Source of the DNA: Cryomorphaceae bacterium
GTDB lineage: Bacteria > Bacteroidota > Bacteroidia > Flavobacteriales > Schleiferiaceae
Assembly: GCA_021298655.1 (NCBI GenBank)
Contig: JAJTFK010000016.1
Location: 1 to 64,000 of the forward strand
Direction of reading: 5' to 3'
Length of the DNA stretch: 64,000 nucleotides
The notes under the pieces are model-generated. The model saw only the letters and a list, made by a program, of their open reading frames with translations. It searched no databases and was not told where the DNA came from. This document shows, piece by piece, positions 1 to 64,000 of the stretch (position 1 is the first letter of the stretch; each line of letters opens with the position of its first letter). The translations under genes were made by a program, and so were the position numbers.

Positions 1-554
1 TCCGCCTGAATTTGGGCCAGGCTGGCCTCGCCCTCAAAGCCGCTGCGGTACCTGTCGTGGGCCAGTACGCGGAGTCCGAGTCCGCGCAGCAGGCGCGCAA
101 ACGCAGGGCCCGTATGGCCGTAGCCGATGATTCCGACGGTGGCTCCGCCCAATTCCCAGCCGGTGTTGCTGCCGCGGTTCCATTGGCCAGCCTCGACTTC
201 GCGGGCGGACCAGGCCACGCGCTTGGTCAAGCCCAAAAGCAGCCCCAGGGCGTGCTCGGCCACCGACGGGGCGTTGCCCTCGGGCGCACTCAGGCAAGCC
301 ACCCCGCGGGCGGCTGCGGCGGCGCAGTCGATGTGCTCCATGCCGCTCCCAAAGCGCGCAATCCACTTGAGGTGCGGCGCGCGGTCCAAAAGCGCCGCGT
401 CGACCGAGATGCGTCCGCGCAGCACCAGGCCGGTGGCGTCCGCCAACGGAAGCTCCGCCAACGGAACCCCGTAGCAGCGGTCCAGCGTGTAGCCCAGCGC
501 AGCCAGGCCGTCTTCAAGAATGGGGTGGGTGGTGTCGACCAGCAGGGCCCTCAT
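1..554 (-). CDS. 2-hydroxyacid dehydrogenase, SerA-like (3' end cut by window edge)
   Basis: The first 184 residues of an NAD-dependent D-2-hydroxyacid dehydrogenase, the family that contains 3-phosphoglycerate dehydrogenase. Residues 68-76 (RFGSGMEHI) and 94-103 (NAPSVAEHAL) match the conserved blocks before the nucleotide-binding fold. GYGHTG at 144-149 is the Rossmann glycine motif. The catalytic Arg/Glu/His region lies beyond the window. The ATG at 554 overlaps the stop of mgtE (ATGA), so it is the last visible gene of the leftward operon. It could be a serine-pathway SerA or another member of the superfamily; the substrate cannot be read from this part. Confidence 0.85.
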   Translation of the reverse strand, partial: MRALLVDTTHPILEDGLAALGYTLDRCYGVPLAELPLADATGLVLRGRISVDAALLDRAPHLKWIARFGSGMEHIDCAAAAARGVACLSAPEGNAPSVAEHALGLLLGLTKRVAWSAREVEAGQWNRGSNTGWELGGATVGIIGYGHTGPAFARLLRGLGLRVLAHDRYRSGFEGEASLAQIQA

Positions 555-1900
555 CCCAGCAAGGCGTTGGCGATGGCAAAGTAGATGCTCAGCCCCAAAA
601 TGTCGTTGGTGGTCGTGATGAACGGGCCCGTGGCCAAGGCCGGATCGACCCCGTAGTGGTTCAGGGCCCAGGGAACGGCCGTGCCAAAAAGGCTGGCGAA
701 AATGATCACGCTCAGGAGCGAGGTGCCAACCGCCACCGCAAACATGAGCCCGTGGCCCACGGCCCAAGAGTAGGCCAGAATGGCTGCGGCACAGAGAAGG
801 CCGTTGAGCAAGCCGACGCCGAGCTCGCGCGTCAGCCGTTGAATCAGGGTACCGGGCATGTTGGCATTAGCCAGTCCCTGAACGACGATGGCCGAGGACT
901 GTACGCCCACGTTGCCGCCCATGGCGCCGATTAGGGGCATAAAAAAGGCCAGCTGGGGCAAGAGCGACAGCTCGCCCTCGTTGCGTCCGACCACGGTGGA
1001 TGTTAAAATTCCGCCCACCAAGCCCACCAGCAGCCAGGGCAATCGGGCCCGCGTCATCTCAAACAGGCCGTCGCCGGCCTCCACCTCGTCCGACAGACCC
1101 GACATGAGCTGGTAGTTGCTGTCGGCCTCCTCCTGGATCACGTCGACCACGTCGTCGATGGTAATGCGGCCAAGCAGGCGCCCCATGTCGTCGACCACGG
1201 GCACGACGAAGAGGTCGTACTTTTTCATGATGCGGGCGACTTCCACTTCGTCGGTGGTCGAGGTTACCGAGCGCACACTGCGGTCGTAGACCTCGGCAAT
1301 CGGGGTGCGCGCCCCGGTCGTCAGCAGCTTTTTGAGCGAGAGCGAACCGAGCAAAATATCGCGATCGTCGACGACGTAGACCGCGTGGACCACCTCAACT
1401 TCTTCGGCCTGGCGGCGCATTTCGCGCACGCAGCGGCTAACCGTCCAGTTTTCGTTGACCTGCACGAGTTCCGTCGCCATCAGGGCGCCGGCGGTGCCCT
1501 CGGCGTGGGTCAGCAGGTCGGCCAGGTCCTTGGCGTACTCGACGTCTTCAATGTTCTGAAGAACCTCGCGCTTCTTCTCTTCAGACAGGTCGGCCATGAG
1601 GTCGGCCGCGTCGTCGGAATCAATGTTTTCAAGGACGACCTCGGCGATCTCCTTGCCGGTGAAGTTTTCGAGAATCTCCGACTGCACCTCGTCGTCGAAG
1701 TACACGAGAATGTCGGTCCAGCGTTCGGCGGGCAGCAGCTGGAGCATCGCCAGCACCTCGCGAATCTCGAGCTCTTGAGCAATTTCGGCCACGTCGGCCG
1801 AGTGCAGTCCTTCAAGCAGGTCTACGACGGCGGAATCCTGCCGCTCAGCGAGCAGGCGGCGCAGTTCAGCGCGCAGTTCGTGGGTCGTAGTCGGTGTCAT
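551..1900 (-). CDS. mgtE: Magnesium transporter MgtE
   Basis: Inner-membrane Mg2+ channel/transporter of about 449 residues, the normal family length. The acidic N-terminal superhelical domain (about 1-135) is followed by a pair of CBS domains (about 136-260) that sense cytosolic Mg2+. A five-helix membrane domain follows (about 290 to the end) with the hallmark PLIGAMGGNVGVQSS. The ATG at 1900 is preferred; an in-frame ATG at 1912 would add four residues. Either start lies inside the 3' end of rsmA, and the stop overlaps the ATG of the downstream dehydrogenase, so translation is probably coupled. Confidence 0.95.
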   Translation of the reverse strand: MTPTTTHELRAELRRLLAERQDSAVVDLLEGLHSADVAEIAQELEIREVLAMLQLLPAERWTDILVYFDDEVQSEILENFTGKEIAEVVLENIDSDDAADLMADLSEEKKREVLQNIEDVEYAKDLADLLTHAEGTAGALMATELVQVNENWTVSRCVREMRRQAEEVEVVHAVYVVDDRDILLGSLSLKKLLTTGARTPIAEVYDRSVRSVTSTTDEVEVARIMKKYDLFVVPVVDDMGRLLGRITIDDVVDVIQEEADSNYQLMSGLSDEVEAGDGLFEMTRARLPWLLVGLVGGILTSTVVGRNEGELSLLPQLAFFMPLIGAMGGNVGVQSSAIVVQGLANANMPGTLIQRLTRELGVGLLNGLLCAAAILAYSWAVGHGLMFAVAVGTSLLSVIIFASLFGTAVPWALNHYGVDPALATGPFITTTNDILGLSIYFAIANALLG

Positions 1901-2663
1901 GGCGCAGGGCATGGGCCAGCGCGACGAATTGGTCGACCCTCAGCTGTTCGGCCCGAAGGGTGGCCACCGATTCCAGCGCGCTTGGCGCGCTAAAGGTAAG
2001 GCTTTTCAGCGCGTTGCGCAGGGTCTTACGCCGCTGCCCAAAGGCCGTCTTGACCACCAGCGCCAGGTCGCGGTAGGCCACCGCGGGCGGTTCGGCCAAG
2101 CGTTCGAGGCGAATCACGGCCGACTTGACCTTGGGAGGCGGATCAAACGCCCCCTCGGGCAAGGTAAACAGGTAGTCGCACCGGTAGTAGGCCTGCGCCA
2201 GCACGCTGGTGATGCCGTACTCCTTGCTGCCCGGGCCGCTGCAAATGCGCACCGCCACCTCGCGCTGAAACATGCCGACCATTTCGGGAATCCGGTCGCG
2301 GCGGTCCAGCATCCAAAAAAGGATCTGCGTCGAAATGTTGTAGGGAAAGTTCCCGACCAGCGCAAAGGGCGCGTCGACCAGGTCTGCGGGTTCCTGCCAA
2401 CGCAGCAAGTCGGCGTGGTGCAGCCGGGCGCTGAGCTGCGGAAACTTGCTCTGCAGCACCGGAATACTTTCGCGGTCCAGCTCCACCGCGTGCAGGGTGA
2501 GCGGGCGCTGCATCAGGTACTGCGTCAGCACGCCGGTTCCGGGTCCGACCTCGAGGGCCTGGCTGCACTCGGCGAGCGTCAGGGCCTCGGCGGTGCGCTG
2601 GGCGGCGCTGAGGTCCCTCAAAAAGTGCTGCCCAAGCTGTTTTTTAGCGCGGATTTCGGCCAT
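1866..2663 (-). CDS. rsmA: 16S rRNA (adenine1518/1519-N6) dimethyltransferase
   Basis: RsmA/KsgA dimethylates the two adjacent adenines of the 3'-terminal helix of 16S rRNA during 30S maturation. The 265-aa protein has the N-terminal KKQLGQHFL signature (7-15), the SAM-binding EVGPGTG (38-44) and the catalytic NFPYN motif (105-109), followed by the helical C-terminal domain. Its ATG overlaps the stop of the upstream fusion gene (TAATG). Its last 35 bases overlap mgtE. Confidence 0.96.
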   Translation of the reverse strand: MAEIRAKKQLGQHFLRDLSAAQRTAEALTLAECSQALEVGPGTGVLTQYLMQRPLTLHAVELDRESIPVLQSKFPQLSARLHHADLLRWQEPADLVDAPFALVGNFPYNISTQILFWMLDRRDRIPEMVGMFQREVAVRICSGPGSKEYGITSVLAQAYYRCDYLFTLPEGAFDPPPKVKSAVIRLERLAEPPAVAYRDLALVVKTAFGQRRKTLRNALKSLTFSAPSALESVATLRAEQLRVDQFVALAHALRHDTDYDPRTAR

Positions 2664-5600
2664 TACGCGGTGGGGGTGAGCAGTCCGGCGCGGCGCAGCA
2701 GCGCCTCGGGCTGGGGTTGGCGGCCGCGGAAGGCCGTGTACAAATCCATGGGGTCCACGGTTCCGCCCGCTTCGAGCAGGGCGCGGAACTTGGGCGCAGC
2801 CTGAGCAGGCGCCTCGCGAAAAAACTCGTAGGCGTCGGCGTCGAGCACCTCAGCCCACTTGTAGCTGTAGTAGCCTGCGCTGTAGCCTCCGGCAAAAATG
2901 TGGCTGAAGCTGGGCGAGATGTAGCTGCCTTCCACGCTGGGCCACACGTCGACCGGCGCAAAGGCTGCGCGTTCGAGCCCCTCGAGGTCGGTGGGCGCCG
3001 TGCGGGCGTCGTGCCAGGCCATGTCCAGCAGTCCGAATCCGAGCTGGCGAACCGTCGCCAGGCCCTCCAAAAACGTTTGGCTTTGGGCAATCCGCGCCAC
3101 AAGGTCGGCAGGCATCGCCTCGCCGGTGGCGTAGTGCTGCGCCCACTGCGCGAGTTCGGCCGGTTCGTAGCACCAGTTTTCCATGATTTGCGACGGAAGC
3201 TCGACAAAATCCCAGCGCACCGACGTGCCGGTGAGGCCCGCGTAGGCGCCGCGCCCGAGCATTCCGTGAAGTCCGTGCCCAAACTCGTGGAACAGCGTCA
3301 GGACCTCGTTGAACGTCAGCAGGGCCGGAGCGTCGGCGGTCGGCTTGCTGAAGTTGCCCACGAGGCTCACCACGGGGCGCACCTCGCGGCCCGCGGCGTC
3401 GCGGTAGGCCGAGCGGTACGAGGTCATCCAGGCCCCGGCGCGCTTGCCCTTGCGCGGGTGCCAGTCGGTCGTGAGGTGGGCGATGAACTGCCCCTTGGCA
3501 TCCCAAACTTCCCAGGCCGCCGCGTCGGGGTGGTAGGTCGGGTTGTGGGGCGCCGGCCTGACCTCGAGGCCATAAAGCCGTTTGGCCACGTCAAACGCCC
3601 ACTGCTCCACGCGTTCCAGCCCAAAAAACGGCTTGGTCAGCGCGTCGTCAAAATCCAGCACGGCCATCTTGTAGCGCTCGGTCGCAAAGGCCACATCCCA
3701 GCGCTGCAGGTCGTTCAATCCCAGTTCGTTGGCGGCGTAGGCGCGGAGCGCCGCCGCTTCGCGGTCGGCCGCCGGCTTGGCCTTGGACTGCAAATCCCCC
3801 AAAAACCGCTTCACCGCCTCGGGCGAATTGGCCATGCGCTCGGCCAAGACGTACTCGGCGTGGCTCGCGTAGCCCAGCAGCTGCGCGCGTTCCAGGCGCT
3901 TGGCGGCCAGGTCGAGCACCCGTTGGCGGTTGTCGCGGTCGTCGCCGCGGGCCCCGCGCTGGGCGTAGGCGCGCCAGAGCTGCTCGCGCAGGCTTCGGTC
4001 CTCGGCATAGGTCATGAAGGCCAGGTAGTTGGGCGCGTCGAGCGTCGCGGCGTAGCCTCCGTCCAAACCGTGCTGGGTGGCGGCTTCGGCAGCCTGGTCC
4101 AAGGCCCAGTCGGGCAATCCGGCGGGTGCCTCGCTCAGGGGCAGGTGCCAGGTTTCGGTGTCTTTGAGCAGGTTGTCGCTGAACGCGAGCGCTTCGGTGC
4201 CCAAAAACTGGTCGAGCTCGAGCAGCTTGGCTTTTCCGGCGGAATCGAGCCGGGCGCCGTGGCGCTCAAAGGCTTTAAGCGTTTTATCGTGCAGCATTCG
4301 GTCTTCGGCCGGTGCGTCGCTGGGCAAAACCACGGCGGCCACCCGGCGAAACAGCGCCTCGTTGGTCAGCGTTGCGTTGCCCAGTGCCGCCAACTTGGGC
4401 TGCACCTCGCGGGCCAGGGCCTGTAGCTCGGACGTCGACGCGGCACTCAGCGCGTTAAACAGCAGCGTGGTCTGGGCGTCGAGGCCATAGGTCATGCGCT
4501 CCAGGGCCACGGTGACGCCCTCAAACGTCGCCGGGGCGGAATCCGCCGCAAGCCGCTCCAGCTCGGCATAGGCCGCGGCCAGTTCGGCTTCGATGCGCGC
4601 ACCCAGCACCGAAGCTTCGGGAGCCGCGGTGTCGAGGGCCGAAACGTAGCCGGCCAGGTAGGCATACGGCGCGGTGAGCGCACCCTCGGCGCACTCGGTG
4701 GCGCCGGCCACAATGCCTTGGGGGTCGCCCGCCAGCCATTCGGGCCAAACCTGATCGAGGAACGCGCGTCCAAAACCTTCGGTGGCGTCGGTCGGAACCT
4801 GGCTCGGCAGGTTGTCGACGGCCAATACGCCCAGGCTTCCGGGTGTGCCCAGCGCCACTTCGGTTGCGGTTCGCGGATCCCAGCCATAAAACGGGTCGTC
4901 GCCTTTGCTGGCGCGGACCGTGCACGGTACGGGCCCCGCGATGTCGCAGGAAATGTCGCCCACGAATTCCAATCGGTTGGTCGCGCGCAGCACGTCGGCT
5001 GCGGTAAAAAAGGCCGGACCGCCTTCGGCGTAAAAATGGCAAGGCAGGTAGACCGTCGCGACCTCCAGGTAGGGCGCCAGGGCCGAGTCGTAGCGCTCCG
5101 GGTGCTTGTGAAACTCCAATCGGTCAAAACCCCCGTCGGCGCGGCGCCGGGCATAGTCCTTGGCCGCCAGCACCGTGAAGCAGGGCCCCTGAACGCCCGC
5201 CAAAAAGGCCGCGGGTTCAACTTCGGCAAAGCCGCCGGCGCGCAGCATTTCCGCCGCTCCGTGGCCCACTCGGCCGGTGCCGGTTAGGACCACGCGGGCC
5301 TCCAGAGGCCAGGCGTGCTGGGCCAATTCCGCCTTGAGTGCGGCCACGCGACCCAATTGGGCAGCGGGGGTGAAGTTCCAGGTTCCGCGCTGAAGGCCCC
5401 AACCGCGCAGCGCTTCGTAGGCGCCCACCAGCCCAGCGTATTCGCCAAAACCAATCAGGCGCTGACCGTCGCGCCGCAGCAGCTCCCAGTCGATCAGGCG
5501 CACCCCGGCCTCGAGGCAGGCGCGCAGCAGGCCGCGGTTGTAGGGCTGGCCCTTGTAGGTATGGCTAAAGAAAAAATGCGCCGCGCCGGCGACCAGGTTT

Positions 5601-5833
5601 GCGGTCGGAACCTCCTTAACGCTCAAAATCAGTTCGGCGGGGCTAAGGTCCTCGACCAAATCACAACCGGCCGCGACGTAGGCGGCGTCGGGAATCGCGC
5701 GCACGCTGCTCGGCTGCACCCAAATGCGCCAATCGGGGTGGCGGTCCATGAGCTCGCGGCACTGCGCCGGATTCAGCACGGCACGTTGATCAGAAGGGGT
5801 TTTGCCCTCGCGGAGTAAGCCAAGAATTCGCAT
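2663..5833 (-). CDS. Fusion: saccharopine dehydrogenase-like domain + M3 oligopeptidase
   Basis: One uninterrupted 1056-codon frame carries two enzymes usually encoded separately. Residues 1 to about 400 resemble the lysine-forming saccharopine dehydrogenase / alanine dehydrogenase-PNT family: MRILGLLREGKTPSDQRAVL start, and a VVLTGTGRVGHGAAEML nucleotide-binding stretch. From about 405 to the end it is a zinc metallopeptidase of family M3 (Dcp/oligopeptidase F type). The zinc motif HEFGH is at 849-853, with a downstream Glu in the FVELPSQIMEN block. The junction falls between LAGYVSAL and the IEAEL...PATFEGV start of the peptidase helical domain, and both halves look essentially complete. 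A TACCTTTG box 4 nt before the ATG suggests a leaderless transcript. The fusion may be real or a missed stop or indel in the assembly. Confidence 0.85.
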   Translation of the reverse strand: MRILGLLREGKTPSDQRAVLNPAQCRELMDRHPDWRIWVQPSSVRAIPDAAYVAAGCDLVEDLSPAELILSVKEVPTANLVAGAAHFFFSHTYKGQPYNRGLLRACLEAGVRLIDWELLRRDGQRLIGFGEYAGLVGAYEALRGWGLQRGTWNFTPAAQLGRVAALKAELAQHAWPLEARVVLTGTGRVGHGAAEMLRAGGFAEVEPAAFLAGVQGPCFTVLAAKDYARRRADGGFDRLEFHKHPERYDSALAPYLEVATVYLPCHFYAEGGPAFFTAADVLRATNRLEFVGDISCDIAGPVPCTVRASKGDDPFYGWDPRTATEVALGTPGSLGVLAVDNLPSQVPTDATEGFGRAFLDQVWPEWLAGDPQGIVAGATECAEGALTAPYAYLAGYVSALDTAAPEASVLGARIEAELAAAYAELERLAADSAPATFEGVTVALERMTYGLDAQTTLLFNALSAASTSELQALAREVQPKLAALGNATLTNEALFRRVAAVVLPSDAPAEDRMLHDKTLKAFERHGARLDSAGKAKLLELDQFLGTEALAFSDNLLKDTETWHLPLSEAPAGLPDWALDQAAEAATQHGLDGGYAATLDAPNYLAFMTYAEDRSLREQLWRAYAQRGARGDDRDNRQRVLDLAAKRLERAQLLGYASHAEYVLAERMANSPEAVKRFLGDLQSKAKPAADREAAALRAYAANELGLNDLQRWDVAFATERYKMAVLDFDDALTKPFFGLERVEQWAFDVAKRLYGLEVRPAPHNPTYHPDAAAWEVWDAKGQFIAHLTTDWHPRKGKRAGAWMTSYRSAYRDAAGREVRPVVSLVGNFSKPTADAPALLTFNEVLTLFHEFGHGLHGMLGRGAYAGLTGTSVRWDFVELPSQIMENWCYEPAELAQWAQHYATGEAMPADLVARIAQSQTFLEGLATVRQLGFGLLDMAWHDARTAPTDLEGLERAAFAPVDVWPSVEGSYISPSFSHIFAGGYSAGYYSYKWAEVLDADAYEFFREAPAQAAPKFRALLEAGGTVDPMDLYTAFRGRQPQPEALLRRAGLLTPTA

Positions 5834-5837
5834 GCTT

Positions 5838-5845
5838 CAAAGGTA
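5838..5845 (-). promoter_or_regulatory. -7 box TACCTTTG of the fusion-rsmA-mgtE operon
   Basis: Exact match to the Bacteroidota -7 consensus TAnnTTTG, with only AAGC between it and the ATG at 5833. Transcription would start at or next to the start codon. No clear -33 TTTG is visible. Confidence 0.6.
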
Positions 5846-5895
5846 GCCCCGCGCGGACCATGCGTCGCCCGAAGGCCCAGAGAAAACCGCGGTGT

Positions 5896-6438
5896 TTAGA
5901 GGCTTGACGCCGCGCTCGCTTCGGGGGCGGAATCGCTCGACGGCTGCGCCGGCGTGGGGTCAAAGCGGAACGGGATTCCGCGGCGGGCTCCGACGTAGCG
6001 GCGCTCGTAGTAGGGCTGGCCCACCCAGTTCTCGATGAGCACGCCGCTGTGGGTGGCCGAGTGCAGCATCAGGATTTTGCCGTCCTGAATGCCGACGCAC
6101 AAGCCGACGTGGCCGATGCTGCCGCTCCCGCGGCCTTCAAAGAGCAGGAAGTCGCCCACCCGAATGCTGTCGCGGGTGATTGGAGTGCCCCAGTTGGCGT
6201 AGGACGAGCTGCTCGCCGGCATCGTGTAGCCGTAGGCGCGAAAAAGGTGCTTTTGGAGCCCCGAACAATCAAAACCCCCCGGATTTTGACCGCCTGCTCG
6301 GTAGGTGTGGCCCAGCACGTCTTCGTAGCGGTCCACCAGCGCCGCCCACGAAACCGTGTCGCGCGGCATGCCGTCGGAGCGGCCCCACAAAAGGGTCGGC
6401 AGGGTGCAGAGGGCGATGAGGAGGGCGAAGTTTTTCAT
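5896..6438 (-). CDS. NlpC/P60 family cell-wall hydrolase
   Basis: Secreted C40-family cysteine peptidase of 180 aa, expected to cut peptidoglycan stem peptides. A signal peptide covers about residues 1-19 (MKNFALLIALCTLPTLLWG). The catalytic Cys58 lies in FDCSG, His110 in IGHVG, and the third polar residue is probably His126 in MLHSA. The last 20 residues are a Ser/Ala/Pro-rich tail. It stands alone and diverges from the PPIase gene at 6506. The periplasmic role is inferred from the family; no partner is adjacent. Confidence 0.88.
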   Translation of the reverse strand: MKNFALLIALCTLPTLLWGRSDGMPRDTVSWAALVDRYEDVLGHTYRAGGQNPGGFDCSGLQKHLFRAYGYTMPASSSSYANWGTPITRDSIRVGDFLLFEGRGSGSIGHVGLCVGIQDGKILMLHSATHSGVLIENWVGQPYYERRYVGARRGIPFRFDPTPAQPSSDSAPEASAASSL

Positions 6439-6505
6439 TCGGGGGGCATGAATTTACGGCCGGGCCACGTACTGCGCAAAGCCTGTGCCGTAAATTCGCC
6501 GGACC

Positions 6506-8413
6506 ATGAAAAAAGTGCTCTTCCTCCTCGCGGTGGCCGCTGCCGCATTCGGTGCGGCTGCCCAAGACCTGTTTCGCGTCGGAACCAAGACCGTTACGCG
6601 CCCCGAATTCAACTACGTCTACGGCAAGAACAAAGAAGTTGGGGCCAACATTGATCCGAAAACCGAAGAAGAATACCTGCAGCTCTACGTTCAGTTCAAG
6701 CGCAAGGTGGCCTTCGCCGAGTCGCTCGGCCGCGACACGATGCCGTCCTTCGTGGCGGAATACAACGGCTACTACAAGCAGCTGCTCAAGCCCTACCTGA
6801 CCGACAAAAGCGTCGACGCGCGTTTGGTGGACGAGGCCTACGAGCGCATGCAGTTCGACGTGCGCGCCAGCCACATCATGGTCGACTGCGCCGAAGACGC
6901 CCTTCCCGGCGACACGCTGAAGGCCTACAAGCAAATCATGGCGATCAAGGACCGCCTCAACCGCGGCGAAACGTTTGAAAACCTCGCGGCGCTGAGCACC
7001 GACACCTATTCGGCTTCGCGGGGCGGAGACCTCGGCTGGTTCACCGTGTTCGGCATGGTGTACCCGTTTGAAACGGCGGTTTACACGGCTCCCGAGGGCC
7101 AAGTGGTCGGACCCATTCGCACCCAGTTCGGCTACCACCTCATCAAAAAGACGGCCCAGCGCCCGGCGCGCAACACGATGACCGCGGCCCACATCCTGGT
7201 GCTCGACACCGAATCGGACCCGAACCCGAATGCCGAAAAGCAGGTTCGCGAGGTGTACGCCAAGCTGCAGGCGGGCGAGCCGTTTGCCGCCGCCGCGCTC
7301 AAGTACAGCGAAGACCCCACGACGTCAAAGCAGGCAGGTCGTTTGGCGCCGTTTGGCATCAACCAAATGCTGCCCGAGTTTGAAGACGCGGCCTTTGGGC
7401 TTGCCGACGACGGCGCCTACAGCCAGCCGGTGAAGACCAAGTTGGGATGGCACATTGTGCAGCGGGTGAACCGTACGCCGCTGCCGTCGCGTGCCGAGGC
7501 GGAGCGCCAGCTCAGCCAAAAGATTCGCCGCGACGAGCGTTCCAACGCGTCGGAGCGGGCCTACATCGAGCGCCTCAAGCGCGACTACCAGTTTGTGGCC
7601 GAAGCGCGCAACTGGGACCGCCTGCAGTCCGCACTGGAGAAGGGTAAGGGCGTTGAAAAGGCCGCTAAGGCGACGCTCTTCACCTACCGCACCGCGGTGC
7701 ACCCCGAGGGACGCGTGCTGCGCGGAACCGAAGCGCTGGCCCTGCTCCGCAAGCCCCAAGAGGACAAGGTAGACCGCGCCACGTCGGCCAAGCGCCTCAA
7801 CGAGTGGATCAAGGGCATCGTGCTCGAAGAGGCCGAGCGCTTGCTCCCCGTCGAGAACAGCGAGTTCCGCTACCTCGCCCAAGAGTACCGCGAAGGCATT
7901 TTGGTTTTTGAACTCACCCGCGAGTACGTGTGGGACAAGGCCGCGACCGATACCGTGGGCCTCAAGGCCTTTTATGAGGCGAACGTGGCCAACTACCAGT
8001 GGCCCGAGCGCGTAACCGGTAGCGTGCTGAGCAGCAGCAACGTGGCAGCCCTCAAGAAGGCCGCCGACCTGGGCCGCCAAAACGTGCCCATTTCAAAGAT
8101 TGACAAGGTGATCAACGCCAAAGACGAGGTCGTCAATTTCACCGAAATGGACAAGATTGTGCTCGGCAGCGAAGGTAAAAACGCCCTGCAGCGCATGATG
8201 GCCCAGTTCACGGGCAAGGACCGCGTGAAGGGGCCGTTTGAATCGGGCGGAACCCACTACGTGCTGATTGCGGCCGAACGCCTGCCGGCCGGTCCTAAGG
8301 CCTTGAACGAGTGCCGCGGTCAGGTGATTGCCGACTACCAAAAGCACCTCGAGGCCCTGTGGATGAAGGAGCTTGAGGCCAAGTTCCCGCTGCAGATGCT
8401 GGGCACCAACTAA
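6506..8413 (+). CDS. SurA-like periplasmic peptidylprolyl isomerase
   Basis: Parvulin-type prolyl isomerase/chaperone of 635 aa with a signal peptide (MKKVLFLLAVAAAAFGAAAQ). Two consecutive PpiC rotamase domains lie at about 115-220 (ASHIMV...GGDLGWFTVFGMVYPFE...FGYHLIKK) and 225-330 (AAHILVL...GRLAPFGINQMLPEFEDAAF...LGWHIVQ). A long helical C-terminal region follows. In Bacteroidota such proteins help outer-membrane proteins fold. A near-consensus box TAAATTCG precedes the ATG by about 10 nt. A strong terminator follows. Confidence 0.9.
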   Translation: MKKVLFLLAVAAAAFGAAAQDLFRVGTKTVTRPEFNYVYGKNKEVGANIDPKTEEEYLQLYVQFKRKVAFAESLGRDTMPSFVAEYNGYYKQLLKPYLTDKSVDARLVDEAYERMQFDVRASHIMVDCAEDALPGDTLKAYKQIMAIKDRLNRGETFENLAALSTDTYSASRGGDLGWFTVFGMVYPFETAVYTAPEGQVVGPIRTQFGYHLIKKTAQRPARNTMTAAHILVLDTESDPNPNAEKQVREVYAKLQAGEPFAAAALKYSEDPTTSKQAGRLAPFGINQMLPEFEDAAFGLADDGAYSQPVKTKLGWHIVQRVNRTPLPSRAEAERQLSQKIRRDERSNASERAYIERLKRDYQFVAEARNWDRLQSALEKGKGVEKAAKATLFTYRTAVHPEGRVLRGTEALALLRKPQEDKVDRATSAKRLNEWIKGIVLEEAERLLPVENSEFRYLAQEYREGILVFELTREYVWDKAATDTVGLKAFYEANVANYQWPERVTGSVLSSSNVAALKKAADLGRQNVPISKIDKVINAKDEVVNFTEMDKIVLGSEGKNALQRMMAQFTGKDRVKGPFESGGTHYVLIAAERLPAGPKALNECRGQVIADYQKHLEALWMKELEAKFPLQMLGTN

Positions 8414-8435
8414 GAAATTGCCGCGTTTGCGCACG

Positions 8436-8463
8436 AAAGGGGCCCGGTTGGCCCCTTTTTTTA
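8436..8463 (+). terminator. Rho-independent terminator after the PPIase gene
   Basis: Stem GGGGCC/GGCCCC (8439-8444 with 8450-8455) around a five-base loop, flanked by AAA and followed by a run of seven or more T. Confidence 0.9.
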
Positions 8464-8485
8464 TTGGAATGTGCGCCGCGTGCGG

Positions 8486-8493
8486 TAGCTTTA
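8486..8493 (+). promoter_or_regulatory. Probable -7 box TAGCTTTA of the T9SS cargo gene
   Basis: One mismatch to TAnnTTTG, 22 nt before the ATG at 8516 and directly downstream of the preceding terminator. Confidence 0.45.
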
Positions 8494-8515
8494 GCCAAAC
8501 CTTAACCCGCACGTT

Positions 8516-10549
8516 ATGCGCTTAACCTTACGCTCTCTGGCCCTCGCGGCCTTGGTATTGGCCGCAGCCCCGCTCTCGGCCCAGTACTACTACCTTCCCA
8601 GCACCGTGAACGGAAACCCCGGCGGTATCAACACCGACGCGGAATACCCCGTGGGCGGTGGCCTCGCCACCAGCTGGACGGCGATTTCAACGGCTCCGGC
8701 CGCCACGCCGGCTTGGTCGTCGACCCAAACCTTGCCGTTTGGTTTCAACTTCAACGGCAGCGCGGTTACCCAGTACAAGGTGTCGACCTCGGGCGTTTTG
8801 ACGTTTGACGTCACCGCGACCACGCCTCCGGGCTACACCAAGGCGGCCTTGCCCGACGCGAGCATTCCCAACAATTCGGTGTGCATTTGGGGCTTGGCTT
8901 CGGTCGGAACCAACGACCTCATCGTCAACAAGACCTTTGGTACGGCGCCCAACCGCCAGCACTGGGTGATGTTTTCGTCGTACGGCCAAGTGGGCAGCAC
9001 CTGCTGGACCTACTGGGCGATCGTGCTTGAGGAGTCGACCAACAAAATCTACCTTGTTGACCAGCGCAATTCCTGCACCGGCGCCACGCTTTCGCTGGGC
9101 ATTCAGGTCAACAGCACCACGGCGTACTCGGTTGCGGGTTCGCCCAGTGTGGCCATTCAGGCCGGTACCGACGCGACGGCCGCCGACAACAAGTACTACG
9201 AGTTCATTCCGGGTGTTCAGCTTCAGAATAACCTCATCGCCAACTCGGTAGAGGTAGACGACTTCTTGGTGCTGGGCCAGGCTCCGTTCACCGTGAAGGC
9301 CGAGTTCCTGAACGGCGGCAGCAACGCCGTGACCAGCGCGGGCCTCAACTACAGCGTCAACGGCGGAGCCGCCGTGAGCGCCACGGTTTCGACGCTCAAC
9401 GTGGCTTCTGCGGCCACGGCAACGCTCACCCATCCCCAGGCCTGGACGCCCACCGCGGTTGGTACCTACACCCTCAAGTTCTGGACCTCGAACCCCAACG
9501 GTCAAGCCGACAGCGATCCGAGCAACGACACCGCCACCAAGCAAGTGGTGGTGGTCAACAGCATCGCGGTGCGCCGCCCGCTGATCGAAGTGTTCAGTTC
9601 GTCGACCTGTGCGCCCTGTGCCCCGGCCAACACGACCTTCAAAAACCTCATGGACGCCCAAACGGCCGGAGACTACAACTACATCAAGTACCAAATGAGC
9701 TGGCCCGGTACCGGCGACCCCTACTACACGACCGAAGCCGGTGCCAAGCGCCAACTCTACGGCGTGAATTCGGTGCCCAACGCCCAGATTGACGGCGGCT
9801 GGAACGGCCACGCGGGCCAAATCACCCAGCCCATTTTGAACCAGTTCAAGGCGGTTCCGTCGTTTATGAACCTCGCCGGCTACTTCACGGTCGATGCCAC
9901 TGCGAAAAAGGTCGACATGGTCATCAACACGACTCCGCTCGTGAGCACCAGCAAGGCGCTGTCGCTTCAGGTTGCGATTTATGAGAAGTCGACGAGCCAA
10001 AACGTGAAGTCCAACGGCGAGACCGTGTTCTACCACGTGATGAAGAAGATGGTGCCCGACCAAAACGGAACGGCGCTCACCAACCTGACCGACGGCGTGA
10101 TGCAGACCCAGAATTTGTCGTACACCTTCAACGGGGCCTACACGCTGCCGATCAACGCTACCGCCCCGGTGAACCACGCTTCAGCCCACACGGTCGAAGA
10201 CTTCAACGACCTCGGCGTGATGGTGTGGATTCAAGACATGGCGACCAAAGAGATCTACCAGTCGGTGGACTTGACCGCCAGCGGCGTCGGCATGGGCGAG
10301 AACGGACTCCGTTCGGTTCGCCTCTACCCGAACCCGGCTAGCGACTTGGTGCGCGTAGACCTTCGCTCGGTTTCGGGCAACTGCACCTACCGCTTGGTGA
10401 ACACTTTGGGTCAGGTGGTGGCTGCCGGAACCGCTGAGGGCGGATCAGAGCTCGTGCTCCACGTCGGTCAGTGGACCAGCGGACTCTACTTGGTTCAGGT
10501 AGAAGCCGAAGGCTCGCTGCAGACGGTGCCGCTCCAGATCGTTCGCTAA
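8516..10549 (+). CDS. Secreted protein with Omp28-like thiol domain and T9SS sorting domain
   Basis: A 677-aa exported protein. A signal peptide (about 1-22, ending LSAQ) precedes a beta-rich N-terminal half. From about 350 an Omp28-related/thioredoxin-like region contains VFSSSTCAPCAPANTTF, with the CAPC pair at 365-368. The last 75 residues (VRLYPNPASDLVRVDL ... GLYLVQVE) are a type A sorting domain that directs proteins through the type IX secretion system to the cell surface. The gene sits between two terminators as a single transcription unit. A surface thiol or metal-binding role is inferred only from the CxxC motif; the substrate is unknown. Confidence 0.9.
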   Translation: MRLTLRSLALAALVLAAAPLSAQYYYLPSTVNGNPGGINTDAEYPVGGGLATSWTAISTAPAATPAWSSTQTLPFGFNFNGSAVTQYKVSTSGVLTFDVTATTPPGYTKAALPDASIPNNSVCIWGLASVGTNDLIVNKTFGTAPNRQHWVMFSSYGQVGSTCWTYWAIVLEESTNKIYLVDQRNSCTGATLSLGIQVNSTTAYSVAGSPSVAIQAGTDATAADNKYYEFIPGVQLQNNLIANSVEVDDFLVLGQAPFTVKAEFLNGGSNAVTSAGLNYSVNGGAAVSATVSTLNVASAATATLTHPQAWTPTAVGTYTLKFWTSNPNGQADSDPSNDTATKQVVVVNSIAVRRPLIEVFSSSTCAPCAPANTTFKNLMDAQTAGDYNYIKYQMSWPGTGDPYYTTEAGAKRQLYGVNSVPNAQIDGGWNGHAGQITQPILNQFKAVPSFMNLAGYFTVDATAKKVDMVINTTPLVSTSKALSLQVAIYEKSTSQNVKSNGETVFYHVMKKMVPDQNGTALTNLTDGVMQTQNLSYTFNGAYTLPINATAPVNHASAHTVEDFNDLGVMVWIQDMATKEIYQSVDLTASGVGMGENGLRSVRLYPNPASDLVRVDLRSVSGNCTYRLVNTLGQVVAAGTAEGGSELVLHVGQWTSGLYLVQVEAEGSLQTVPLQIVR

Positions 10550-10571
10550 GCGCTTTAACCGATTTAAACGG

Positions 10572-10600
10572 AACCGGCCCCGCGAGGGGCCGGTTTTTTT
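10572..10600 (+). terminator. Rho-independent terminator after the T9SS cargo gene
   Basis: Ten-base-pair stem AACCGGCCCC/GGGGCCGGTT (10572-10581 with 10586-10595), four-base loop GCGA, then a T run to 10600. Confidence 0.93.
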
Positions 10601-10638
10601 ATTCCCGTTTGTCTGAATGTAGTCCCTAACTTGAAGCC

Positions 10639-10791
10639 ATGAAAACAGCTACGACTGAAACGATTGCTGGTCACGAAATCGTGGAGGTTTTGGGCGTCGT
10701 ACGCGGAAGCACCGTGCGCTTTTCCACGTCCATGATTATGCAGGGCGCTTCAGAAATGCTCGCCTTCGCTTGCGGAACACAGAGAAGTTGA
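10639..10791 (+). pseudogene. UPF0145/YbjQ family protein with its centre deleted
   Basis: A 50-codon frame too short to be the normal protein of about 105 aa. Residues 1-27 (TTETIAGHEIVEVLGVVRG...) match the family N-terminus. Residues from 28 (FSTSMIMQGASEMLAF) match the family C-terminus. About 55 central codons, including the AGLRNxxGGE block, are missing. Both flanks carry a Val-Arg pair, so the deletion may have occurred at short homology. The final residues (ACGTQRS) no longer fit the usual GTAV ending. It is the first gene of the decayed island. Confidence 0.7.
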
Positions 10792-10810
10792 ACATCGAGA
10801 CACCTAAATC

Positions 10811-11545
10811 ATGATTTGGATAGCAAAGGCTGTCGTTCAAAAGGGAATTTCTTTTTTGCCCTTTAAAACGCACATTAACCAGTTCTTTCAGCGCCGAGGC
10901 ACCGGTGCCCTCGCCCTCGACGACCAGCACTTTGGTTGGAAGATCGGCCATGCGCAAGATCATTTAGCTTTATGGGATAAGCACCTGTCGGGTATAAATC
11001 GGTCTTCGGCGAATGTACTTGAACTCGGAACGGGGTGGTATCCCATCGTCCCGGTGTACTTCTGGCTTCATGGTGTGATGATCGGACTTCGCACCTTGGT
11101 CGGTGATGCCACATCAGCAATTGCCGGGATGCGCACATCCTATGAGTTCATTTGTTCGAACAATACCCTAGAACACATTCTTGAAGTGCCCTTAGTGGCC
11201 ATTTTGGAGCGTTTTAAGGGGCTACTTTCCGCGGGGGGGGGGAGTTCGCACTTCATCGATCTTTCTGACCATTTTGGCCATTTTGACCGTGGAATTACGG
11301 CGTACAATTTTCTAAAGTTTTCACCCCTTCAGTGGCGTTTAATCGATAACGATATTCAGCCACAAAACCGGCTGCGCTGGCCTCAGTATTTAGAGATTTT
11401 TACCAAATTGGGTTATAACGTGGTAGAAGAAGGGGTTCGTCCTGGCGATGTACAAGAGCTAAAGAAGGTTAAGGTTCATCGTTCGTTTGCCAGAATGTCT
11501 GATTCCGAACTTGCGATCACTCATGGATATATAGTTGCGCGCTAG
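10811..11545 (+). pseudogene. SAM-dependent methyltransferase-like protein with internal deletion
   Basis: A 244-codon frame with the start (FLPFKTHINQFFQ), the SAM motif VLELGTGWYPIVPVYFW and the late blocks (ICSNNTLEHI, SSHFIDLSDHFGHFD, DNDIQPQNRLRW) of methyltransferases found in surface-polysaccharide loci. The segment between the SAM motif and SNNTLEHI is only about 30 residues, roughly 100 fewer than in the intact relatives I recall, so the core fold is incomplete. A tract of ten G (11233-11242) interrupts the frame region and replaces the expected residue after Gly-Gly. Base composition is lower in GC than the neighbours. It is probably non-functional, although the frame is open. Confidence 0.6.
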
Positions 11546-11560
11546 CTACGCGAAAATGCT

Positions 11561-11708
11561 ACGGAAGTAGAGGGGGATTCGCCCCCCCCGGAACTGTTAG
11601 CAAGTGAATTGCGCGATCTGCTCATCGTGTCTCTAAGGTATTAAAAGTATTGGCATTGGATTTTTGGGCGTTTCTAGCAGCCACCTACAATAATATTGAT
11701 GGTTAGTA
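11561..11708 (-). repeat. tRNA-tailed repeat, copy A
   Basis: About 148 bp. Read on the minus strand, it begins with the block AATATTATTGTAGGTGGCTG and ends in a degenerate tRNA T-arm and acceptor end (CGAATCCCCCTCTACTTCC). It is a direct repeat of copy D at 13145-13287, with about four of five bases the same by eye. It abuts the transposase remnant. The T-stem is damaged by a C8 tract at 11582-11589. Confidence 0.75.
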
Positions 11709-11709
11709 G

Positions 11710-11922
11710 ATATATGATGCCGTCAACGTCATGCAGTGGTTTGTGGAGGATTACAACAACCGCCCCCATACGGTCCACAAGATATTTTCGCCCAACGAAG
11801 TGTATGCGGGCACCGACACCTATGATTACCAGTCTGTACTCAAAAAGGGCATGGCTAACCGGCGGATGGTCAATTCACAATGTGCTTGTACCAAGTGCAT
11901 TTGTGGCGACGCAACCTCGTAG
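11710..11922 (+). pseudogene. C-terminal remnant of an IS transposase (rve/DDE type)
   Basis: About 70 codons after an in-frame stop at 11707. VMQWFVEDYNNRPHTVHKI followed by FSPNEVYAG is the typical end of an integrase-core (IS3/IS481-like) transposase. It is followed by a Cys-rich tail (CACTKCICG). The catalytic DDE core is absent. The remnant starts exactly where repeat copy A ends and is followed by inverted copy B, so repeats of opposite orientation flank it. Confidence 0.75.
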
Positions 11923-11985
11923 TGCCTTTCGGGCGGAACCCCATTTATCAGAGCCGTTGAACCACGCTGGGTTCGTCGCAAAACC

Positions 11986-12122
11986 TACAATATCATTGTA
12001 GGTGGCTGCTGGAAATGCCCGAAGTTCCAGCTGACTCGTTACTAGGCTGTTAGTATAGAAGCCTTTTTAGTCTATTGTAGTGATTGTTAACTGTACCGCG
12101 GGTTCGAATCCCGCCCTCACCG
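11986..12122 (+). repeat. tRNA-tailed repeat, copy B (intact tRNA 3' end)
   Basis: Starts with ATTGTAGGTGGCTGCTGGAA, the same block as A and D but in inverse orientation. After about 70 variable bases it ends in a perfect tRNA 3' end: T-stem GCGGG (12098-12102), loop TTCGAAT, stem CCCGC, acceptor strand CCTCACC (12115-12121) and discriminator G. No matching 5' acceptor GGTGAGG or D-arm is found upstream, so this is not a full tRNA gene. Confidence 0.75.
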
Positions 12123-12139
12123 CAGCGGGATGTGCCGGA

Positions 12140-12279
12140 GGTATTACAATGTAATTTAGGTGGCCCCTGGAAGTGCCTGAAGTTAGAACTGATACGTTGA
12201 CAAGCAGTTAATATATGTGATTATCAGTATGTTGTGGTGATGGTTAACTGTACCCCAAGTTCGAATTGCTCCCTCACCG
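12140..12279 (+). repeat. tRNA-tailed repeat, copy C (diverged)
   Basis: Tandem, diverged copy of B: AATTTAGGTGGCCCCTGGAAGTGCC at its start aligns with the conserved block. GGTTAACTGTACC...AGTTCGAATTG...CCTCACCG at its end aligns with the tRNA 3' end of B. The T-stem is no longer paired. Together, B and C fill the otherwise gene-free stretch 11923-12331; 12280-12331 holds only AT-rich sequence with no recognised feature. Confidence 0.65.
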
Positions 12280-12331
12280 ACTCAGTCACAATTTGTCTAC
12301 CCCATTAACATATTTAACTAATCATATAGTA

Positions 12332-12859
12332 TTAATTGATCCTATACTTAATTGTAAGCGCAATTTCTTCATGCAAAATAGTCGAGTAATTCCGGTATGA
12401 ATCATTGTGTAAAAACCATATTGCACCGAATCCAATTCCAATATAAATACTTTTACAAAGCAAGGTTTCAGTATTTAAGAATGTTGTTGGAATCATGAAC
12501 CATCTTACATTACCACCATAATTATAAGATTGAGCTTTATAGGCCATTGTACCACACCGTAAATCAACTTGAAGTCTTTCAAAAATCATAAGATGTGTAT
12601 TCAAATCGGCACCGATTGCAAAGCCTTTCAATGGAATCGCAAAAAGCGGTGGTTGCTCGTCCCATGCCTGATCTAGGAATCGACAGTGAACCATATAACT
12701 CTGTTTGGTCCAAAGTTCCTTTTCAATAAATAAAATGTGATCCCTATTGGGCCCACTTGTCCTCATTTCATAACCAAAATTGACCCACTCACTTTGCGCG
12801 AAGACCACAATTGAATGAATCATAATCGCTATTAAAAAGTGTAACTTACCAATATGCAT
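12332..12859 (-). CDS. Hypothetical exported protein, AT-rich
   Basis: A 175-codon ORF with a plausible signal peptide (HFLIAIMIHSIVVFAQ, about 7-22) and alternating hydrophobic residues compatible with beta strands. I do not recognise a family. Codon use is strikingly AT-rich compared with the roughly 60 % GC of the flanking genome, which indicates recent acquisition. It lies 6 bp downstream of the GH16-like fragment in the same direction and could have been part of the same imported segment. Confidence 0.5.
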   Translation of the reverse strand: MHIGKLHFLIAIMIHSIVVFAQSEWVNFGYEMRTSGPNRDHILFIEKELWTKQSYMVHCRFLDQAWDEQPPLFAIPLKGFAIGADLNTHLMIFERLQVDLRCGTMAYKAQSYNYGGNVRWFMIPTTFLNTETLLCKSIYIGIGFGAIWFLHNDSYRNYSTILHEEIALTIKYRIN

Positions 12860-12865
12860 ATTAAC

Positions 12866-13138
12866 TTACATATTTTGATATACTCTAATGTTGTCTATAA
12901 ACATTGTTGCAGTCTCAAAAGGTTTATCATCACCACATTCACTATTTGCGCTAAATGAATCCATGACGCCATTATTCAGAACTATTCGCATCGTAACGTC
13001 TGGATTATTGTACAAAAGCGGTAAATCAGGAGAACAATAATCTCTGTATAGAATGCCATCATAATAGACTCTAACAAAATCAGAAGTCCAATGAAGAGCA
13101 AAATGAACAAATCGATAAGGCGACGCAAACAATTTCAT
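12866..13138 (-). pseudogene. C-terminal fragment of a GH16/LamG-like domain protein
   Basis: Ninety codons that resemble the last part of a glycoside-hydrolase-16 / concanavalin-like lectin domain. HFALHWTSDFVRVYYDG corresponds to the 'EWTPDxIxFYVDG' strand and MFIDNIRVYQ to the terminal 'VDYVRVYQ' strand. The catalytic ExDxxE region is missing. The frame runs into the tRNA-like end of repeat copy D just upstream, where an in-frame stop appears, so the gene seems to have been cut at its 5' side by that repeat. Strongly AT-rich. Confidence 0.55.
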
Positions 13139-13144
13139 CGGCCT

Positions 13145-13287
13145 CGGAAGAAGAGGGATTCGAACCCCCGGAACTTTTAGTTAGTGAAAAGCGCGATCTG
13201 CTCATCGTATCTCTAAGGTACTAAAAATAACGACATTGGATTTTTGGGCGATTCCAGCAGCCACCTACAATAATATTGGAGGTAAGT
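13145..13287 (-). repeat. tRNA-tailed repeat, copy D
   Basis: Direct repeat of copy A (11561-11708). The best-preserved shared stretches are around 13190-13220 (GCGCGATCTGCTCATCGTnT) and 13235-13278. On the minus strand it ends in a well-formed tRNA T-arm, GGGGG TTCGAAT CCCTC, plus acceptor strand TTCTTCC and discriminator G at the 13145 side. The 13288-13358 stretch between it and the tmRNA terminator shows no feature. Confidence 0.75.
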
Positions 13288-13358
13288 AGCGATTGGATTC
13301 CGTCCTCTTAAGGTTGAAGCCAGTGTCCTACACGGTTCAACAAGCGTGTCCTAATATG

Positions 13359-13384
13359 AAAAAAGCGCCCCTTGCGGGGCGCTT
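13359..13384 (-). terminator. Rho-independent terminator of ssrA
   Basis: On the minus strand, stem AGCGCCCC/GGGGCGCT with a four-base loop GCAA, followed by a run of six T. It lies 18 bp past the tmRNA 3' end. Confidence 0.92.
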
Positions 13385-13401
13385 CGTGCGTTCGAGCATC
13401 T

Positions 13402-13795
13402 TGGTGGAGCTGGTGGGATTTGAACCCACGTCCAAACAAGGAAACCATGCGCTTTCTACATGCTTAGTGGATCATTGGTTTTCGATCGAAGGCCGGGGAG
13501 CCACACCCTACCTTAAACTTAGCCACTACAATTTAAGAAGCCCTCAGTGGCCGGTGGCTTCCGGTTCCCGCATTTACGGCACCCCTTGATCGAACTCCGT
13601 GGGACCGGGATTTCGAGGGATGTCCTGCTTTCACACCTTGTGCGAAACAAGCCAAATCTCCTATCGGATGATTAGGCGGCAAGAGCGTAGTTGTACTCGC
13701 CTGTTGTTGTTCCCTGCATCGATTTACGAGCGACATCAGGATAGCTCGGCATGCTTACACACCGCCTCGGCTTGCTGTCAAAACCGGTCAGCCCC
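13402..13795 (-). ncRNA. ssrA: Transfer-messenger RNA (tmRNA)
   Basis: 394-nt tmRNA. The 5' end GGGGCTGACCGGTTTTGACA pairs with the 3' end ...CAGCTCC-A-CCA to form the acceptor stem; the CCA is encoded at 13404-13402. The 3' end has the T-arm GTGGG TTCAAAT CCCAC. The tag reading frame ends GGC GAG TAC AAC TAC GCT CTT GCC GCC TAA, giving a tag ending GEYNYALAA close to the Bacteroidota GENNYALAA type. The resume codon is not certain; an in-frame GGA ACA ACA ACA precedes the GGC. The first 8 nt overlap the end of plsC. tmRNA with SmpB rescues stalled ribosomes. Confidence 0.97.
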
Positions 13796-14552
13796 GATAA
13801 ACTGCGTGCGCAGGCTGCAAAGGTACGTCGCGCCGCAGGTGCCAGCGCACAAAGTTTTCGAAGCGCCGCATTCCGCGCTCCGGGCAGGTCAATCGCTGTG
13901 GGCGGCTGTAGCGCAGGCTCACCTCAATCTGGGGCTCGCACAGCAGGCTCCAAAGGTGGCTTAAAAGGTGGCGCAGGAATCCGCCCTTGAGGTCGTGAAA
14001 GTAGGTGGCCTTGCGGGTGCCGTAGCGGATTCCGACATAGGTTACCGGAACGCCGGCCTCGGCCGCCGCCTTAAACATGCCAATCCGCACGGTGCTGGGC
14101 AGCACGCCGTCCGTCGTGCGCCCCTCCGGGAACACAAACGCGCTGCGGTTGCTGCGCAGCTTTTCGAGCAGGCAGGGAACAATGCGCTTGCGCGATTCCG
14201 GGCAGCTTCGGTGCACCCAAACGGTTTCCAGTGCTTGGGCCGCCCAACCGATAAAGGGAAACCACTTAAATTCTTTGGCGGCAACAATCGCGGTCGGCCT
14301 GCGGTCGTAGCACAAAAAGATATCGAGGTAGGAGGGATGGTTGCCCAGCAGCAGACTGGGTTCCTCGGGGAGTTCTCCGATTCGGGCGACTTTGAGGTTG
14401 AGTACCCGGTGCATCGCGCCAATCCAGACCAAGAACAGCCGGTGCGCCCGGCGTGGGCCCGCCACCGGGCGAACCAGGGGCAGCGTGAGCGCCAAAACCG
14501 CAAGAAGCCAGCAGGCTGCGGTCAAGCGCCAAATCGCGCGAAGAGAAGACAT
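13788..14552 (-). CDS. 1-acyl-sn-glycerol-3-phosphate acyltransferase family protein
   Basis: PlsC-type acyltransferase of 254 aa at the inner membrane, making phosphatidic acid or acylating a related lipid. An N-terminal hydrophobic helix (about 9-28) is followed by the NHxxxxD motif NHPSYLD (71-77) and FPEGRTT (141-147). The ATG at 14552 (MSSLRAIWRL) is preferred over one at 14600, because the longer form would translate through an inverted repeat and lacks family similarity. The stop codon lies inside the first bases of ssrA, so both are probably read from one transcript. Confidence 0.85.
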   Translation of the reverse strand: MSSLRAIWRLTAACWLLAVLALTLPLVRPVAGPRRAHRLFLVWIGAMHRVLNLKVARIGELPEEPSLLLGNHPSYLDIFLCYDRRPTAIVAAKEFKWFPFIGWAAQALETVWVHRSCPESRKRIVPCLLEKLRSNRSAFVFPEGRTTDGVLPSTVRIGMFKAAAEAGVPVTYVGIRYGTRKATYFHDLKGGFLRHLLSHLWSLLCEPQIEVSLRYSRPQRLTCPERGMRRFENFVRWHLRRDVPLQPAHAVYRG

Positions 14553-14564
14553 TAAGATGCGTTT

Positions 14565-14589
14565 AGGTTGGCCTAATCTAGGCAAACCT
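14565..14589. promoter_or_regulatory. Inverted repeat just upstream of plsC
   Basis: AGGTTTGCCTA and TAGGCCAACCT (minus-strand reading) form 11-bp arms with 10 matches, separated by three bases. It ends 12 bp before the preferred ATG at 14552, a suitable place for an operator or a short leader hairpin. Confidence 0.4.
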
Positions 14590-14734
14590 TTTGATTGCAC
14601 CGTGCAACCTTAACGAATTGTTTATGCAAAAAATGCAAAACCACGACGATTTACACGCTGTCCGCCCTCAGGTGTGCACAACTTTTGGTGTTTTCTAAGC
14701 ACTCGCACTTGGGTATGTAAAGAAAATGATAAAA

Positions 14735-14746
14735 TCTATGTATAGA
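14735..14746. promoter_or_regulatory. Palindrome in the fic promoter
   Basis: TCTATGTATAGA, a perfect 5-bp inverted repeat around GT, lies 4 bp before the TATCTTTG box. A repressor bound here would block the promoter. The Fic protein itself ends in a winged-helix-like domain and could be the regulator (inference). Confidence 0.35.
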
Positions 14747-14750
14747 ATTG

Positions 14751-14758
14751 TATCTTTG
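14751..14758 (+). promoter_or_regulatory. -7 box TATCTTTG of fic
   Basis: Exact TAnnTTTG match, 31 nt before the ATG at 14790, in an AT-rich 190-bp intergenic stretch (14601-14789) that otherwise shows only the adjacent palindrome. Confidence 0.6.
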
Positions 14759-14789
14759 TAAAGGAATTGGAAAAAAATTTACATAGAGT

Positions 14790-15854
14790 ATGGGTGCAAA
14801 ACTTGAAATCTTGCCGTTTGAAGCTGAACTTGAAACGAAGAGGGTGCTTAAAATGTTGCCAAGTGCTCATGCTGCACTCGCAGAACTAAAAGGAATAGCA
14901 GGTGGTATTCCGGACCAACGAATTTTACTGAACACCTTGGCTCTTCAGGAAGCTAAGGATAGTTCCGCGATAGAGAATATTATAACTACGCACGACGAAT
15001 TGTTTAGAGCCGCTGAACGATCTGAACATGGAGCGAGTAAAACGACCAAAGAAGTTCAGAATTACCGTGAAGCATTGCTATTTGGTTTTGAGATGGTTAG
15101 GCTACGTCAATTGATTACCGTGAATGACCTTAACCTAATTCAGTCAATCCTTGAGTCCAATAATGCCGGTATGCGAAAACTACCGGGTACCGCGTTGCGA
15201 AACGCGCGTACCGGAGAAGTTGTGTATGAACCGCCTCAAGATCCGCTTGAAATTCAAGAATTGATGTCGAATTTGGAACGATACATTAACGATCCATCAA
15301 TTGATGATTGTGATGTTCTTATTAAAATGGCGGTGATCCATTATCAATTCGAAAGCATCCATCCTTACTATGATGGCAATGGTCGGACTGGGCGAATCCT
15401 CAATGTACTCTACTTGATTTTGAATGGCATTCAGGATGTGCCGATCCTCTATTTAAGTAGGTACATTATCAATAATAAGGCAGATTACTATAGATTACTA
15501 CGCGAAGTAAAGGAACATGGTAATTGGGAGGAATGGTTGATCTACATGATTCAAGGAGTTACACAGACCGCTCGCGAGACCATTGAGCTAATAGAGGACA
15601 TGAAAGAGCAAATGCAGCAAATGAAGCAGCTACTCAGGTCGAACTATAGGTTCTACAGTCACGACTTGCTCAACAACTTATTCAAATATCCGTACACTAA
15701 AATCGAGTTTGTGATGGACGACCTTGGGGTTTCGCGCGTGACCGCATCTGGCTACCTCAATACGTTGGCCAAAGACGGGGTGCTTAGAAAAGAAAAAGTT
15801 GGCAACTCCAATTTTTATGTGAATCCAGCACTTTTTGATCGATTGAAAAAGTGA
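14790..15854 (+). CDS. Fic family protein (AMPylase-type), N-terminally self-inhibited
   Basis: 354-aa Fic/DOC protein that is expected to transfer AMP (or another NMP) onto a hydroxyl of a target protein. The inhibitory helix motif (S/T)xxxE(G/N) is S58-S-A-I-E62-N63, which marks class II enzymes that carry their antitoxin function in cis. The active loop is HPYYDGNGRTGR (191-202), with Tyr replacing the usual Phe after the catalytic His-Pro. The C-terminus (about 290-354, SRVTASGYLNTLAKDGVL) is a winged-helix DNA-binding-like domain. The gene is clearly lower in GC than the core genome, has its own promoter and no antitoxin gene beside it, which suggests horizontal acquisition. Confidence 0.92.
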   Translation: MGAKLEILPFEAELETKRVLKMLPSAHAALAELKGIAGGIPDQRILLNTLALQEAKDSSAIENIITTHDELFRAAERSEHGASKTTKEVQNYREALLFGFEMVRLRQLITVNDLNLIQSILESNNAGMRKLPGTALRNARTGEVVYEPPQDPLEIQELMSNLERYINDPSIDDCDVLIKMAVIHYQFESIHPYYDGNGRTGRILNVLYLILNGIQDVPILYLSRYIINNKADYYRLLREVKEHGNWEEWLIYMIQGVTQTARETIELIEDMKEQMQQMKQLLRSNYRFYSHDLLNNLFKYPYTKIEFVMDDLGVSRVTASGYLNTLAKDGVLRKEKVGNSNFYVNPALFDRLKK

Positions 15855-15935
15855 CGCCCCTCAAATTCGAATTCGTCGGAGCATCTTATCGTTCCCTGTG
15901 CGCCACAACTAGTTACTAGTCAGCTAGAAGCCATT

Positions 15936-17279
15936 TCAGGGCATAAAACTCGGATCCGCAATCGCCCCCCGCAGCTCGCGGGCGGCCTTGGCGGCTAGGG
16001 CGCTGCGCACCTGGTCGCGCATCTGGGGCACCACGCTGGGGTCAAAGCGGGTGCGAAAGCGTCCGTCAAGGCTCGACTTCGACCCGCGGTTCACGCGGTC
16101 GCCGGGCTTGTCTTCTTGAATGCTCGACCACTGACCAGGGTAAAGGTTGCTGGCGTCGCCGCTGAATTCCGCGCTGGCGATGATGCGCTCGGTCTGTTCA
16201 GACACCTCGCGCTGGCTCAGCATGCGGTTGCCCTGCATCAGTTTGGCGTTCAAGGCTCCGCGCACAAAAATGCGGTAGTCCACGTCGTAGTAAAGCACCT
16301 TGATGAAGCGCTCCTCTTTTTTAATCGTGCCGTCGGGCTGCTTCACGTCGTACAGCTCGCGGCGGTAGCCCTGGCGCTCGTAGCGCGTCATGGTACCCGG
16401 AACCTCGGTCCAGTCGGTCATCTCGAGCTCAATCACATAATCGGGCTGGGCCGTCGCGGCAAAACGCGCCTTTTCAGACCAGTCCACCCACTCAATGAAC
16501 GGATCGTTGAGGGCGCGCACCTGGCTAAACAGCTCGCCGCGCAAGCCCACCGCGAGGTCCATCTCTTGGCGCGTCGGCGCAATCACGTCGCGCAGTCCGA
16601 CCGTAACCCGGCCCGCCGCCACCGCCGAATCCATCAGCGCGCGGCTGTCGCGGTACGCAACCCCAATCTTGGCCTCCATCGCGCCAAACTGGTCGTGGGC
16701 GCCCCGCCACATGCGGTTTTGAAGCCGGCGCACCCCCTCTTGGTACATAGGCGTGGCCACGGCCTCGCGCCACTCGCCGCGCAGCACTTCGTTGTCGGGG
16801 TCGTACTTGAGCGCCTGAGCCAGCAAGCGTTCGGCCCCGGCGTAATCTTGGGCGGCCATAGCCGAAGCGCCCTCGCGGCGCAGCTTGGCGACGTGGCCCG
16901 CACGGGCGGCCGCGTATTCGCTGGCGGCCTCGGCGGTTCCGGTGATGAGCACCCCGGCGCGGTTGGCGCGGTCCTCCAGGTCTTTAGCGCGCACGTAGGC
17001 GTCCAAGGCACCCACGGTCTCGCCGGCGGCGTGGAGCTTTCGGAATTCCGCGACCTGGCGGGCCACTTCGCGCGTGCCCAAGCGCTTCACCTCGGCGGCG
17101 GCGGTCACGTTGGTCCGCTTGGCTTCGAGGGCTTCGAGGGCCGAAATCGTGGCCTCGTACGAAAGCCCCGACTCCTCGAGCTTGGCGCTGCGGCGCAGCG
17201 CTTTCTGGGCAGGGGAACACGAAAAAACCGCACCTGCCAGGGCAAGTGCGGTTGCAAAACGAATCAGGAATGCGCGCAT
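15936..17279 (-). CDS. Lipoprotein with TPR-like repeats, function unknown
   Basis: 447-aa predicted lipoprotein. A signal peptide ends in the lipobox AVFSC (Cys21). The N-terminal half is helical and Ala/Glu-rich with a TPR-like unit (DYAGAERLLAQALKYDPDNE, about 142-161). The C-terminal half contains beta-type sequence (YVIELEMTDWTEVPGTMTRY). I do not recognise a named family. A TACCTTTA box 5 nt before the ATG suggests a leaderless transcript. It is convergent with fic and sits downstream of rpoD in the same direction. Confidence 0.75.
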   Translation of the reverse strand: MRAFLIRFATALALAGAVFSCSPAQKALRRSAKLEESGLSYEATISALEALEAKRTNVTAAAEVKRLGTREVARQVAEFRKLHAAGETVGALDAYVRAKDLEDRANRAGVLITGTAEAASEYAAARAGHVAKLRREGASAMAAQDYAGAERLLAQALKYDPDNEVLRGEWREAVATPMYQEGVRRLQNRMWRGAHDQFGAMEAKIGVAYRDSRALMDSAVAAGRVTVGLRDVIAPTRQEMDLAVGLRGELFSQVRALNDPFIEWVDWSEKARFAATAQPDYVIELEMTDWTEVPGTMTRYERQGYRRELYDVKQPDGTIKKEERFIKVLYYDVDYRIFVRGALNAKLMQGNRMLSQREVSEQTERIIASAEFSGDASNLYPGQWSSIQEDKPGDRVNRGSKSSLDGRFRTRFDPSVVPQMRDQVRSALAAKAARELRGAIADPSFMP

Positions 17280-17284
17280 ACCGG

Positions 17285-17292
17285 TAAAGGTA
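17285..17292 (-). promoter_or_regulatory. -7-like box TACCTTTA before the lipoprotein gene
   Basis: One mismatch to TAnnTTTG; five bases separate it from the ATG at 17279. Confidence 0.4.
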
Positions 17293-17303
17293 CGCTGCCC
17301 TGC

Positions 17304-18167
17304 TTAACCCAAATAGGTCTTCAGAATCTTGCTGCGCGAGGTGTGCTTGAGGCGGCGAATCGCCTTCTCCTTGATTTGGCGCACGCGTTCGCGGGTCAAA
17401 TCAAACTTCTCGCCGATCTCTTCAAGCGTCAGCGGGTGCTGCCCGTTGAGCCCAAAGTAGAGGCGAATCACGTCGCCTTCGCGCGGCGTCAAGGTCGCCA
17501 GCGAGCGCTCAATCTCGGTGCGCAGCGAGTCCACCATCAAGTCGTCGTCGGGATTCGGACTGTCGTCGGAATTCAAAACGTCGTACAGGTTGCTGTCTTC
17601 ACCTTCCACCAGCGGAGCATCCATGGACACGTGGCGGCCGCTGTTGCGCAGCGACTCCTTCACGTCCATTTCGCTCATTTCGAGCTTCGTAGCAATCTCT
17701 TCGGCACTGGGCGGACGCTCGTGCTGCTGCTCGAGCGACGCGTAGGCCTTGTTGATTTTGTTGATCGATCCAATTTTGTTCAGCGGAAGGCGCACAATGC
17801 GGCTCTGCTCGGCCAGGGCCTGCAGAATCGACTGGCGGATCCACCAAACCGCGTAGGAGATGAACTTAAAACCGCGCGTTTCGTCAAAACGCTGCGCGGC
17901 CTTAATCAACCCCAGGTTGCCCTCGTTGATCAAATCCGGAAGCGTCAAACCCTGGTTTTGGTATTGCTTGGCCACCGATACGACGAATCGCAGGTTGGCC
18001 TTGGTCAACTTCTCCAGGGCGCGCTGGTCGCCGGCTTTGATCTTCTGGGCGAGCTCTACCTCCTCGTCGGCGGTAATCAGCTCGACCTTACCAATCTCTT
18101 GCAGGTACTTGTCCAGCGAAGCGGTTTCGCGGTTGGTGACCTGCTTGGTAATCTTTAACTGACGCAT
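17304..18167 (-). CDS. rpoD: Primary RNA polymerase sigma factor (RpoD/SigA, short Bacteroidota type)
   Basis: 287-aa housekeeping sigma factor. It lacks the long region 1.1 and non-conserved domain of proteobacterial sigma-70, as is normal in Bacteroidota. Region 1.2 begins [12 protein letters not shown], region 2 has the -10 recognition/melting helix [17 protein letters not shown], and region 4 ends with [20 protein letters not shown]. It recognises the TAnnTTTG promoters seen through the window. It lies 45 bp downstream of pnp. Confidence 0.97.
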
Positions 18168-18212
18168 GGGCGGATACTTAGATCGCTAAAATTAAACGAA
18201 TAACTCAAATGC

Positions 18213-20879
18213 TTACTTGTTGCGGCTGCCAAACAGCGAGCTAAAGAAGCCTTTGCGTTCCGGTTCCTTGGGCGCGGACTTCACGCGGTTGGCGCCACCG
18301 GGGCGCTTGCCGCGGTTCTGGCCTTCGCCGTTGCGGTTGCCGCCGCCGCCGTTGCGGTTGCCGCCGCCGTTGCGGTTGCCGCCGCCACCGCGGTTGCCTT
18401 CGCCGCGCGGACGGTCCTCGCGGGCCGGACGCTCGCCACGGTCCTCGCGGGCCGGACGGTCTTCACGAGCGGGACGGTCTTCGCGGGCGGGACGCTCGCC
18501 GCGCTCTTCGCGCTGCTCGCCACGGGGGCGGCTGCGCTCGCTGCGCGGACGGTCTTCGCGGCCTTCGCCGCCTTCACTGCCTTCTGCAGCCGGGCCGGCT
18601 TGCTCGCCTTCGCTGCCCTCCGCGCGCTCTTCGCGGGCTGGGCGCTGGCTGCGGGGTCCGCGGTCGCGGCCGCCTTCACGGCCACCGCGCTCACCGCGAT
18701 CGCCACGGGGCTCGCGGGGTCCGCGCTCCTCGCGGGGACGCTCTTCGCGCTCCACGTAGCCTTCGGGCTTCTCGAGGAGCACCTTGCGCGACAAGCGGAG
18801 CTTGCCTTTGTCGTCGATGCTCAACAGCTTCACCTGAACGCGGTCGCCCTCTTGGTAGAGGTCACCCGGGTTCTCGACGCGCTTCCAATCCATTTCTGAA
18901 ACGTGGAGCAGGCCTTCGGTTCCGCGTCCGATTTCCACGAACACGCCAAAGGTTTGTACGCCGCGAACCACGCCTTCGTACACCTTGTCTACCTCGGGGA
19001 TGAAGCAGATTCCGCGAACGATTTCTTCGGCGCGCTTCATGCCCGCTGGGTCGATGCCGCTGATTTCTACGCGGCCCACGTCGCCCACCTCTTCGATGGT
19101 GATGGTGGTTCCGGTTTCGGCTTGAATGCCTTGAATAACCTTACCGCCGGGTCCGATTACGCCGCCAATGAAGTTCTTGGGAATCTCCAGGCGCACCATT
19201 TTCGGAGCGTGGGGCTTCAATTCAGCGCGCACCTCGGGCATGGCCTCGAGCATTTTGCCGAGGATGTGGGCGCGGCCGTCGCGGGCTTGGTTCAGGGCTT
19301 GCTCCATGATTTCGAAGCTGAGGCCTTGAATCTTGATGTCCATCTGGCACGCGGTGATGCCGTTGGCGGTACCGGTTACCTTGAAGTCCATATCGCCGAG
19401 GTGGTCTTCGTCACCCAAGATGTCGCTCAACACGGCAAACTTGCCCGTTTCGGGGTTGGTGATCAGGCCCATAGCGATGCCGCTCACCGGGCGCGTGATC
19501 GGAATACCGGCGTCCATCAGGGCGAGGGTTCCGGCACACACCGTGGCCATCGAGCTCGAACCGTTGGATTCCAAAATGTCCGATACAACGCGAATGGTGT
19601 AGGCGTTTTCGGCCGGAATCATCATTTTCAGCGCGCGCTGGGCCAGGTTGCCGTGGCCGATTTCGCGGCGGCTGGTTCCGCGCAGCATGCGGGCTTCGCC
19701 CGTAGAGAACGGGGGGAAGTTGTAGTGCAGGTAGAAGCGCTCGTCGCCCATGAAGGTGGCGGCGTCGATGCGGTTGCTGTCCAGCGCCGTACCCAACGTA
19801 ACCGTGGTAAACGATTGGGTTTCGCCGCGCGTGAACAGGGCGCAGCCGTGGGGGCCCGGAAGCACGTCGGTTTCGCACCAAATCGGGCGAATGTCGGTGG
19901 TCGAGCGGCCGTCAAGGCGCTTGCCGTTCTCCAGGATTTGGTTGCGCATGGCGTGGTACTCTACCTCGTGGTAGTACACCTTGGCCAGCGAACCCCACTG
20001 GGCCAGCTCTTCTTCGGTCATCGTGGCGGCAAAGGCCGTGTAGACTGCCTTGAAGGCCTCGCTGCGCTCGGCCTTGTTGGTCAGTTCGCGACCGGCTACG
20101 TCAAACGCACCGGCGTAGGTAGCGTCCCACACGCGCTTCTTGAGCTCCTCGTTGTGGGTCTCGTGGTTGTAGGTACGCTTCGCGGGAGCGCCAATTTTGG
20201 CGGCGAGTTCCAGCTGAGCGGCAACCTGAACCTTGATGGCTTCGTGGGCCACGCGAATGGCTTCGAGCATTTCGGCTTCCGAAACCTCGTTCATTTCGCC
20301 TTCCACCATCACGACGCTGTCGGTTGAGGCACCAATCATCATTTCGATGTCGGCCTCTTCGATTTGCGCGGGGCTTGGGTTGATGATGAATTCGCCGCCC
20401 ACACGGGCTACGCGTACTTCCGAAATCGGTCCGTTGAAGGGAACGTCGCTCACGGCCAGGGCTGCCGAAGCCGCCAAACCGGCGAGGCTGTCGGCCGCCA
20501 CCTCGTCGTCGTAGGACAACAGGGTGATGATGACTTGGGTTTCAGCGTGGTAGTCCTCGGGGAACAGCGGGCGAAGCACGCGGTCCACCAGGCGGGCCAC
20601 GAGGATTTCGCGGTCGCTCGGGCGACCTTCACGCTTGAGGAATCCGCCCGGTACGCGACCGGCAGAGGCGAATTTCTCTTTGTATTCCACCGTCAGGGGC
20701 ATGAAGTCCACGCCTTCGCGGGCTTCGGGTGCCGAAACAACGGTTGCCAACAGGGCGGTTCCGCCGCAGCGGACCAGGACCGAACCGTCGGCCTGGCGGG
20801 CCATGCGGCCCGTTTCAATGGTGATGGTACGACCATCGGCGAGTGCGATCTCTTGGATCACGGGTAGGGGAGCTTTCAT
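18213..20879 (-). CDS. pnp: Polynucleotide phosphorylase with long Arg/Gly-rich tail
   Basis: PNPase, the 3'-5' phosphorolytic exoribonuclease of RNA turnover, 888 aa. Two RNase PH domains fill about 1-540. The KH domain (about 565-625) contains [13 protein letters not shown] and the S1 domain (about 640-705) contains [19 protein letters not shown]. The final 180 residues are low-complexity: repeated AREDRP/GERP units, then GNRNGGGG-type RGG-like repeats, and an end [13 protein letters not shown]. Most PNPases stop at about 700-750 aa, so the tail is an addition, perhaps for RNA or protein binding. The gene follows rpsO, the common rpsO-pnp order. Confidence 0.97.
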
Positions 20880-20918
20880 CTTCTCAATTGCGAATTAAAG
20901 GGGCCTCGTTTAGGAACA

Positions 20919-20951
20919 GCAAAAGGCAACCCTTTTGGGGATTGCCTTTGC
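20919..20951 (-). terminator. Hairpin between rpsO and pnp
   Basis: Minus-strand stem AAAGGCAATCCC/GGGTTGCCTTT, with one mismatch and a four-base loop, followed by a short T run. It could be a partial terminator or an RNA-processing site between the two genes. Confidence 0.5.
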
Positions 20952-20974
20952 GTATAAATCGTTCGAAAACGACC

Positions 20975-21244
20975 TTACTTACGGAGGCCGAGTTTTTCGA
21001 CAATCGCACGGTAGCGGTTAATCTCGGTGCTATGCAAATAGTCCAGGAGGCTACGGCGTTTGCCGACCAAGCGAACCAGGGAACGCTCAGTATTGAAATC
21101 CTTACGGTTCTTCTTCAAGTGCTCCGTAAGGTGGTTGATACGATAGGTAAACAGTGCGATTTGGCCTTCAGCCGTTCCGGTATCTTCAGCAGATTTGCCG
21201 TGCGTGGCGAAGATTTCGCGCTTCTTTTCAGAATTTAGGTACAT
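20975..21244 (-). CDS. rpsO: 30S ribosomal protein S15
   Basis: 89-aa S15, which binds the three-way junction of 16S rRNA early in 30S assembly. TGTAEGQIALFTYRINHLTEHL and the SLVRLVGKRRSLLDYL block are diagnostic. It has its own promoter (21300-21307) and a 55-nt leader with a strong hairpin, then leads into pnp. Confidence 0.97.
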   Translation of the reverse strand: MYLNSEKKREIFATHGKSAEDTGTAEGQIALFTYRINHLTEHLKKNRKDFNTERSLVRLVGKRRSLLDYLHSTEINRYRAIVEKLGLRK

Positions 21245-21280
21245 GCCTTAATCGGTTTTCGATGTTTGTGCTGTAGTGTT

Positions 21281-21295
21281 CCCCGACGTTCGGGG
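21281..21295 (-). promoter_or_regulatory. Hairpin in the rpsO leader
   Basis: Perfect six-base-pair stem CCCCGA/TCGGGG with an ACG loop, starting a few bases after the predicted transcription start. S15 leaders are autoregulatory in several bacteria; whether this one is remains unproven. Confidence 0.4.
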
Positions 21296-21299
21296 ACTG

Positions 21300-21307
21300 C
21301 AAAGATA
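21300..21307 (-). promoter_or_regulatory. -7 box TATCTTTG of rpsO
   Basis: Exact TAnnTTTG match 55 nt upstream of the rpsO ATG. Confidence 0.65.
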
Positions 21308-21331
21308 CAAAAAATACCGACGCGCCCGACG

Positions 21332-22198
21332 CTAGGCCTCGGCCGGAGCCTCGTTGCGCACGGCGCGAAGCCATGCGGCAATGCACTGCTTGAGGTTGGC
21401 GCGTTCCGAAATCTGGTCCACAAACCCGTGTTCGAGCAAGAACTCGGAGGTTTGGAATCCTTCGGGCAAATCCTTGCCGATGGTTTCTTTGACCACCCGC
21501 GGACCGGCAAAACCGATGAGGGCGCCGGGTTCCGCAATGTGAATGTCGCCGAGCATGGCGAACGAAGCAGTCACGCCCCCGGTGGTCGGATCGGTGAGCA
21601 CCGAAACGTAGGGCAGTCCGGCGTCGTCAAGCTGCGCGAGCTTGGCCGATGTCTTGGCCATCTGCATCAGCGAATAGGCGGCCTCCATCATGCGGGCCCC
21701 GCCCGACTTGCTGATCATGATGAAGGGTTGGTTGTGGGTGCGCGCGTGGTCAATGGCCCGGGCAATTTTCTCGCCCACGACCGAGCCCATGGAGCCGCCA
21801 ATGAACTTGAAGTTCATGGCTGCGATGGTTACGGCCATGCCGTCGAGCTTGCCGGTGCCGCTCGTGAGGGCGTCGGTCAATCCGGTTTTGGCGCGGGTGG
21901 CCTTGAGGCGGTCGGCGTAGGACTTGGTGTCGACAAACTTCAGCGGGTCGGCCGAGGTAAGGTTGGCGTCGAGTTCGGTAAAGGCACCGTCGTCAAACAA
22001 AAAGCTGAAGTACTCCGCCGCGTCGATGGCATTGTGGTGGCCGCAGTTGCCGCAGACCCAGAACTTGGCCTGGTGCTCTTCGCTGTCGACCATGACCTTG
22101 CACTTGGGGCAAAGGTGCCACAGGCCGTCGGGGCTATCCTTCTTTTCTTCGGTTGGCGTCGTGATCGACTCGCCCTTTCGGTGAAACCATTCAGACAT
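21332..22198 (-). CDS. accD: Acetyl-CoA carboxylase carboxyltransferase subunit beta
   Basis: 288-aa beta subunit that, with AccA, moves the carboxyl group from biotin to acetyl-CoA for fatty-acid synthesis. The N-terminal zinc ribbon uses Cys30, Cys33, Cys49 and Cys52 (CPKC ... CGNC). The crotonase-like core contains [12 protein letters not shown] and [18 protein letters not shown]. It lies 10 bp downstream of the aldolase gene in the same direction, so the two are probably co-transcribed. Confidence 0.97.
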
Positions 22199-22208
22199 AG
22201 GGCCTAAC

Positions 22209-23267
22209 TTAAGCGATGGTAATGGATGAATCCAAGTACACGTCTTGGATGGTGCGCAGCAAGTCGATGCCCTCGTTCATTGGACGCTGAAAGGCTTTGC
22301 GGCCCAAGATGAGGCCCTGTCCGGCCGCACGCTTGTTGATGACCGCGGTGGCTACGGCCTCGCTGAGGTCGCTGGCGCCCTTGGACTCACCGCCCGAGTT
22401 GATCACGCCCACGCGGCCCGCGTAGCTGTTGAGCACTTGGTAGCGCGTCAGGTCAATGGGGTGGTCGCTGCTGAGGTCGGTGTAGACCTTGGGGTGGGTC
22501 TTTCCGTGCTTCGTGGCGTTGTATCCGCCGTTGTTGGTGGGCAGCTTCTGCTTGATGATGTCGGCCTGGATGGTTACGCCCAAGTGAATGGCCTGGCCGG
22601 TCAGGTCGGCAGAGGTGTGGTAGTCCACGCCGTCTTGCTTGAATCCGCTGTTGCGCGTGTAGGTCCAAAGTACCGTAGCCATACCCAGTTCGCGGGCGCG
22701 CTCGAAGGCCTCGGCGACCTCGAGCAGCTGGCGGCGCGACTCCTCGGCGCCGAAGTACACCGTGGCGCCGATGGCCACGGCCCCCATGTTCCAGGCATCT
22801 TCCACGCTTCCGTACATGGTTTGGTCGTACTGGTTGGGCATCGACAAGAACTCGTTGTGGTTGATTTTCACCATAAACGGAATCTTGTGGGCGTACTTGC
22901 GGCTCAGCATGGCCAGTCCGCCAAAGGTGGACGCGACGGCATTGCACTCGGCCTCGATGGCCAACTTAATGATGTTCTCGGGGTCGAAATAAATAGGGTT
23001 TGGGGCGAAGCTGGCTCCGGCGCTGTGTTCCACGCCCTGATCCACGGGCAGGATGCTGAGGTAGCCCGAATTCGCGAGTCGGCCGGTTCCGTAAAGGGTT
23101 TGCAGGGCGCGCAGGGTAGGGTTGCTGCGGTTGCTTGAGATAAAGTAGTCATCCACAAAACGGGGCGACGGAAGGTGAAGGTCTTCTTTGCGGACTTTGG
23201 TGCACGTGTGCTGAAGCAGGTAGTCGGCTTGGTCGCCGAGCAGGCTAACGATACGGTCGGTTGCCAT
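22209..23267 (-). CDS. fbaB: Class I fructose-bisphosphate aldolase (DhnA/FbaB type)
   Basis: 352-aa aldolase of the archaeal-type class I family, which splits or makes fructose 1,6-bisphosphate through a Schiff-base lysine. Recognised by [36 protein letters not shown] and [11 protein letters not shown] near the phosphate-binding end. Length is normal for the family. It starts the aldolase-accD unit. The 100 bp upstream, shared with the tamL 3' end, shows no clear promoter. Confidence 0.92.
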
Positions 23268-23371
23268 GAGGAAACGCTTTAAAATGGATGAGCTTCAAAC
23301 CAAGGGAAAAAAATCGGCCCTACCCAGGTCGTGTGCGGGAAGTTACCCACAGTTTGAGGCGGGTTTTCGCC

Positions 23372-24682
23372 TTAAAACGGCAGTCCGATGGCAACCTGAA
23401 GGGCGCTGCGGCGGAGTCCGCCCACGGGGCGCCACCAGGCGTCTCCGGTCAGGATGCGGCGGGGGTCGTAGACCTGCAGCCCCCAGTCGGCGCGGGCAAT
23501 GAAGAACTCGAAGTCGTAGCGCAGGCCAAACCCCAAGCCCAACGCGGTCTGGCGGGGGAGGCGCAGCGGGTTAAAGCTCACGGCCTTGAGCAACTCGGGG
23601 TCGGTCATCAAGCTCCATTGGGCCGATTGGGCGTTGGCCTGGGTCAGCCACACGTTGCCGGCGTCGGCAAAAAAGGCGCCGTAGGTGGACCCCAAAATCG
23701 GAAAGCGCCACTCGGCCTGGGCCAGCAACTTCAGGCTGCCCGAGCCCAGGAACCCCGCCGTATCAAACACGGCTTTGGGGAGTGCGCCCGGACCGATGCG
23801 AAAGTTGATCCACGACCTCAGGTCGTTCGAGCCGCCGGCATAAAATGCGCGCTCGAAGGGCGGAAGCCCCGGGCTGTTGGCCAGGGCGTGGAGGTAGCCC
23901 CCCTGCAGGCGGATGGCGCCTTCGCGGCGTTGCCGGGCTCGGTAGTGCCACCGGTAATCGGCCTCGGCCCTTAGGTAGTGCGCGTAGGGAACCCCCGCCA
24001 CCGTATAGGGCTGGGTGCGCGGGCCTTTTACGGCCAGGAATCCAAGGTCGGTCAGTATGCCCGACGTTTCAAACGACCACTCGCTGCGCCGCGACCAACG
24101 GCCTTCGCTGACGGACGGCCGCTTCACGCTGACCCGAGGGCCTGCGATAAAAACGTTTTGAAATCCGGATTTGCTGGCGAGCGCAGCATAAAACGACGAA
24201 TCGATGCCCCGAAGCCCGACGTAGCTCACAAAAAGGGGCTTGACGTCCCAGGTGGTGGCCCTGCGGCCCTCCCAGTGGTACTGGAGCTCGCCGCTGAGTG
24301 CGAGGCGGTCAAATTCGCGACGGTACTGCCGGCCGAGGGTCAGGTTGGCACTGCTCCGCGCCTGGTTGCGCTTCACGTTGGGGAGTCCGAGTAAATCCGG
24401 AACCTGAATCGCCAAGCCCAACTCGTAGAAGTAGGTTCGGAACAGCTGGCTGGTATCGCCCACCGCCACTCCGAGTCCGCCCGCGACCTTGCCGCTGAGC
24501 GCCTCCAGTCCGCCAAAGGGGTTTCGGTCGCGCACCTCAAAGGCCGTTTGGATTCCGTAGATGCCCGAAGTGTTGGTGCCCTCGGCCTCCCAAAGGACGC
24601 CCACGCGCGGGGCGGGCTGGATTTGTGGGGTTCCTCTTGCGGGCCAAACTCGCCGTCGCGGGTCCAGTTTTGCACAATCCAC
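23372..24682 (-). pseudogene. tamL/BamA-family barrel, 3' fragment of a broken gene
   Basis: This frame encodes the Omp85-type outer-membrane barrel of about 400 residues: RVGVLWEAEGTNTSGIYGIQ at the first strands, GSNDLRSW in the middle, and the terminal strand LQVAIGLPF ending in Phe. The only upstream start (GTG at 24682) gives about 25 nonsensical residues before the barrel sequence. The POTRA part is in another frame (24373-25344). The two parts meet near 24625. Confidence 0.75.
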
Positions 24683-25344
24683 ACGCCGTCGGCGCGGTAG
24701 GGGTGGTCGAGGGTGTCGAGGTCAAAGCCAATGGCGTCGGGGCCTAAGGTGAAAAATCCGTGTTCCTTCAGGTAGTCGGCGACGCGCTTGCGTTCGGATT
24801 CCAGCATGTCGCGCGAAAGGCGCATTCCCGGCACCAGCAGGCTGCCGAGCTGGATCATGCGCAGCTGGTCTTCGACGTAGGGCGAGTAGATTTCGGGGCG
24901 AATGCTGCCCAGTCGGGTGGCTTGACCGCGGACCATGTCGAAGCGCAGTTTGGCTCCCTGCGGGCTTTCGGTGCAGTGGTAGTGGACTTTGGCAAAAAAG
25001 TAGCCTTCTTGGCGGAGCTTGCGTTCGAGCTGAGCTACGGTTTCGGCCGCCAGCGCGGTGTCGAGAACCGCGGGGGGCTCGCCAATCTTTTGAAACCACT
25101 TGCCCTTGCGGGTTTCGGGTTTGCGCGCCCCGCGCTGGTAGAGGGCCACGTAGGGGTAGGTGCCCAGGACCGACGTATTGGTCTGGAGCTGCAGCAGTTC
25201 GAGGTACTTGTCGTCGGTTCGGACTTGGCCGTTCTCGGTAAGTTCGATGCGTCGAACCCAGGTTTGCCCCTCGGGCAGCCATCGCTGGGGGTTGCAGGCG
25301 GCCGTCACGGCCACCAAAAGAAGTATGCCTGCCTTACGCCTCAT
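24373..25344 (-). pseudogene. tamL/BamA-family lipoprotein, 5' fragment of a broken gene
   Basis: Predicted lipoprotein start (lipobox TAAC, Cys17) followed by POTRA-type repeats (KLRQEGYFFAKVHYH; ERKRVADYLKEHGFFTLG). This is the N-terminal part of a Bacteroidota TamL-like Omp85 protein, thought to serve outer-membrane assembly. The family sequence holds to about residue 240 (near 24625). The remaining codons to 24373 are out-of-frame barrel DNA. Compared with usual TamL proteins (about 750-850 aa), roughly 150-200 residues of later POTRA sequence are missing at the junction, in addition to the frameshift. The gene starts 11 bp inside the rpe 3' end. Confidence 0.75.
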
Positions 25345-25975
25345 TAAGTTGGCGGATGGTCGCAGCGGGGTCGCTCGCCTTAAACACGGCGTTGCCGGCG
25401 ACGAGCACGTCGGCCCCCGCTTTTTTCAGATCGGCCGCGTTGGCAAGGCCTACGCCGCCGTCGATTTCGATCAGCACCTTGGCGTGGGCGTCATCAATCA
25501 TTCGGCGAAGGCGTTCCACCTTTTTAAACGTTTGGGGAATAAAGGCTTGGCCGCCAAATCCGGGATTCACGCTCATCAAGCACACGAGGTCGAGGTCGCC
25601 CAACACGTCCGCCACCAGGTCCACGGGCGTGTGGGGGTTGAGCGCAACTCCGGCCTTCATGCCCAGTGCGCGGATTTGCTGCAGGCTGCGGTGAAGGTGG
25701 GTGCTGGCTTCGTAGTGTACCGTGAGCACGTCGGCGCCGGCTTTTTTAAAGTCCTCGAGGTAGCGCTCGGGCTGCACAATCATCAGGTGCACGTCCAACG
25801 GCTTTGTGGCGTGGCGCTTAATAGCCTCGGTTACCGGGAGTCCGAAGCTGAGGTTCGGAACAAAAACTCCGTCCATAATGTCGACGTGAATCCAGGCGGC
25901 GTCGGAGCCGTTAAGCATGCGCACGTCGCGCTCAAGGTTGGCGAAATCGGCCGACAGAATAGAGGGAGCAATCAT
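25334..25975 (-). CDS. rpe: Ribulose-phosphate 3-epimerase
   Basis: 213-aa TIM-barrel enzyme interconverting ribulose-5-P and xylulose-5-P in the pentose phosphate pathway. Motifs: IAPSILSADFANLE at the start, HVDIMDGVFVPN with metal ligands, LMSVNPGFGGQAFIP, and EIDGGVGLANA. The ATG at 25975 is chosen because the similarity begins there and a TACCTTTG box lies 5 nt upstream. A longer frame to 26077 would read into the divergent gene. Leads into tamL by an 11-bp overlap. Confidence 0.97.
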   Translation of the reverse strand: MIAPSILSADFANLERDVRMLNGSDAAWIHVDIMDGVFVPNLSFGLPVTEAIKRHATKPLDVHLMIVQPERYLEDFKKAGADVLTVHYEASTHLHRSLQQIRALGMKAGVALNPHTPVDLVADVLGDLDLVCLMSVNPGFGGQAFIPQTFKKVERLRRMIDDAHAKVLIEIDGGVGLANAADLKKAGADVLVAGNAVFKASDPAATIRQLNEA

Positions 25976-25980
25976 GCCCC

Positions 25981-25988
25981 CAAAGGTA
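25981..25988 (-). promoter_or_regulatory. -7 box TACCTTTG of rpe
   Basis: Exact TAnnTTTG match, GGGGC spacer, then the ATG at 25975: predicted leaderless transcript. It lies within a 33-bp divergent intergenic region. Confidence 0.6.
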
Positions 25989-25993
25989 GTGCG

Positions 25994-26001
25994 TACCTTC
26001 G
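25994..26001 (+). promoter_or_regulatory. -7-like box TACCTTCG of the RNA methyltransferase gene
   Basis: One mismatch to TAnnTTTG, seven bases before the ATG at 26009. Back to back with the rpe box, so the two promoters overlap each other's upstream DNA. Confidence 0.45.
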
Positions 26002-26008
26002 GGGTCTT

Positions 26009-26728
26009 ATGCCCTGGACCAACAACCAACGCAAATGGCTTCGCGAGCTGCAGCACCGCAAGGGCCGCGAACAGCACGGAGCCCTCGTCGTCGAAGGCCG
26101 CAAGGCGATAGCCGAATTTTTATCGAGCGGCTGGCGCCCGCTGCTGTTGGCTTCGAGCGGACCTTCGCTGGGCCCGGACTGCCTGGAGGTGACGGCGCGC
26201 GACCTGCGCGAGGTTTCGTCGCTCGACACGCCGCCCGATTCGCTCGCCGTCTTTGAATGGACCGACCTGGATCCGCGTCCCGAAGGCCGTGTGCTGGTCT
26301 TGGACCGCATTCAGGATCCCGGCAACGCCGGCACCCTGCTGCGCATGGCCGACTGGTTTGGCGTAGCCTACGTGCTGCACACCACGGGAACCGTGGACTT
26401 TGGCAACCTAAAAACCGTACAAGCCAGCATGGGTTCGCTGGCGCGCGTGCCGGTGCGCTTCGCTACGGAATCCGAGGCCATCGCGCTTTTGCAGTCCGAA
26501 GGCCGCCCGATCGTGGTCGCCGACTTGGACGGAACCCCGCCGAACAAGGTTAACTGGACCCCCAACGTCGCCCTCGTGGTGTCCAACGAAGGCCAAGGCC
26601 CGTCTCAGGCCTGGCTCGACGCGGCCACGGCCGTGGCGACGATTCAGAAGGCGCCCCAAAGCAAAACCGAGAGCTTAAATGTGGCCACGGCAGCGGCGAT
26701 GCTGCTCTACGAAGCACACAGGGGGTAA
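26009..26728 (+). CDS. TrmH/SpoU family RNA 2'-O-methyltransferase
   Basis: 239-aa SPOUT-class methyltransferase acting on rRNA or tRNA ribose. The N-terminal substrate-binding region (RKGREQHGALVVEGRKAIAEFL) precedes the three SpoU motifs: LDRIQDPGNAGTLLRMADWFG, VALVVSNEGQG and KTESLNVATAAAMLLYE. The TrmH-type gene next to tamL is a familiar arrangement in Bacteroidota. The exact target nucleotide cannot be told from sequence. It converges on porT with no clear terminator in the 26-bp gap. Confidence 0.92.
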   Translation: MPWTNNQRKWLRELQHRKGREQHGALVVEGRKAIAEFLSSGWRPLLLASSGPSLGPDCLEVTARDLREVSSLDTPPDSLAVFEWTDLDPRPEGRVLVLDRIQDPGNAGTLLRMADWFGVAYVLHTTGTVDFGNLKTVQASMGSLARVPVRFATESEAIALLQSEGRPIVVADLDGTPPNKVNWTPNVALVVSNEGQGPSQAWLDAATAVATIQKAPQSKTESLNVATAAAMLLYEAHRG

Positions 26729-26754
26729 CCAGTTGCTCGTAACTAGTTGCTTGT

Positions 26755-27432
26755 TTATTCGAAGGTAAAGACGTAATCCCGACTCCGGTGGTTCACCACG
26801 GGAAGGGATTCGGAGAGCTTCGTGTCGTCTTGGACGCGAAGGTTGCCCAGGCCAAAGCTCCAGCGCAGCTGGGGGCTAAGCTTGAAAAATTCAAAGTACA
26901 GGTCGGTTCCAAGGGCCAGGTCAAACCCGTAATCGACGGGCTGGAGCTTGAAGAGTCGGTCGTCGACCACTTTGGCCTTGCTGCCGAGGTCGTAGGTGGT
27001 GTGCAGGGCGCCCAAAACAAACCAGCGGTGGTTTCCGATGCGCTCGGACTTCCACTTGAGTTCCACGGGGAGCCTAACGAGCGAGGATTCCACCCGGCGG
27101 GTATACCAGGCGCGCACGCCGGTGGCCCGGTCCACGCCGTCGATGAGCAGCGTGCGTTCTCCGGCCACGTAGGTCGGGTTCACGCGCAAATTCAAAAACG
27201 GACTCAGGCGCACGTCCGAAATGATTCCCACCAGGTAGCCCGGGCTGGATTGCGGAACGACGTGGTAAATGCCCGTGGGCCAGGTGGGCGCATGCTGCAC
27301 CGCGAAATCGAGCTGGCTGATTCCGAGAAAAAAACCGAAGTGCAGCGGCTTTTGGTCAAAGCGCGGAAGGTTGGGCGTTTGGCCCCACACCGAAACCGCA
27401 GTCAAACTGAACACAAGAAGCCAGAAACGCAT
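26755..27432 (-). CDS. porT: T9SS-associated outer-membrane protein PorT
   Basis: 225-aa outer-membrane beta-barrel protein with a signal peptide (about 1-18, VSVWGQ). The start NLPRFDQKPLHFGFFLGISQLDF and the pattern of amphipathic strands match PorT/SprT, needed for type IX secretion and gliding in Bacteroidota. It lies directly downstream of ubiE, the usual neighbour of porT, which strengthens the call. The T9SS cargo gene at 8516 shows the system is used here. Confidence 0.85.
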   Translation of the reverse strand: MRFWLLVFSLTAVSVWGQTPNLPRFDQKPLHFGFFLGISQLDFAVQHAPTWPTGIYHVVPQSSPGYLVGIISDVRLSPFLNLRVNPTYVAGERTLLIDGVDRATGVRAWYTRRVESSLVRLPVELKWKSERIGNHRWFVLGALHTTYDLGSKAKVVDDRLFKLQPVDYGFDLALGTDLYFEFFKLSPQLRWSFGLGNLRVQDDTKLSESLPVVNHRSRDYVFTFE

Positions 27433-27458
27433 AAATGGGTAACGCAGGGATGGGAAAC

Positions 27459-28184
27459 TTATTTCGTCGCGACGTACAAACTCGCAATGCCCAAGGTCAA
27501 TGGGCGGATGCGCACCGTGCGGAACCCGGCTTCTTGCAGCTTGGCGGCAAACGCTTCGCCGTAGGGAAAGGCCTGAACGCTGTCGGGCAGGTAGGTGTAG
27601 GCCGAAGCATCCTTGGAAATCAAGCGCCCGATGCGCGGCAGGATGTTGTTGAAGTAAAAAAGGTACAGCGGGCGGAAGGGCCAGGAGGTGGGCTGCGAAA
27701 ATTCGAGGACGGCAAGGGTTCCGCCGGGCTGCAGCACGCGGTGCATGTCGCGCAGTCCCTGTTCGAGGTGTTCAAAATTGCGCACGCCAAAAGCCACGGT
27801 GATGGCGCCAAACTCGGCGTCGCCGTAGGGGAGCTGCTCGCCGTCGCCCAAATCGAGGCGCACCCGGTCGTCCCGGCGGCGGGCGCGAACTTTTTGGCGG
27901 CCGACGTCGAGCATTCCGGCAGAGATGTCAACCCCAACCACCTTGGAGCCGGGAATGCCGTCGGCCAGGGCCAGGGCCAGGTCGGCGGTACCTGTAGCCA
28001 CGTCGAGGATTTGGGTGGCCCCGGTCGCGCGGATTTCGCGCACCGTTTTTCGGCGCCAGCTTTGGTCGATTCCGACCGAGAGGATGCGGTTAAGGGCATC
28101 GTACTTGGGCGAAATGGCATTGAACATCTCGGCGACCTGCTCCTTTTTGGAGCCTTCGGGGCTATATGGTTTGACTTGGCTCAT
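27459..28184 (-). CDS. ubiE: Demethylmenaquinone methyltransferase
   Basis: 241-aa class I SAM methyltransferase for the last step of menaquinone synthesis. SAM motif ILDVATGTADLAL (59-71), MFNAISPKYDALNRILSVG at 20-38 and VAFGVRNFEHLEQGLRDMHR are typical UbiE/MenG blocks. The ATG overlaps the stop of the upstream trkH-like gene (TAATG). Confidence 0.96.
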   Translation of the reverse strand: MSQVKPYSPEGSKKEQVAEMFNAISPKYDALNRILSVGIDQSWRRKTVREIRATGATQILDVATGTADLALALADGIPGSKVVGVDISAGMLDVGRQKVRARRRDDRVRLDLGDGEQLPYGDAEFGAITVAFGVRNFEHLEQGLRDMHRVLQPGGTLAVLEFSQPTSWPFRPLYLFYFNNILPRIGRLISKDASAYTYLPDSVQAFPYGEAFAAKLQEAGFRTVRIRPLTLGIASLYVATK

Positions 28185-30013
28185 TATCCTACTTGAACGC
28201 TGGCATTGGGGTATCGGTAATCTTGGGAATCCTTGCGCCTACTGGTCAACGCAAAGGCAAGGGTAATGGTTCCGATTCGTCCAATCAGCATCGAGATCAT
28301 TAGGATGATTTTCCCCGCGTCGCTGAACTGCGCGGTGATGCCCGTCGACAAGCCCACGGTGCAAAAAGCCGATACTTCTTCGAAGGCAATTCGGGCCAAC
28401 CCAAAGTGTCCGTCGGTAATGGTTAGCGCAAAGATTCCGAGCGCAATGACCGAGGTAGAAAACAAAAAGGCACTCAGCGCGAGGTTGAGCAATTCCACCG
28501 AAATGGTTTGGCGAAACAGTTCGACGCGTTTTTTTCCGCGGATGGTGGCCACGGCATTTAAAAAGACCAGGGTAAAGGTGCTGGTTTTGACCCCGCCGGC
28601 TGTGGAGCCCGAGGAGCCGCCAATGAACATGAGAAGAATGACCACGAGCAGCGTGGGCAGGGCCACGGCGCCGAAGTCAATGGTGTTGAAGCCGGCGGTG
28701 CGGGTGGTAACCGACGAAAAAAAGGCGTGGTACCACTGGTCGCCGGGAAGCATTCCGCGCAGCACCCCAAACTGTTCCAGTAGGTAGAACGCGAAGGTGC
28801 CAAAGGGGACCAAAACCAGTACGGCGTAGACGGCAATCTTGGTGTTCACCGAGTAGTGCATCCAGGGCCGAGTGCGCCGGTAGGCCCGAGACTGCATGCT
28901 GAAGACCTCCGAAATCGGACTGAATCCGAGTCCGCCAAAAATGATGGTGAAGGCGATGACCAGGCCAAGCGGAATGTTGGTGCCAAGGGCCGCGTCGGCG
29001 AGTCCGCCCGTGTACAGGGCGAAGCCCGCGTTGTTGAAGGCGCTAACCGAGTGGAATACGGAGTGGAACACCTGTTCGCCCACCGTGGAAAAACTGCGCT
29101 GCCCCCACGAAAAGAAGAGGAGTGCGGCCGAAATAAACTCAAAAATGAGGCTAAACCGAATGATCTGACCGGTCAACAGCACGCTGGATTCGAGGGAGTC
29201 CACGGAATAGTTCGATTGCAGCATGCTCTTGTAGCGCGTGCCGACGCCGGGGTTGGCCAGCAGCGCAAAAATGGACGCAAACGTGATGAAGTTCAGGCCG
29301 CCCAGCTGAATCAAAATCATTAAGACCACCTGGCCTTTGAAGCTGAGCACGGTGGCGACGTCGATGGTGCTCAATCCGGTTACACACACCGCCGACACGC
29401 TCGTGAAAAAGGCGTCCATGGCCGGAAGTCCGCCGCCGCCCGTCGACATTTCGGGCATCATTAAAAGCGCAGCGCCCAGGGCGGTAATGAAGCCAAAACT
29501 CAGCACGAGCAAGGCCGGTGGACTTAGTTTTAGGTGCGGAAGCAACCGACTTGCCTTGCCGAGCTCGAGGGCCACAAACATCAGGAAGTAGCCTTGGACC
29601 ACGAGCATGAACAGGTCGGCGAAGCTCTTCATGCCAAGCCAATCTCCGAGGCTTTGGGTGAGTTCGATGTGGAACAGGTTGACCGCCAAAATATTGGCAA
29701 GCATGTAGCACATCAGCACAAATTCAAAGCGCGTTCGCCGCACGTAGTCCGGTGGACTGAAGTCGTAAAAGAGCTCAGAGAAGTACTTAAACATGTAAAA
29801 CCCGATGGTCCCCTTGAGGATGAAGTCCACCCAGAGGCGCTGGTCGGTATCGAGCTCGTAGCCGAACGAGAAAATGAGCGCGGCCACCGCCGTGAGCGAA
29901 AGCGGCACGCTCAGGTAGCGCAAGAACTTGGTTACGAAGGGCTTGCTGTCGTAGATGCGCAGGTTGATGCGCTCCCGAATTTCGTGTACGGTGTGGTAGA
30001 GGCGCGACGACAT
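28184..30013 (-). CDS. TrkH family potassium uptake protein
   Basis: 609-aa inner-membrane K+ transporter with the four pore repeats of the Trk/Ktr/HKT family. Selectivity-filter-like segments include FTSVSAVCVTGLSTIDV, FHSVSAFNNAGFALYTGG, FSSVTTRTAGFNTIDFG and VSAFCTVGLSTGIT. The first about 170 residues add extra membrane helices before the core, as in Bacteroidota members. No regulatory TrkA/KtrA gene is adjacent in the window. It is separated from the aminotransferase by 1 bp. Confidence 0.93.
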   Translation of the reverse strand: MSSRLYHTVHEIRERINLRIYDSKPFVTKFLRYLSVPLSLTAVAALIFSFGYELDTDQRLWVDFILKGTIGFYMFKYFSELFYDFSPPDYVRRTRFEFVLMCYMLANILAVNLFHIELTQSLGDWLGMKSFADLFMLVVQGYFLMFVALELGKASRLLPHLKLSPPALLVLSFGFITALGAALLMMPEMSTGGGGLPAMDAFFTSVSAVCVTGLSTIDVATVLSFKGQVVLMILIQLGGLNFITFASIFALLANPGVGTRYKSMLQSNYSVDSLESSVLLTGQIIRFSLIFEFISAALLFFSWGQRSFSTVGEQVFHSVFHSVSAFNNAGFALYTGGLADAALGTNIPLGLVIAFTIIFGGLGFSPISEVFSMQSRAYRRTRPWMHYSVNTKIAVYAVLVLVPFGTFAFYLLEQFGVLRGMLPGDQWYHAFFSSVTTRTAGFNTIDFGAVALPTLLVVILLMFIGGSSGSTAGGVKTSTFTLVFLNAVATIRGKKRVELFRQTISVELLNLALSAFLFSTSVIALGIFALTITDGHFGLARIAFEEVSAFCTVGLSTGITAQFSDAGKIILMISMLIGRIGTITLAFALTSRRKDSQDYRYPNASVQVG

Positions 30014-30014
30014 G

Positions 30015-31193
30015 CTACAGGGCGTTCAGGGCCGTAACGAGTTTTTCGGCCGCACGATCGAGGTCAGCCTGGCTCGCGGCGTAGCTGAATCGAATGTATC
30101 CCGGTGTGCCAAAGGCTTCACCGGGCACGCCGGCAACGCCGTGTTCGAGGAGGTACATCGCCAGATCCGTACTCGTCGGGTGCCGCTCGTCGAGGTAGGC
30201 CCGCACGTCGGCGTAGGCGTAGAATGCGCCCGGAGCCATACCCAGTCCGAGTTTGGGCGCCTTGCGCAGTTCGGCGGTGAATCGGTCGCGGCGCTCGCGA
30301 AAGGCACGTACCATGTACTGAATCGGTTCGGGACCCGCCAGCAAGGCCGCCATGGCCGCCCGCTGGGCGATGCTGCTCGCGCCGCTCGTGAATTGGGACT
30401 GGATTTTGTCGCAGGCCTCGGCGAGCCAATCGGGCGCTCCCATGAATCCCAGGCGCCAGCCGGTCATGGCGTAGCCTTTGGACATTCCGTTTACGGTCGC
30501 CGTGCGCTCCCACATGCCCTCGATGCGGGCAAAGCTGTAGTGCGGAATTTCGCCGTAGTTCAGGTACTCGTAGATTTCGTCGGCGATAACCACCACGTTG
30601 GGGAAGTCGCGCAGCACCTCGGCCAAAGCTTCGAGCTCGCGCTGACGGTACATCGCGCCGCTGGGGTTATTGGGGCTGCTGAAAATCAGCACTTTGGTTT
30701 TGGGGCTCAAGGCGGCGCGCAGCTGGTCCGGGCTGATTTTAAAGTCCTGTTCGCTGCCGGCTACGGGGCTCACGACCGTCCCGCCGCAGAATTCCGCCAG
30801 GTCGTTGTAGCTCACCCAGTAGGGCGCGGGAACGACGACCTCGTCGCCCGGGTTGACCAGGGCCATCATGAGGTTCGCAATGGACTGCTTCGCGCCGGTG
30901 CTGACCACAATTTGGCTGCGGGTGTAGTTCAGGTCGTTGTCGCGCTGGAACTTGGCGACCACGGCGTCGCGCACGTCGTTGTAGCCGCTGACGGGCATGT
31001 AGTGCGAGAAGTTTTGCTCGATTCCTTCGATGCCGGCGGCCTTGGCCAGGTCCGGCGTGTCGAAGTCGGGCTCCCCGAGGCTCAAGCTGATGAGGTCGAC
31101 TCCCTGTTCTTGAAGGGCGCGGCTCTTTTTGGCCATCGCAATGGTCATCGGGAGGGCCATTGCGTTCACGCGGTCGGATAAGCGAGAAATCAC
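30015..31193 (-). CDS. PLP-dependent aspartate aminotransferase (class I, AspC-like)
   Basis: 392-aa fold-type I aminotransferase. LGEPDFDTPDL near the N-terminus, SSPNNPSGAMY and IADEIYEYL in the PLP pocket, the Schiff-base lysine in NGMSKGYAMTGWRLG and the carboxylate-binding Arg in GYIRFSYA are all visible. The start is taken as GTG at 31193 (VISRLSDRV): the frame upstream crosses into the divergent gene and loses similarity, and a TACTTTTA box lies 4 bp before the GTG. Substrate could be aspartate or an aromatic amino acid. Confidence 0.93.
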   Translation of the reverse strand: MISRLSDRVNAMALPMTIAMAKKSRALQEQGVDLISLSLGEPDFDTPDLAKAAGIEGIEQNFSHYMPVSGYNDVRDAVVAKFQRDNDLNYTRSQIVVSTGAKQSIANLMMALVNPGDEVVVPAPYWVSYNDLAEFCGGTVVSPVAGSEQDFKISPDQLRAALSPKTKVLIFSSPNNPSGAMYRQRELEALAEVLRDFPNVVVIADEIYEYLNYGEIPHYSFARIEGMWERTATVNGMSKGYAMTGWRLGFMGAPDWLAEACDKIQSQFTSGASSIAQRAAMAALLAGPEPIQYMVRAFRERRDRFTAELRKAPKLGLGMAPGAFYAYADVRAYLDERHPTSTDLAMYLLEHGVAGVPGEAFGTPGYIRFSYAASQADLDRAAEKLVTALNAL

Positions 31194-31197
31194 AGGG

Positions 31198-31205
31198 TAA
31201 AAGTA
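31198..31205 (-). promoter_or_regulatory. -7-like box TACTTTTA before the aminotransferase
   Basis: One mismatch to TAnnTTTG; four bases (CCCT) before the GTG start at 31193. Supports the GTG as the real, possibly leaderless, start. Confidence 0.4.
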
Positions 31206-31238
31206 CAATATTGCGGCAATCGCCCCGATATTTGGGGC

Positions 31239-31760
31239 ATGGACGTTTTTCTTGACACGTTTCGCTTCGTATTCCCGTCGCTGCTGATTTTGATCGCGGT
31301 GTACTTGATGATGTCGAGCTATTTTGACAACGAGGACCGCCGCCGACGCGCGGAACTTCGTGCCCAAAACCAGCGCCAAGCCCTTCCGCTTCGCCTTCAG
31401 GCCTACGAGCGGCTCGCGCTGTTCTTGGAGCGGATTAGTCCGAATTCCCTGGTGGTGCGCGTGAAGTCGGGTTCGCTATCCAACGCCGAATACCTGTTGC
31501 TGCTCCAGAAGTCCATTCGCGACGAGTACGAGCACAACCTGAGCCAGCAGATTTACGTGAGCGACGAGGTTTGGGACTACGTGACGACCGCGAAGTCCGC
31601 CACCGTATCGCTGCTGAACACCGTTTCGGCGCAGCTGGACCCCGAGGCTTCGGGCGCCGAGCTTTCGAAGGCCCTTTTGGGCGCAGCCATGGAGCTCAAG
31701 CAGCTGCCTACCCAGGCGGCCCTCAAGCACCTCAAGGCCGAGGTCGCCTACGAATTCTAG
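31239..31760 (+). CDS. Conserved single-pass membrane protein, unknown function
   Basis: 173 aa with one N-terminal transmembrane helix (about 9-27, FVFPSLLILIAVYLMMSSYF) and a soluble helical cytoplasmic-type part rich in Arg and Leu (RLQAYERLALFLERISPNSLVVR). It resembles small membrane-anchored proteins common in Bacteroidota, but I know no function for them. It faces the aminotransferase divergently and converges on meaB without a gap. Confidence 0.75.
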   Translation: MDVFLDTFRFVFPSLLILIAVYLMMSSYFDNEDRRRRAELRAQNQRQALPLRLQAYERLALFLERISPNSLVVRVKSGSLSNAEYLLLLQKSIRDEYEHNLSQQIYVSDEVWDYVTTAKSATVSLLNTVSAQLDPEASGAELSKALLGAAMELKQLPTQAALKHLKAEVAYEF

Positions 31761-32738
31761 TTACTTTTTGGCGTGAAACGCCGAGCGGAGCGCGGACTCC
31801 GCGTTCTGTCCCCGAGCGAACGCGGCTCGGGCTTGGTCGCGCAACCGCGCGATTTCGGGCTGCTGGTCGGCCCACTGGGCCAGAAAGGTCGACCAGGCCT
31901 CGCCCCAGGCGTGTTCGCGTTGGGCGCTGCGGCGGGCGTCAAATTCACCGGTTCCGCGCACCCAGCGTTCGTAGCGTTCGAGGGCCTCGTCGAGTTCGGC
32001 GATGCCGGTAGCGGTGGCGGCGCTTACCTGCATTACCGGAACGTTCCAGCCGTCCTCGCGGTGAAACCACTTGAGGCTCTCGCGAAGCTGGGTCGCGGTG
32101 CGGCGTCCCGCGTCGACAAAGCTGCCGTCGCATTTGTTGACCGCAATGAGGTCGGCGCGCTCCATGATTCCGCGCTTGATGCCCTGAACTTCATCGCCTG
32201 CGTTGGGCAGGGCTAGGAGCAGCAGCCCGTCGACGTAGTGCGCCGCGTCGGTTTCGTTTTGGCCCACGCCCACGGTTTCGAGCAAAATTTTGGTGTAGCC
32301 GGCGTGCTCCAGAAGCTCGATGGCGGCTCGAGTTGAGGCGGCCACGCCGCCAAGTTGCCCGCCGCTGGCCACGGGGCGAATGAAGGCATGGGGGTGTCGG
32401 CTAAGGCGCTCCATGCGGGTTTTGTCGCCCAGTATGCTGCCGCGGTGCAGGCTGCTGGACGGGTCGACGGCAAGGACCGCGACGCGCGTGCCGTTCTCGG
32501 CCCAGTGCATGCCGAGGGCTTCGGTGAGGGTGCTCTTGCCAGCGCCGGGGTTTCCGGTGATGCCCAGCCGAAACGTGGCGTTCGGCGATTGGCCCAGTTC
32601 GCTGAAAAGTTCGGCCGCCCGCTCGTGGTCCTCGGGTAGGGAACTTTCGACCAAGCTCAAGGCCCGGCCCAAAAAGGCCCGGTCGGCGCGGCGAATGCCG
32701 TCGGCCCATTCCGTGGGGGTCCAGGTGGGGCCGTTCAT
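31761..32738 (-). CDS. meaB: Methylmalonyl-CoA mutase-associated GTPase MeaB
   Basis: 325-aa G3E-family GTPase that protects methylmalonyl-CoA mutase and gates its adenosylcobalamin. Walker A GNPGAGKST (62-70), AVDPSSSLHRGSILGDKTRM switch region, ETVGVGQNETD, and the base-recognition NKCDGS. Last gene of the seven-gene leftward operon, 5 bp behind mutB. Confidence 0.96.
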   Translation of the reverse strand: MNGPTWTPTEWADGIRRADRAFLGRALSLVESSLPEDHERAAELFSELGQSPNATFRLGITGNPGAGKSTLTEALGMHWAENGTRVAVLAVDPSSSLHRGSILGDKTRMERLSRHPHAFIRPVASGGQLGGVAASTRAAIELLEHAGYTKILLETVGVGQNETDAAHYVDGLLLLALPNAGDEVQGIKRGIMERADLIAVNKCDGSFVDAGRRTATQLRESLKWFHREDGWNVPVMQVSAATATGIAELDEALERYERWVRGTGEFDARRSAQREHAWGEAWSTFLAQWADQQPEIARLRDQARAAFARGQNAESALRSAFHAKK

Positions 32739-32743
32739 GGGAT

Positions 32744-34756
32744 TCAGGGTGCGGTTTGGAGGGCTGATTCGAGGAGTTGGCGGGCCGAAGCGACCACCGG
32801 GGTTCCGGGGCCAAATACGGCCACCGCACCGGCCTCGTGGAGCGCGGCGTAGTCCTGACGCGGAATGACTCCGCCCACCACCACGCGAATGTCGGGGCGG
32901 CCCAGGGCAGTCAGCGCGGCGACCAGTTGGGGAACCAGGGTTTTGTGCCCCGCGGCCAGGGAACTAACGCCCACCCAGTGCACGTCGTTTTCGACGGCTT
33001 GCTGCGCCACCTCGTCGGGCGTCTGAAAAAGGGGCCCGAGGTCAATGTCGAAGCCCAGGTCGGCGAACCCGGTGGCGATCACCTTGGCTCCGCGGTCGTG
33101 GCCATCTTGGCCCATTTTGGCGACCAGCAGGCGCGGACGGCGGCCGTAGCGCGCGGCAAAGGCGTCGGCCAGTGCGCGCACTTCGGTCAGTTGGCCATCT
33201 CGGCCGGATTCGCGGGCGTAGACTCCGTGGACCATGTTCAGTTGGGCTTGGTAGCGGCCAAAGGCGCGCTCGAGGGCATCCGAAATTTCGCCCAAGGTAG
33301 CGCGAACCCGGGCAGCCTGTACGCTGAGCTCGAGCAGGTTGCCTTGGCCGGAACGCGCAGCGGCTTCAAGGGCGTCGAGTGCGGAGGCCACGGCTTTGGG
33401 GTCGCGCGCGGCCTTCAGCGCGGCCAAGCGCGCCACTTGGCTGGTCAGCACCGCCCGGTTGTCAACCTCCAGAATTTCAAGCTCGGTGTCGTCTTCGGCG
33501 CGGAACGCGTTGACGCCGACCAGGACGTCCTGAACGGAGTCGAGTCGAGCCTGCTTGGCCGCCGCCGCTTCTTCAATGCGCAGCTTGGGAAGCCCCGCCT
33601 CAATGGCTTGGGTCATGCCGCCCAGGGCCTCGACTTCCTCAATCAGGGCCCAAGCGCGCTCCATCAGCTCGGCGGTGCGCTGCTCGACGGCAAGGCTTCC
33701 GCCCAGGGGGTCGACGAAGCGCGTAATTCCCGTGCGCTGCTGAATGCGCAGCTGGGTTTCGCGCGCAATTCGGGCGGAATAATCGGTGGGCAAGGCTATG
33801 GCCTCGTCGAGCGCGTTGGTGTGCAGGGATTGGGTTCCGCCCAAGGCCGCCGCCATGGCTTCGACGGCCGTACGGGTGACGTTGTTGTAGGGCAGCTGCT
33901 CGGTCAAGCTCCAGCCCGAGGTTTGGCAGTGGGTGCGCAGCGCGCGGCTCTTGACGTTTTTGGGCTCGAACGAGGCCACCATTCGATCCCAAAGGGCACG
34001 GCCCGCGCGGAGCTTGGCGACCTCGGTCACGAAGTCCATGCCGATCGCCCAAAAGAAGCTCAACCGGGGCGCAAAGTCGTCGATGTCGAGGCCCGACGCC
34101 AGCCCGGTGCGCAGGTATTCCAATCCGTCAGCCAGCGTGTAGGCGAGCTCAATTTCGGCCGACGCCCCCGCTTCGTGCATGTGGTAGCCCGAAATAGAGA
34201 TGCTGTTGAACTTGGGCATCGTGCGGCTCGTGTAGCCAAAAATGTCGGCGATGATGCGCAGGCTCGGCGCGGGCGGGTAGATGTAGGTGTTGCGCACCAT
34301 GAACTCCTTCAGGATGTCGTTCTGGATGGTGCCCTGCAGGGCCTCGGGCGCCACGCCCTGTTCTTCGGCCGCCACGATGTAGAAGGCCAAAACGGGCAGT
34401 ACGGCGCCGTTCATGGTCATGGAAACCGACATTTCGCCGAGCGGAATGCCGTCGAACAGGCGCTTCATGTCGTCGACGCTGTCGATGGCCACGCCCGCCT
34501 TGCCGACGTCGCCCTGCACGCGCGGATGGTCGCTGTCGTAGCCCCGGTGGGTCGCCAGGTCAAAGGCCACGCTCAGGCCCTTTTGTCCGGCGGCGAGGTT
34601 GCGGCGGTAGAAGGCGTTGCTTTCTTCGGCGGTGCTGAATCCGGCGTACTGACGAACGGTCCACGGCCGTTGGGTGTACATCGACGCATAGGGTCCGCGA
34701 AGGAAGGGCGGTTCCCCCGGGGCGCTGAACTCGTGGGGCAAGCGAACTACGTCCAT
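32744..34756 (-). CDS. mutB: Methylmalonyl-CoA mutase large subunit
   Basis: Adenosylcobalamin-dependent isomerase of succinyl-CoA and methylmalonyl-CoA, 671 aa. The TIM barrel begins [20 protein letters not shown]. The C-terminal B12 domain holds the cobalt-ligating His in [10 protein letters not shown]. The ATG at 34756 ([10 protein letters not shown]) is chosen; an ATG at 34810 would lie deeper in mutA and adds Pro-rich residues without similarity. The N-terminal extension before the barrel is about 20 aa, shorter than the about 45-60 aa of typical large subunits, where it wraps the small subunit. That fits the reduced partner upstream. Confidence 0.95.
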
Positions 34757-35529
34757 GGGTCGAGGTTTTGGTCGAGTAGGTGGGGGGGCGCAATCCAGAG
34801 GTCGCGGCATCCGCCCAAGGCCAAGGCCTGGGCTTGGAGCCCGCGGTCAATGAGGTCCGACGCGTCGTCGCTGGGCGCAGCTCCGGCGACGCGACCGACG
34901 ATCCAAAGGGGGTTGGCGGTCCACAGCATCCGGGCGGCTTGGGTCATTGCGGCCGTTTCGAAGTAGTCGGCGGTGGCCTGAAGGACCAGGCCCACCGGGC
35001 GTCCGGCGGCGGGCTTCATCGCCCGAAGGCTGGCGAGGCCCCACGCGAGCTGGCCCACGGCGCCCTGGGGTGCGGCCCAAAGGGCGTTGCTCACCACGGC
35101 ACCCAGGTCTTCGGGCAAAACGCCTTCGGCGCGGCGCAGGCGCTCGAGGTCGCTCGCCCAGCTGCCGGTAAACCAGGTCCCGCTGCGGGCACGCTGTTCC
35201 AAAGGGTCCACATTGAACAGTCCCTGAGACCGAGCGGGCAGGGCCACGGATGCCTCGAGCGGATCGAGGTCGCCCACCAGGTGCACGGGCGCAATGGACG
35301 TGTCGATGCCGTCCAGCAGCGTGGGGAGGTCTGCCGCGGAGTGCGTCCAGAAAAGCAGGCTGCTCGCGCCGTCCATCAGGGCATACAGCGCCGCCTTATT
35401 CGCGGCCTGGGGGTTGGCCCCGTCTACGTCCACGGTCGCGTGGCGGTCGGCGGGCGCGAAGGGGCCGAAGTCGATCAAGGTTTCGCGGGCCCCCTGCGGA
35501 ACCGCGCATTCCGGAAGCTTGGGGGTCAT
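34747..35529 (-). CDS. mutA: Reduced methylmalonyl-CoA mutase small subunit
   Basis: 260 aa against about 450-620 in usual MutA. Recognisable pieces are the [19 protein letters not shown] start of the barrel-like domain, [12 protein letters not shown], the [16 protein letters not shown] block (counterpart of YFxEIAKLRAxRxLW) and a late [15 protein letters not shown]. The N-terminal extension and everything after that block, including the vestigial B12 domain, are absent. It lies between divIC and mutB and overlaps both, so it is probably translated and structural. I regard it as strongly shortened rather than broken, since the frame is clean. Confidence 0.75.
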
Positions 35530-35837
35530 AGCGTGTCTCCCGATTCCGGGTCCAGCGGTTCCACCAGCATCACTTCTTCGCCCGGACGGTGCATCCAGTA
35601 GGTTTCGCGCGCAAACTTTTCAAGCTGCTTGGGGTCGGATTCCAATTCGTTCAATCGGCGCTGGGTTTGCGTCAGCTCCTTGCGGTAGTACTCAACGCCG
35701 TCTTCCAGAGCGCGCACCTCTTGACTTAACTCCCACTGAATAAACAAGTTGTTGGAGTCCAAAAACAGCATCCACACGGCGAAAAGCAAGCCCGCTAGGA
35801 CGTATTTGCTGCGAAGGAAGTTCGGAATGCGGCGCAT
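35526..35837 (-). CDS. Septum formation initiator family protein (DivIC/FtsB-like)
   Basis: 103-aa bitopic membrane protein of the division FtsB/FtsL complex. A transmembrane helix (about 11-28) precedes a coiled coil (about 38-70, VRALEDGVEYYRKELTQTQ) and the ARETYWMHRPGEEVM end typical of the family. The stop overlaps the mutA start (ATGA), and the ATG overlaps the ABC exporter stop (TAATG). Confidence 0.9.
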   Translation of the reverse strand: MRRIPNFLRSKYVLAGLLFAVWMLFLDSNNLFIQWELSQEVRALEDGVEYYRKELTQTQRRLNELESDPKQLEKFARETYWMHRPGEEVMLVEPLDPESGDTL

Positions 35838-37645
35838 TACTGCGAAGTTAGGGTTCCGCTCCCCTGCTTCTGCACAAAGGCGCGGTAGCGTCCGCCCTCG
35901 AGCTTCATCAGTTCGTCGTGGCTGCCCACCTCGGCGATTTCGCCTTCGTGCAAAAACGCAATCACGTCGGCGTGGCGCACGGTGCTCAAACGGTGCGCAA
36001 TCACCAGGGAGGTGCGGCCCTTCATGAGCGTTTCCAGCGCGGACTGCACCAGGGATTCGCTCTCGGGGTCGAGCGACGAGGTGGCCTCATCAAGAACCAG
36101 GAGTTTGGGATCCCGGAGCATGGCGCGCGCAATCGCAATGCGCTGGCGTTGTCCGCCGCTGAGCTGCACGCCGCGTTCGCCCACTTGGGTGTGCCAGCCT
36201 TCGGGGAATCGTTCGATGAATTCCCAGGCATTGGCGTCTTCGGCGGCCCGGCGGACGTCGTCGTCGCTGGCCTCGGGACGGCCGTAGCGAATGTTCTCCA
36301 GAATGCTCCGCCCAAAAAGGACCACGTCTTGGGGGACCCAGGCCATACGGCCGCGCAGCGCCTCGAGCGGCCACTCACGGGCGTCGCGGCCCTGCACCAA
36401 AAGTTGGCCTTGCTGGGGATCGTGAAAGCGGTACAGCAATTGAACCACCGTGGATTTGCCGGCGCCGCTGGAGCCCACCAAGGCGAGCTGCTGGCCTTCG
36501 CGAAGGATTAAATTCAAACCGCGCAGCACCGGTACGTCCGGACGCGTCGGGTAGGCAAAGTGCACGTCGGCAAAGCGCACGGCCTCGTCGGTCGATCCGG
36601 TGGGTTCGGTGTCGGCCGTTGCCGGCATCTGGCCGCTGGTTTCGGGTTGTTCGTCGAGCATCGCCATGATGGCCTCGGTGGCGCCCATGGCCCGCTGGAG
36701 GCGGCTGTACACGTCGGCGAGTCCGCCCACGGAACCCCCGATGAACCCCGAATAAATGACAAAGCTGAAGAGTTGTCCCGAAGCCATCTCGCCGCTGGCG
36801 ATCAAGCTTGCACCCTTCCAAATCACGGCCACCAGGGCGCCAAACAGCCCGAGGATGATGAAGCTGCTGAAGGCTCCGCGCAGGATTCCGCCCCGAATTC
36901 CCAAGGCCGAAACGCGTTCCAGGGCGCTGCGGTAGCGCGCTTTTTCGGTGCCTTCTTGGGTGTAGGCCTTGACGGTCGCAACCGCGCTCAGGGTTTCGTC
37001 GACCACCGTGTTGGATTCGGCGGACGCGGTCTGCACTTCCTTCGCGTAGCGCCGGATTTTGCTGCCAAAGAAGACCCCCAAGAGCACCACGAGCGGCAGA
37101 ACCAGCAGCATAAACCCGGTCAGCGACGGCGATTGGTAGACCAGCAGGGCAATGCCTCCGACGATAATCACCACTTGGCGAATGAACTCCGCGAGGGTGC
37201 TGGTGAAGGTCTCTTGGAGCACGCCGATGTCGCTCTGAAGGCGGTTGGTGAGTTCCCCAATGCGCTTTTCGTGAAAAAAGGGCAGGGGCAGGCTCACCAG
37301 GTGGTTGTACATGGCTGCCCGGAGCGAGGCGAGCGAGCGCTGGGCGACGCGCTCAAAAAAAACGATGCGGCCAAAACTAAAGACCGATTGGGCGAGCAGC
37401 AGGCCTACAAGGGTCAGCGCAATGCCGTCAATGGCCGAAGGGTCGCTTTGGGCCGCGTCCACGAGTTCGCCCAAGTACTTGGGAAAGGCCAGGTTGCTGC
37501 CCGAGGAGAGCAGCAGCATCAGCAGTCCGAGCAGAAATTCGCCGCGGTAGGGTTTCACGTGCACGTACATGCGCGCCATCTGCTTCAGTGCAGACCACGT
37601 GATGGGTTTTTTGGGCGTTTTGTTCCCGAACTGTGCCTTGGCCAT
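35837..37645 (-). CDS. MsbA-like ABC exporter (fused permease/ATPase)
   Basis: 602-aa half-transporter. Six transmembrane helices in about 30-330 with the EKRIGELTNRLQSDIGVLQ coupling region are followed by the ATPase domain: Walker A GSSGAGKST (about 389-396), signature LSGGQRQR (about 494), and Walker B LLVLDEATSSLD. Closest in type to lipid A/multidrug flippases (MsbA, LmrA), working as a dimer in the inner membrane. The substrate is not deducible. It follows the oxygenase gene by 6 bp. Confidence 0.93.
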   Translation of the reverse strand: MAKAQFGNKTPKKPITWSALKQMARMYVHVKPYRGEFLLGLLMLLLSSGSNLAFPKYLGELVDAAQSDPSAIDGIALTLVGLLLAQSVFSFGRIVFFERVAQRSLASLRAAMYNHLVSLPLPFFHEKRIGELTNRLQSDIGVLQETFTSTLAEFIRQVVIIVGGIALLVYQSPSLTGFMLLVLPLVVLLGVFFGSKIRRYAKEVQTASAESNTVVDETLSAVATVKAYTQEGTEKARYRSALERVSALGIRGGILRGAFSSFIILGLFGALVAVIWKGASLIASGEMASGQLFSFVIYSGFIGGSVGGLADVYSRLQRAMGATEAIMAMLDEQPETSGQMPATADTEPTGSTDEAVRFADVHFAYPTRPDVPVLRGLNLILREGQQLALVGSSGAGKSTVVQLLYRFHDPQQGQLLVQGRDAREWPLEALRGRMAWVPQDVVLFGRSILENIRYGRPEASDDDVRRAAEDANAWEFIERFPEGWHTQVGERGVQLSGGQRQRIAIARAMLRDPKLLVLDEATSSLDPESESLVQSALETLMKGRTSLVIAHRLSTVRHADVIAFLHEGEIAEVGSHDELMKLEGGRYRAFVQKQGSGTLTSQ

Positions 37646-37651
37646 GCCGCC

Positions 37652-38458
37652 TTAGAAGCGGTTTTTGTCTTGGAAGTCGAGCATCTTCACGCCGAGTGCC
37701 TTGAGCACGCGCTTGGCGCGGATTTTCGTCCATTCCTTGACGGCCGTGGCCGTGCGCCGCGCCAGGCTGTCGTCGGGCCGCGCGATGAACTTGGAGTCGC
37801 TGTAGGTAAAACCTTCGCTGACTTCGGTAAAGTAGTAGGCGTAAAAGCTCTTGCGCGATTCACCCTCGGGCACGTTGATGGCCTTGTAGCCGTGGGGGCT
37901 GTTCTCGTCGGTCAAGAAAATGATCGCGCGATTATGCAGCGGCGCCACACGGTGGAGCACCTGGGTCATTTTGGGGTCCCAAATTTCAAGGTGTCCGCCC
38001 CAGGCCTCGTCCCAGTGGCGGTTGAGGTAAATCAAGAGGTTGATGCGGCGCCACAGCTTGAGTTTGGGGTCGAAGTTGACGTCGATGTGCACGTCGACGA
38101 AGCTGCCTTGGCCGCCTTGGTGCAGGCCCGAACCCAACGCGTCGTCGGGGGTTTGCAGGTTTTCAATGCCCGTCAGCGTGCTCATCCATTGGCCAAACTC
38201 CGCCGAGCGGATGGCGTTGCGCACGTCGGTAAACACGGGGTCCCAGCGCTCGAAATGGTAGTCTTCGACCTTGTTTTCGTTGAGCGACTTGCGCTTGACC
38301 TTGAGCGAATCGACCGACGGAAAATGCTGGTGCAGTGCGTTGGCCACGTCCGGTACCAGAAAATGGTCGAGTACCACGTGCTTGGGTTGCCCAGCTGCAA
38401 ACTGCGCGGTGAGTTCGGGCAGGCGCTCGAGTACGGCGGGATTGATGATCGTGTTCAT
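37652..38458 (-). CDS. 2-oxoglutarate/Fe(II)-dependent oxygenase family protein
   Basis: 268-aa protein of the prolyl-4-hydroxylase-like superfamily. The metal site HxD is HIDVNF (His about 121, Asp 123); the distal ligand is probably His in TDENSPHGY; a downstream Arg in ESRKSFYAYYF would hold 2-oxoglutarate. LLIYLNRHWDEAWGGHLEIWD is the classic core strand set. The ATG at 38458 overlaps the SDR stop (ATGA). A longer frame to 38755 is only SDR antisense-frame sequence. Related genes often lie in surface-polysaccharide loci; the hydroxylated substrate is unknown. Confidence 0.88.
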   Translation of the reverse strand: MNTIINPAVLERLPELTAQFAAGQPKHVVLDHFLVPDVANALHQHFPSVDSLKVKRKSLNENKVEDYHFERWDPVFTDVRNAIRSAEFGQWMSTLTGIENLQTPDDALGSGLHQGGQGSFVDVHIDVNFDPKLKLWRRINLLIYLNRHWDEAWGGHLEIWDPKMTQVLHRVAPLHNRAIIFLTDENSPHGYKAINVPEGESRKSFYAYYFTEVSEGFTYSDSKFIARPDDSLARRTATAVKEWTKIRAKRVLKALGVKMLDFQDKNRF

Positions 38459-39207
38459 GGTTTGCGGCGCAAAAGCAGGTAAAACAAGCTGGGGCAAAGG
38501 TCGTGCAAAAGCAGGGCCAAGCGTACACTCGGGCTCGCTAAAATGTGGGCAAACCGACGGCTTCGCGTGGCGCGCTCGATGGCTTTGGCGGTGCGTTCCA
38601 CGGACCAACCGCGGTGCGTCCCGGCGCGGTCTCCCAAGGGCTGGCCGTCGGATCCAATGCTGTGGCGCATGATGTCGGTGCTGACCACGCCCGGCAAGAT
38701 GAGTTGAATTCGGTGCGAACGGTCCTGCCATTCCGCGTTCACGGACTCGGCCCACAGGGATACGGCCGCCTTACTGGCGCTGTAGGTGGCCAGGTTCTGT
38801 TGCCCAAATCGGGCGGCAATGCTCGAAATCACGACTACGTGCAGCGGGCGGCCCTGGCTGCGCTCCAGAAGCATGCGGGTGAGTTCGACGGGGGCGGTGT
38901 AGTTCAGCGCAAAAACACGGTCGGCGTCTTCGGGGCGGGTTTCGAGCGCGGACGCCAGGTAGCCTATTCCCGCATTCAGTACGATCAGGTCGGGCCAGGT
39001 GCCGTCGTTTAGGAGTTCATCTACCACCTTCGTTCGCTGCGCCGGCAGGCTCAGGTCGCCGGGAATCCATCGGTCTGCCTCGGGCGGACCTTCGGGGCGG
39101 CGGGCGGTGCCCAGGGTGTGCCAGCCCAGGGTACGGTAGTGCTGCAGCAGGCCCCGTCCAATGCCTTCGCTGGCGCCGGTCACCCAAATTCTTTTCGTGC
39201 TTGGCAT
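38455..39207 (-). CDS. Short-chain dehydrogenase/reductase
   Basis: 250-aa SDR oxidoreductase. Nucleotide motif TGASEGIG (10-17), NAGIGYL, the catalytic Ser in VVISSIAARFG and YSASK (Tyr and Lys) are all present. The C-terminal end is hydrophobic (LALLLHDLCPSLFYLLL), suggesting membrane association. First gene of the leftward operon to meaB, with an exact TATCTTTG box 5 nt before its ATG. Substrate not known. Confidence 0.92.
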   Translation of the reverse strand: MPSTKRIWVTGASEGIGRGLLQHYRTLGWHTLGTARRPEGPPEADRWIPGDLSLPAQRTKVVDELLNDGTWPDLIVLNAGIGYLASALETRPEDADRVFALNYTAPVELTRMLLERSQGRPLHVVVISSIAARFGQQNLATYSASKAAVSLWAESVNAEWQDRSHRIQLILPGVVSTDIMRHSIGSDGQPLGDRAGTHRGWSVERTAKAIERATRSRRFAHILASPSVRLALLLHDLCPSLFYLLLRRKP

Positions 39208-39212
39208 ATTTT

Positions 39213-39220
39213 CAAAGATA
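39213..39220 (-). promoter_or_regulatory. -7 box TATCTTTG of the SDR-meaB operon
   Basis: Exact TAnnTTTG match, AAAAT spacer, then the ATG at 39207: predicted leaderless start for the seven-gene operon. Confidence 0.6.
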
Positions 39221-39226
39221 CAGCCC

Positions 39227-39255
39227 TTGTGATTTGAAAATTCGAACTATATTTG
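39227..39255 (+). promoter_or_regulatory. rpmH promoter (TTG ... TATATTTG)
   Basis: A TTG at 39227-39229 and the -7 box TATATTTG at 39248-39255, 18 bp apart, fit the Bacteroidota promoter. About 45 nt of leader follow before rpmH. Confidence 0.65.
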
Positions 39256-39304
39256 CAGCCCGAATCCCGGTCAAGGCCGTGGATCGCGTAAAAAATACGA
39301 CACG

Positions 39305-39463
39305 ATGAAACGCACATTTCAACCTTCGAAGCGCAAGCGCGTGAACAAGCACGGGTTCCGCGAACGCATGGCAACGGCAAACGGCCGTCGCGTACTGGCT
39401 GCACGCCGCGCCCGCGGCCGTAAGCGTTTGACGGTGTCGGACGAAGGTAACCCCAAGGGTTAA
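39305..39463 (+). CDS. rpmH: 50S ribosomal protein L34
   Basis: 52 aa: starts [20 protein letters not shown] and contains [22 protein letters not shown], the highly conserved L34 sequence. It has a short acidic Bacteroidota-type end ([10 protein letters not shown]). Basic protein of the 50S subunit. It has its own promoter and is closed by a terminator. Confidence 0.98.
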
Positions 39464-39486
39464 TGCCTTTTGAATCCATCCCATTG

Positions 39487-39516
39487 AAGGTGTTGCGCAA
39501 GCAGCACCTTTTTTTT
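39487..39516 (+). terminator. Rho-independent terminator after rpmH
   Basis: Stem AAGGTGTTG/CAGCACCTT with one mismatch, six-base loop, then eight T. Confidence 0.9.
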
Positions 39517-39577
39517 GTGCCTTCGCGAAGCGCAGGCCACCCGCTGCACCCGATATTTGACTAAGTTCCTGAAGATC

Positions 39578-42424
39578 ATGCCCCGCAACCACGACATTAA
39601 GCACGTACTCCTGATTGGCTCTGGCCCAATCGTCATTGGCCAAGCCTGCGAATTCGACTACTCCGGCTCCCAAGCAGCGCGCTCGCTCCGCGACGAGGGC
39701 ATCGAGGTTTCGCTGATCAACTCCAATCCGGCGACCATTATGACCGACGAGGTTGTAGCGGACCACATTTACCTGCTTCCGCTCGAAGTAGAAAGCTTGG
39801 AGAAGATCCTCAAGGAGCAAAAGATTGACGCGGTGCTGCCAACCATGGGGGGACAAACCGCCCTGAACCTGTGCATCGAGGCCGACAAGCAGGGCCTTTG
39901 GGAGCAGTACGGGGTTCAGATCATCGGTGTCGACATCGAGGCGATTCACATCACCGAGGACCGCGACAAGTTCAAAAACCTGCTCGACCAGATCGAGATT
40001 CCCTACGCGCCGGCCAAAATCGCCACCAGCTACCTCAAGGGCAAGGAGATTGCGCAGGAGTTCGGCTACCCCTTGTGCGTCCGCGCATCGTTCACCCTCG
40101 GCGGCAGCGGCGCAAGCTTTGTTTGGACCAAAGAAGAATTCGACAGCGCCCTGCAGCGCGGACTCGAGGCCAGCCCCATACACGAGGTCATCATCGACAA
40201 GGCCCTGGTGGGCTGGAAGGAGTTTGAGCTCGAGCTGCTGCGCGACGCCAACGACAACGTCATCATCATTTGTTCTATTGAGAACATGGATCCCATGGGT
40301 ATTCACACCGGCGATTCCATCACCGTGGCCCCGGCCATGACGCTGTCGGACACGACCTACCAGCGCATGCGCGACATGGCGATTAAAATGATGCGTTCGA
40401 TCGGAAACTTCGCCGGGGGCTGCAACGTGCAGTTCGCGGTGAGCCCCGACGAGAAGGAAGACATCGTGGCCATCGAAATTAATCCGCGGGTATCGCGCTC
40501 CTCGGCGCTGGCCTCCAAGGCTACCGGCTACCCGATTGCCAAGATCGCCGCGAAGCTGGCCATTGGCTACACGCTCGACGAGCTGAACAACCAGATTACC
40601 AAGACGACCACGGCCTACTTCGAGCCGACCCTGGACTATGTGATTGTGAAGATTCCGCGCTGGAATTTCGACAAGTTCGAGGGTGCCGACCGCCGCTTGG
40701 GCCTGCAAATGAAGTCGGTAGGCGAGGTGATGGGCATCGGGCGGAGCTTTCAGGAAGCCCTGCACAAGGCCGCGCAGTCGCTGGAAATCAAGCGCAACGG
40801 ACTGGGCGCCGACGGCAAGGGCCTTACCGACCAGAACACGATCCTGCACAAACTCGAGCACGCCAGCTGGGACCGCGTCTTTGTGCTCTACGACGCCATG
40901 CAGATGGGAATTCCGCTGCGTAAAATCCACGAGATCACCAAGATCGACATGTGGTTCCTGCGCGAGATTGAGGACCTCATGCTGACCCAACGCCGCCTGG
41001 AGCAGCACCACTTGGGCTCAATGCCGAGCGACCTGCTGCTGGAGGCGAAAATGAAGGGTTTTGCGGACCGCCAAATTGCGCACATGCTGCGCTGCCTCGA
41101 GAGCGAAGTCCACGACCTGCGCGTTAAAATGGGCATCGAGCGCGTGTGGAAGCTCGTGGACACCTGCGCCGCGGAGTTCCAAGCCCAGACGCCCTACTAC
41201 TATTCGACCTTTGAGCGCGGATCGGGCAGGCCCGGTGCCCTAGCGGCCCGCAACGACAGCCCGTCCAGCGACCGCAAAAAAATCATCGTGCTCGGCAGCG
41301 GTCCGAACCGCATCGGCCAGGGAATCGAATTCGATTACAGCTGCGTGCACGGCGTGCTGGCGGCCAAGGAGGAGGGTTTCGAGACCATCATGATCAACTG
41401 CAACCCCGAAACGGTTTCGACGGACTTCGACACGGCCGACAAGCTCTACTTCGAGCCGGTGTTTTGGGAGCACATCTACGACATCATCCGCCACGAGAAG
41501 CCGGTGGGCGTCATCGTGCAGTTGGGCGGCCAGACGGCCCTCAAGCTGGCCGAGAAGCTGGACCGTTTCGGTATTCCAATCGTCGGAACCAGCTACCAGT
41601 CGCTGGACCTCGCGGAGGACCGCGGCCGCTTCTCGACGCTGCTGCAGGAAAACAACATTCCGTACCCCAAGTTTGACGTGATCACGCGGCCCGACGAGGC
41701 CCGTGCGGTGGCCGAGCGCCTGGGTTACCCCATCTTGGTGCGCCCATCGTACGTTTTGGGCGGTCAAGGAATGAAGATCGTGATTAACCACGAGGACCTC
41801 GAAACCCACGTGGTGGAACTGTTCAAGGATTTTCCGGGCAACCGCGTGCTGCTGGACAACTACCTGGACGGCGCGATTGAGGCCGAGGCCGACGCGATCT
41901 GCGACGGAGAAAACGTGTACATCATCGGAATCATGGAGCACATCGAGCCCTGTGGGGTGCACTCCGGCGATTCCAACGCCACCCTGCCTCCGTTCAATCT
42001 GGGCGAGTTGGTGATGCAGCAAATCATCGACCACACCCACACGATTGCCCGTTCGCTGGGTACGGTGGGCCTGATCAACATTCAGTTTGCGGTCAAGGAC
42101 GACACGGTCTACATCATCGAGGCGAATCCGCGCGCATCGCGTACGGTGCCGTTCATCTGCAAGGCCTACGGTGAGCCCTACGTGAATGCGGCCACCAAGG
42201 TGATGCTGGGCACCAAGAAGGTGACGGATTTTCATTTTAACCCGAAGCGGAACGGTTGGGCCATCAAGGTGCCGGTGTTCAGCTTCCACAAGTTCCCCGA
42301 CGTCAACAAGACGCTGGGGCCGCAGATGAAGTCCACGGGAGAGGCCATCTACTTTATTGATTCGCTGAAGGATCCGATGTTCCGCAAGCTGTACAGCGAG
42401 CGCAACTACTACCTGTCGAAGTAG
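39578..42424 (+). CDS. carB: Carbamoyl-phosphate synthase large subunit
   Basis: 948-aa synthetase with two ATP-grasp halves, making carbamoyl phosphate for pyrimidines and arginine. Both halves begin with the same type of motif (LLIGSGPIVIGQACEFDYSG; VLGSGPNRIGQGIEFDYS). MPTMGGQTALN/VQLGGQTALK and EINPRVSRSSAL/EANPRASRTVP repeat the pairing. The C-terminal MGS allosteric domain of the E. coli enzyme is absent, and the protein ends shortly after the second carbamoyl-P domain, as is usual in this phylum. The ATG at 39578 is chosen by similarity; a near-consensus GATATTTG lies at 39552-39559. Its last 16 bp overlap the convergent glycosyltransferase gene. Confidence 0.97.
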   Translation: MPRNHDIKHVLLIGSGPIVIGQACEFDYSGSQAARSLRDEGIEVSLINSNPATIMTDEVVADHIYLLPLEVESLEKILKEQKIDAVLPTMGGQTALNLCIEADKQGLWEQYGVQIIGVDIEAIHITEDRDKFKNLLDQIEIPYAPAKIATSYLKGKEIAQEFGYPLCVRASFTLGGSGASFVWTKEEFDSALQRGLEASPIHEVIIDKALVGWKEFELELLRDANDNVIIICSIENMDPMGIHTGDSITVAPAMTLSDTTYQRMRDMAIKMMRSIGNFAGGCNVQFAVSPDEKEDIVAIEINPRVSRSSALASKATGYPIAKIAAKLAIGYTLDELNNQITKTTTAYFEPTLDYVIVKIPRWNFDKFEGADRRLGLQMKSVGEVMGIGRSFQEALHKAAQSLEIKRNGLGADGKGLTDQNTILHKLEHASWDRVFVLYDAMQMGIPLRKIHEITKIDMWFLREIEDLMLTQRRLEQHHLGSMPSDLLLEAKMKGFADRQIAHMLRCLESEVHDLRVKMGIERVWKLVDTCAAEFQAQTPYYYSTFERGSGRPGALAARNDSPSSDRKKIIVLGSGPNRIGQGIEFDYSCVHGVLAAKEEGFETIMINCNPETVSTDFDTADKLYFEPVFWEHIYDIIRHEKPVGVIVQLGGQTALKLAEKLDRFGIPIVGTSYQSLDLAEDRGRFSTLLQENNIPYPKFDVITRPDEARAVAERLGYPILVRPSYVLGGQGMKIVINHEDLETHVVELFKDFPGNRVLLDNYLDGAIEAEADAICDGENVYIIGIMEHIEPCGVHSGDSNATLPPFNLGELVMQQIIDHTHTIARSLGTVGLINIQFAVKDDTVYIIEANPRASRTVPFICKAYGEPYVNAATKVMLGTKKVTDFHFNPKRNGWAIKVPVFSFHKFPDVNKTLGPQMKSTGEAIYFIDSLKDPMFRKLYSERNYYLSK

Positions 42425-43677
42425 GCCGCGAGTTCGCGGGCTATCCCCAAGCGGGTGTAACGGGTTCGGGCCGCGAGGTCGGCGCCCCGTTCGGGCCATT
42501 TTGCCAAGGCTTCGGCGGCTTCGTTCGGATGTTCGAAGAGGGCACCCGCTTGGGTTTGCTGCAGGATGGCGTTGGCGTCGCCGTGGACCGGGCCAAATCC
42601 CCAAATGGGCCGGCCGCTCCCCAAGTATTCAAAGAGTTTCCCGGTGAGGATTCCGCGGTTGTTCGGGAGCTCCGGAATCAGGAGCAGCAGGGCGTCGGCG
42701 CGCTGCAGCAGGGCCACGCTTTCGGCGTGGGGTAGGTAGCCTTTAAATTCCACGCTCAGCGGAAGTTCCTGCTGAAGCTGGGTCAGGGCGGCAACGGCTT
42801 CGGTCGCCGGCCGTCCCGCAAAAACCAGGTGCAGGGCGCCGTGTGCGGTGCAGTAGGCGCGCAGTGCGGCGTACAGGGCCTCGAGCGGGTAGTCCAGCGT
42901 AAGCGTCCCGGTGTAGGCGAGCGTGCGCGTGGCGTTGCGCGGAACCGGGGCCTCGGCGTTAAAGTCTGCGGGGTCGTAGCCGTTGGGAACGACCACAAAT
43001 CGGGCGCCGTCGCCACCGACCTTGCTTGCCAGCAGGCGCTTTAGGTCGTCGGAAACGGCGAGCACGCGTTCCGCGTGCCGAAGCACGGCCTGTTCCATTG
43101 CGGCGTCGCGTCGGCGAGCCCAAGCCGACGGATAAAACATGCGGTAGTAGTAGATGTCGGTCCAGGGGTCGCGAAAGTCCGCCCACCAGCGCAGCCCGTG
43201 GCGCTGCAGTTCCAGGCCAACGAGGTGGGTAGAGTGGGGCGGCCCGCTGGTGATCACGAGGTCGTAGGGACTGCGCGCGTGCTGGCGCAAGGCTTCGTCG
43301 ACCGCGTAGCGGTTCCAGCCGCGGCGCGGATCGGGCAAAAAGAAGTTGCCGCGCACCCAACGCGAAAGCCGCTGAATGGGCCCCGGGCGTCCAGCCTGGT
43401 TGGCAAATCCGCTGAACGGAACTTCCTTTCGGCGCGTGAGTTTTTGGTAGGCACCAAACCAGTCCCGGGCTGGGGTGGCGTGCACGGTGAGGCCTTCGGC
43501 TTCCGCCAAAAGGCTTTCGTCGCGCAGCGGGTAGGTCGCAGAGGACGGGTCTACGGTGAGCACCTCGACGTCGTGGCCGAGCTGCTTCAGGGCCTGAGCC
43601 GTCTTAAGCCAGCGCTGTACGCCCGGCCCGCCCGCAGGGGGCCAGTAGTACGTCGCGACCAGAATGCGTTTAGGCAC
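42409..43677 (-). CDS. Glycosyltransferase (GT4-like)
   Basis: 422-aa GT-B glycosyltransferase. The start VPKRILVATYYWPPAGGPGVQR is the acceptor-domain signature of the family, and the C-terminal donor domain has PNNRGILTGKLFEYLGSGRPI with the E-x7-like pocket. GTG at 43677 is taken as start: it overlaps the stop of the upstream YfhO gene (8 bp), and the ORF farther upstream is YfhO DNA in another frame. Probably part of surface-glycan assembly with the neighbouring genes; the sugar is unknown. Confidence 0.9.
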   Translation of the reverse strand: MPKRILVATYYWPPAGGPGVQRWLKTAQALKQLGHDVEVLTVDPSSATYPLRDESLLAEAEGLTVHATPARDWFGAYQKLTRRKEVPFSGFANQAGRPGPIQRLSRWVRGNFFLPDPRRGWNRYAVDEALRQHARSPYDLVITSGPPHSTHLVGLELQRHGLRWWADFRDPWTDIYYYRMFYPSAWARRRDAAMEQAVLRHAERVLAVSDDLKRLLASKVGGDGARFVVVPNGYDPADFNAEAPVPRNATRTLAYTGTLTLDYPLEALYAALRAYCTAHGALHLVFAGRPATEAVAALTQLQQELPLSVEFKGYLPHAESVALLQRADALLLLIPELPNNRGILTGKLFEYLGSGRPIWGFGPVHGDANAILQQTQAGALFEHPNEAAEALAKWPERGADLAARTRYTRLGIARELAAYFDR

Positions 43678-46162
43678 TGCGGCGGCGCTTGAACTCGATC
43701 CAAAGCGCCAAACCGATGGAGGCCAGCAGCAGGAGCGAGAAGGCTCCGTCGATTTTGCTGCCCATCGTGTAGGTTTCGGGCTCAAATCGGAAGACGACTT
43801 CCTTGGTGCCCGCCGGAATCACCGCGGCACGGAGCACGTAGTTCACACGGGCCACCGGGATTTCCTTGCCGTCGGCCGTGGCCACCCAGCGCTGCCCGGG
43901 AACTTCGTAGAAAATCTCGGAGAAGACGGCGGCCGATGAGGTCGACAGGCCTTCTACCGCATAGGTCATTTCCTTGGGGTCGTACTTCGTCAACGCAATC
44001 CGCGCGGTGGAATCGGGCGTTTGGGAATTGAGGAGGCGTTCGGCGTCGGTGCCTTGCTCGACGATTGCGGTCTGCATGGGGTCAAAGGAGCTAAGGGCAG
44101 CCATGGCTTCGTCGGCGTTGGCTACTTGGCGCAGTTCCATGGGGAACCACGCGTTGCCGCATGCGCTCATGTTGGGCTGCGCTTGGAGTACGCCGGATTG
44201 CGGGTCCTGCAAGATGACCCACTTGGTGTTGAGCATGCTGAAGGCGGCAATGTTGCCCTGGGACAGCTGGCGTTCAATGAGGTCTTGGTAGCGAGCGAGC
44301 TTGGCGCCGTGGTAGCCGCCCACGCTTTTGTGAAAGTACGAGGTGTAGCTGTCGCTGGTAAGGCCCGAGGTGGTGTTGTAGACGCGGTAGTGCAGGTCGG
44401 TATCCTTCAAAATGAACTCGTCGGCCGGGGTGGGCGTGAAGGCGGACTTGAATTCGCGCTCGGTTTGGAACTCGTCGCCGCCAAGTTGGTCGCGGTCAAA
44501 GCCCCATTGGTCAGCGGCCACGGCGGCCACGAGGCCAGCCGCAAAGACCGCCGGCTTGATTTTGCCTTTGAGCTGCAGCCAAAGCAAGGCCGCGGCGACC
44601 AAAACAAAGAACAAGCTGCGCCAGGCTGAGCTCCGCATCAGGCTCGTGCGGTCTTCCTCGAGCATTCCCAGGTCAAAACCCTGCTGCGCCAGGTTGGCGT
44701 CGTTCAGGCCCTCGAGCGAGAACAGGGCAGGGCCGATGAGCGCGACGGCCAGCGCGATTCCGCCCGAAATGGCCGCAGCTAAGAACAGCTTGCGCTGCTT
44801 TTCGTCGTCGGACGCCGAACCGGTAAGCCACTGCTGAAGGCCCACAAATCCGAGGTAGGGAACGGCCAAAAAGCTGATCACCAGCGCCATGGAGGGCACC
44901 CGGAACTTGTTGTACAGAGGCAGGTTGTCAAACAGCAGTCGGTTGATCGACTCGAAGTTGCGGCCCCAGGCCAAGATCAGGCTGACCGCCACGGCGCCCA
45001 GTACCCAGTTGCGGGTGGCGCCGCGCACGGTGACCGCCCCCAAGACGAACAAGAAAAACGCCACAGCTCCGAGGTAGTAGGCTCCGTTGACCATGCTCTG
45101 GTCGCCCCAGTAGAGGAAGGATCCCGCGTACTGGTTGACCGTTTCCTTCAGGCGTTCGCCGCCGAGTCCCTGCTGCTGGAACACGCGGGCGAGGTTGTCG
45201 TAGGTCTGCGTTCCCTCGTAGTCCTGCTTGGCTCCTCCACCCATGAGGTTGGGGATGAACAGGTTGAGGGATTCCCCAACGCCGTAGGACCAGGACATGG
45301 CGTAGTCAAAGTCCAGTCCTGCGGGCTTTTCGGCGGGTGCCGCGGCCGCGCTGGTGTCGGCGAGCGGAGTCAGTTCGGAGTGCCCGCCGCGCATGGTCGC
45401 CTTGGTGTAGGCGTAGGTCGACCACAAGTTGCCGAAGTTGGGCCCGATGCCCACGACCGCCGCCCCAAGGAGCAGCGCCGAGCGCAGTACCCACTGCTTC
45501 ACCTGGCCGGAGCGAGCAAGCTCTACCAAAAAGGCCACGGCAATCGCGAGGGCCGGAATCGCCGTGTAGTAGGTGATTTGAAAGTGGTTGGCGTGAATGT
45601 TCAGGCCGGTCGCCAGCGCGGCCACCGCAAATCCGGCGGCGAGCTGGCCGCGGTAGACCATCAAAATTCCGAGCACCACCGGCGCCATGTAGGCGGCGGT
45701 GTGGATTTTGGCGTTGTGCCCCGCGGCAAGCGAAATGATGAAAAATCCGCTAAAACCAAAGGCCAGGGCGCCGGCTACACTGAGCCAGGGCTGTACCTTT
45801 TCGGCCCGGAGCAACGCGAAAAACCCGAGCATCAGCAGGCCGATGAGGTAGACCCCGCTGTGTTCCACAAGCGGCTTGCGCAGCGCGGCGTCGACGTAGC
45901 TCAGCACGTTGTTGGGGTAGAGGGTCGACATCTGGAACGTCGGCATTCCGCTGAACATCGCGTTGGTCCACAGCGGCTCCTCGCCGGTGGCGGCGCGGTA
46001 GTCCACGATTTCCTTGCCCTTGGCGAGGCCGAGTTTGATGTCGTCCTGCGGAATTTGCTTGCCCTGAAAAACGACGGGTGCGAAGTAGGCAAAGTTGAGT
46101 GCGACCACGGCGAGCACCGGGTAGAGCCACGAGCGGCTGGCGTTGCGAAGGAGTTCATTCAT
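43670..46162 (-). CDS. YfhO family multi-pass membrane protein
   Basis: 830 aa with about 12 or more transmembrane helices, GT-C-like in overall plan. FQGKQIPQDDIKLGLAKG and WTNAMFSGMPTFQM in the first loop, and a large periplasmic C-terminal domain, match YfhO-family proteins (putative glycosyltransferases; in Firmicutes linked to lipoteichoic acid glycosylation). The ATG at 46162 fits the first membrane helix; the longer ORF to 46477 has no family similarity. Coupled to the downstream GT gene. Confidence 0.88.
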   Translation of the reverse strand: MNELLRNASRSWLYPVLAVVALNFAYFAPVVFQGKQIPQDDIKLGLAKGKEIVDYRAATGEEPLWTNAMFSGMPTFQMSTLYPNNVLSYVDAALRKPLVEHSGVYLIGLLMLGFFALLRAEKVQPWLSVAGALAFGFSGFFIISLAAGHNAKIHTAAYMAPVVLGILMVYRGQLAAGFAVAALATGLNIHANHFQITYYTAIPALAIAVAFLVELARSGQVKQWVLRSALLLGAAVVGIGPNFGNLWSTYAYTKATMRGGHSELTPLADTSAAAAPAEKPAGLDFDYAMSWSYGVGESLNLFIPNLMGGGAKQDYEGTQTYDNLARVFQQQGLGGERLKETVNQYAGSFLYWGDQSMVNGAYYLGAVAFFLFVLGAVTVRGATRNWVLGAVAVSLILAWGRNFESINRLLFDNLPLYNKFRVPSMALVISFLAVPYLGFVGLQQWLTGSASDDEKQRKLFLAAAISGGIALAVALIGPALFSLEGLNDANLAQQGFDLGMLEEDRTSLMRSSAWRSLFFVLVAAALLWLQLKGKIKPAVFAAGLVAAVAADQWGFDRDQLGGDEFQTEREFKSAFTPTPADEFILKDTDLHYRVYNTTSGLTSDSYTSYFHKSVGGYHGAKLARYQDLIERQLSQGNIAAFSMLNTKWVILQDPQSGVLQAQPNMSACGNAWFPMELRQVANADEAMAALSSFDPMQTAIVEQGTDAERLLNSQTPDSTARIALTKYDPKEMTYAVEGLSTSSAAVFSEIFYEVPGQRWVATADGKEIPVARVNYVLRAAVIPAGTKEVVFRFEPETYTMGSKIDGAFSLLLLASIGLALWIEFKRRRSA

Positions 46163-46216
46163 AGTCCGCAAGTTTACGCCAAAAATCTTCGCGCTTTTTG
46201 GCCTTGGCGAATGCTG

Positions 46217-46224
46217 TACCTTAG
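46217..46224 (+). promoter_or_regulatory. -7-like box TACCTTAG before the flippase gene
   Basis: One mismatch to TAnnTTTG, seven bases before the ATG at 46232. Confidence 0.35.
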
Positions 46225-46231
46225 CCAACCG

Positions 46232-47653
46232 ATGGCGATTACCACCCAAGGACTGCTTCGCACTTCGGGCTCCGCGCTGGCCTTTACCGTGGGCGGAATG
46301 CTTCCGCTGCTTTCGGGCTTGGTGCTGCTGCCGTACTATACCCAAATGCCGGCGGCCGACTTCGGCCTTTTTGCGCTCTACACGGGGCTGTACGTGCTCG
46401 GTCAAACCCTGATCAACTTTGGCGTCGATACCTTGGTTGGGGTCAGCTACGTCGAGCACCACGATCAACCGGTGCAACTTCGGGCCGTCATGTCGGCGTT
46501 GCTCGGATTTATTATCCAGATGGGCTTGCTCGCGGTGGGCCTTTCCGCGCTGGGTACCCTGTGGTTTGCCGACGCCAAGCTGCTCCCGTGGAACGAACTT
46601 GCCGTGGCCTCGGTGGCTTCCTCGCTTTTTTATGTCCTCTTCAAAGCCTACAGCAACGTGCTCATCAACCAGCAGCGCCCGGTGCCCTACCTGGGGCTGG
46701 CGGCGCTGAATTTTCTGCTGGTACTCGCCGGGACCGTGCTTGCCTTTGAAGTGGGCGGCTACCGTCTTTTCGCGCCGATTTGGGGTCGAACGTTTGGCTT
46801 GGCGCTGAGCGCCGTCGTCGTTTATGGTCTGTGGCTGCGCGCCTACGGCATTCGCTGGGACCGCGGCCAGTCGGTGAATTGGATCCGGATTTTGTACCCC
46901 ATGGTCACCTACAACGTACTCGGTTGGGGCCTTCGGTACGTGGACCGGTTCATCCTTCAGGGCAGTCTGGGCCCCGAAACCGTGGGCCTATTTGACTTTG
47001 CCTTCAAGCTGGCCATGGTCCTGGAACTCATTCAGGCCGGACTCTTCAATGCCGTCTTGCCGCGCATTTATCGGGTTTTTAAGGAGCGCGGATTCCTCGA
47101 CGCCCGCGAGGTGCTGAACCGCAACCTGCACAGCTTTACCGCGGTGGTGGTGCTGGCCATCCCCGTGCTGTACCTGGGCTTGGTTGGGCTTCTGCCGCGG
47201 TTTATGCCGCGCCCGGAGTTTGAGCTGGCCTACCGCTGGGTCGGACCGCTGCTGTGGTCGATGTCGCTGCGCGGCATGTTCAACGTCTACCTGGCGCCGC
47301 TGTTTTACTTCAAGGAAACCAAGCTCTTTCCGAAATTTTACGCCCTCAGCATGGCGGTTTACCTGCCGGTTTTGGTGGCCTTGGTGGCTTGGCTCGGTGC
47401 CGAGGGCGCTGTCTGGGCTGCGGGAGCGGTCTCCCTGCTCCAGGTCGCTTCGGTGCACTGGGTTTCGCGCAGCCGCTACCCGATGAACTACAATTGGGGC
47501 AAAATGCTTGGCTTACCCGTTTGGGGCGCCCTGACCTACCTGGCGGCCACCATGTGGTGCTCCAGCATCTGGGCGGAATTTGCCGTGATGATGGCCTCGA
47601 ATGCCGCGGCGGTACTCCTACTTTTTTGGCGCGAACTGCGCAGCCTGCGATGA
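46232..47653 (+). CDS. Polysaccharide flippase (Wzx/MOP superfamily)
   Basis: 473-aa membrane protein with about 12-14 helices of the MATE/Wzx exporter superfamily (LLRTSGSALAFTVGGMLPLLSG; YVDRFILQGSLGPETVGLFDFAFKLA). Such proteins flip lipid-linked oligosaccharides across the inner membrane. Start at 46232 matches the usual N-terminus; ATG at 46211 would add seven residues. Its stop overlaps the start of the following glycosyltransferase (ATGA), so the two act together in a glycan pathway. Confidence 0.9.
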   Translation: MAITTQGLLRTSGSALAFTVGGMLPLLSGLVLLPYYTQMPAADFGLFALYTGLYVLGQTLINFGVDTLVGVSYVEHHDQPVQLRAVMSALLGFIIQMGLLAVGLSALGTLWFADAKLLPWNELAVASVASSLFYVLFKAYSNVLINQQRPVPYLGLAALNFLLVLAGTVLAFEVGGYRLFAPIWGRTFGLALSAVVVYGLWLRAYGIRWDRGQSVNWIRILYPMVTYNVLGWGLRYVDRFILQGSLGPETVGLFDFAFKLAMVLELIQAGLFNAVLPRIYRVFKERGFLDAREVLNRNLHSFTAVVVLAIPVLYLGLVGLLPRFMPRPEFELAYRWVGPLLWSMSLRGMFNVYLAPLFYFKETKLFPKFYALSMAVYLPVLVALVAWLGAEGAVWAAGAVSLLQVASVHWVSRSRYPMNYNWGKMLGLPVWGALTYLAATMWCSSIWAEFAVMMASNAAAVLLLFWRELRSLR

Positions 47654-48771
47654 AGGTTCTTTGGATCACCAACTGGTATCCGTCGGCCGAGGCGCCGCAC
47701 CGATCCCCCTTCATTCGGGCCCAATGGCTGGCGGCCCGCGGTGCGGGCGTTGACGCGGACCTCCTGCACGTGGACGTGCTCACGGGCCCGTGGTGGCCCC
47801 AGGTTGCTTGGCGACGGGGTCCACACGGCGAATACGTGCTCCGGGTGGCGTGGAGGGGCTGGAAGCTTCTGTACCACCTGCCTTGGTTGGTCGCCGCCTA
47901 CGTGGCTCGGAATTTCCCGGGTCCCAAGCCGCAGATCGTCCACGGCCAGGTGCTGCTGCCCGCCGGAATCACGGCCGCTTCGCTGGCCAATCGGTGGCGC
48001 CTTCCGCTGGTTCATACGGAGCACTGGAACATTGCCCCGGCCAAGCTCCGCAGCCCGTTTTGGGGATTTTGGGGACGCCGCGCCCTGCGTTCCGCCCGCG
48101 CGATTCTGCCGGTTTCGGACCATTTGTCGTCCCAGCTGGCCGAGCTTTTGCCCCAGGTTCCCCTGATTACCGTTCCCAACGTCATGGATTGGACTCGGTT
48201 TGCCTACCGTCCGACCGCGACCCAACCCGAGGCCTCGGAGTTTAGCGTCTTGAGTGTGGCCCACCTGATTCCGGTCAACCGATTCATTAAGAAAACCGAG
48301 TGGACCCTTGACGCGCTGGCCGAACTGACCCGGCGCCACCCCGAGGTGCGGTGGAAGTACGTGCACGTCGGCGGAGGTCCCCGCGAAACCGAACTCGCGG
48401 CCTACGCCGCGCGCCTGGGCGTAGACGCCCAGTGGCTGGGAAACGGCGCTCCGGGAGCCTGGGCCGACCTGGAGGTCGACGTGCTGGCGCACCCCACGGT
48501 CGACGAGACCTTTGGTATGGTGGTCTATGAGGCCCTGCACCGCGGAATCCCGGTGGTCGCAACCGACATTCCGGCCTTCCGGCCCTGGTTGGCTCCGCCA
48601 ATGGGTCTTCGCGTGCCGCAGGGCTCCGGTCCCTTGGCCGACGCCCTCGAGGCGATGTGGCGCAGTCCGCTTCGCGTACCTGCCGATGCGCTCCCGTATA
48701 AAAAATTTGAGGCGGCCCAGGTTGGGAGCCGCCTCAAGGAAGTGTACGAGCAGGTACGGGCTACTTCTTGA
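47650..48771 (+). CDS. Glycosyltransferase family 4 protein
   Basis: 373-aa GT-B enzyme. The N-terminus MKVLWITNWYPSAEAPHRSP and the C-terminal donor site HPTVDETFGMVVYEALHRG (E-x7-E) are characteristic. VLSVAHLIPVN opens the second Rossmann domain. Translationally coupled to the flippase. It converges with the DUF2147 gene with an 11-bp overlap. Confidence 0.93.
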   Translation: MKVLWITNWYPSAEAPHRSPFIRAQWLAARGAGVDADLLHVDVLTGPWWPQVAWRRGPHGEYVLRVAWRGWKLLYHLPWLVAAYVARNFPGPKPQIVHGQVLLPAGITAASLANRWRLPLVHTEHWNIAPAKLRSPFWGFWGRRALRSARAILPVSDHLSSQLAELLPQVPLITVPNVMDWTRFAYRPTATQPEASEFSVLSVAHLIPVNRFIKKTEWTLDALAELTRRHPEVRWKYVHVGGGPRETELAAYAARLGVDAQWLGNGAPGAWADLEVDVLAHPTVDETFGMVVYEALHRGIPVVATDIPAFRPWLAPPMGLRVPQGSGPLADALEAMWRSPLRVPADALPYKKFEAAQVGSRLKEVYEQVRATS

Positions 48772-49210
48772 CCCGCGTCCACGATGTGGATCGGCCGACA
48801 AAGCGCATTCCGAGCATATAGCCCTTGAAGTACAGCGAGCCGTCTTCGTTGAGGCGCGCGTAGCAGTCGTAGGAGTTGCCCGACTTGGTGTCGTAAATCT
48901 GGCCGCCGGCCCATTCCTTGTCGTCGGCGTCCCACTTGAGTCCCGTGAGAATCGTCGTACCCTGAAGCACGCGGCTGCGAAGCTTGGTGTCGGGGTTGAG
49001 GTTGTCTTTTTTGGGACTGGTTCCGTCGGGATTGGTGTTGAATTTGACGTAGACGATGCGTCCGCGGTATTCCGACCCGACCTTGTAGATTTCTACTTGG
49101 CCGTCTTTTTCGGCGTTCCACCAAACGCCGAGTAGGTCGTCTGCTTTTTGGGCCCAGGCCGAGAAACTCAGTATCAGCGCCGCTCCGAAGTATTTAAGTT
49201 TATTATGCAT
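48761..49210 (-). CDS. DUF2147 family secreted protein
   Basis: 149 aa with a signal peptide (about 1-20, LILSFSAWAQ). DDLLGVWWNAEKDGQVEIYK, GTTILTGLKWDADDKEWAGGQIYDTKSG and LYFKGYMLGM match DUF2147, a small beta-barrel periplasmic domain common in Bacteroidota and Proteobacteria with no assigned activity. The ATG at 49210 gives the signal peptide; an upstream frame to 49300 overlaps yihY DNA. Confidence 0.9.
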   Translation of the reverse strand: MHNKLKYFGAALILSFSAWAQKADDLLGVWWNAEKDGQVEIYKVGSEYRGRIVYVKFNTNPDGTSPKKDNLNPDTKLRSRVLQGTTILTGLKWDADDKEWAGGQIYDTKSGNSYDCYARLNEDGSLYFKGYMLGMRFVGRSTSWTRVKK

Positions 49211-49223
49211 GGCATAAATAATT

Positions 49224-50123
49224 TTAGGTTCGGCGTGAAAGTAAGTGATTTTTTGCTTCGGCCATCGATGCGTTGAGCTCAAATCCGATGATGAGTCCAA
49301 TGGCGTTGACGTAGAGCCAAAGTTGAATGATCATCAGGGTTCCGATCGAACCGTAGAGTTGGTTGTATTGGCTGAAGTCCGTTACGTAAATGCCAAAGAG
49401 GTATGAGGTTAGCCAGACCAGGAGGGTGGCCAAAAGGGCTCCGGGCGAAACAAAACGCCAGGGGGCCGAGCGCATGGGCCCGAAGTAAAAAAGCAGCGAG
49501 ATCGAGAGCAACACCAGCCCAAGCAGCACGATCCAGCGGGTGGCCGCAGCGATCCAGAGTCCCAGTTCGCCACCGACCCATTCCCCAAGGTATACTTCGC
49601 TGAGGGTTAGCACGGTAATGCCCACGATGAGCAGTACCGACAGCGCCAAAGTGAGCAAAAACGCGGCCAGATATTGAGACCAAAATCCGCGCACGTTGAG
49701 GCGGTGAATGGATTGCCCGAAGTTGCCGATGAGCGAAAGCGTTCCGTTGGTGGCAAAAAAGAAGGCGGCGAGGACCGTGACGCTCAAAAGGTCGCCGCGC
49801 TTGATGGTCAGAATGTCGGTGATGGTGGTGTAGGCCGCGTCGAAGCTGTTGGGCGGAAGCACGTCGCGCAGCAGTTTGAACAGCTCAGACTGAAATCCCG
49901 CCACCGGGATGAAGGGAATCAGGGTGAACAAAAAAATAACCCCGGGGAAGAGCGCCAAAAAGAAGCTGAAGCTGATGCTGGCGGCGCGACTGGACACCGA
50001 GCCCTCGTAGATGCCCTTCCAAAAGAACACGGCCACGTCGTAGGCGCTTAGGCCATCAAAGAGCGGCAGCCGCACGTTTTGGGCGGTTTTGCGCAGTACA
50101 TGGACCAGTTGGGAAGCGTTCAC
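49224..50123 (-). CDS. YihY/virulence factor BrkB family membrane protein
   Basis: 299-aa inner-membrane protein with six predicted helices. SRAASISFSFFLALFPGVIFLFTLIPFIP is the conserved first-helix region, and SYLFGIYVTDFSQYNQLYGSIGTLMIIQLWLYVNAIGLIIGFELNA covers the last two. Function of the family is not settled (it was once misnamed RNase BN). Lies 14 bp downstream of nadC. Confidence 0.93.
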   Translation of the reverse strand: MNASQLVHVLRKTAQNVRLPLFDGLSAYDVAVFFWKGIYEGSVSSRAASISFSFFLALFPGVIFLFTLIPFIPVAGFQSELFKLLRDVLPPNSFDAAYTTITDILTIKRGDLLSVTVLAAFFFATNGTLSLIGNFGQSIHRLNVRGFWSQYLAAFLLTLALSVLLIVGITVLTLSEVYLGEWVGGELGLWIAAATRWIVLLGLVLLSISLLFYFGPMRSAPWRFVSPGALLATLLVWLTSYLFGIYVTDFSQYNQLYGSIGTLMIIQLWLYVNAIGLIIGFELNASMAEAKNHLLSRRT

Positions 50124-50137
50124 GGCTGGAGCTGAAT

Positions 50138-51019
50138 TTAAATCCGTTGGGCCTTAAAGTTCAGGTCCACCGACGGAGCCGAGTGGGTAAGTGCTCCCAC
50201 CGAAATGAAGTCCACCCCGGTTTCGGCGAAGCGGCGCAGGGTTTCGCGGGTGATGCCGCCGCTGGCCTCAAGCTCTTTTTGCCCCCCATTGAGGGCGACG
50301 GCCTCGCGGCACTGTTCGGGCGTGAAGTTGTCGAGCATGATGCGGTCGACGCGCGGCAGGGCGAGGGCTTCGCGCACGTCATCTAGGTTGCGGCACTCCA
50401 CTTCGACGGCGCGGACCAGGTTCTGGTCGTGCAGGTAGCGTTCGGTGCGGCGAACGGCTTCGGTGATGCCGCCGGCCAGATCGACGTGGTTGTCTTTGAG
50501 CATGACCATGTCGTGAAGCCCGACGCGGTGGTTTTGGGCCCCGCCCACCTGGACGGCCCATTTTTCGAGCATGCGCCAGCCCGGAGTCGTCTTGCGGGTA
50601 TCGAGAATGCGGCAGGGCAGGTCCGAGACCAGGTCCACATAACTCCTGGCCACCGTGGCGACGCCGCTGAGGCGCTGCACGTAGTTGAGCAGGGTGCGTT
50701 CGGCGCCGAGCAGGTCGCGCAGCGGACCCCGAACCTCGGCCACCACGTCGCCCGGCGCGCATCGGTCGCCGTCGGTCGCGTACCAGGTCGCAGACAGTTG
50801 CGGACTCACGGCCCGCAGCACGCGGTTCGCCACATCAACCCCAGCAAACACTAGGGATTGCTTGGCTTTGAGCTGTGCAATTCCCTGAAAATCATTGCTT
50901 AGTGCAGCCTGCGACGAGTGGTCGCCCGCCTCGGGGCCGGTGCCCAGGTCTTCGTCGAGGCTTCGCTGAATGTGGGCGTCGAGGGCTTCGGAGCTGAGGT
51001 ATTCGCGTAGGAGCTTCAT
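50138..51019 (-). CDS. nadC: Nicotinate-nucleotide pyrophosphorylase (carboxylating)
   Basis: 293-aa quinolinate phosphoribosyltransferase of NAD biosynthesis. LDEDLGTGPEAGDHSSQA near the start, ILDTRKTTPGWRMLEKWAVQVGGAQNHRVGLHD for the phosphoribosyl site, and ASGGITRETLRRFAETGVDFISVGALTHSA at the end are diagnostic. ATG at 51019 by similarity. It faces the rlmH gene divergently. Confidence 0.97.
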   Translation of the reverse strand: MKLLREYLSSEALDAHIQRSLDEDLGTGPEAGDHSSQAALSNDFQGIAQLKAKQSLVFAGVDVANRVLRAVSPQLSATWYATDGDRCAPGDVVAEVRGPLRDLLGAERTLLNYVQRLSGVATVARSYVDLVSDLPCRILDTRKTTPGWRMLEKWAVQVGGAQNHRVGLHDMVMLKDNHVDLAGGITEAVRRTERYLHDQNLVRAVEVECRNLDDVREALALPRVDRIMLDNFTPEQCREAVALNGGQKELEASGGITRETLRRFAETGVDFISVGALTHSAPSVDLNFKAQRI

Positions 51020-51074
51020 CTTTGCAGGGCGCGAGCCGCTGGGGCTTGGTGCGGAACCCAAACTTACGCCACAG

Positions 51075-51428
51075 GTGGAGATCATTCTTTTAGTCGTCGG
51101 GACCACGCAGGTAGGCTACGCCAAAGACGGAATTGCCGACTTCGGCAAGCGCTTGAACCACTACACGCGGTTTCGGCTCGAGTCCGTGCGCGACCGCGCA
51201 GCCCAAAAGGCATTCATGAAGCCCGGCGACCTACTGGTCCTGTTGGACGAGCGCGGACAGCACCTCAAGTCGGTCGAGTTTGCCGAGCGCCTTCAAAAAT
51301 GGATGAATTCCGGGCCCAAGCGGCTCGTTTTTGCGGTGGGCGACGATTTGGTCCGCGTGCTCTTCGCCGAGCAGCTCTACCGGGCTTTCAGCATTTTGCG
51401 CAACGAGCCCTACCACCACGAGGGTTGA
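51075..51428 (+). pseudogene. rlmH: rlmH-like protein with two internal in-frame deletions
   Basis: Family: 23S rRNA pseudouridine-1915 N3-methyltransferase, normally about 157 aa; here 117. Present: EIILLVVGTTQVGYAKDGI, PGDLLVLLDERG, SVEFAERLQKWMNSGPKRLVFAVG and LVRVLFAEQLYRAFSILRNEPYHHE. Missing: about 12-18 residues before PGD, and the whole stretch after VFAVG that normally reads GGPYGF...LSKMTFSH, the trefoil-knot loop that binds SAM. DDLVRV follows VG directly. A GTG at 51075 gives the family start. With the SAM site gone, activity is unlikely. The frame is intact, so this is either a recent in-frame loss or an assembly artefact. Confidence 0.75.
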
Positions 51429-51433
51429 GGTCG

Positions 51434-51441
51434 TAGGTTTG
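51434..51441 (+). promoter_or_regulatory. -7 box TAGGTTTG of holA
   Basis: Exact TAnnTTTG match, CCCC spacer, then the ATG at 51446: predicted leaderless transcript beginning 5 bp after rlmH. Confidence 0.6.
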
Positions 51442-51445
51442 CCCC

Positions 51446-52453
51446 ATGCAGTCGGTGCTCCAAAAACTCATTCAGTCCTGGAAGAAGGGGTCGTTCGAGC
51501 CCGTGTACGTGTTCGCGGGCGAAGAGCCGTTTTGGGTACATGCCGCGACCGAGGCCCTGCTGGAGCTCGCGCTTCCGGAAGCCGACCGGGCCTTTAATCA
51601 AAGCGTTTTGTACGGCCGCGACGTCGATGCGCGGGCGGTGGCCTCGGAAGCCAAGCGATTCCCCATGATGGCCGAGCGCACCGTGGTGGTGGTTCGGGAG
51701 GCCCAGGACCTTCGCAACCTAGAAGACCTCGCGTCCTACGTGGACCAACCCCAGCTCCAAACGGTCCTGGTCCTCAGCCTGACCGGCAAAACCCTGGACA
51801 AGCGCAAGGCGCTCTACAAGGCCCTGAAGTCGGGCGTTTCCTACTTCCAGTTCGATCGAATTCCGGAGTACCAAATCACGGGCGTCGTCGCCGAACTCGC
51901 GCGGGAACGCCAGCTTAAAATAAGCGAAAAAGCCGCCTCGGTGCTGGTCGAAAGCCTCGGCGTGGACCTGTCGGCCATCGACCAAGAACTCGGAAAGTAC
52001 GCGGTCGTGCTTGGTGAAGGCGGCGAGGTTACCGCCGCCACCGTCGAAAAGTACACGGGCTCCAGCCGGGAATACAACCAGTTTGAGCTGCTCCGCGCCC
52101 TCGTGGCTCAGGATGCCGACCGCAGCTACCGCATCGCCCGCAGCATGATGCAGCACAGCCGGTCCAGCCCCCTGATTTTGGTCATCGCCACGCTGTACGG
52201 CACCTTTTTTAAGGCCCTGGTGTACCAAAGCCTTGGCGCACACCCCAATCCCAAAACTGCCGCGGCGCAGCTCGCCGTATCGGAATTTGCGCTCCGCGAC
52301 ATTTCCCGTGCTGCCCAAAACTACTCGGGTGGGCGCTTGGCGCGCATCGTGGGTTATCTTCGCGAGGCCGACCGCCAAGCTAAGGGCATGGGGTCGCCGA
52401 ACCTACGTGATGCCGACATTCTCGATGAACTTTTGTTTAAAATACTGTACTAG
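51446..52453 (+). CDS. holA: DNA polymerase III subunit delta
   Basis: 335-aa clamp-loader subunit. PVYVFAGEEPFWVHAATEALLE is the degenerate P-loop start; FPMMAERTVVVVREAQDL, LDKRKALYKALK and SREYNQFELLRALVAQD are typical Bacteroidota HolA blocks. Length is normal. Its 3' end overlaps the next gene by 29 bp. Confidence 0.94.
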   Translation: MQSVLQKLIQSWKKGSFEPVYVFAGEEPFWVHAATEALLELALPEADRAFNQSVLYGRDVDARAVASEAKRFPMMAERTVVVVREAQDLRNLEDLASYVDQPQLQTVLVLSLTGKTLDKRKALYKALKSGVSYFQFDRIPEYQITGVVAELARERQLKISEKAASVLVESLGVDLSAIDQELGKYAVVLGEGGEVTAATVEKYTGSSREYNQFELLRALVAQDADRSYRIARSMMQHSRSSPLILVIATLYGTFFKALVYQSLGAHPNPKTAAAQLAVSEFALRDISRAAQNYSGGRLARIVGYLREADRQAKGMGSPNLRDADILDELLFKILY

Positions 52454-54770
52454 CGCGCTTTTAGTACTCGTTTTCGCCTTTTTTAACGCGGAATCCCTGT
52501 CCGCCCAAACCACCGGAGGCCTTCGTGGCCTAGTGGTCGACGCCTCGGACCAAAGCCCCCTCAACCTCGTTCAGGTTTCCCTTTCGGTCGGCGGAAAGCG
52601 CTACGAAACGTTTACCAACAACGACGGATTTTACCAAATCAACGGCATCGCCGTCGGCGCCTACAAGCTCCAGATTTCGCGCGCCGGATTCACCGCGCAA
52701 ACCGTGGACGTCAAGGTGGTTGCCGACAAAAATTCCTTCAACCGAATCACCCTCAAGGAATCGACCATTGAACTCGACGACGTCGTGGTCGACGCCCGCA
52801 AGCAGGAAAAGCAGACCAAGGTTTCGACCGCGGTGGTGCAGCTCAACCCAAAGTCCATCGTAACCTTCTCCATCGGCGGCGAACCCGACTTGGTGCGCGC
52901 GCTGCAGGTGATGCCGGGCGTGATTACCACGGGCGACCAGGGAGGTCAGCTTTACATCCGCGGCGGCGCACCGATCCAAAACCTCGTCAAGCTCGACGGG
53001 ATGATTTTGTACAACCCCTTCCACAGCATCGGCTTCTTCTCGGTATTCGAGACCGACATCATGCAGTCTGCCGACGTGTACACGGCCGGTTTTGGGGCGG
53101 AATACGGCGGACGCACGTCGTCGGTCATGGACATCCGGACCCGTACCGGGCGCCGAGACCGCATCGCCGGCAAGGTGGCCACCTCGACCTACTTGGCCAA
53201 GGGCTTGCTCGAGATTCCGGTTGGGCGCAAGAAGGACGGAATCGCGCCCAGCTCGCTGCTGGTTTCCTACAAGCAATCGCTGCTCGATAAGGCGGCGCCC
53301 ATCTTTTACCCCTACGTCGCCACCGAGTACGGCGGACTGCCGTTCCAGTTCCGCGACCTGTACAGCAAGTACTCGCTCGAGTCCAACGGGGGCAATAAGT
53401 TCAACGTATTTGGCTTCAACTTCACCGATGCCGTGCGCTTTGCCGGGGACAAGTCGATTTCGTGGAATTCCTACGGATACGGCACCGACTTCACGGTCGT
53501 ACCTGCGGCCTCCAACACGATTTTGGAGGGCCACCTTGCCCAAAGTGCCTACACCATCACCTCCACCGAGCTGGAGAACCGTCCGCGCTTTTCCACCATC
53601 AACGGATTCAACGGCGGACTCGATTTCACCTACCTGCTTCGCAAGGCCGATGAACTCAAGTACGGCCTCGAATTCATCGGCTACTACACGGACTACCAGT
53701 ACACCAACTCGGTGGGCCGCACCCTACAGGATGAAGACAATACCACCGAACTGGGCATCTACTTCGACTACAAGCGCCAGCAGGGTCGTTGGCTGATTCA
53801 GCCCGGAATCCGCCTGCACAACTACGCCACCATGGGCCTGATGCGCATCGAGCCCCGCTTTGGTGCCAAATTCAACGCTTCCGAAAACGTACGCCTCAAG
53901 TTTTCGGGCGGTCGATACTCACAGAACTTGATTGCCGCCAACTCCGATCGCGACGTGGTCAACCTGTTCTACGGATTTCTGAGCGGCGGGGGCATCGACC
54001 TGCCCAGCAAAATCGGCGACGAACCCGTTACCGGACGCCTGCAAACGGCCGACCACCTGGTGCTGGGTATTGAATTCAATCCCGCCCCCAAATGGAACGT
54101 GGAACTCGAAGCCTACGTCAAGCGCTTCAACATGATTACCAACGTCAACCGCTACAAGCTCTACGACGACAACGAGCAGTACGCCAACCAGCCCGAGCGC
54201 CTGCGCAAGGACTTTATGGTAGAACGCGGATTGGCCCGCGGAATCGATGCCCTGATCAACTACGAAGACAAGTCCTGGTACTTTTGGGGCGTCTATTCGC
54301 TGGGCCGCAGCACGCGTTTTGACGGAGAACAGACCTATGCGCCGTTTTACGACCGCCGACACAACGTAAACCTCGTGATGGCGCGCAAGCTCCCAAAATC
54401 CCTCGAATTCAACGTGCGCTGGAACTACGGAAGCGGATTCCCCTTCACGCCGATTAAGGGCTACTACGAACTTCTGCCGTTCACCAACCCCGACGGCAGC
54501 CCCTGGATTGACTACCCCTTCCCGTCCCGCAACGGCCAAATGGGAATTTTGTACGGAGACCTAAACAGCAAGCGCTTGCCCGACTACCACCGCCTGGACA
54601 TCACGGCCAAAAAGGCTTGGGATCTCGGTGAAAAGCAGCACCTCGAGGCTTCGTTTGCGGTGACCAACGTCTACAATCGGCGCAATATCTTCTACTACGA
54701 TACGCCTAAGGCGCAGCGGGTCAACCAGCTGCCAATTATGCCTACGTTGTTGCTGAGCTACGCCTTCTAA
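52425..54770 (+). CDS. TonB-dependent receptor with carboxypeptidase-like regulatory domain
   Basis: 781-aa outer-membrane receptor. A signal peptide (about 1-28, FFNAESLSAQ) precedes a CarboxypepD_reg-like beta domain (about 30-110, GLRGLVVDASDQSPLNLVQVSL). The plug follows (about 125-240, ALQVMPGVITTGDQGGQLYIRGG), then a 22-strand barrel ending in YAF. This is the SusC-like architecture, but no SusD partner gene follows, so it may import a metal complex or small molecule. ATG at 52425 lies within holA; the long upstream frame is holA in another phase. Confidence 0.92.
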   Translation: MNFCLKYCTSALLVLVFAFFNAESLSAQTTGGLRGLVVDASDQSPLNLVQVSLSVGGKRYETFTNNDGFYQINGIAVGAYKLQISRAGFTAQTVDVKVVADKNSFNRITLKESTIELDDVVVDARKQEKQTKVSTAVVQLNPKSIVTFSIGGEPDLVRALQVMPGVITTGDQGGQLYIRGGAPIQNLVKLDGMILYNPFHSIGFFSVFETDIMQSADVYTAGFGAEYGGRTSSVMDIRTRTGRRDRIAGKVATSTYLAKGLLEIPVGRKKDGIAPSSLLVSYKQSLLDKAAPIFYPYVATEYGGLPFQFRDLYSKYSLESNGGNKFNVFGFNFTDAVRFAGDKSISWNSYGYGTDFTVVPAASNTILEGHLAQSAYTITSTELENRPRFSTINGFNGGLDFTYLLRKADELKYGLEFIGYYTDYQYTNSVGRTLQDEDNTTELGIYFDYKRQQGRWLIQPGIRLHNYATMGLMRIEPRFGAKFNASENVRLKFSGGRYSQNLIAANSDRDVVNLFYGFLSGGGIDLPSKIGDEPVTGRLQTADHLVLGIEFNPAPKWNVELEAYVKRFNMITNVNRYKLYDDNEQYANQPERLRKDFMVERGLARGIDALINYEDKSWYFWGVYSLGRSTRFDGEQTYAPFYDRRHNVNLVMARKLPKSLEFNVRWNYGSGFPFTPIKGYYELLPFTNPDGSPWIDYPFPSRNGQMGILYGDLNSKRLPDYHRLDITAKKAWDLGEKQHLEASFAVTNVYNRRNIFYYDTPKAQRVNQLPIMPTLLLSYAF

Positions 54771-56414
<1,644 letters not shown>

Positions 56415-56417
56415 ATC

Positions 56418-58136
56418 ATGGAACAACGTCCGTTCGTGGATCGCAACCAACTCATTGGTTTTGCCCTTATTGGAGCCATTTTGCTCGGAACTTCGTACTG
56501 GGCCAGCACCATGGAGCCCGCCCCGCAGCCGGAGCAGTCCGCTGAAGTCGAATCGGCTGCCGCGCCCAAGGCCGAGTCCGCCCTCGGCGACACCCTGAAT
56601 GCAGCCCAGGACACGGCGGCAGCGGAGCAGGAATTCGTTCTGGAGAACAAGGACGTCCGCTACGTCATCAGCAACCTCGGCGGTCAAATCAAGTACGTGG
56701 AACTCAAGCAGTACCGCGATTGGCAAGGCAAACCGCTCCGTTTGGTCGACCAAAACCAGGTCCTGGAAGGGCTGCCCGCAGCCGCCATGGTGGCCACGCA
56801 AACGGGTTCAAGCCTCACCCTGCGCAGCGACGTGGGTACGACCTGGTCCTACGAACTGCCCGCAGAGGGCTACGGCCTCAAATGGGCGCTTCAAACGCCA
56901 AGCACAGGGGACCTCAGCCTTACGTGGAAGCAAGCCGGAATCCGCCACGAGAAAAGCCTGAAGAACGAGGCGACCAATACCAGCATTTACTACTTCGAGA
57001 ACGCCGAAGCGGAGCGCAGCAGCCTGAGTGACGGCAGCGACGACGACGAGTCGGCCGAAAACGTGGGCTGGGTAGCCCACAAGCAGCAGTACTTCAGCAG
57101 CATTTTTCAAGCCGACCAAGGGTTTACCCAGGTCGCATTGAGCACCCGCACGCCGGACGACACGCTGCACAGCCGCTTGTTTTCGTCGGAGTTGACGATC
57201 AAGGCCACCAACGGCGTCGCCCAAGCTTCGGGAATCTGGTACCACGGCCCGAACCACTACCAAACTCTGAAAACCTTTGATCGCAGCTTTGACGAGGTGA
57301 TTCCCTTTGGTTGGGGCATTTTTGGTTGGATCGGCAAGTACATCGTGTCTCCGCTGTTCAATTGGCTGGACGGATACGGCATGAACTACGGCATCATCAT
57401 CTTGTTGATGGCGGCCCTTATCAAGTTGGCGCTGTCTCCGCTGACGTTCTCGAGCTACAAGAGCATGGCCAAAATGCGCGTACTGAAGCCCGAAATGGAC
57501 GAGTTGAACGAAAAATTCAAGGACGCGGACCCCACCAAAAAGCAGCAAGAAACCATGGCCCTCTACCAGAAGGCCGGAGTGAACCCCTTGGGAGGCTGCA
57601 TTCCCCAGCTGCTCTCGCTGCCCATTCTTATAGCGATGTTCCGCTTCTTCCCGGTGTCGATTGAACTGCGCCAGCAGGCGTTCTTATGGGCCGACGACCT
57701 CTCGAGCTACGACAGCATTCTGAGCCTTCCCTTTGAGATTCCCTTTTACGGTGCCCACGTTTCGCTGTTTACCCTATTGATGGCGATTTCGACCTTCCTC
57801 TACACGAAGTTCAACAACTCAATGACGCCAACTTCGGGCAACAGCATGATGCAGCAGCAAATGCTCATCATTCAATACGTCATGCCCTTCATGCTGCTGG
57901 TGTGGTTCAATAACTATTCTTCGGGTCTTTCGTACTACTACTTCATCTCCAACGTGCTGACCTTTGGCCAGCAGTGGGTTATTAAGGAATTCTTCATCGA
58001 CGAAAACGCCATTCGCGCCAAAATCGACGAGACCAAGGCCAAGGGCGGTTCTCAATCGCGCTTTGCGAAGAAGATGAACGAAATGCTCGAGGCGAATAAG
58101 GAGGCCGGTAACCGCCGCGCCCGCCGGAGCAAGTAG
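56418..58136 (+). CDS. yidC: Membrane protein insertase YidC
   Basis: 572-aa insertase that places proteins in the inner membrane with or without SecYEG. One N-terminal helix (about 12-28) is followed by a large periplasmic beta domain (about 60-300). The conserved five-helix core is at about 340-535 (YGMNYGIIILLMAALIKLALSPLTFSSYKSMAKM). The C-terminal tail is rich in Lys and Arg. Closed by a terminator shared with the convergent gene. Confidence 0.97.
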   Translation: MEQRPFVDRNQLIGFALIGAILLGTSYWASTMEPAPQPEQSAEVESAAAPKAESALGDTLNAAQDTAAAEQEFVLENKDVRYVISNLGGQIKYVELKQYRDWQGKPLRLVDQNQVLEGLPAAAMVATQTGSSLTLRSDVGTTWSYELPAEGYGLKWALQTPSTGDLSLTWKQAGIRHEKSLKNEATNTSIYYFENAEAERSSLSDGSDDDESAENVGWVAHKQQYFSSIFQADQGFTQVALSTRTPDDTLHSRLFSSELTIKATNGVAQASGIWYHGPNHYQTLKTFDRSFDEVIPFGWGIFGWIGKYIVSPLFNWLDGYGMNYGIIILLMAALIKLALSPLTFSSYKSMAKMRVLKPEMDELNEKFKDADPTKKQQETMALYQKAGVNPLGGCIPQLLSLPILIAMFRFFPVSIELRQQAFLWADDLSSYDSILSLPFEIPFYGAHVSLFTLLMAISTFLYTKFNNSMTPTSGNSMMQQQMLIIQYVMPFMLLVWFNNYSSGLSYYYFISNVLTFGQQWVIKEFFIDENAIRAKIDETKAKGGSQSRFAKKMNEMLEANKEAGNRRARRSK

Positions 58137-58189
58137 CGCGCACGGCACCCGCCGGAGCCCAAGCACGTCGCGCCAACCACCGAGCTCCA

Positions 58190-58219
58190 TAAAAAAAGCC
58201 AGCATCGCTGCTGGCTTTT
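58190..58219. terminator. Bidirectional terminator between yidC and the Omp28-like gene
   Basis: Perfect eight-base-pair stem AGCCAGCA/TGCTGGCT around TCGC, with A7 on one side and T4 on the other, so it can serve both converging genes. Confidence 0.85.
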
Positions 58220-58239
58220 CCGTTTGGTAGATGACCTAC

Positions 58240-59208
58240 TTACTTGTGGTCGATGTGTCCGTTCACAAACAGCACCCCGGGATTGCCATCCTGGCGCGGA
58301 GCCCACAGTAGGGTCGCTACCTCCAGCTTCACGTTGGGAAGCAGTTGGCGAACGGCCTGCATTTGAATGTCTTTGTTCAACGGAATCTTGATCACAATGG
58401 GGGTGAACTTGGAACCGAAAATGTCGCCTTCAAAGAAGTCGTTGCCCAAGGGATTGATGGAGTCCAATTCCACGCCGTAGGCATTTGGCGTCAGGCCCGA
58501 AGTCATGGGGATGTGGTCGTGCTGGTAGATGTCGCCGGCAACCTTTTTGGTAATCGGATCAACTTGCCCCGTCCACTTCGTTGGAATCGCACCCGAACCC
58601 GTGGTTACAATGGGTACCGAAGAGACCTGATTCAGGTTGATGACCGGTCCGCCCGCGTTGTATTCCTTGGCGTCGATGTTGGTGACCAAAACGTAGGACT
58701 GAACGTAGTACTGCGCGTCCTTGCTGTCATCAAAGAACTGAACCTTGGGGTACACGTAGATGGTATCGTTGGTTGAATTCATGACCCAAACGTGGTTCAC
58801 CCCAACTTTCGGCTCGTCATCGATGGCGCCGGCAATCGGCCCCATGATGTCTTGGCCCGCGTCCACATTTTGAACGTAGAAGTTGGGTACGCCGGTCGTT
58901 GGGAAGGCGGTATTAAGCGCCGTTTGAACCGAAGACTCAAAGGGGTCGCCGGTGTGCGATGCAAAGGGAATAATCAGGGCCTCGTGGTTCACGCTGTCGT
59001 TGAACGTGTTGATGGCCATCAGCATGGATTGGGCGCCGTTGGGGCAGTACTGGCACCAGGTTCCGGTCGTTTCGATGACCAAGACCTTTTGCTTCGGACT
59101 GACCGTGAGCGAGTCGGTGATGTACACCTCAGGTAGGGGATCTGGATCCTGAGGTTGGCATGAAGCCAGGGCAAGCACAGCAAGGCTGGCAAAAGCGAGG
59201 TGTTTCAT
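58240..59208 (-). CDS. Omp28-like lipoprotein with thioredoxin-type CxxC
   Basis: 322-aa predicted lipoprotein: lipobox ALASC (Cys17), then VLVIETTGTWCQYCPNGAQSM with the thiol pair Cys52/Cys55. The C-terminal two-thirds is beta-rich. It shares the Omp28/thioredoxin-like arrangement with the T9SS cargo at 8516, though that one is surface-sorted. ATG at 59208 is the first that yields the signal peptide, and it overlaps the stop of the upstream nuclease gene (ATGA). The biological thiol or metal partner is unknown. Confidence 0.85.
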   Translation of the reverse strand: MKHLAFASLAVLALASCQPQDPDPLPEVYITDSLTVSPKQKVLVIETTGTWCQYCPNGAQSMLMAINTFNDSVNHEALIIPFASHTGDPFESSVQTALNTAFPTTGVPNFYVQNVDAGQDIMGPIAGAIDDEPKVGVNHVWVMNSTNDTIYVYPKVQFFDDSKDAQYYVQSYVLVTNIDAKEYNAGGPVINLNQVSSVPIVTTGSGAIPTKWTGQVDPITKKVAGDIYQHDHIPMTSGLTPNAYGVELDSINPLGNDFFEGDIFGSKFTPIVIKIPLNKDIQMQAVRQLLPNVKLEVATLLWAPRQDGNPGVLFVNGHIDHK

Positions 59209-60302
59209 AGGTTTGTGCTGGGTATAGCCCAACGTTGCGCTAAAATACGCGCTTTTCGCTTCACTTCCACGAATACACACAGGGGGAGGTGGTCCGATGC
59301 GCCACCGCGGTACCTCAGCCCTTCATAGCTGCCCCGAATTCGGTAGCCGGTGCGCGGATTCCAGTCCAGGGCGTAGGGCAACGCGGTGCAGTGCACTCGG
59401 TGTGCGAAATCTTCTGCGGTCCAAACCCCGTCCAGGGCTTCGAGTCGGCCCCGGTAGGCGAAGCTCCCCGTCGGTCCGTTCCATGGTATGTGGCGCATTT
59501 CCGAACGGCGCAGGTAGGCGCCAAGCGGACCGTTCGGACCTTCGTTGAGGTCGCCCGTGATTCCGTCCGGGAGGTGATCGGTTGATTCCAAGATGGAGCG
59601 CATGGCCGCCGCTCGAGCGTCCGGCGACGGCGCCCGCTGGGAGGGCAGGTGGACCCAAATCCACGTGAGTTGCGTTCCGGTTGCCGTAGTCCAGCGTACC
59701 CAGATGGCCTCGCGCGTCGGTCGGTCCCCGGCGGGATGGATCCACGCGATGCTGTCGACGCGGAGCCGTTCGGGGTTGTACCATACGGCTACGTCGATTC
59801 CCCGTTCGTCGGGGCTGTCGCGGTGCAGGCGCCACAGGCGCCACTCGGGCGGCCACCGCCGCTCCAGGTCGTCGAGCACGTCGGCGTTCTCCACCTCACA
59901 CACGCCGATCGCGTCGGGAACGCGGCCGCCCGCCGCCGCGGCCAAGCCGCGGCCCACCGCGTACAGCTTGCTGAAGTACCGCTTTGAATCCCATTGGTAC
60001 GGCCCGTTGGGCAAAAAATCCCGATCGCGCGGCCCGGAATTCGCCACCGTATCGAACAAGTTTTGAAGATTCCACCATACAAACACCAGCGTATCCGCAT
60101 CGCAATCCAAACCACCGCCTGATCCGTTCAGCGTGTCGGCCCGCAGCACCGAAGCGCCAACACCGCCGTCCAAAAATCCAATTCGCGCCGCACCGACCCC
60201 GGGCGCGGCATCCGGATATCGCGCGCCGTCCACGATCCGCGCGGTGCCGCCCCACCATGCGGCGAGGCCCAAACCAAAAAGAAGTACGGCCTTATTCACC
60301 AC
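59205..60302 (-). CDS. Endonuclease/exonuclease/phosphatase family protein
   Basis: 365-aa EEP-fold hydrolase. VWWNLQNLFDTV holds the first Asn, IGVCEVEN the metal-binding Glu, GDLN the catalytic Asp/Asn and ASDHLPL the terminal Asp-His. A weak N-terminal signal or anchor (VLLFGLGLAAWWGG) suggests export. Relatives act as nucleases or phosphatases; the substrate is open. Confidence 0.9.
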   Translation of the reverse strand: MVNKAVLLFGLGLAAWWGGTARIVDGARYPDAAPGVGAARIGFLDGGVGASVLRADTLNGSGGGLDCDADTLVFVWWNLQNLFDTVANSGPRDRDFLPNGPYQWDSKRYFSKLYAVGRGLAAAAGGRVPDAIGVCEVENADVLDDLERRWPPEWRLWRLHRDSPDERGIDVAVWYNPERLRVDSIAWIHPAGDRPTREAIWVRWTTATGTQLTWIWVHLPSQRAPSPDARAAAMRSILESTDHLPDGITGDLNEGPNGPLGAYLRRSEMRHIPWNGPTGSFAYRGRLEALDGVWTAEDFAHRVHCTALPYALDWNPRTGYRIRGSYEGLRYRGGASDHLPLCVFVEVKRKARILAQRWAIPSTNL

Positions 60303-60334
60303 CGCAAGCTGCGGCCGCTAGCGCGAACAGGCGT

Positions 60335-61576
60335 TTACCAACGGTAAAGATTCGCGTCGCCGTAGCTCAAAAAGCGGTAGTCCTGGGCTAGGGCGTGCTC
60401 GTAAATTCCGCGCCATGCGGAACCGAGCCCCGCCGCAATCAGCAACAAGAGGGTCGATTGCGGCTGGTGAAAATTCGTGATCAACGCCTTAACCACCTGG
60501 TACGAATAACCCGGAGCAATAATCAGCGCCGTTCGGAACGAAACGACCTCCTGGCCATTTCGCTGAAGCTCCGCGGCAGCCCAGTTCATTAACTCGCAGA
60601 CTTCGGGCGCTACTCGGTCGGGTTGCGCCGTAGCGGCCGTTGGCGAGAAACCAGCAACCAGAAACTCCTGGTAGGGTGCCCACTGGTCGACCGTGGCCGG
60701 CATCTGCCCGCTGGCCTTCCATGCGCGGGCCCACCAGAACAGCGATTCCAGGGTGCGGGCAGCCGTGGTGCCCATGGCCAACACGGGGAGTCCGTCGGCC
60801 AGGGATTCAATGACGCTGCGGGCGACCACGACTTCTTCGGCGTGCATGGCGTGTTCCCCTACGGCTTCGGCGCTAACCGGCTGAAAGGTTCCGGCTCCCA
60901 CGTGGAGCGTCACGGCTTGGGTGTCGGCGCACACGGAACGCCAACGCTCCATGAGTTCCGGCGTCCAGTGCAGGCTCGCGGTCGGGGCGGCTACCGAACC
61001 TTCGTGGCGCGCAAAAACCGATTGGTAGCGTTCGCGGTCCGCCTCGGTGTCGTCGCGGTGCATGTAGGGGGGGAGGGGAATGCGCCCGACTTCGCCCAGA
61101 ATTTGGGCCCAGGTTTGGCCGCTCGACCATGCGAAGCGCACGAGCGACTCGCCGTCGCCCGTTTTGATCCGCTCCGCGCGCAGCCCGCATTCGTGGACCA
61201 AAACCACGCCGTCCTTCCATTTTTTGGAAGGGCGCACCTTGCACCAGGCGGTCAGTTCCGAGGTTTCGGCCATGGCCTGCTCGACCGAGCGGCCTTCGGC
61301 GTCCAGGTAAAACAGTTCGAAGTGCCCGATTCCGCTGGGGCGAGGCATGAATATTCGGGCCGGAACCACTCGAGCCTCATTCACGACCAGGCGGTAGGCA
61401 GGCCAGCCGGCTACGACGTCGGGGGCGTCGCGCACTCCGAGGTCGCGAAGGGCGCCGCGGTCCCAAACCAGCAGCTTGGCGGCGTCGCGCGGGCTGCAGG
61501 GCTCTTGGGCAATGCGCCCGTCGGGTAGGGGGTAGTCGTAGTCCGCAATGCGAAGGTGGCGGGGGTCCGGCGTCAT
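60335..61576 (-). CDS. queA: tRNA preQ1(34) S-adenosylmethionine ribosyltransferase-isomerase
   Basis: 413-aa QueA, which adds the cyclopentene ring to preQ1 in tRNA during queuosine synthesis. YDYPLPDGRIAQEPCSPRDAAKLLVWD, SVAAPTASLHWTPELM, TLHVGAGTFQPV and ITNFHQPQSTLLLLIAA are diagnostic. Somewhat longer than the E. coli enzyme (356 aa), as is common in Bacteroidota. A GAACTTTG box (61582-61589) lies 5 nt before the ATG. Confidence 0.95.
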   Translation of the reverse strand: MTPDPRHLRIADYDYPLPDGRIAQEPCSPRDAAKLLVWDRGALRDLGVRDAPDVVAGWPAYRLVVNEARVVPARIFMPRPSGIGHFELFYLDAEGRSVEQAMAETSELTAWCKVRPSKKWKDGVVLVHECGLRAERIKTGDGESLVRFAWSSGQTWAQILGEVGRIPLPPYMHRDDTEADRERYQSVFARHEGSVAAPTASLHWTPELMERWRSVCADTQAVTLHVGAGTFQPVSAEAVGEHAMHAEEVVVARSVIESLADGLPVLAMGTTAARTLESLFWWARAWKASGQMPATVDQWAPYQEFLVAGFSPTAATAQPDRVAPEVCELMNWAAAELQRNGQEVVSFRTALIIAPGYSYQVVKALITNFHQPQSTLLLLIAAGLGSAWRGIYEHALAQDYRFLSYGDANLYRW

Positions 61577-61581
61577 GCCCG

Positions 61582-61589
61582 CAAAGTTC
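61582..61589 (-). promoter_or_regulatory. -7-like box GAACTTTG of queA
   Basis: One mismatch to TAnnTTTG, five bases before the ATG. Confidence 0.35.
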
Positions 61590-61608
61590 GTTCAAAACGG
61601 GGCTGCGC

Positions 61609-61616
61609 TACCTTCG
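61609..61616 (+). promoter_or_regulatory. -7-like box TACCTTCG of the double glycosyltransferase
   Basis: One mismatch to TAnnTTTG, CCGC spacer, then the ATG at 61621. Divergent from the queA box within 44 bp. Confidence 0.45.
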
Positions 61617-61620
61617 CCGC

Positions 61621-63786
61621 ATGGTTCCGACCGTCGTCCTCAGCGTGATCAACGATTTGCACAGCGACCAGCGCGTGCACCGCACGGCCATGCTGTGGAC
61701 CGAACGCGGCTACCGCGTGGTCGTGCTGGGGCGAACCTACCCCAATCCGGCGCCCTTGGATCGGCCCTACGAAACGCAGCGCATGCGGTGCCGGTTTGCC
61801 AAGGGCCCGCTGTTTTACCTGGAATTTCAGGTGCGCCTTTGGAACCGACTTCGCCGCCTAAACCCCGACGTCTACCTGGCCAACGACCTCGACACCCTGG
61901 GTCCCAACGCGTGGTGGGCGATGCGCCGGGCCAAACCGCTGGTTTACGACAGCCACGAGTACTTTTTGGGCGCTCCCGAACTGGAAGCGCGTCCCTTCGT
62001 ACAGCGCCTTTGGCGGGCCGTGGAGCGCTACGGAATTCCGCGCACCGATTTTCGAGTGACCGTCAACCAAAGCATTGCCGACCAGTACGCCCGCGAATAC
62101 GGATCGACCTGGGACGTGGTGCGCAACGTGCCGATTCCCGCCGAACTGCCATGGGCCGCCGACGGCGAATGGGACGCTGCGGCGGAGCGCAAGCGGGCCC
62201 TGCGGACCGAGCTTGGACTGCCCGTCGAAAAGGTGATCTGGATCCTGCAGGGCGCAGGCATCAACGTCGACCGGGGGGCCGAAGAACTCGTAGAGGCCGC
62301 TCGGGCATGCCCCGAGGTGGTGCTCGCGATCGTGGGGAGCGGAGACGCCATCCCCGGGCTGCAGCGTCGGGTGGCATCCGACGGAACCCCCAACGTGCGC
62401 TTTGTTGGTCGGGTTGACCGTTCGGAACTGCAGCGCTACACCCAGGCCGCCGACCTTGGGTTTAGCCTCGACAAGCCCAAGTCGCAGAACTACCGCTGGA
62501 GCCTTCCCAACAAGCTGTTTGACTACTTCCAGGCCGGAATTCCCGTGGTCGCAAGCGACCTCGTGGAGGTAGCCCGCGTGGTCCACGAAACCGGAGCAGG
62601 CGTCGTGCTGCGGGAGCTAAATCCCGAAGCGATTGCCAAAGCGGCCCGGGCGCTGGTTCAGCCCGAGGCGTATGCCGCGGCGGCGCGCTCCGCCCGCGCG
62701 GCGGCCCACCGATACCATTGGGGACACGAATCCGCCGTGTGGCACCGCCTCATGGACCAACTTGAAGGCCGCGCAACCCACCACATCTGGAGTATGGACC
62801 GCCTGGAGCCGCCCCGCTACGGCGGAACCCTCGAGGTGTTGGGCCAGGTTCGTGCGGCCGTCGCCCGTGGTGAGCAGGTGGTGCTGCACGCCTTTACCCG
62901 CAATCCCTGGCCGCATTCGGAACCCTTTGCCGAGGTACAGACCAACGTACTCCGCCGCGCAAGCTGGCCCCGCAACCTGGCTCCTTGGATTGTGCAAAGC
63001 CGCCAGACTCGAATTGCGCGCCACCAGGCCGCGGTGCAGCGTGGAGCGGTGACCTACCACGGAATCCACTGCAGCGGACTGGGCACGCAGGGAACCCTGC
63101 GCCTGCACAACCCCGAATCGGCCTACTACGCGAGTTTGGCTCGAAGCGCCACGGGATTCCGTCGCGCCTACTACCTCGCCGAAGCATGGGCCCTGCGCCG
63201 CTGGGAGCGTCGCCTTGCGCGTACCTGGATGGGATCGGTATCGGCCATCACGCCCTTGGATGCGGCAACTTGGAACGCCTTGGCCCCGCGATCCCGGGCC
63301 CAATGGGTTCCGCCGCACCATCCGTTCGCAGTCCGAATTCCTCAGGGCCACGCGCCGACCCCGATGGTGCTGGCCGTCGGTAAATTCAGCGTAGAAGAAA
63401 ACGCCGTAGCCCTGCGCGCGCTGCTGGCGGCGAATCCGCCCCTCGAGCCCCTTTGTTTGGCGGGCCACAACGCCCCGCAGGGCACGCCCCACTACGTCGA
63501 CCGTCCGAGCGACCCCGAACTCGACGCGCTGTACGACCAAGCCCAAGTGGTCGTGGTCCACGCGGAGCACGCACTCGGCATCAAATTCAAGCTGATTCAA
63601 GCCCTGCTTCAAGGGCGCCACATTGTGGCCCACGAGCACGCGGTGGCCGGTCTGGACCTCGGTAGCAGGGTGCGCACCTACGCCACCTGGAGTGAGGCCT
63701 ACGAACGCATTCGCGAAGCCCAAAACGAGCCGTGGTCGGCCGAGCACGAAGCCCAAGCCGCCGAGGTGGCCCGTCGGTTTAGCTAA
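61621..63786 (+). CDS. Fused double glycosyltransferase (GT4-like + second GT)
   Basis: 721-aa protein with two GT-B enzymes in one frame. Residues 1 to about 380: SVINDLHSDQRVHRTAMLW, YLANDLDTLGPNAWWA and the donor site KPKSQNYRWSLPNKLFDYFQAGIPV. From about 385: HHIWSMDRLEPPRYGGTLEVLGQ, a second N-terminal domain start, then VLAVGKFSVEENAVAL and HALGIKFKLIQALLQGRHIVAHE in the second donor domain. In related genomes I would expect two adjacent genes. Fusion would make two consecutive sugar additions in one protein. It converges on ftsE with a 3-bp gap. Confidence 0.85.
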   Translation: MVPTVVLSVINDLHSDQRVHRTAMLWTERGYRVVVLGRTYPNPAPLDRPYETQRMRCRFAKGPLFYLEFQVRLWNRLRRLNPDVYLANDLDTLGPNAWWAMRRAKPLVYDSHEYFLGAPELEARPFVQRLWRAVERYGIPRTDFRVTVNQSIADQYAREYGSTWDVVRNVPIPAELPWAADGEWDAAAERKRALRTELGLPVEKVIWILQGAGINVDRGAEELVEAARACPEVVLAIVGSGDAIPGLQRRVASDGTPNVRFVGRVDRSELQRYTQAADLGFSLDKPKSQNYRWSLPNKLFDYFQAGIPVVASDLVEVARVVHETGAGVVLRELNPEAIAKAARALVQPEAYAAAARSARAAAHRYHWGHESAVWHRLMDQLEGRATHHIWSMDRLEPPRYGGTLEVLGQVRAAVARGEQVVLHAFTRNPWPHSEPFAEVQTNVLRRASWPRNLAPWIVQSRQTRIARHQAAVQRGAVTYHGIHCSGLGTQGTLRLHNPESAYYASLARSATGFRRAYYLAEAWALRRWERRLARTWMGSVSAITPLDAATWNALAPRSRAQWVPPHHPFAVRIPQGHAPTPMVLAVGKFSVEENAVALRALLAANPPLEPLCLAGHNAPQGTPHYVDRPSDPELDALYDQAQVVVVHAEHALGIKFKLIQALLQGRHIVAHEHAVAGLDLGSRVRTYATWSEAYERIREAQNEPWSAEHEAQAAEVARRFS

Positions 63787-63789
63787 GAA

Positions 63790-64000
63790 CTAGAGCGTGC
63801 GCTGAACCGTCGACGCGAGGGTTCCGTTGGCGCACCGGTAGGTGGCGTGCGGAAACTTCAGCAGCAGCGCGTAGTCGTGGGTAGCCATCAGAATGCTGCG
63901 TCCGCTGGCGCGAATCTCTTCGAGCAGGTGCATCAATTCCTCGGACATGTGCGGGTCGAGGTTGCCCGTGGGTTCGTCGGCCAAAATCAGGGGTGGGTCA
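63790..64000 (-). CDS. ftsE: Cell division ATP-binding protein FtsE-like (5' part beyond window)
   Basis: C-terminal 69 codons of an ABC ATPase: [24 protein letters not shown] is the Walker B and D-loop, [19 protein letters not shown] the H-loop region. This ending is typical of FtsE, which with FtsX couples division to cell-wall hydrolysis. The frame continues past 64000. It could also be a related LolD-type ATPase. Confidence 0.8.

Follow-up and report, generated by a model that had tools for sequence, protein, structure and literature searches.

Units with a conserved arm and a tRNA-Ser 3' end bound variable cargo in a Cryomorphaceae bacterium and its relatives

Four units between a host gene and ssrA

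The window analysed here, a stretch of 64,000 nucleotides from a Cryomorphaceae genome (G000), contains four related units of about 140 bp between a host gene and the terminator of the tmRNA gene ssrA (13402..13795, minus strand); directly past this terminator comes the insertion that carries the units. Unit A (11562..11704, minus strand) has its head at 11704 and a decayed 3' end of the tRNA-Ser(TGA/GGA) type at 11562. Unit B (11983..12122, plus strand) consists of the head palindrome ACCTACAATATCATTGTAGGT with the conserved block, a variable middle and a tRNA-Ser(GCT) 3' end. Unit C (12142..12279, plus strand) is a decayed direct copy of B that starts 19 bp past it, and unit D (13145..13284, minus strand) has its head at 13284, facing ssrA, and a tRNA-Ser(TGA/GGA)-type 3' end at 13145. 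An earlier, sequence-only reading of this DNA had described four copies that share one block and end in tRNA-like sequence, with B and D well formed and A and C decayed; we recovered all four at these places and on these strands, in the same states of preservation.

The common block corresponds to a head of about 50 bp, present in all four units, in which the palindrome is followed by GGCTGCTGGAA and then GCCC. A tRNA 3' end closes each unit about 100 bp past the head, and the general plan can be given as a head arm of about 50 bp (palindrome and block) and a tRNA-Ser 3'-end core, with about 50-60 bp of spacer between them. Over their full length, A and D are 83-85% identical and B and C 74%.

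The tails of C and D face each other across AT-rich cargo (12280..13144), which comprises a 175-aa ORF without a Pfam match (12332..12859, minus strand) and the C-terminal fragment of a GH16-like protein (12866..13144, minus strand), whose reading frame reaches the tail end of unit D. Between the head of A and that of B there is a 66-aa frame (11720..11922, plus strand) that had been called a transposase tail, a likeness seen by eye alone; a Pfam search with it gave no match. A methyltransferase-like ORF at 10811-11545 of the window is about 189 bp (in frame) shorter than its homologue beside ssrA in the congener G019.

The tRNA-like ends proved genuine. The 36-nt tail stretch of B (12088..12123, plus strand) covers the end of the V-arm, the T-arm, the acceptor strand and the discriminator, and matches the tRNA-Ser(GCT) genes found in congeners at every position (100% over 35-36 nt, E about 3e-12). 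In the tail of D, 35 nt are 94% identical to tRNA-Ser(TGA) and tRNA-Ser(GGA) genes (E about 5e-9). With anticodons identified by ARAGORN, the parent of B and C is tRNA-Ser(GCT) and that of A and D tRNA-Ser(TGA/GGA), so the proposal of two different tRNAs stands as far as distinct genes are concerned, but both are serine isoacceptors. Intact parent genes exist in congeners but are missing from the window's own assembly (1.6 Mb, 45 contigs), where tRNA-Ser(CGA) is the sole tRNA-Ser. This is likely an assembly gap, since xerD, which lies about 2.5 kb from tRNA-Ser(TGA) in congeners, was not found in that assembly either. As had been observed, no tRNA 5' half precedes any unit; the window contains none, and its only tRNA-type gene is the tmRNA. 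Set against the near or full identity of the B and D tails to present-day tRNA-Ser, the middles have diverged by 2-38% among related units, which is the pattern expected if the core kept matching the tRNA or was renewed from it. Several unit cores are decayed.

The borders of the unit are unlike each other. On the tail side, units of the same type are alike through the discriminator G, after which identity over the next 40 nt is 36-51%, the random value being 43%; type-4 units share four further bases (GGGC) past the discriminator. The DNA beyond the tail is unrelated cargo, different in every copy, and does not correspond to a tRNA 3' flank. Two cargo genes are cut at this border, with the C-terminus of the GH16-like protein at the tail of D and that of an AraC protein at the tail of u2 in G046. 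The head-side border is formed by the palindrome, whose pairing is modestly supported: 78% of the cells are paired, with a few two-sided changes, and 7 of 500 shuffles were as good.

Distribution, arrangement and settings of the units

To find further units we used a covariance model built from the aligned heads alone, which left the tRNA tail as a separate test. Among the 88 family genomes, one per species, five from two genera yielded units, 17 in all; the block recurs in related genomes. A search of 396 genomes of the order returned no units outside these five carriers (the other 391 were empty), and a search of 395 genomes of the class added one contig, G644:C35. All genomes are fragmented MAGs, in which several modules run off contig ends and much of the cargo lacks an end. 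Within 110 nt, the best match to a T-arm lay 50-53 nt past the head model for 15 of the 17 units. For the six units found by the model outside its training set, the offset was 51-52 nt in five, some of these matches being weak (8-9 of 13 positions). Of the two units in the G644 contig, unit e, to which only the head model had pointed, shows a perfect T-arm (offset 52), and of unit f only the head remains. As to whether every occurrence of the block carries a tRNA 3' end, this holds for 15 of 17 units and for one of the two in G644. Of u2 in G020 only the tail half remains.

The G644 contig (7.2 kb) comes from a genome of another family, and its ssrA locus is 87-89% identical to that of the window's genus. 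As judged from this likeness it is probably mis-binned, and for that reason we did not count it as spread to another order. Weak head matches in G022, G039, G040 and G080 (E 0.03-0.08), without a tRNA tail by eye, were taken as chance. Distant blastn searches of phage and plasmid collections gave no match, nor did a search of viral contigs with the head pattern; in genome contigs the pattern found only two relatives, both already known. A near-identical type-1 unit occurs in G007, G046 and G001, in different settings.

The typical arrangement is [head>tail] cargo [tail<head], with the tails toward AT-rich cargo and the heads toward host DNA or an att region. The order is A-, B+, C+, D- in the window, c-, a+, b- in G007, u1-, u2+ in G020:C39 (contig reversed), u4-, u3+ in G020:C17, u1+, u2- in G046, u3-, u2- in G001:C124 and e-, f- in the G644 contig. 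Neighbouring pairs are inverted in seven cases out of ten, the three direct ones being B-C, u3-u2 of G001 and e-f of G644. Three tail-facing modules are complete, namely C-D (865 bp), a-b of G007 (about 1.85 kb) and u1-u2 of G046 (about 1.9 kb), and each pairs units of unlike type. It is these facing tails around cargo that form consistent pairs, and not A and D, which had been proposed as element ends; A and D are direct repeats, but alike over the whole unit and not in the core alone. An interpretation of neighbouring units as the attL/attR pair of one element was rejected for C-D, neighbours being mostly inverted, and a division into left-end and right-end unit classes found no clean separation in a tree. 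The cargo varies, and includes the GH16 fragment, a DUF6973 lipoprotein, an old-yellow-enzyme/HxlR combination, an LRR protein, a beta-lactamase-fold protein and a pair assigned by sequence as HipB/HipA-like. The units are thus discrete, occur in different settings and genera, carry the core at a fixed distance from the head, and enclose cargo that varies.

Two settings recur. In the window, in G007 and in the G644 contig, a host gene borders the units on one side and the ssrA terminator on the other, and in G020:C39 they lie beside the same 677-aa host gene on a contig that stops before ssrA; the congeners G004, G006 and G019 have the same ssrA neighbourhood without units. The heads of the units in G020:C17, G001:C124, G046:C22 and G046:C99 adjoin a conserved region in which direct-repeat arms flank the 3' half of tRNA-Arg(CCT), and the same region follows an intact tRNA-Arg(CCT) in G006 and G001:C115. 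Integrase-less tRNA-Arg elements thus carry units in some cases and also occur unit-free. The window's genome has no such arm-repeat region. Borders of the tRNA-Arg(CCT) islands were located at 2405-2664 of L148 (G020:C17), 1502-1705 of L188, 362-581 of L189 and 1-264 of L190; their arms are the direct repeats GTCAGCGCAAAAGTCAGCGCAAA and GGAGCAAAAGTTGGAGCAAAC, and no integrase was found nearby. There is a second complete copy in L148, which comes after a tRNA-Arg 5' half.

Recombinases and possible origins of the units

No recombinase gene was found next to any unit. XerC, encoded at another place on the contig, is the only PF00589 protein of the window's genome, XerD being probably unassembled; this genome contains no element integrase. 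The carriers have two non-Xer integrases (G007:C151 and G001:C14), neither of a type common to all carriers, and no unit was found when both stretches were read. The enzyme in G007:C151 (L166, 4367-5296) is a 309-aa tyrosine recombinase that scores best with the XerA and integron-integrase families, below their cut-offs; it is followed by a 131-nt attC-like hairpin site (5966-6096), giving an integron-like locus in a congener. That in G001:C14 (L165, 479-1756) is a 426-aa phage-type integrase; its gene follows an intact tRNA-Ser(GCT) at a distance of a few hundred bp, and four units are present in the same genome. A strong 132-nt attC-like hairpin (4518-4649 of L148) adjoins the tail of u4 in G020:C17, at the end of a beta-lactamase-fold gene; none stands out in the window or in the G007 modules. 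The units were also considered as Xer/dif sites and rejected: the best dif match was 13-15 of 28 positions against 13.7 for random sequence, with the E. coli dif as a reference that may not be the host's.

Our preferred explanation, to which we give a probability of about 0.45, is that the units are att-derived sites, composed of a tRNA-Ser core and a conserved arm, which bound integrase-less cargo modules and are worked in trans. Each unit would be a discrete, horizontally moving site module, its core being the copied 3' end of a tRNA-Ser gene that stops at the discriminator. This core would descend from the attP of tRNA-Ser-targeting integrative elements and would be the substrate of a trans-acting tyrosine recombinase. 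We infer that recombination takes place in the tRNA end because T-stem crossovers are common in tRNA genomic islands (PMC4383910), because the tails stay tRNA-like while the middles drift, and because the cargo changes at this point. In the window, C>cargo<D would make up one module, and A and B may be remnants of a second one that accreted beside it between the host gene and ssrA. Given flanking sites that are inverted and unlike in type, the enclosed cargo could be exchangeable for other cargo. A bolder extension, which we consider possible but doubtful, is natural cassette exchange, in which foreign genes held between two inverted, heterotypic sites of tRNA-Ser end plus arm are swapped by a trans-acting recombinase, separately from integrons and dif modules. 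In these MAGs we saw no excised circle, no exchange of cassettes between strains and no pair of loci with the same arms and swapped cargo.

The sequence-only reading had suggested attachment-site scars or a small tRNA-tailed mobile element. In the scar explanation the units are attR junctions left by tRNA-Ser-targeting elements with a common end, whose islands were later deleted and rearranged into hotspots at ssrA and tRNA-Arg. A plain scar is expected downstream of an intact tRNA gene, whose displaced fragment should keep the orientation of the gene, and as a rule an integrase should be present. The tails are indeed tRNA-Ser 3' ends with real parents, the tRNA-Arg(CCT) islands with arm repeats and a tRNA core in the same genomes show that such elements exist, and T-stem crossovers are frequent in islands (PMC4383910). 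An origin from tRNA attachment sites is therefore compatible with the data, but plain scars are unsupported, since the unit-bearing stretches examined contain no intact tRNA-Ser, no integrase lies beside the units, the DNA past the tails differs from copy to copy and is not a tRNA 3' flank, and most neighbouring units point in opposite directions; we regard this explanation as a minority, but live, possibility. The alternative of a small tRNA-tailed element agrees with the recurrence of the units, their fixed spacing and their real parent tRNAs.

Another explanation is that of terminal inverted repeats of a transposon- or MITE-like element. Each unit would then be the end of a cargo-carrying element, with a captured tRNA part that has no role, and some transposase would mobilise it. 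This would explain why the units have discrete ends on either side in more than one context, why cargo lies within inverted pairs and why a palindrome marks the outer edge, but the two ends of a unit are unlike, the tail stays near the host tRNA genes while the middle drifts, and cargo genes are cut on the inner side. Moreover, by eye we noticed no target-site duplication at the heads, and the complete modules contain no transposase, so that we consider such an origin unlikely, though, like the scars, a live alternative. A structured RNA or a SINE-like, tRNA-derived retroelement carrying a tRNA 3' end would fit a sequence that reaches just to the end of the mature tRNA, without the CCA, and shuffled versions of units B and G007b fold somewhat less well than the units themselves (z -2.2 and -2.4). 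D, however, is no better than its shuffles, the units have no Rfam match, and the cargo is enclosed by paired inverted units. Nor does the whole 140-nt unit have a consensus fold (-0.84 kcal/mol, no covarying pair), conserved folding being confined to the head palindrome and the T-arm, and we judge an RNA or retroelement origin highly improbable.

If the tails recombine, these small-genome freshwater bacteria could trade genes in a simple way, via sites copied from a universally kept tRNA, and this would explain how small integrase-less islands form and change their cargo. If the units are a mere family of scars, they still cleanly mark the former presence of tRNA-Ser-targeting elements at the ssrA hotspot.

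Relation to known mobile systems

Inverted, unlike sites around cargo recall the recombinase-mediated cassette exchange used in the laboratory. A similar natural arrangement is that of dif modules, such as the pdif-bounded modules of Acinetobacter plasmids (PMC13141974). There too a cargo of one to few genes is flanked by inversely oriented sites, neighbouring sites mostly alternate, some cargo is of the toxin-antitoxin type and the module lacks a recombinase. The sites themselves differ, a dif site being a 28-bp (11+6+11) target of XerC/XerD and ours a tRNA-Ser 3' end with an arm of about 50 bp placed about 50-60 bp away. Dif modules reside on Rep_3 plasmids, whereas the units occupy chromosomal hotspots and are putative recombination sites.

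Genomic islands at tRNA and tmRNA genes (Islander; PMC4383910) share with the units a border formed by a tRNA 3'-end copy, a position next to ssrA or tRNA genes, and tandem accretion. Unlike these islands, the units have neither an intact tRNA-Ser at the other border nor an integrase, and their border fragments are inverted, derive from several isoacceptors and carry a conserved arm. Nearer at hand are the CIME-like tRNA-Arg(CCT) elements of the same genomes, in which arm repeats and a tRNA core likewise bound small cargo, and inside or next to which the units of G020, G001 and G046 lie. They differ in that the tRNA-Arg core extends from the anticodon to the 3' end, in direct orientation and with direct-repeat arms, and they do not occur in the window. 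Integron cassettes, finally, resemble the modules in carrying single-gene accessory cargo bounded by recombination sites, and u4 of G020 abuts an attC-like site; in our modules, in contrast, the sites stand at both ends and are inverted, and an attC-like fold stands out at no other unit.
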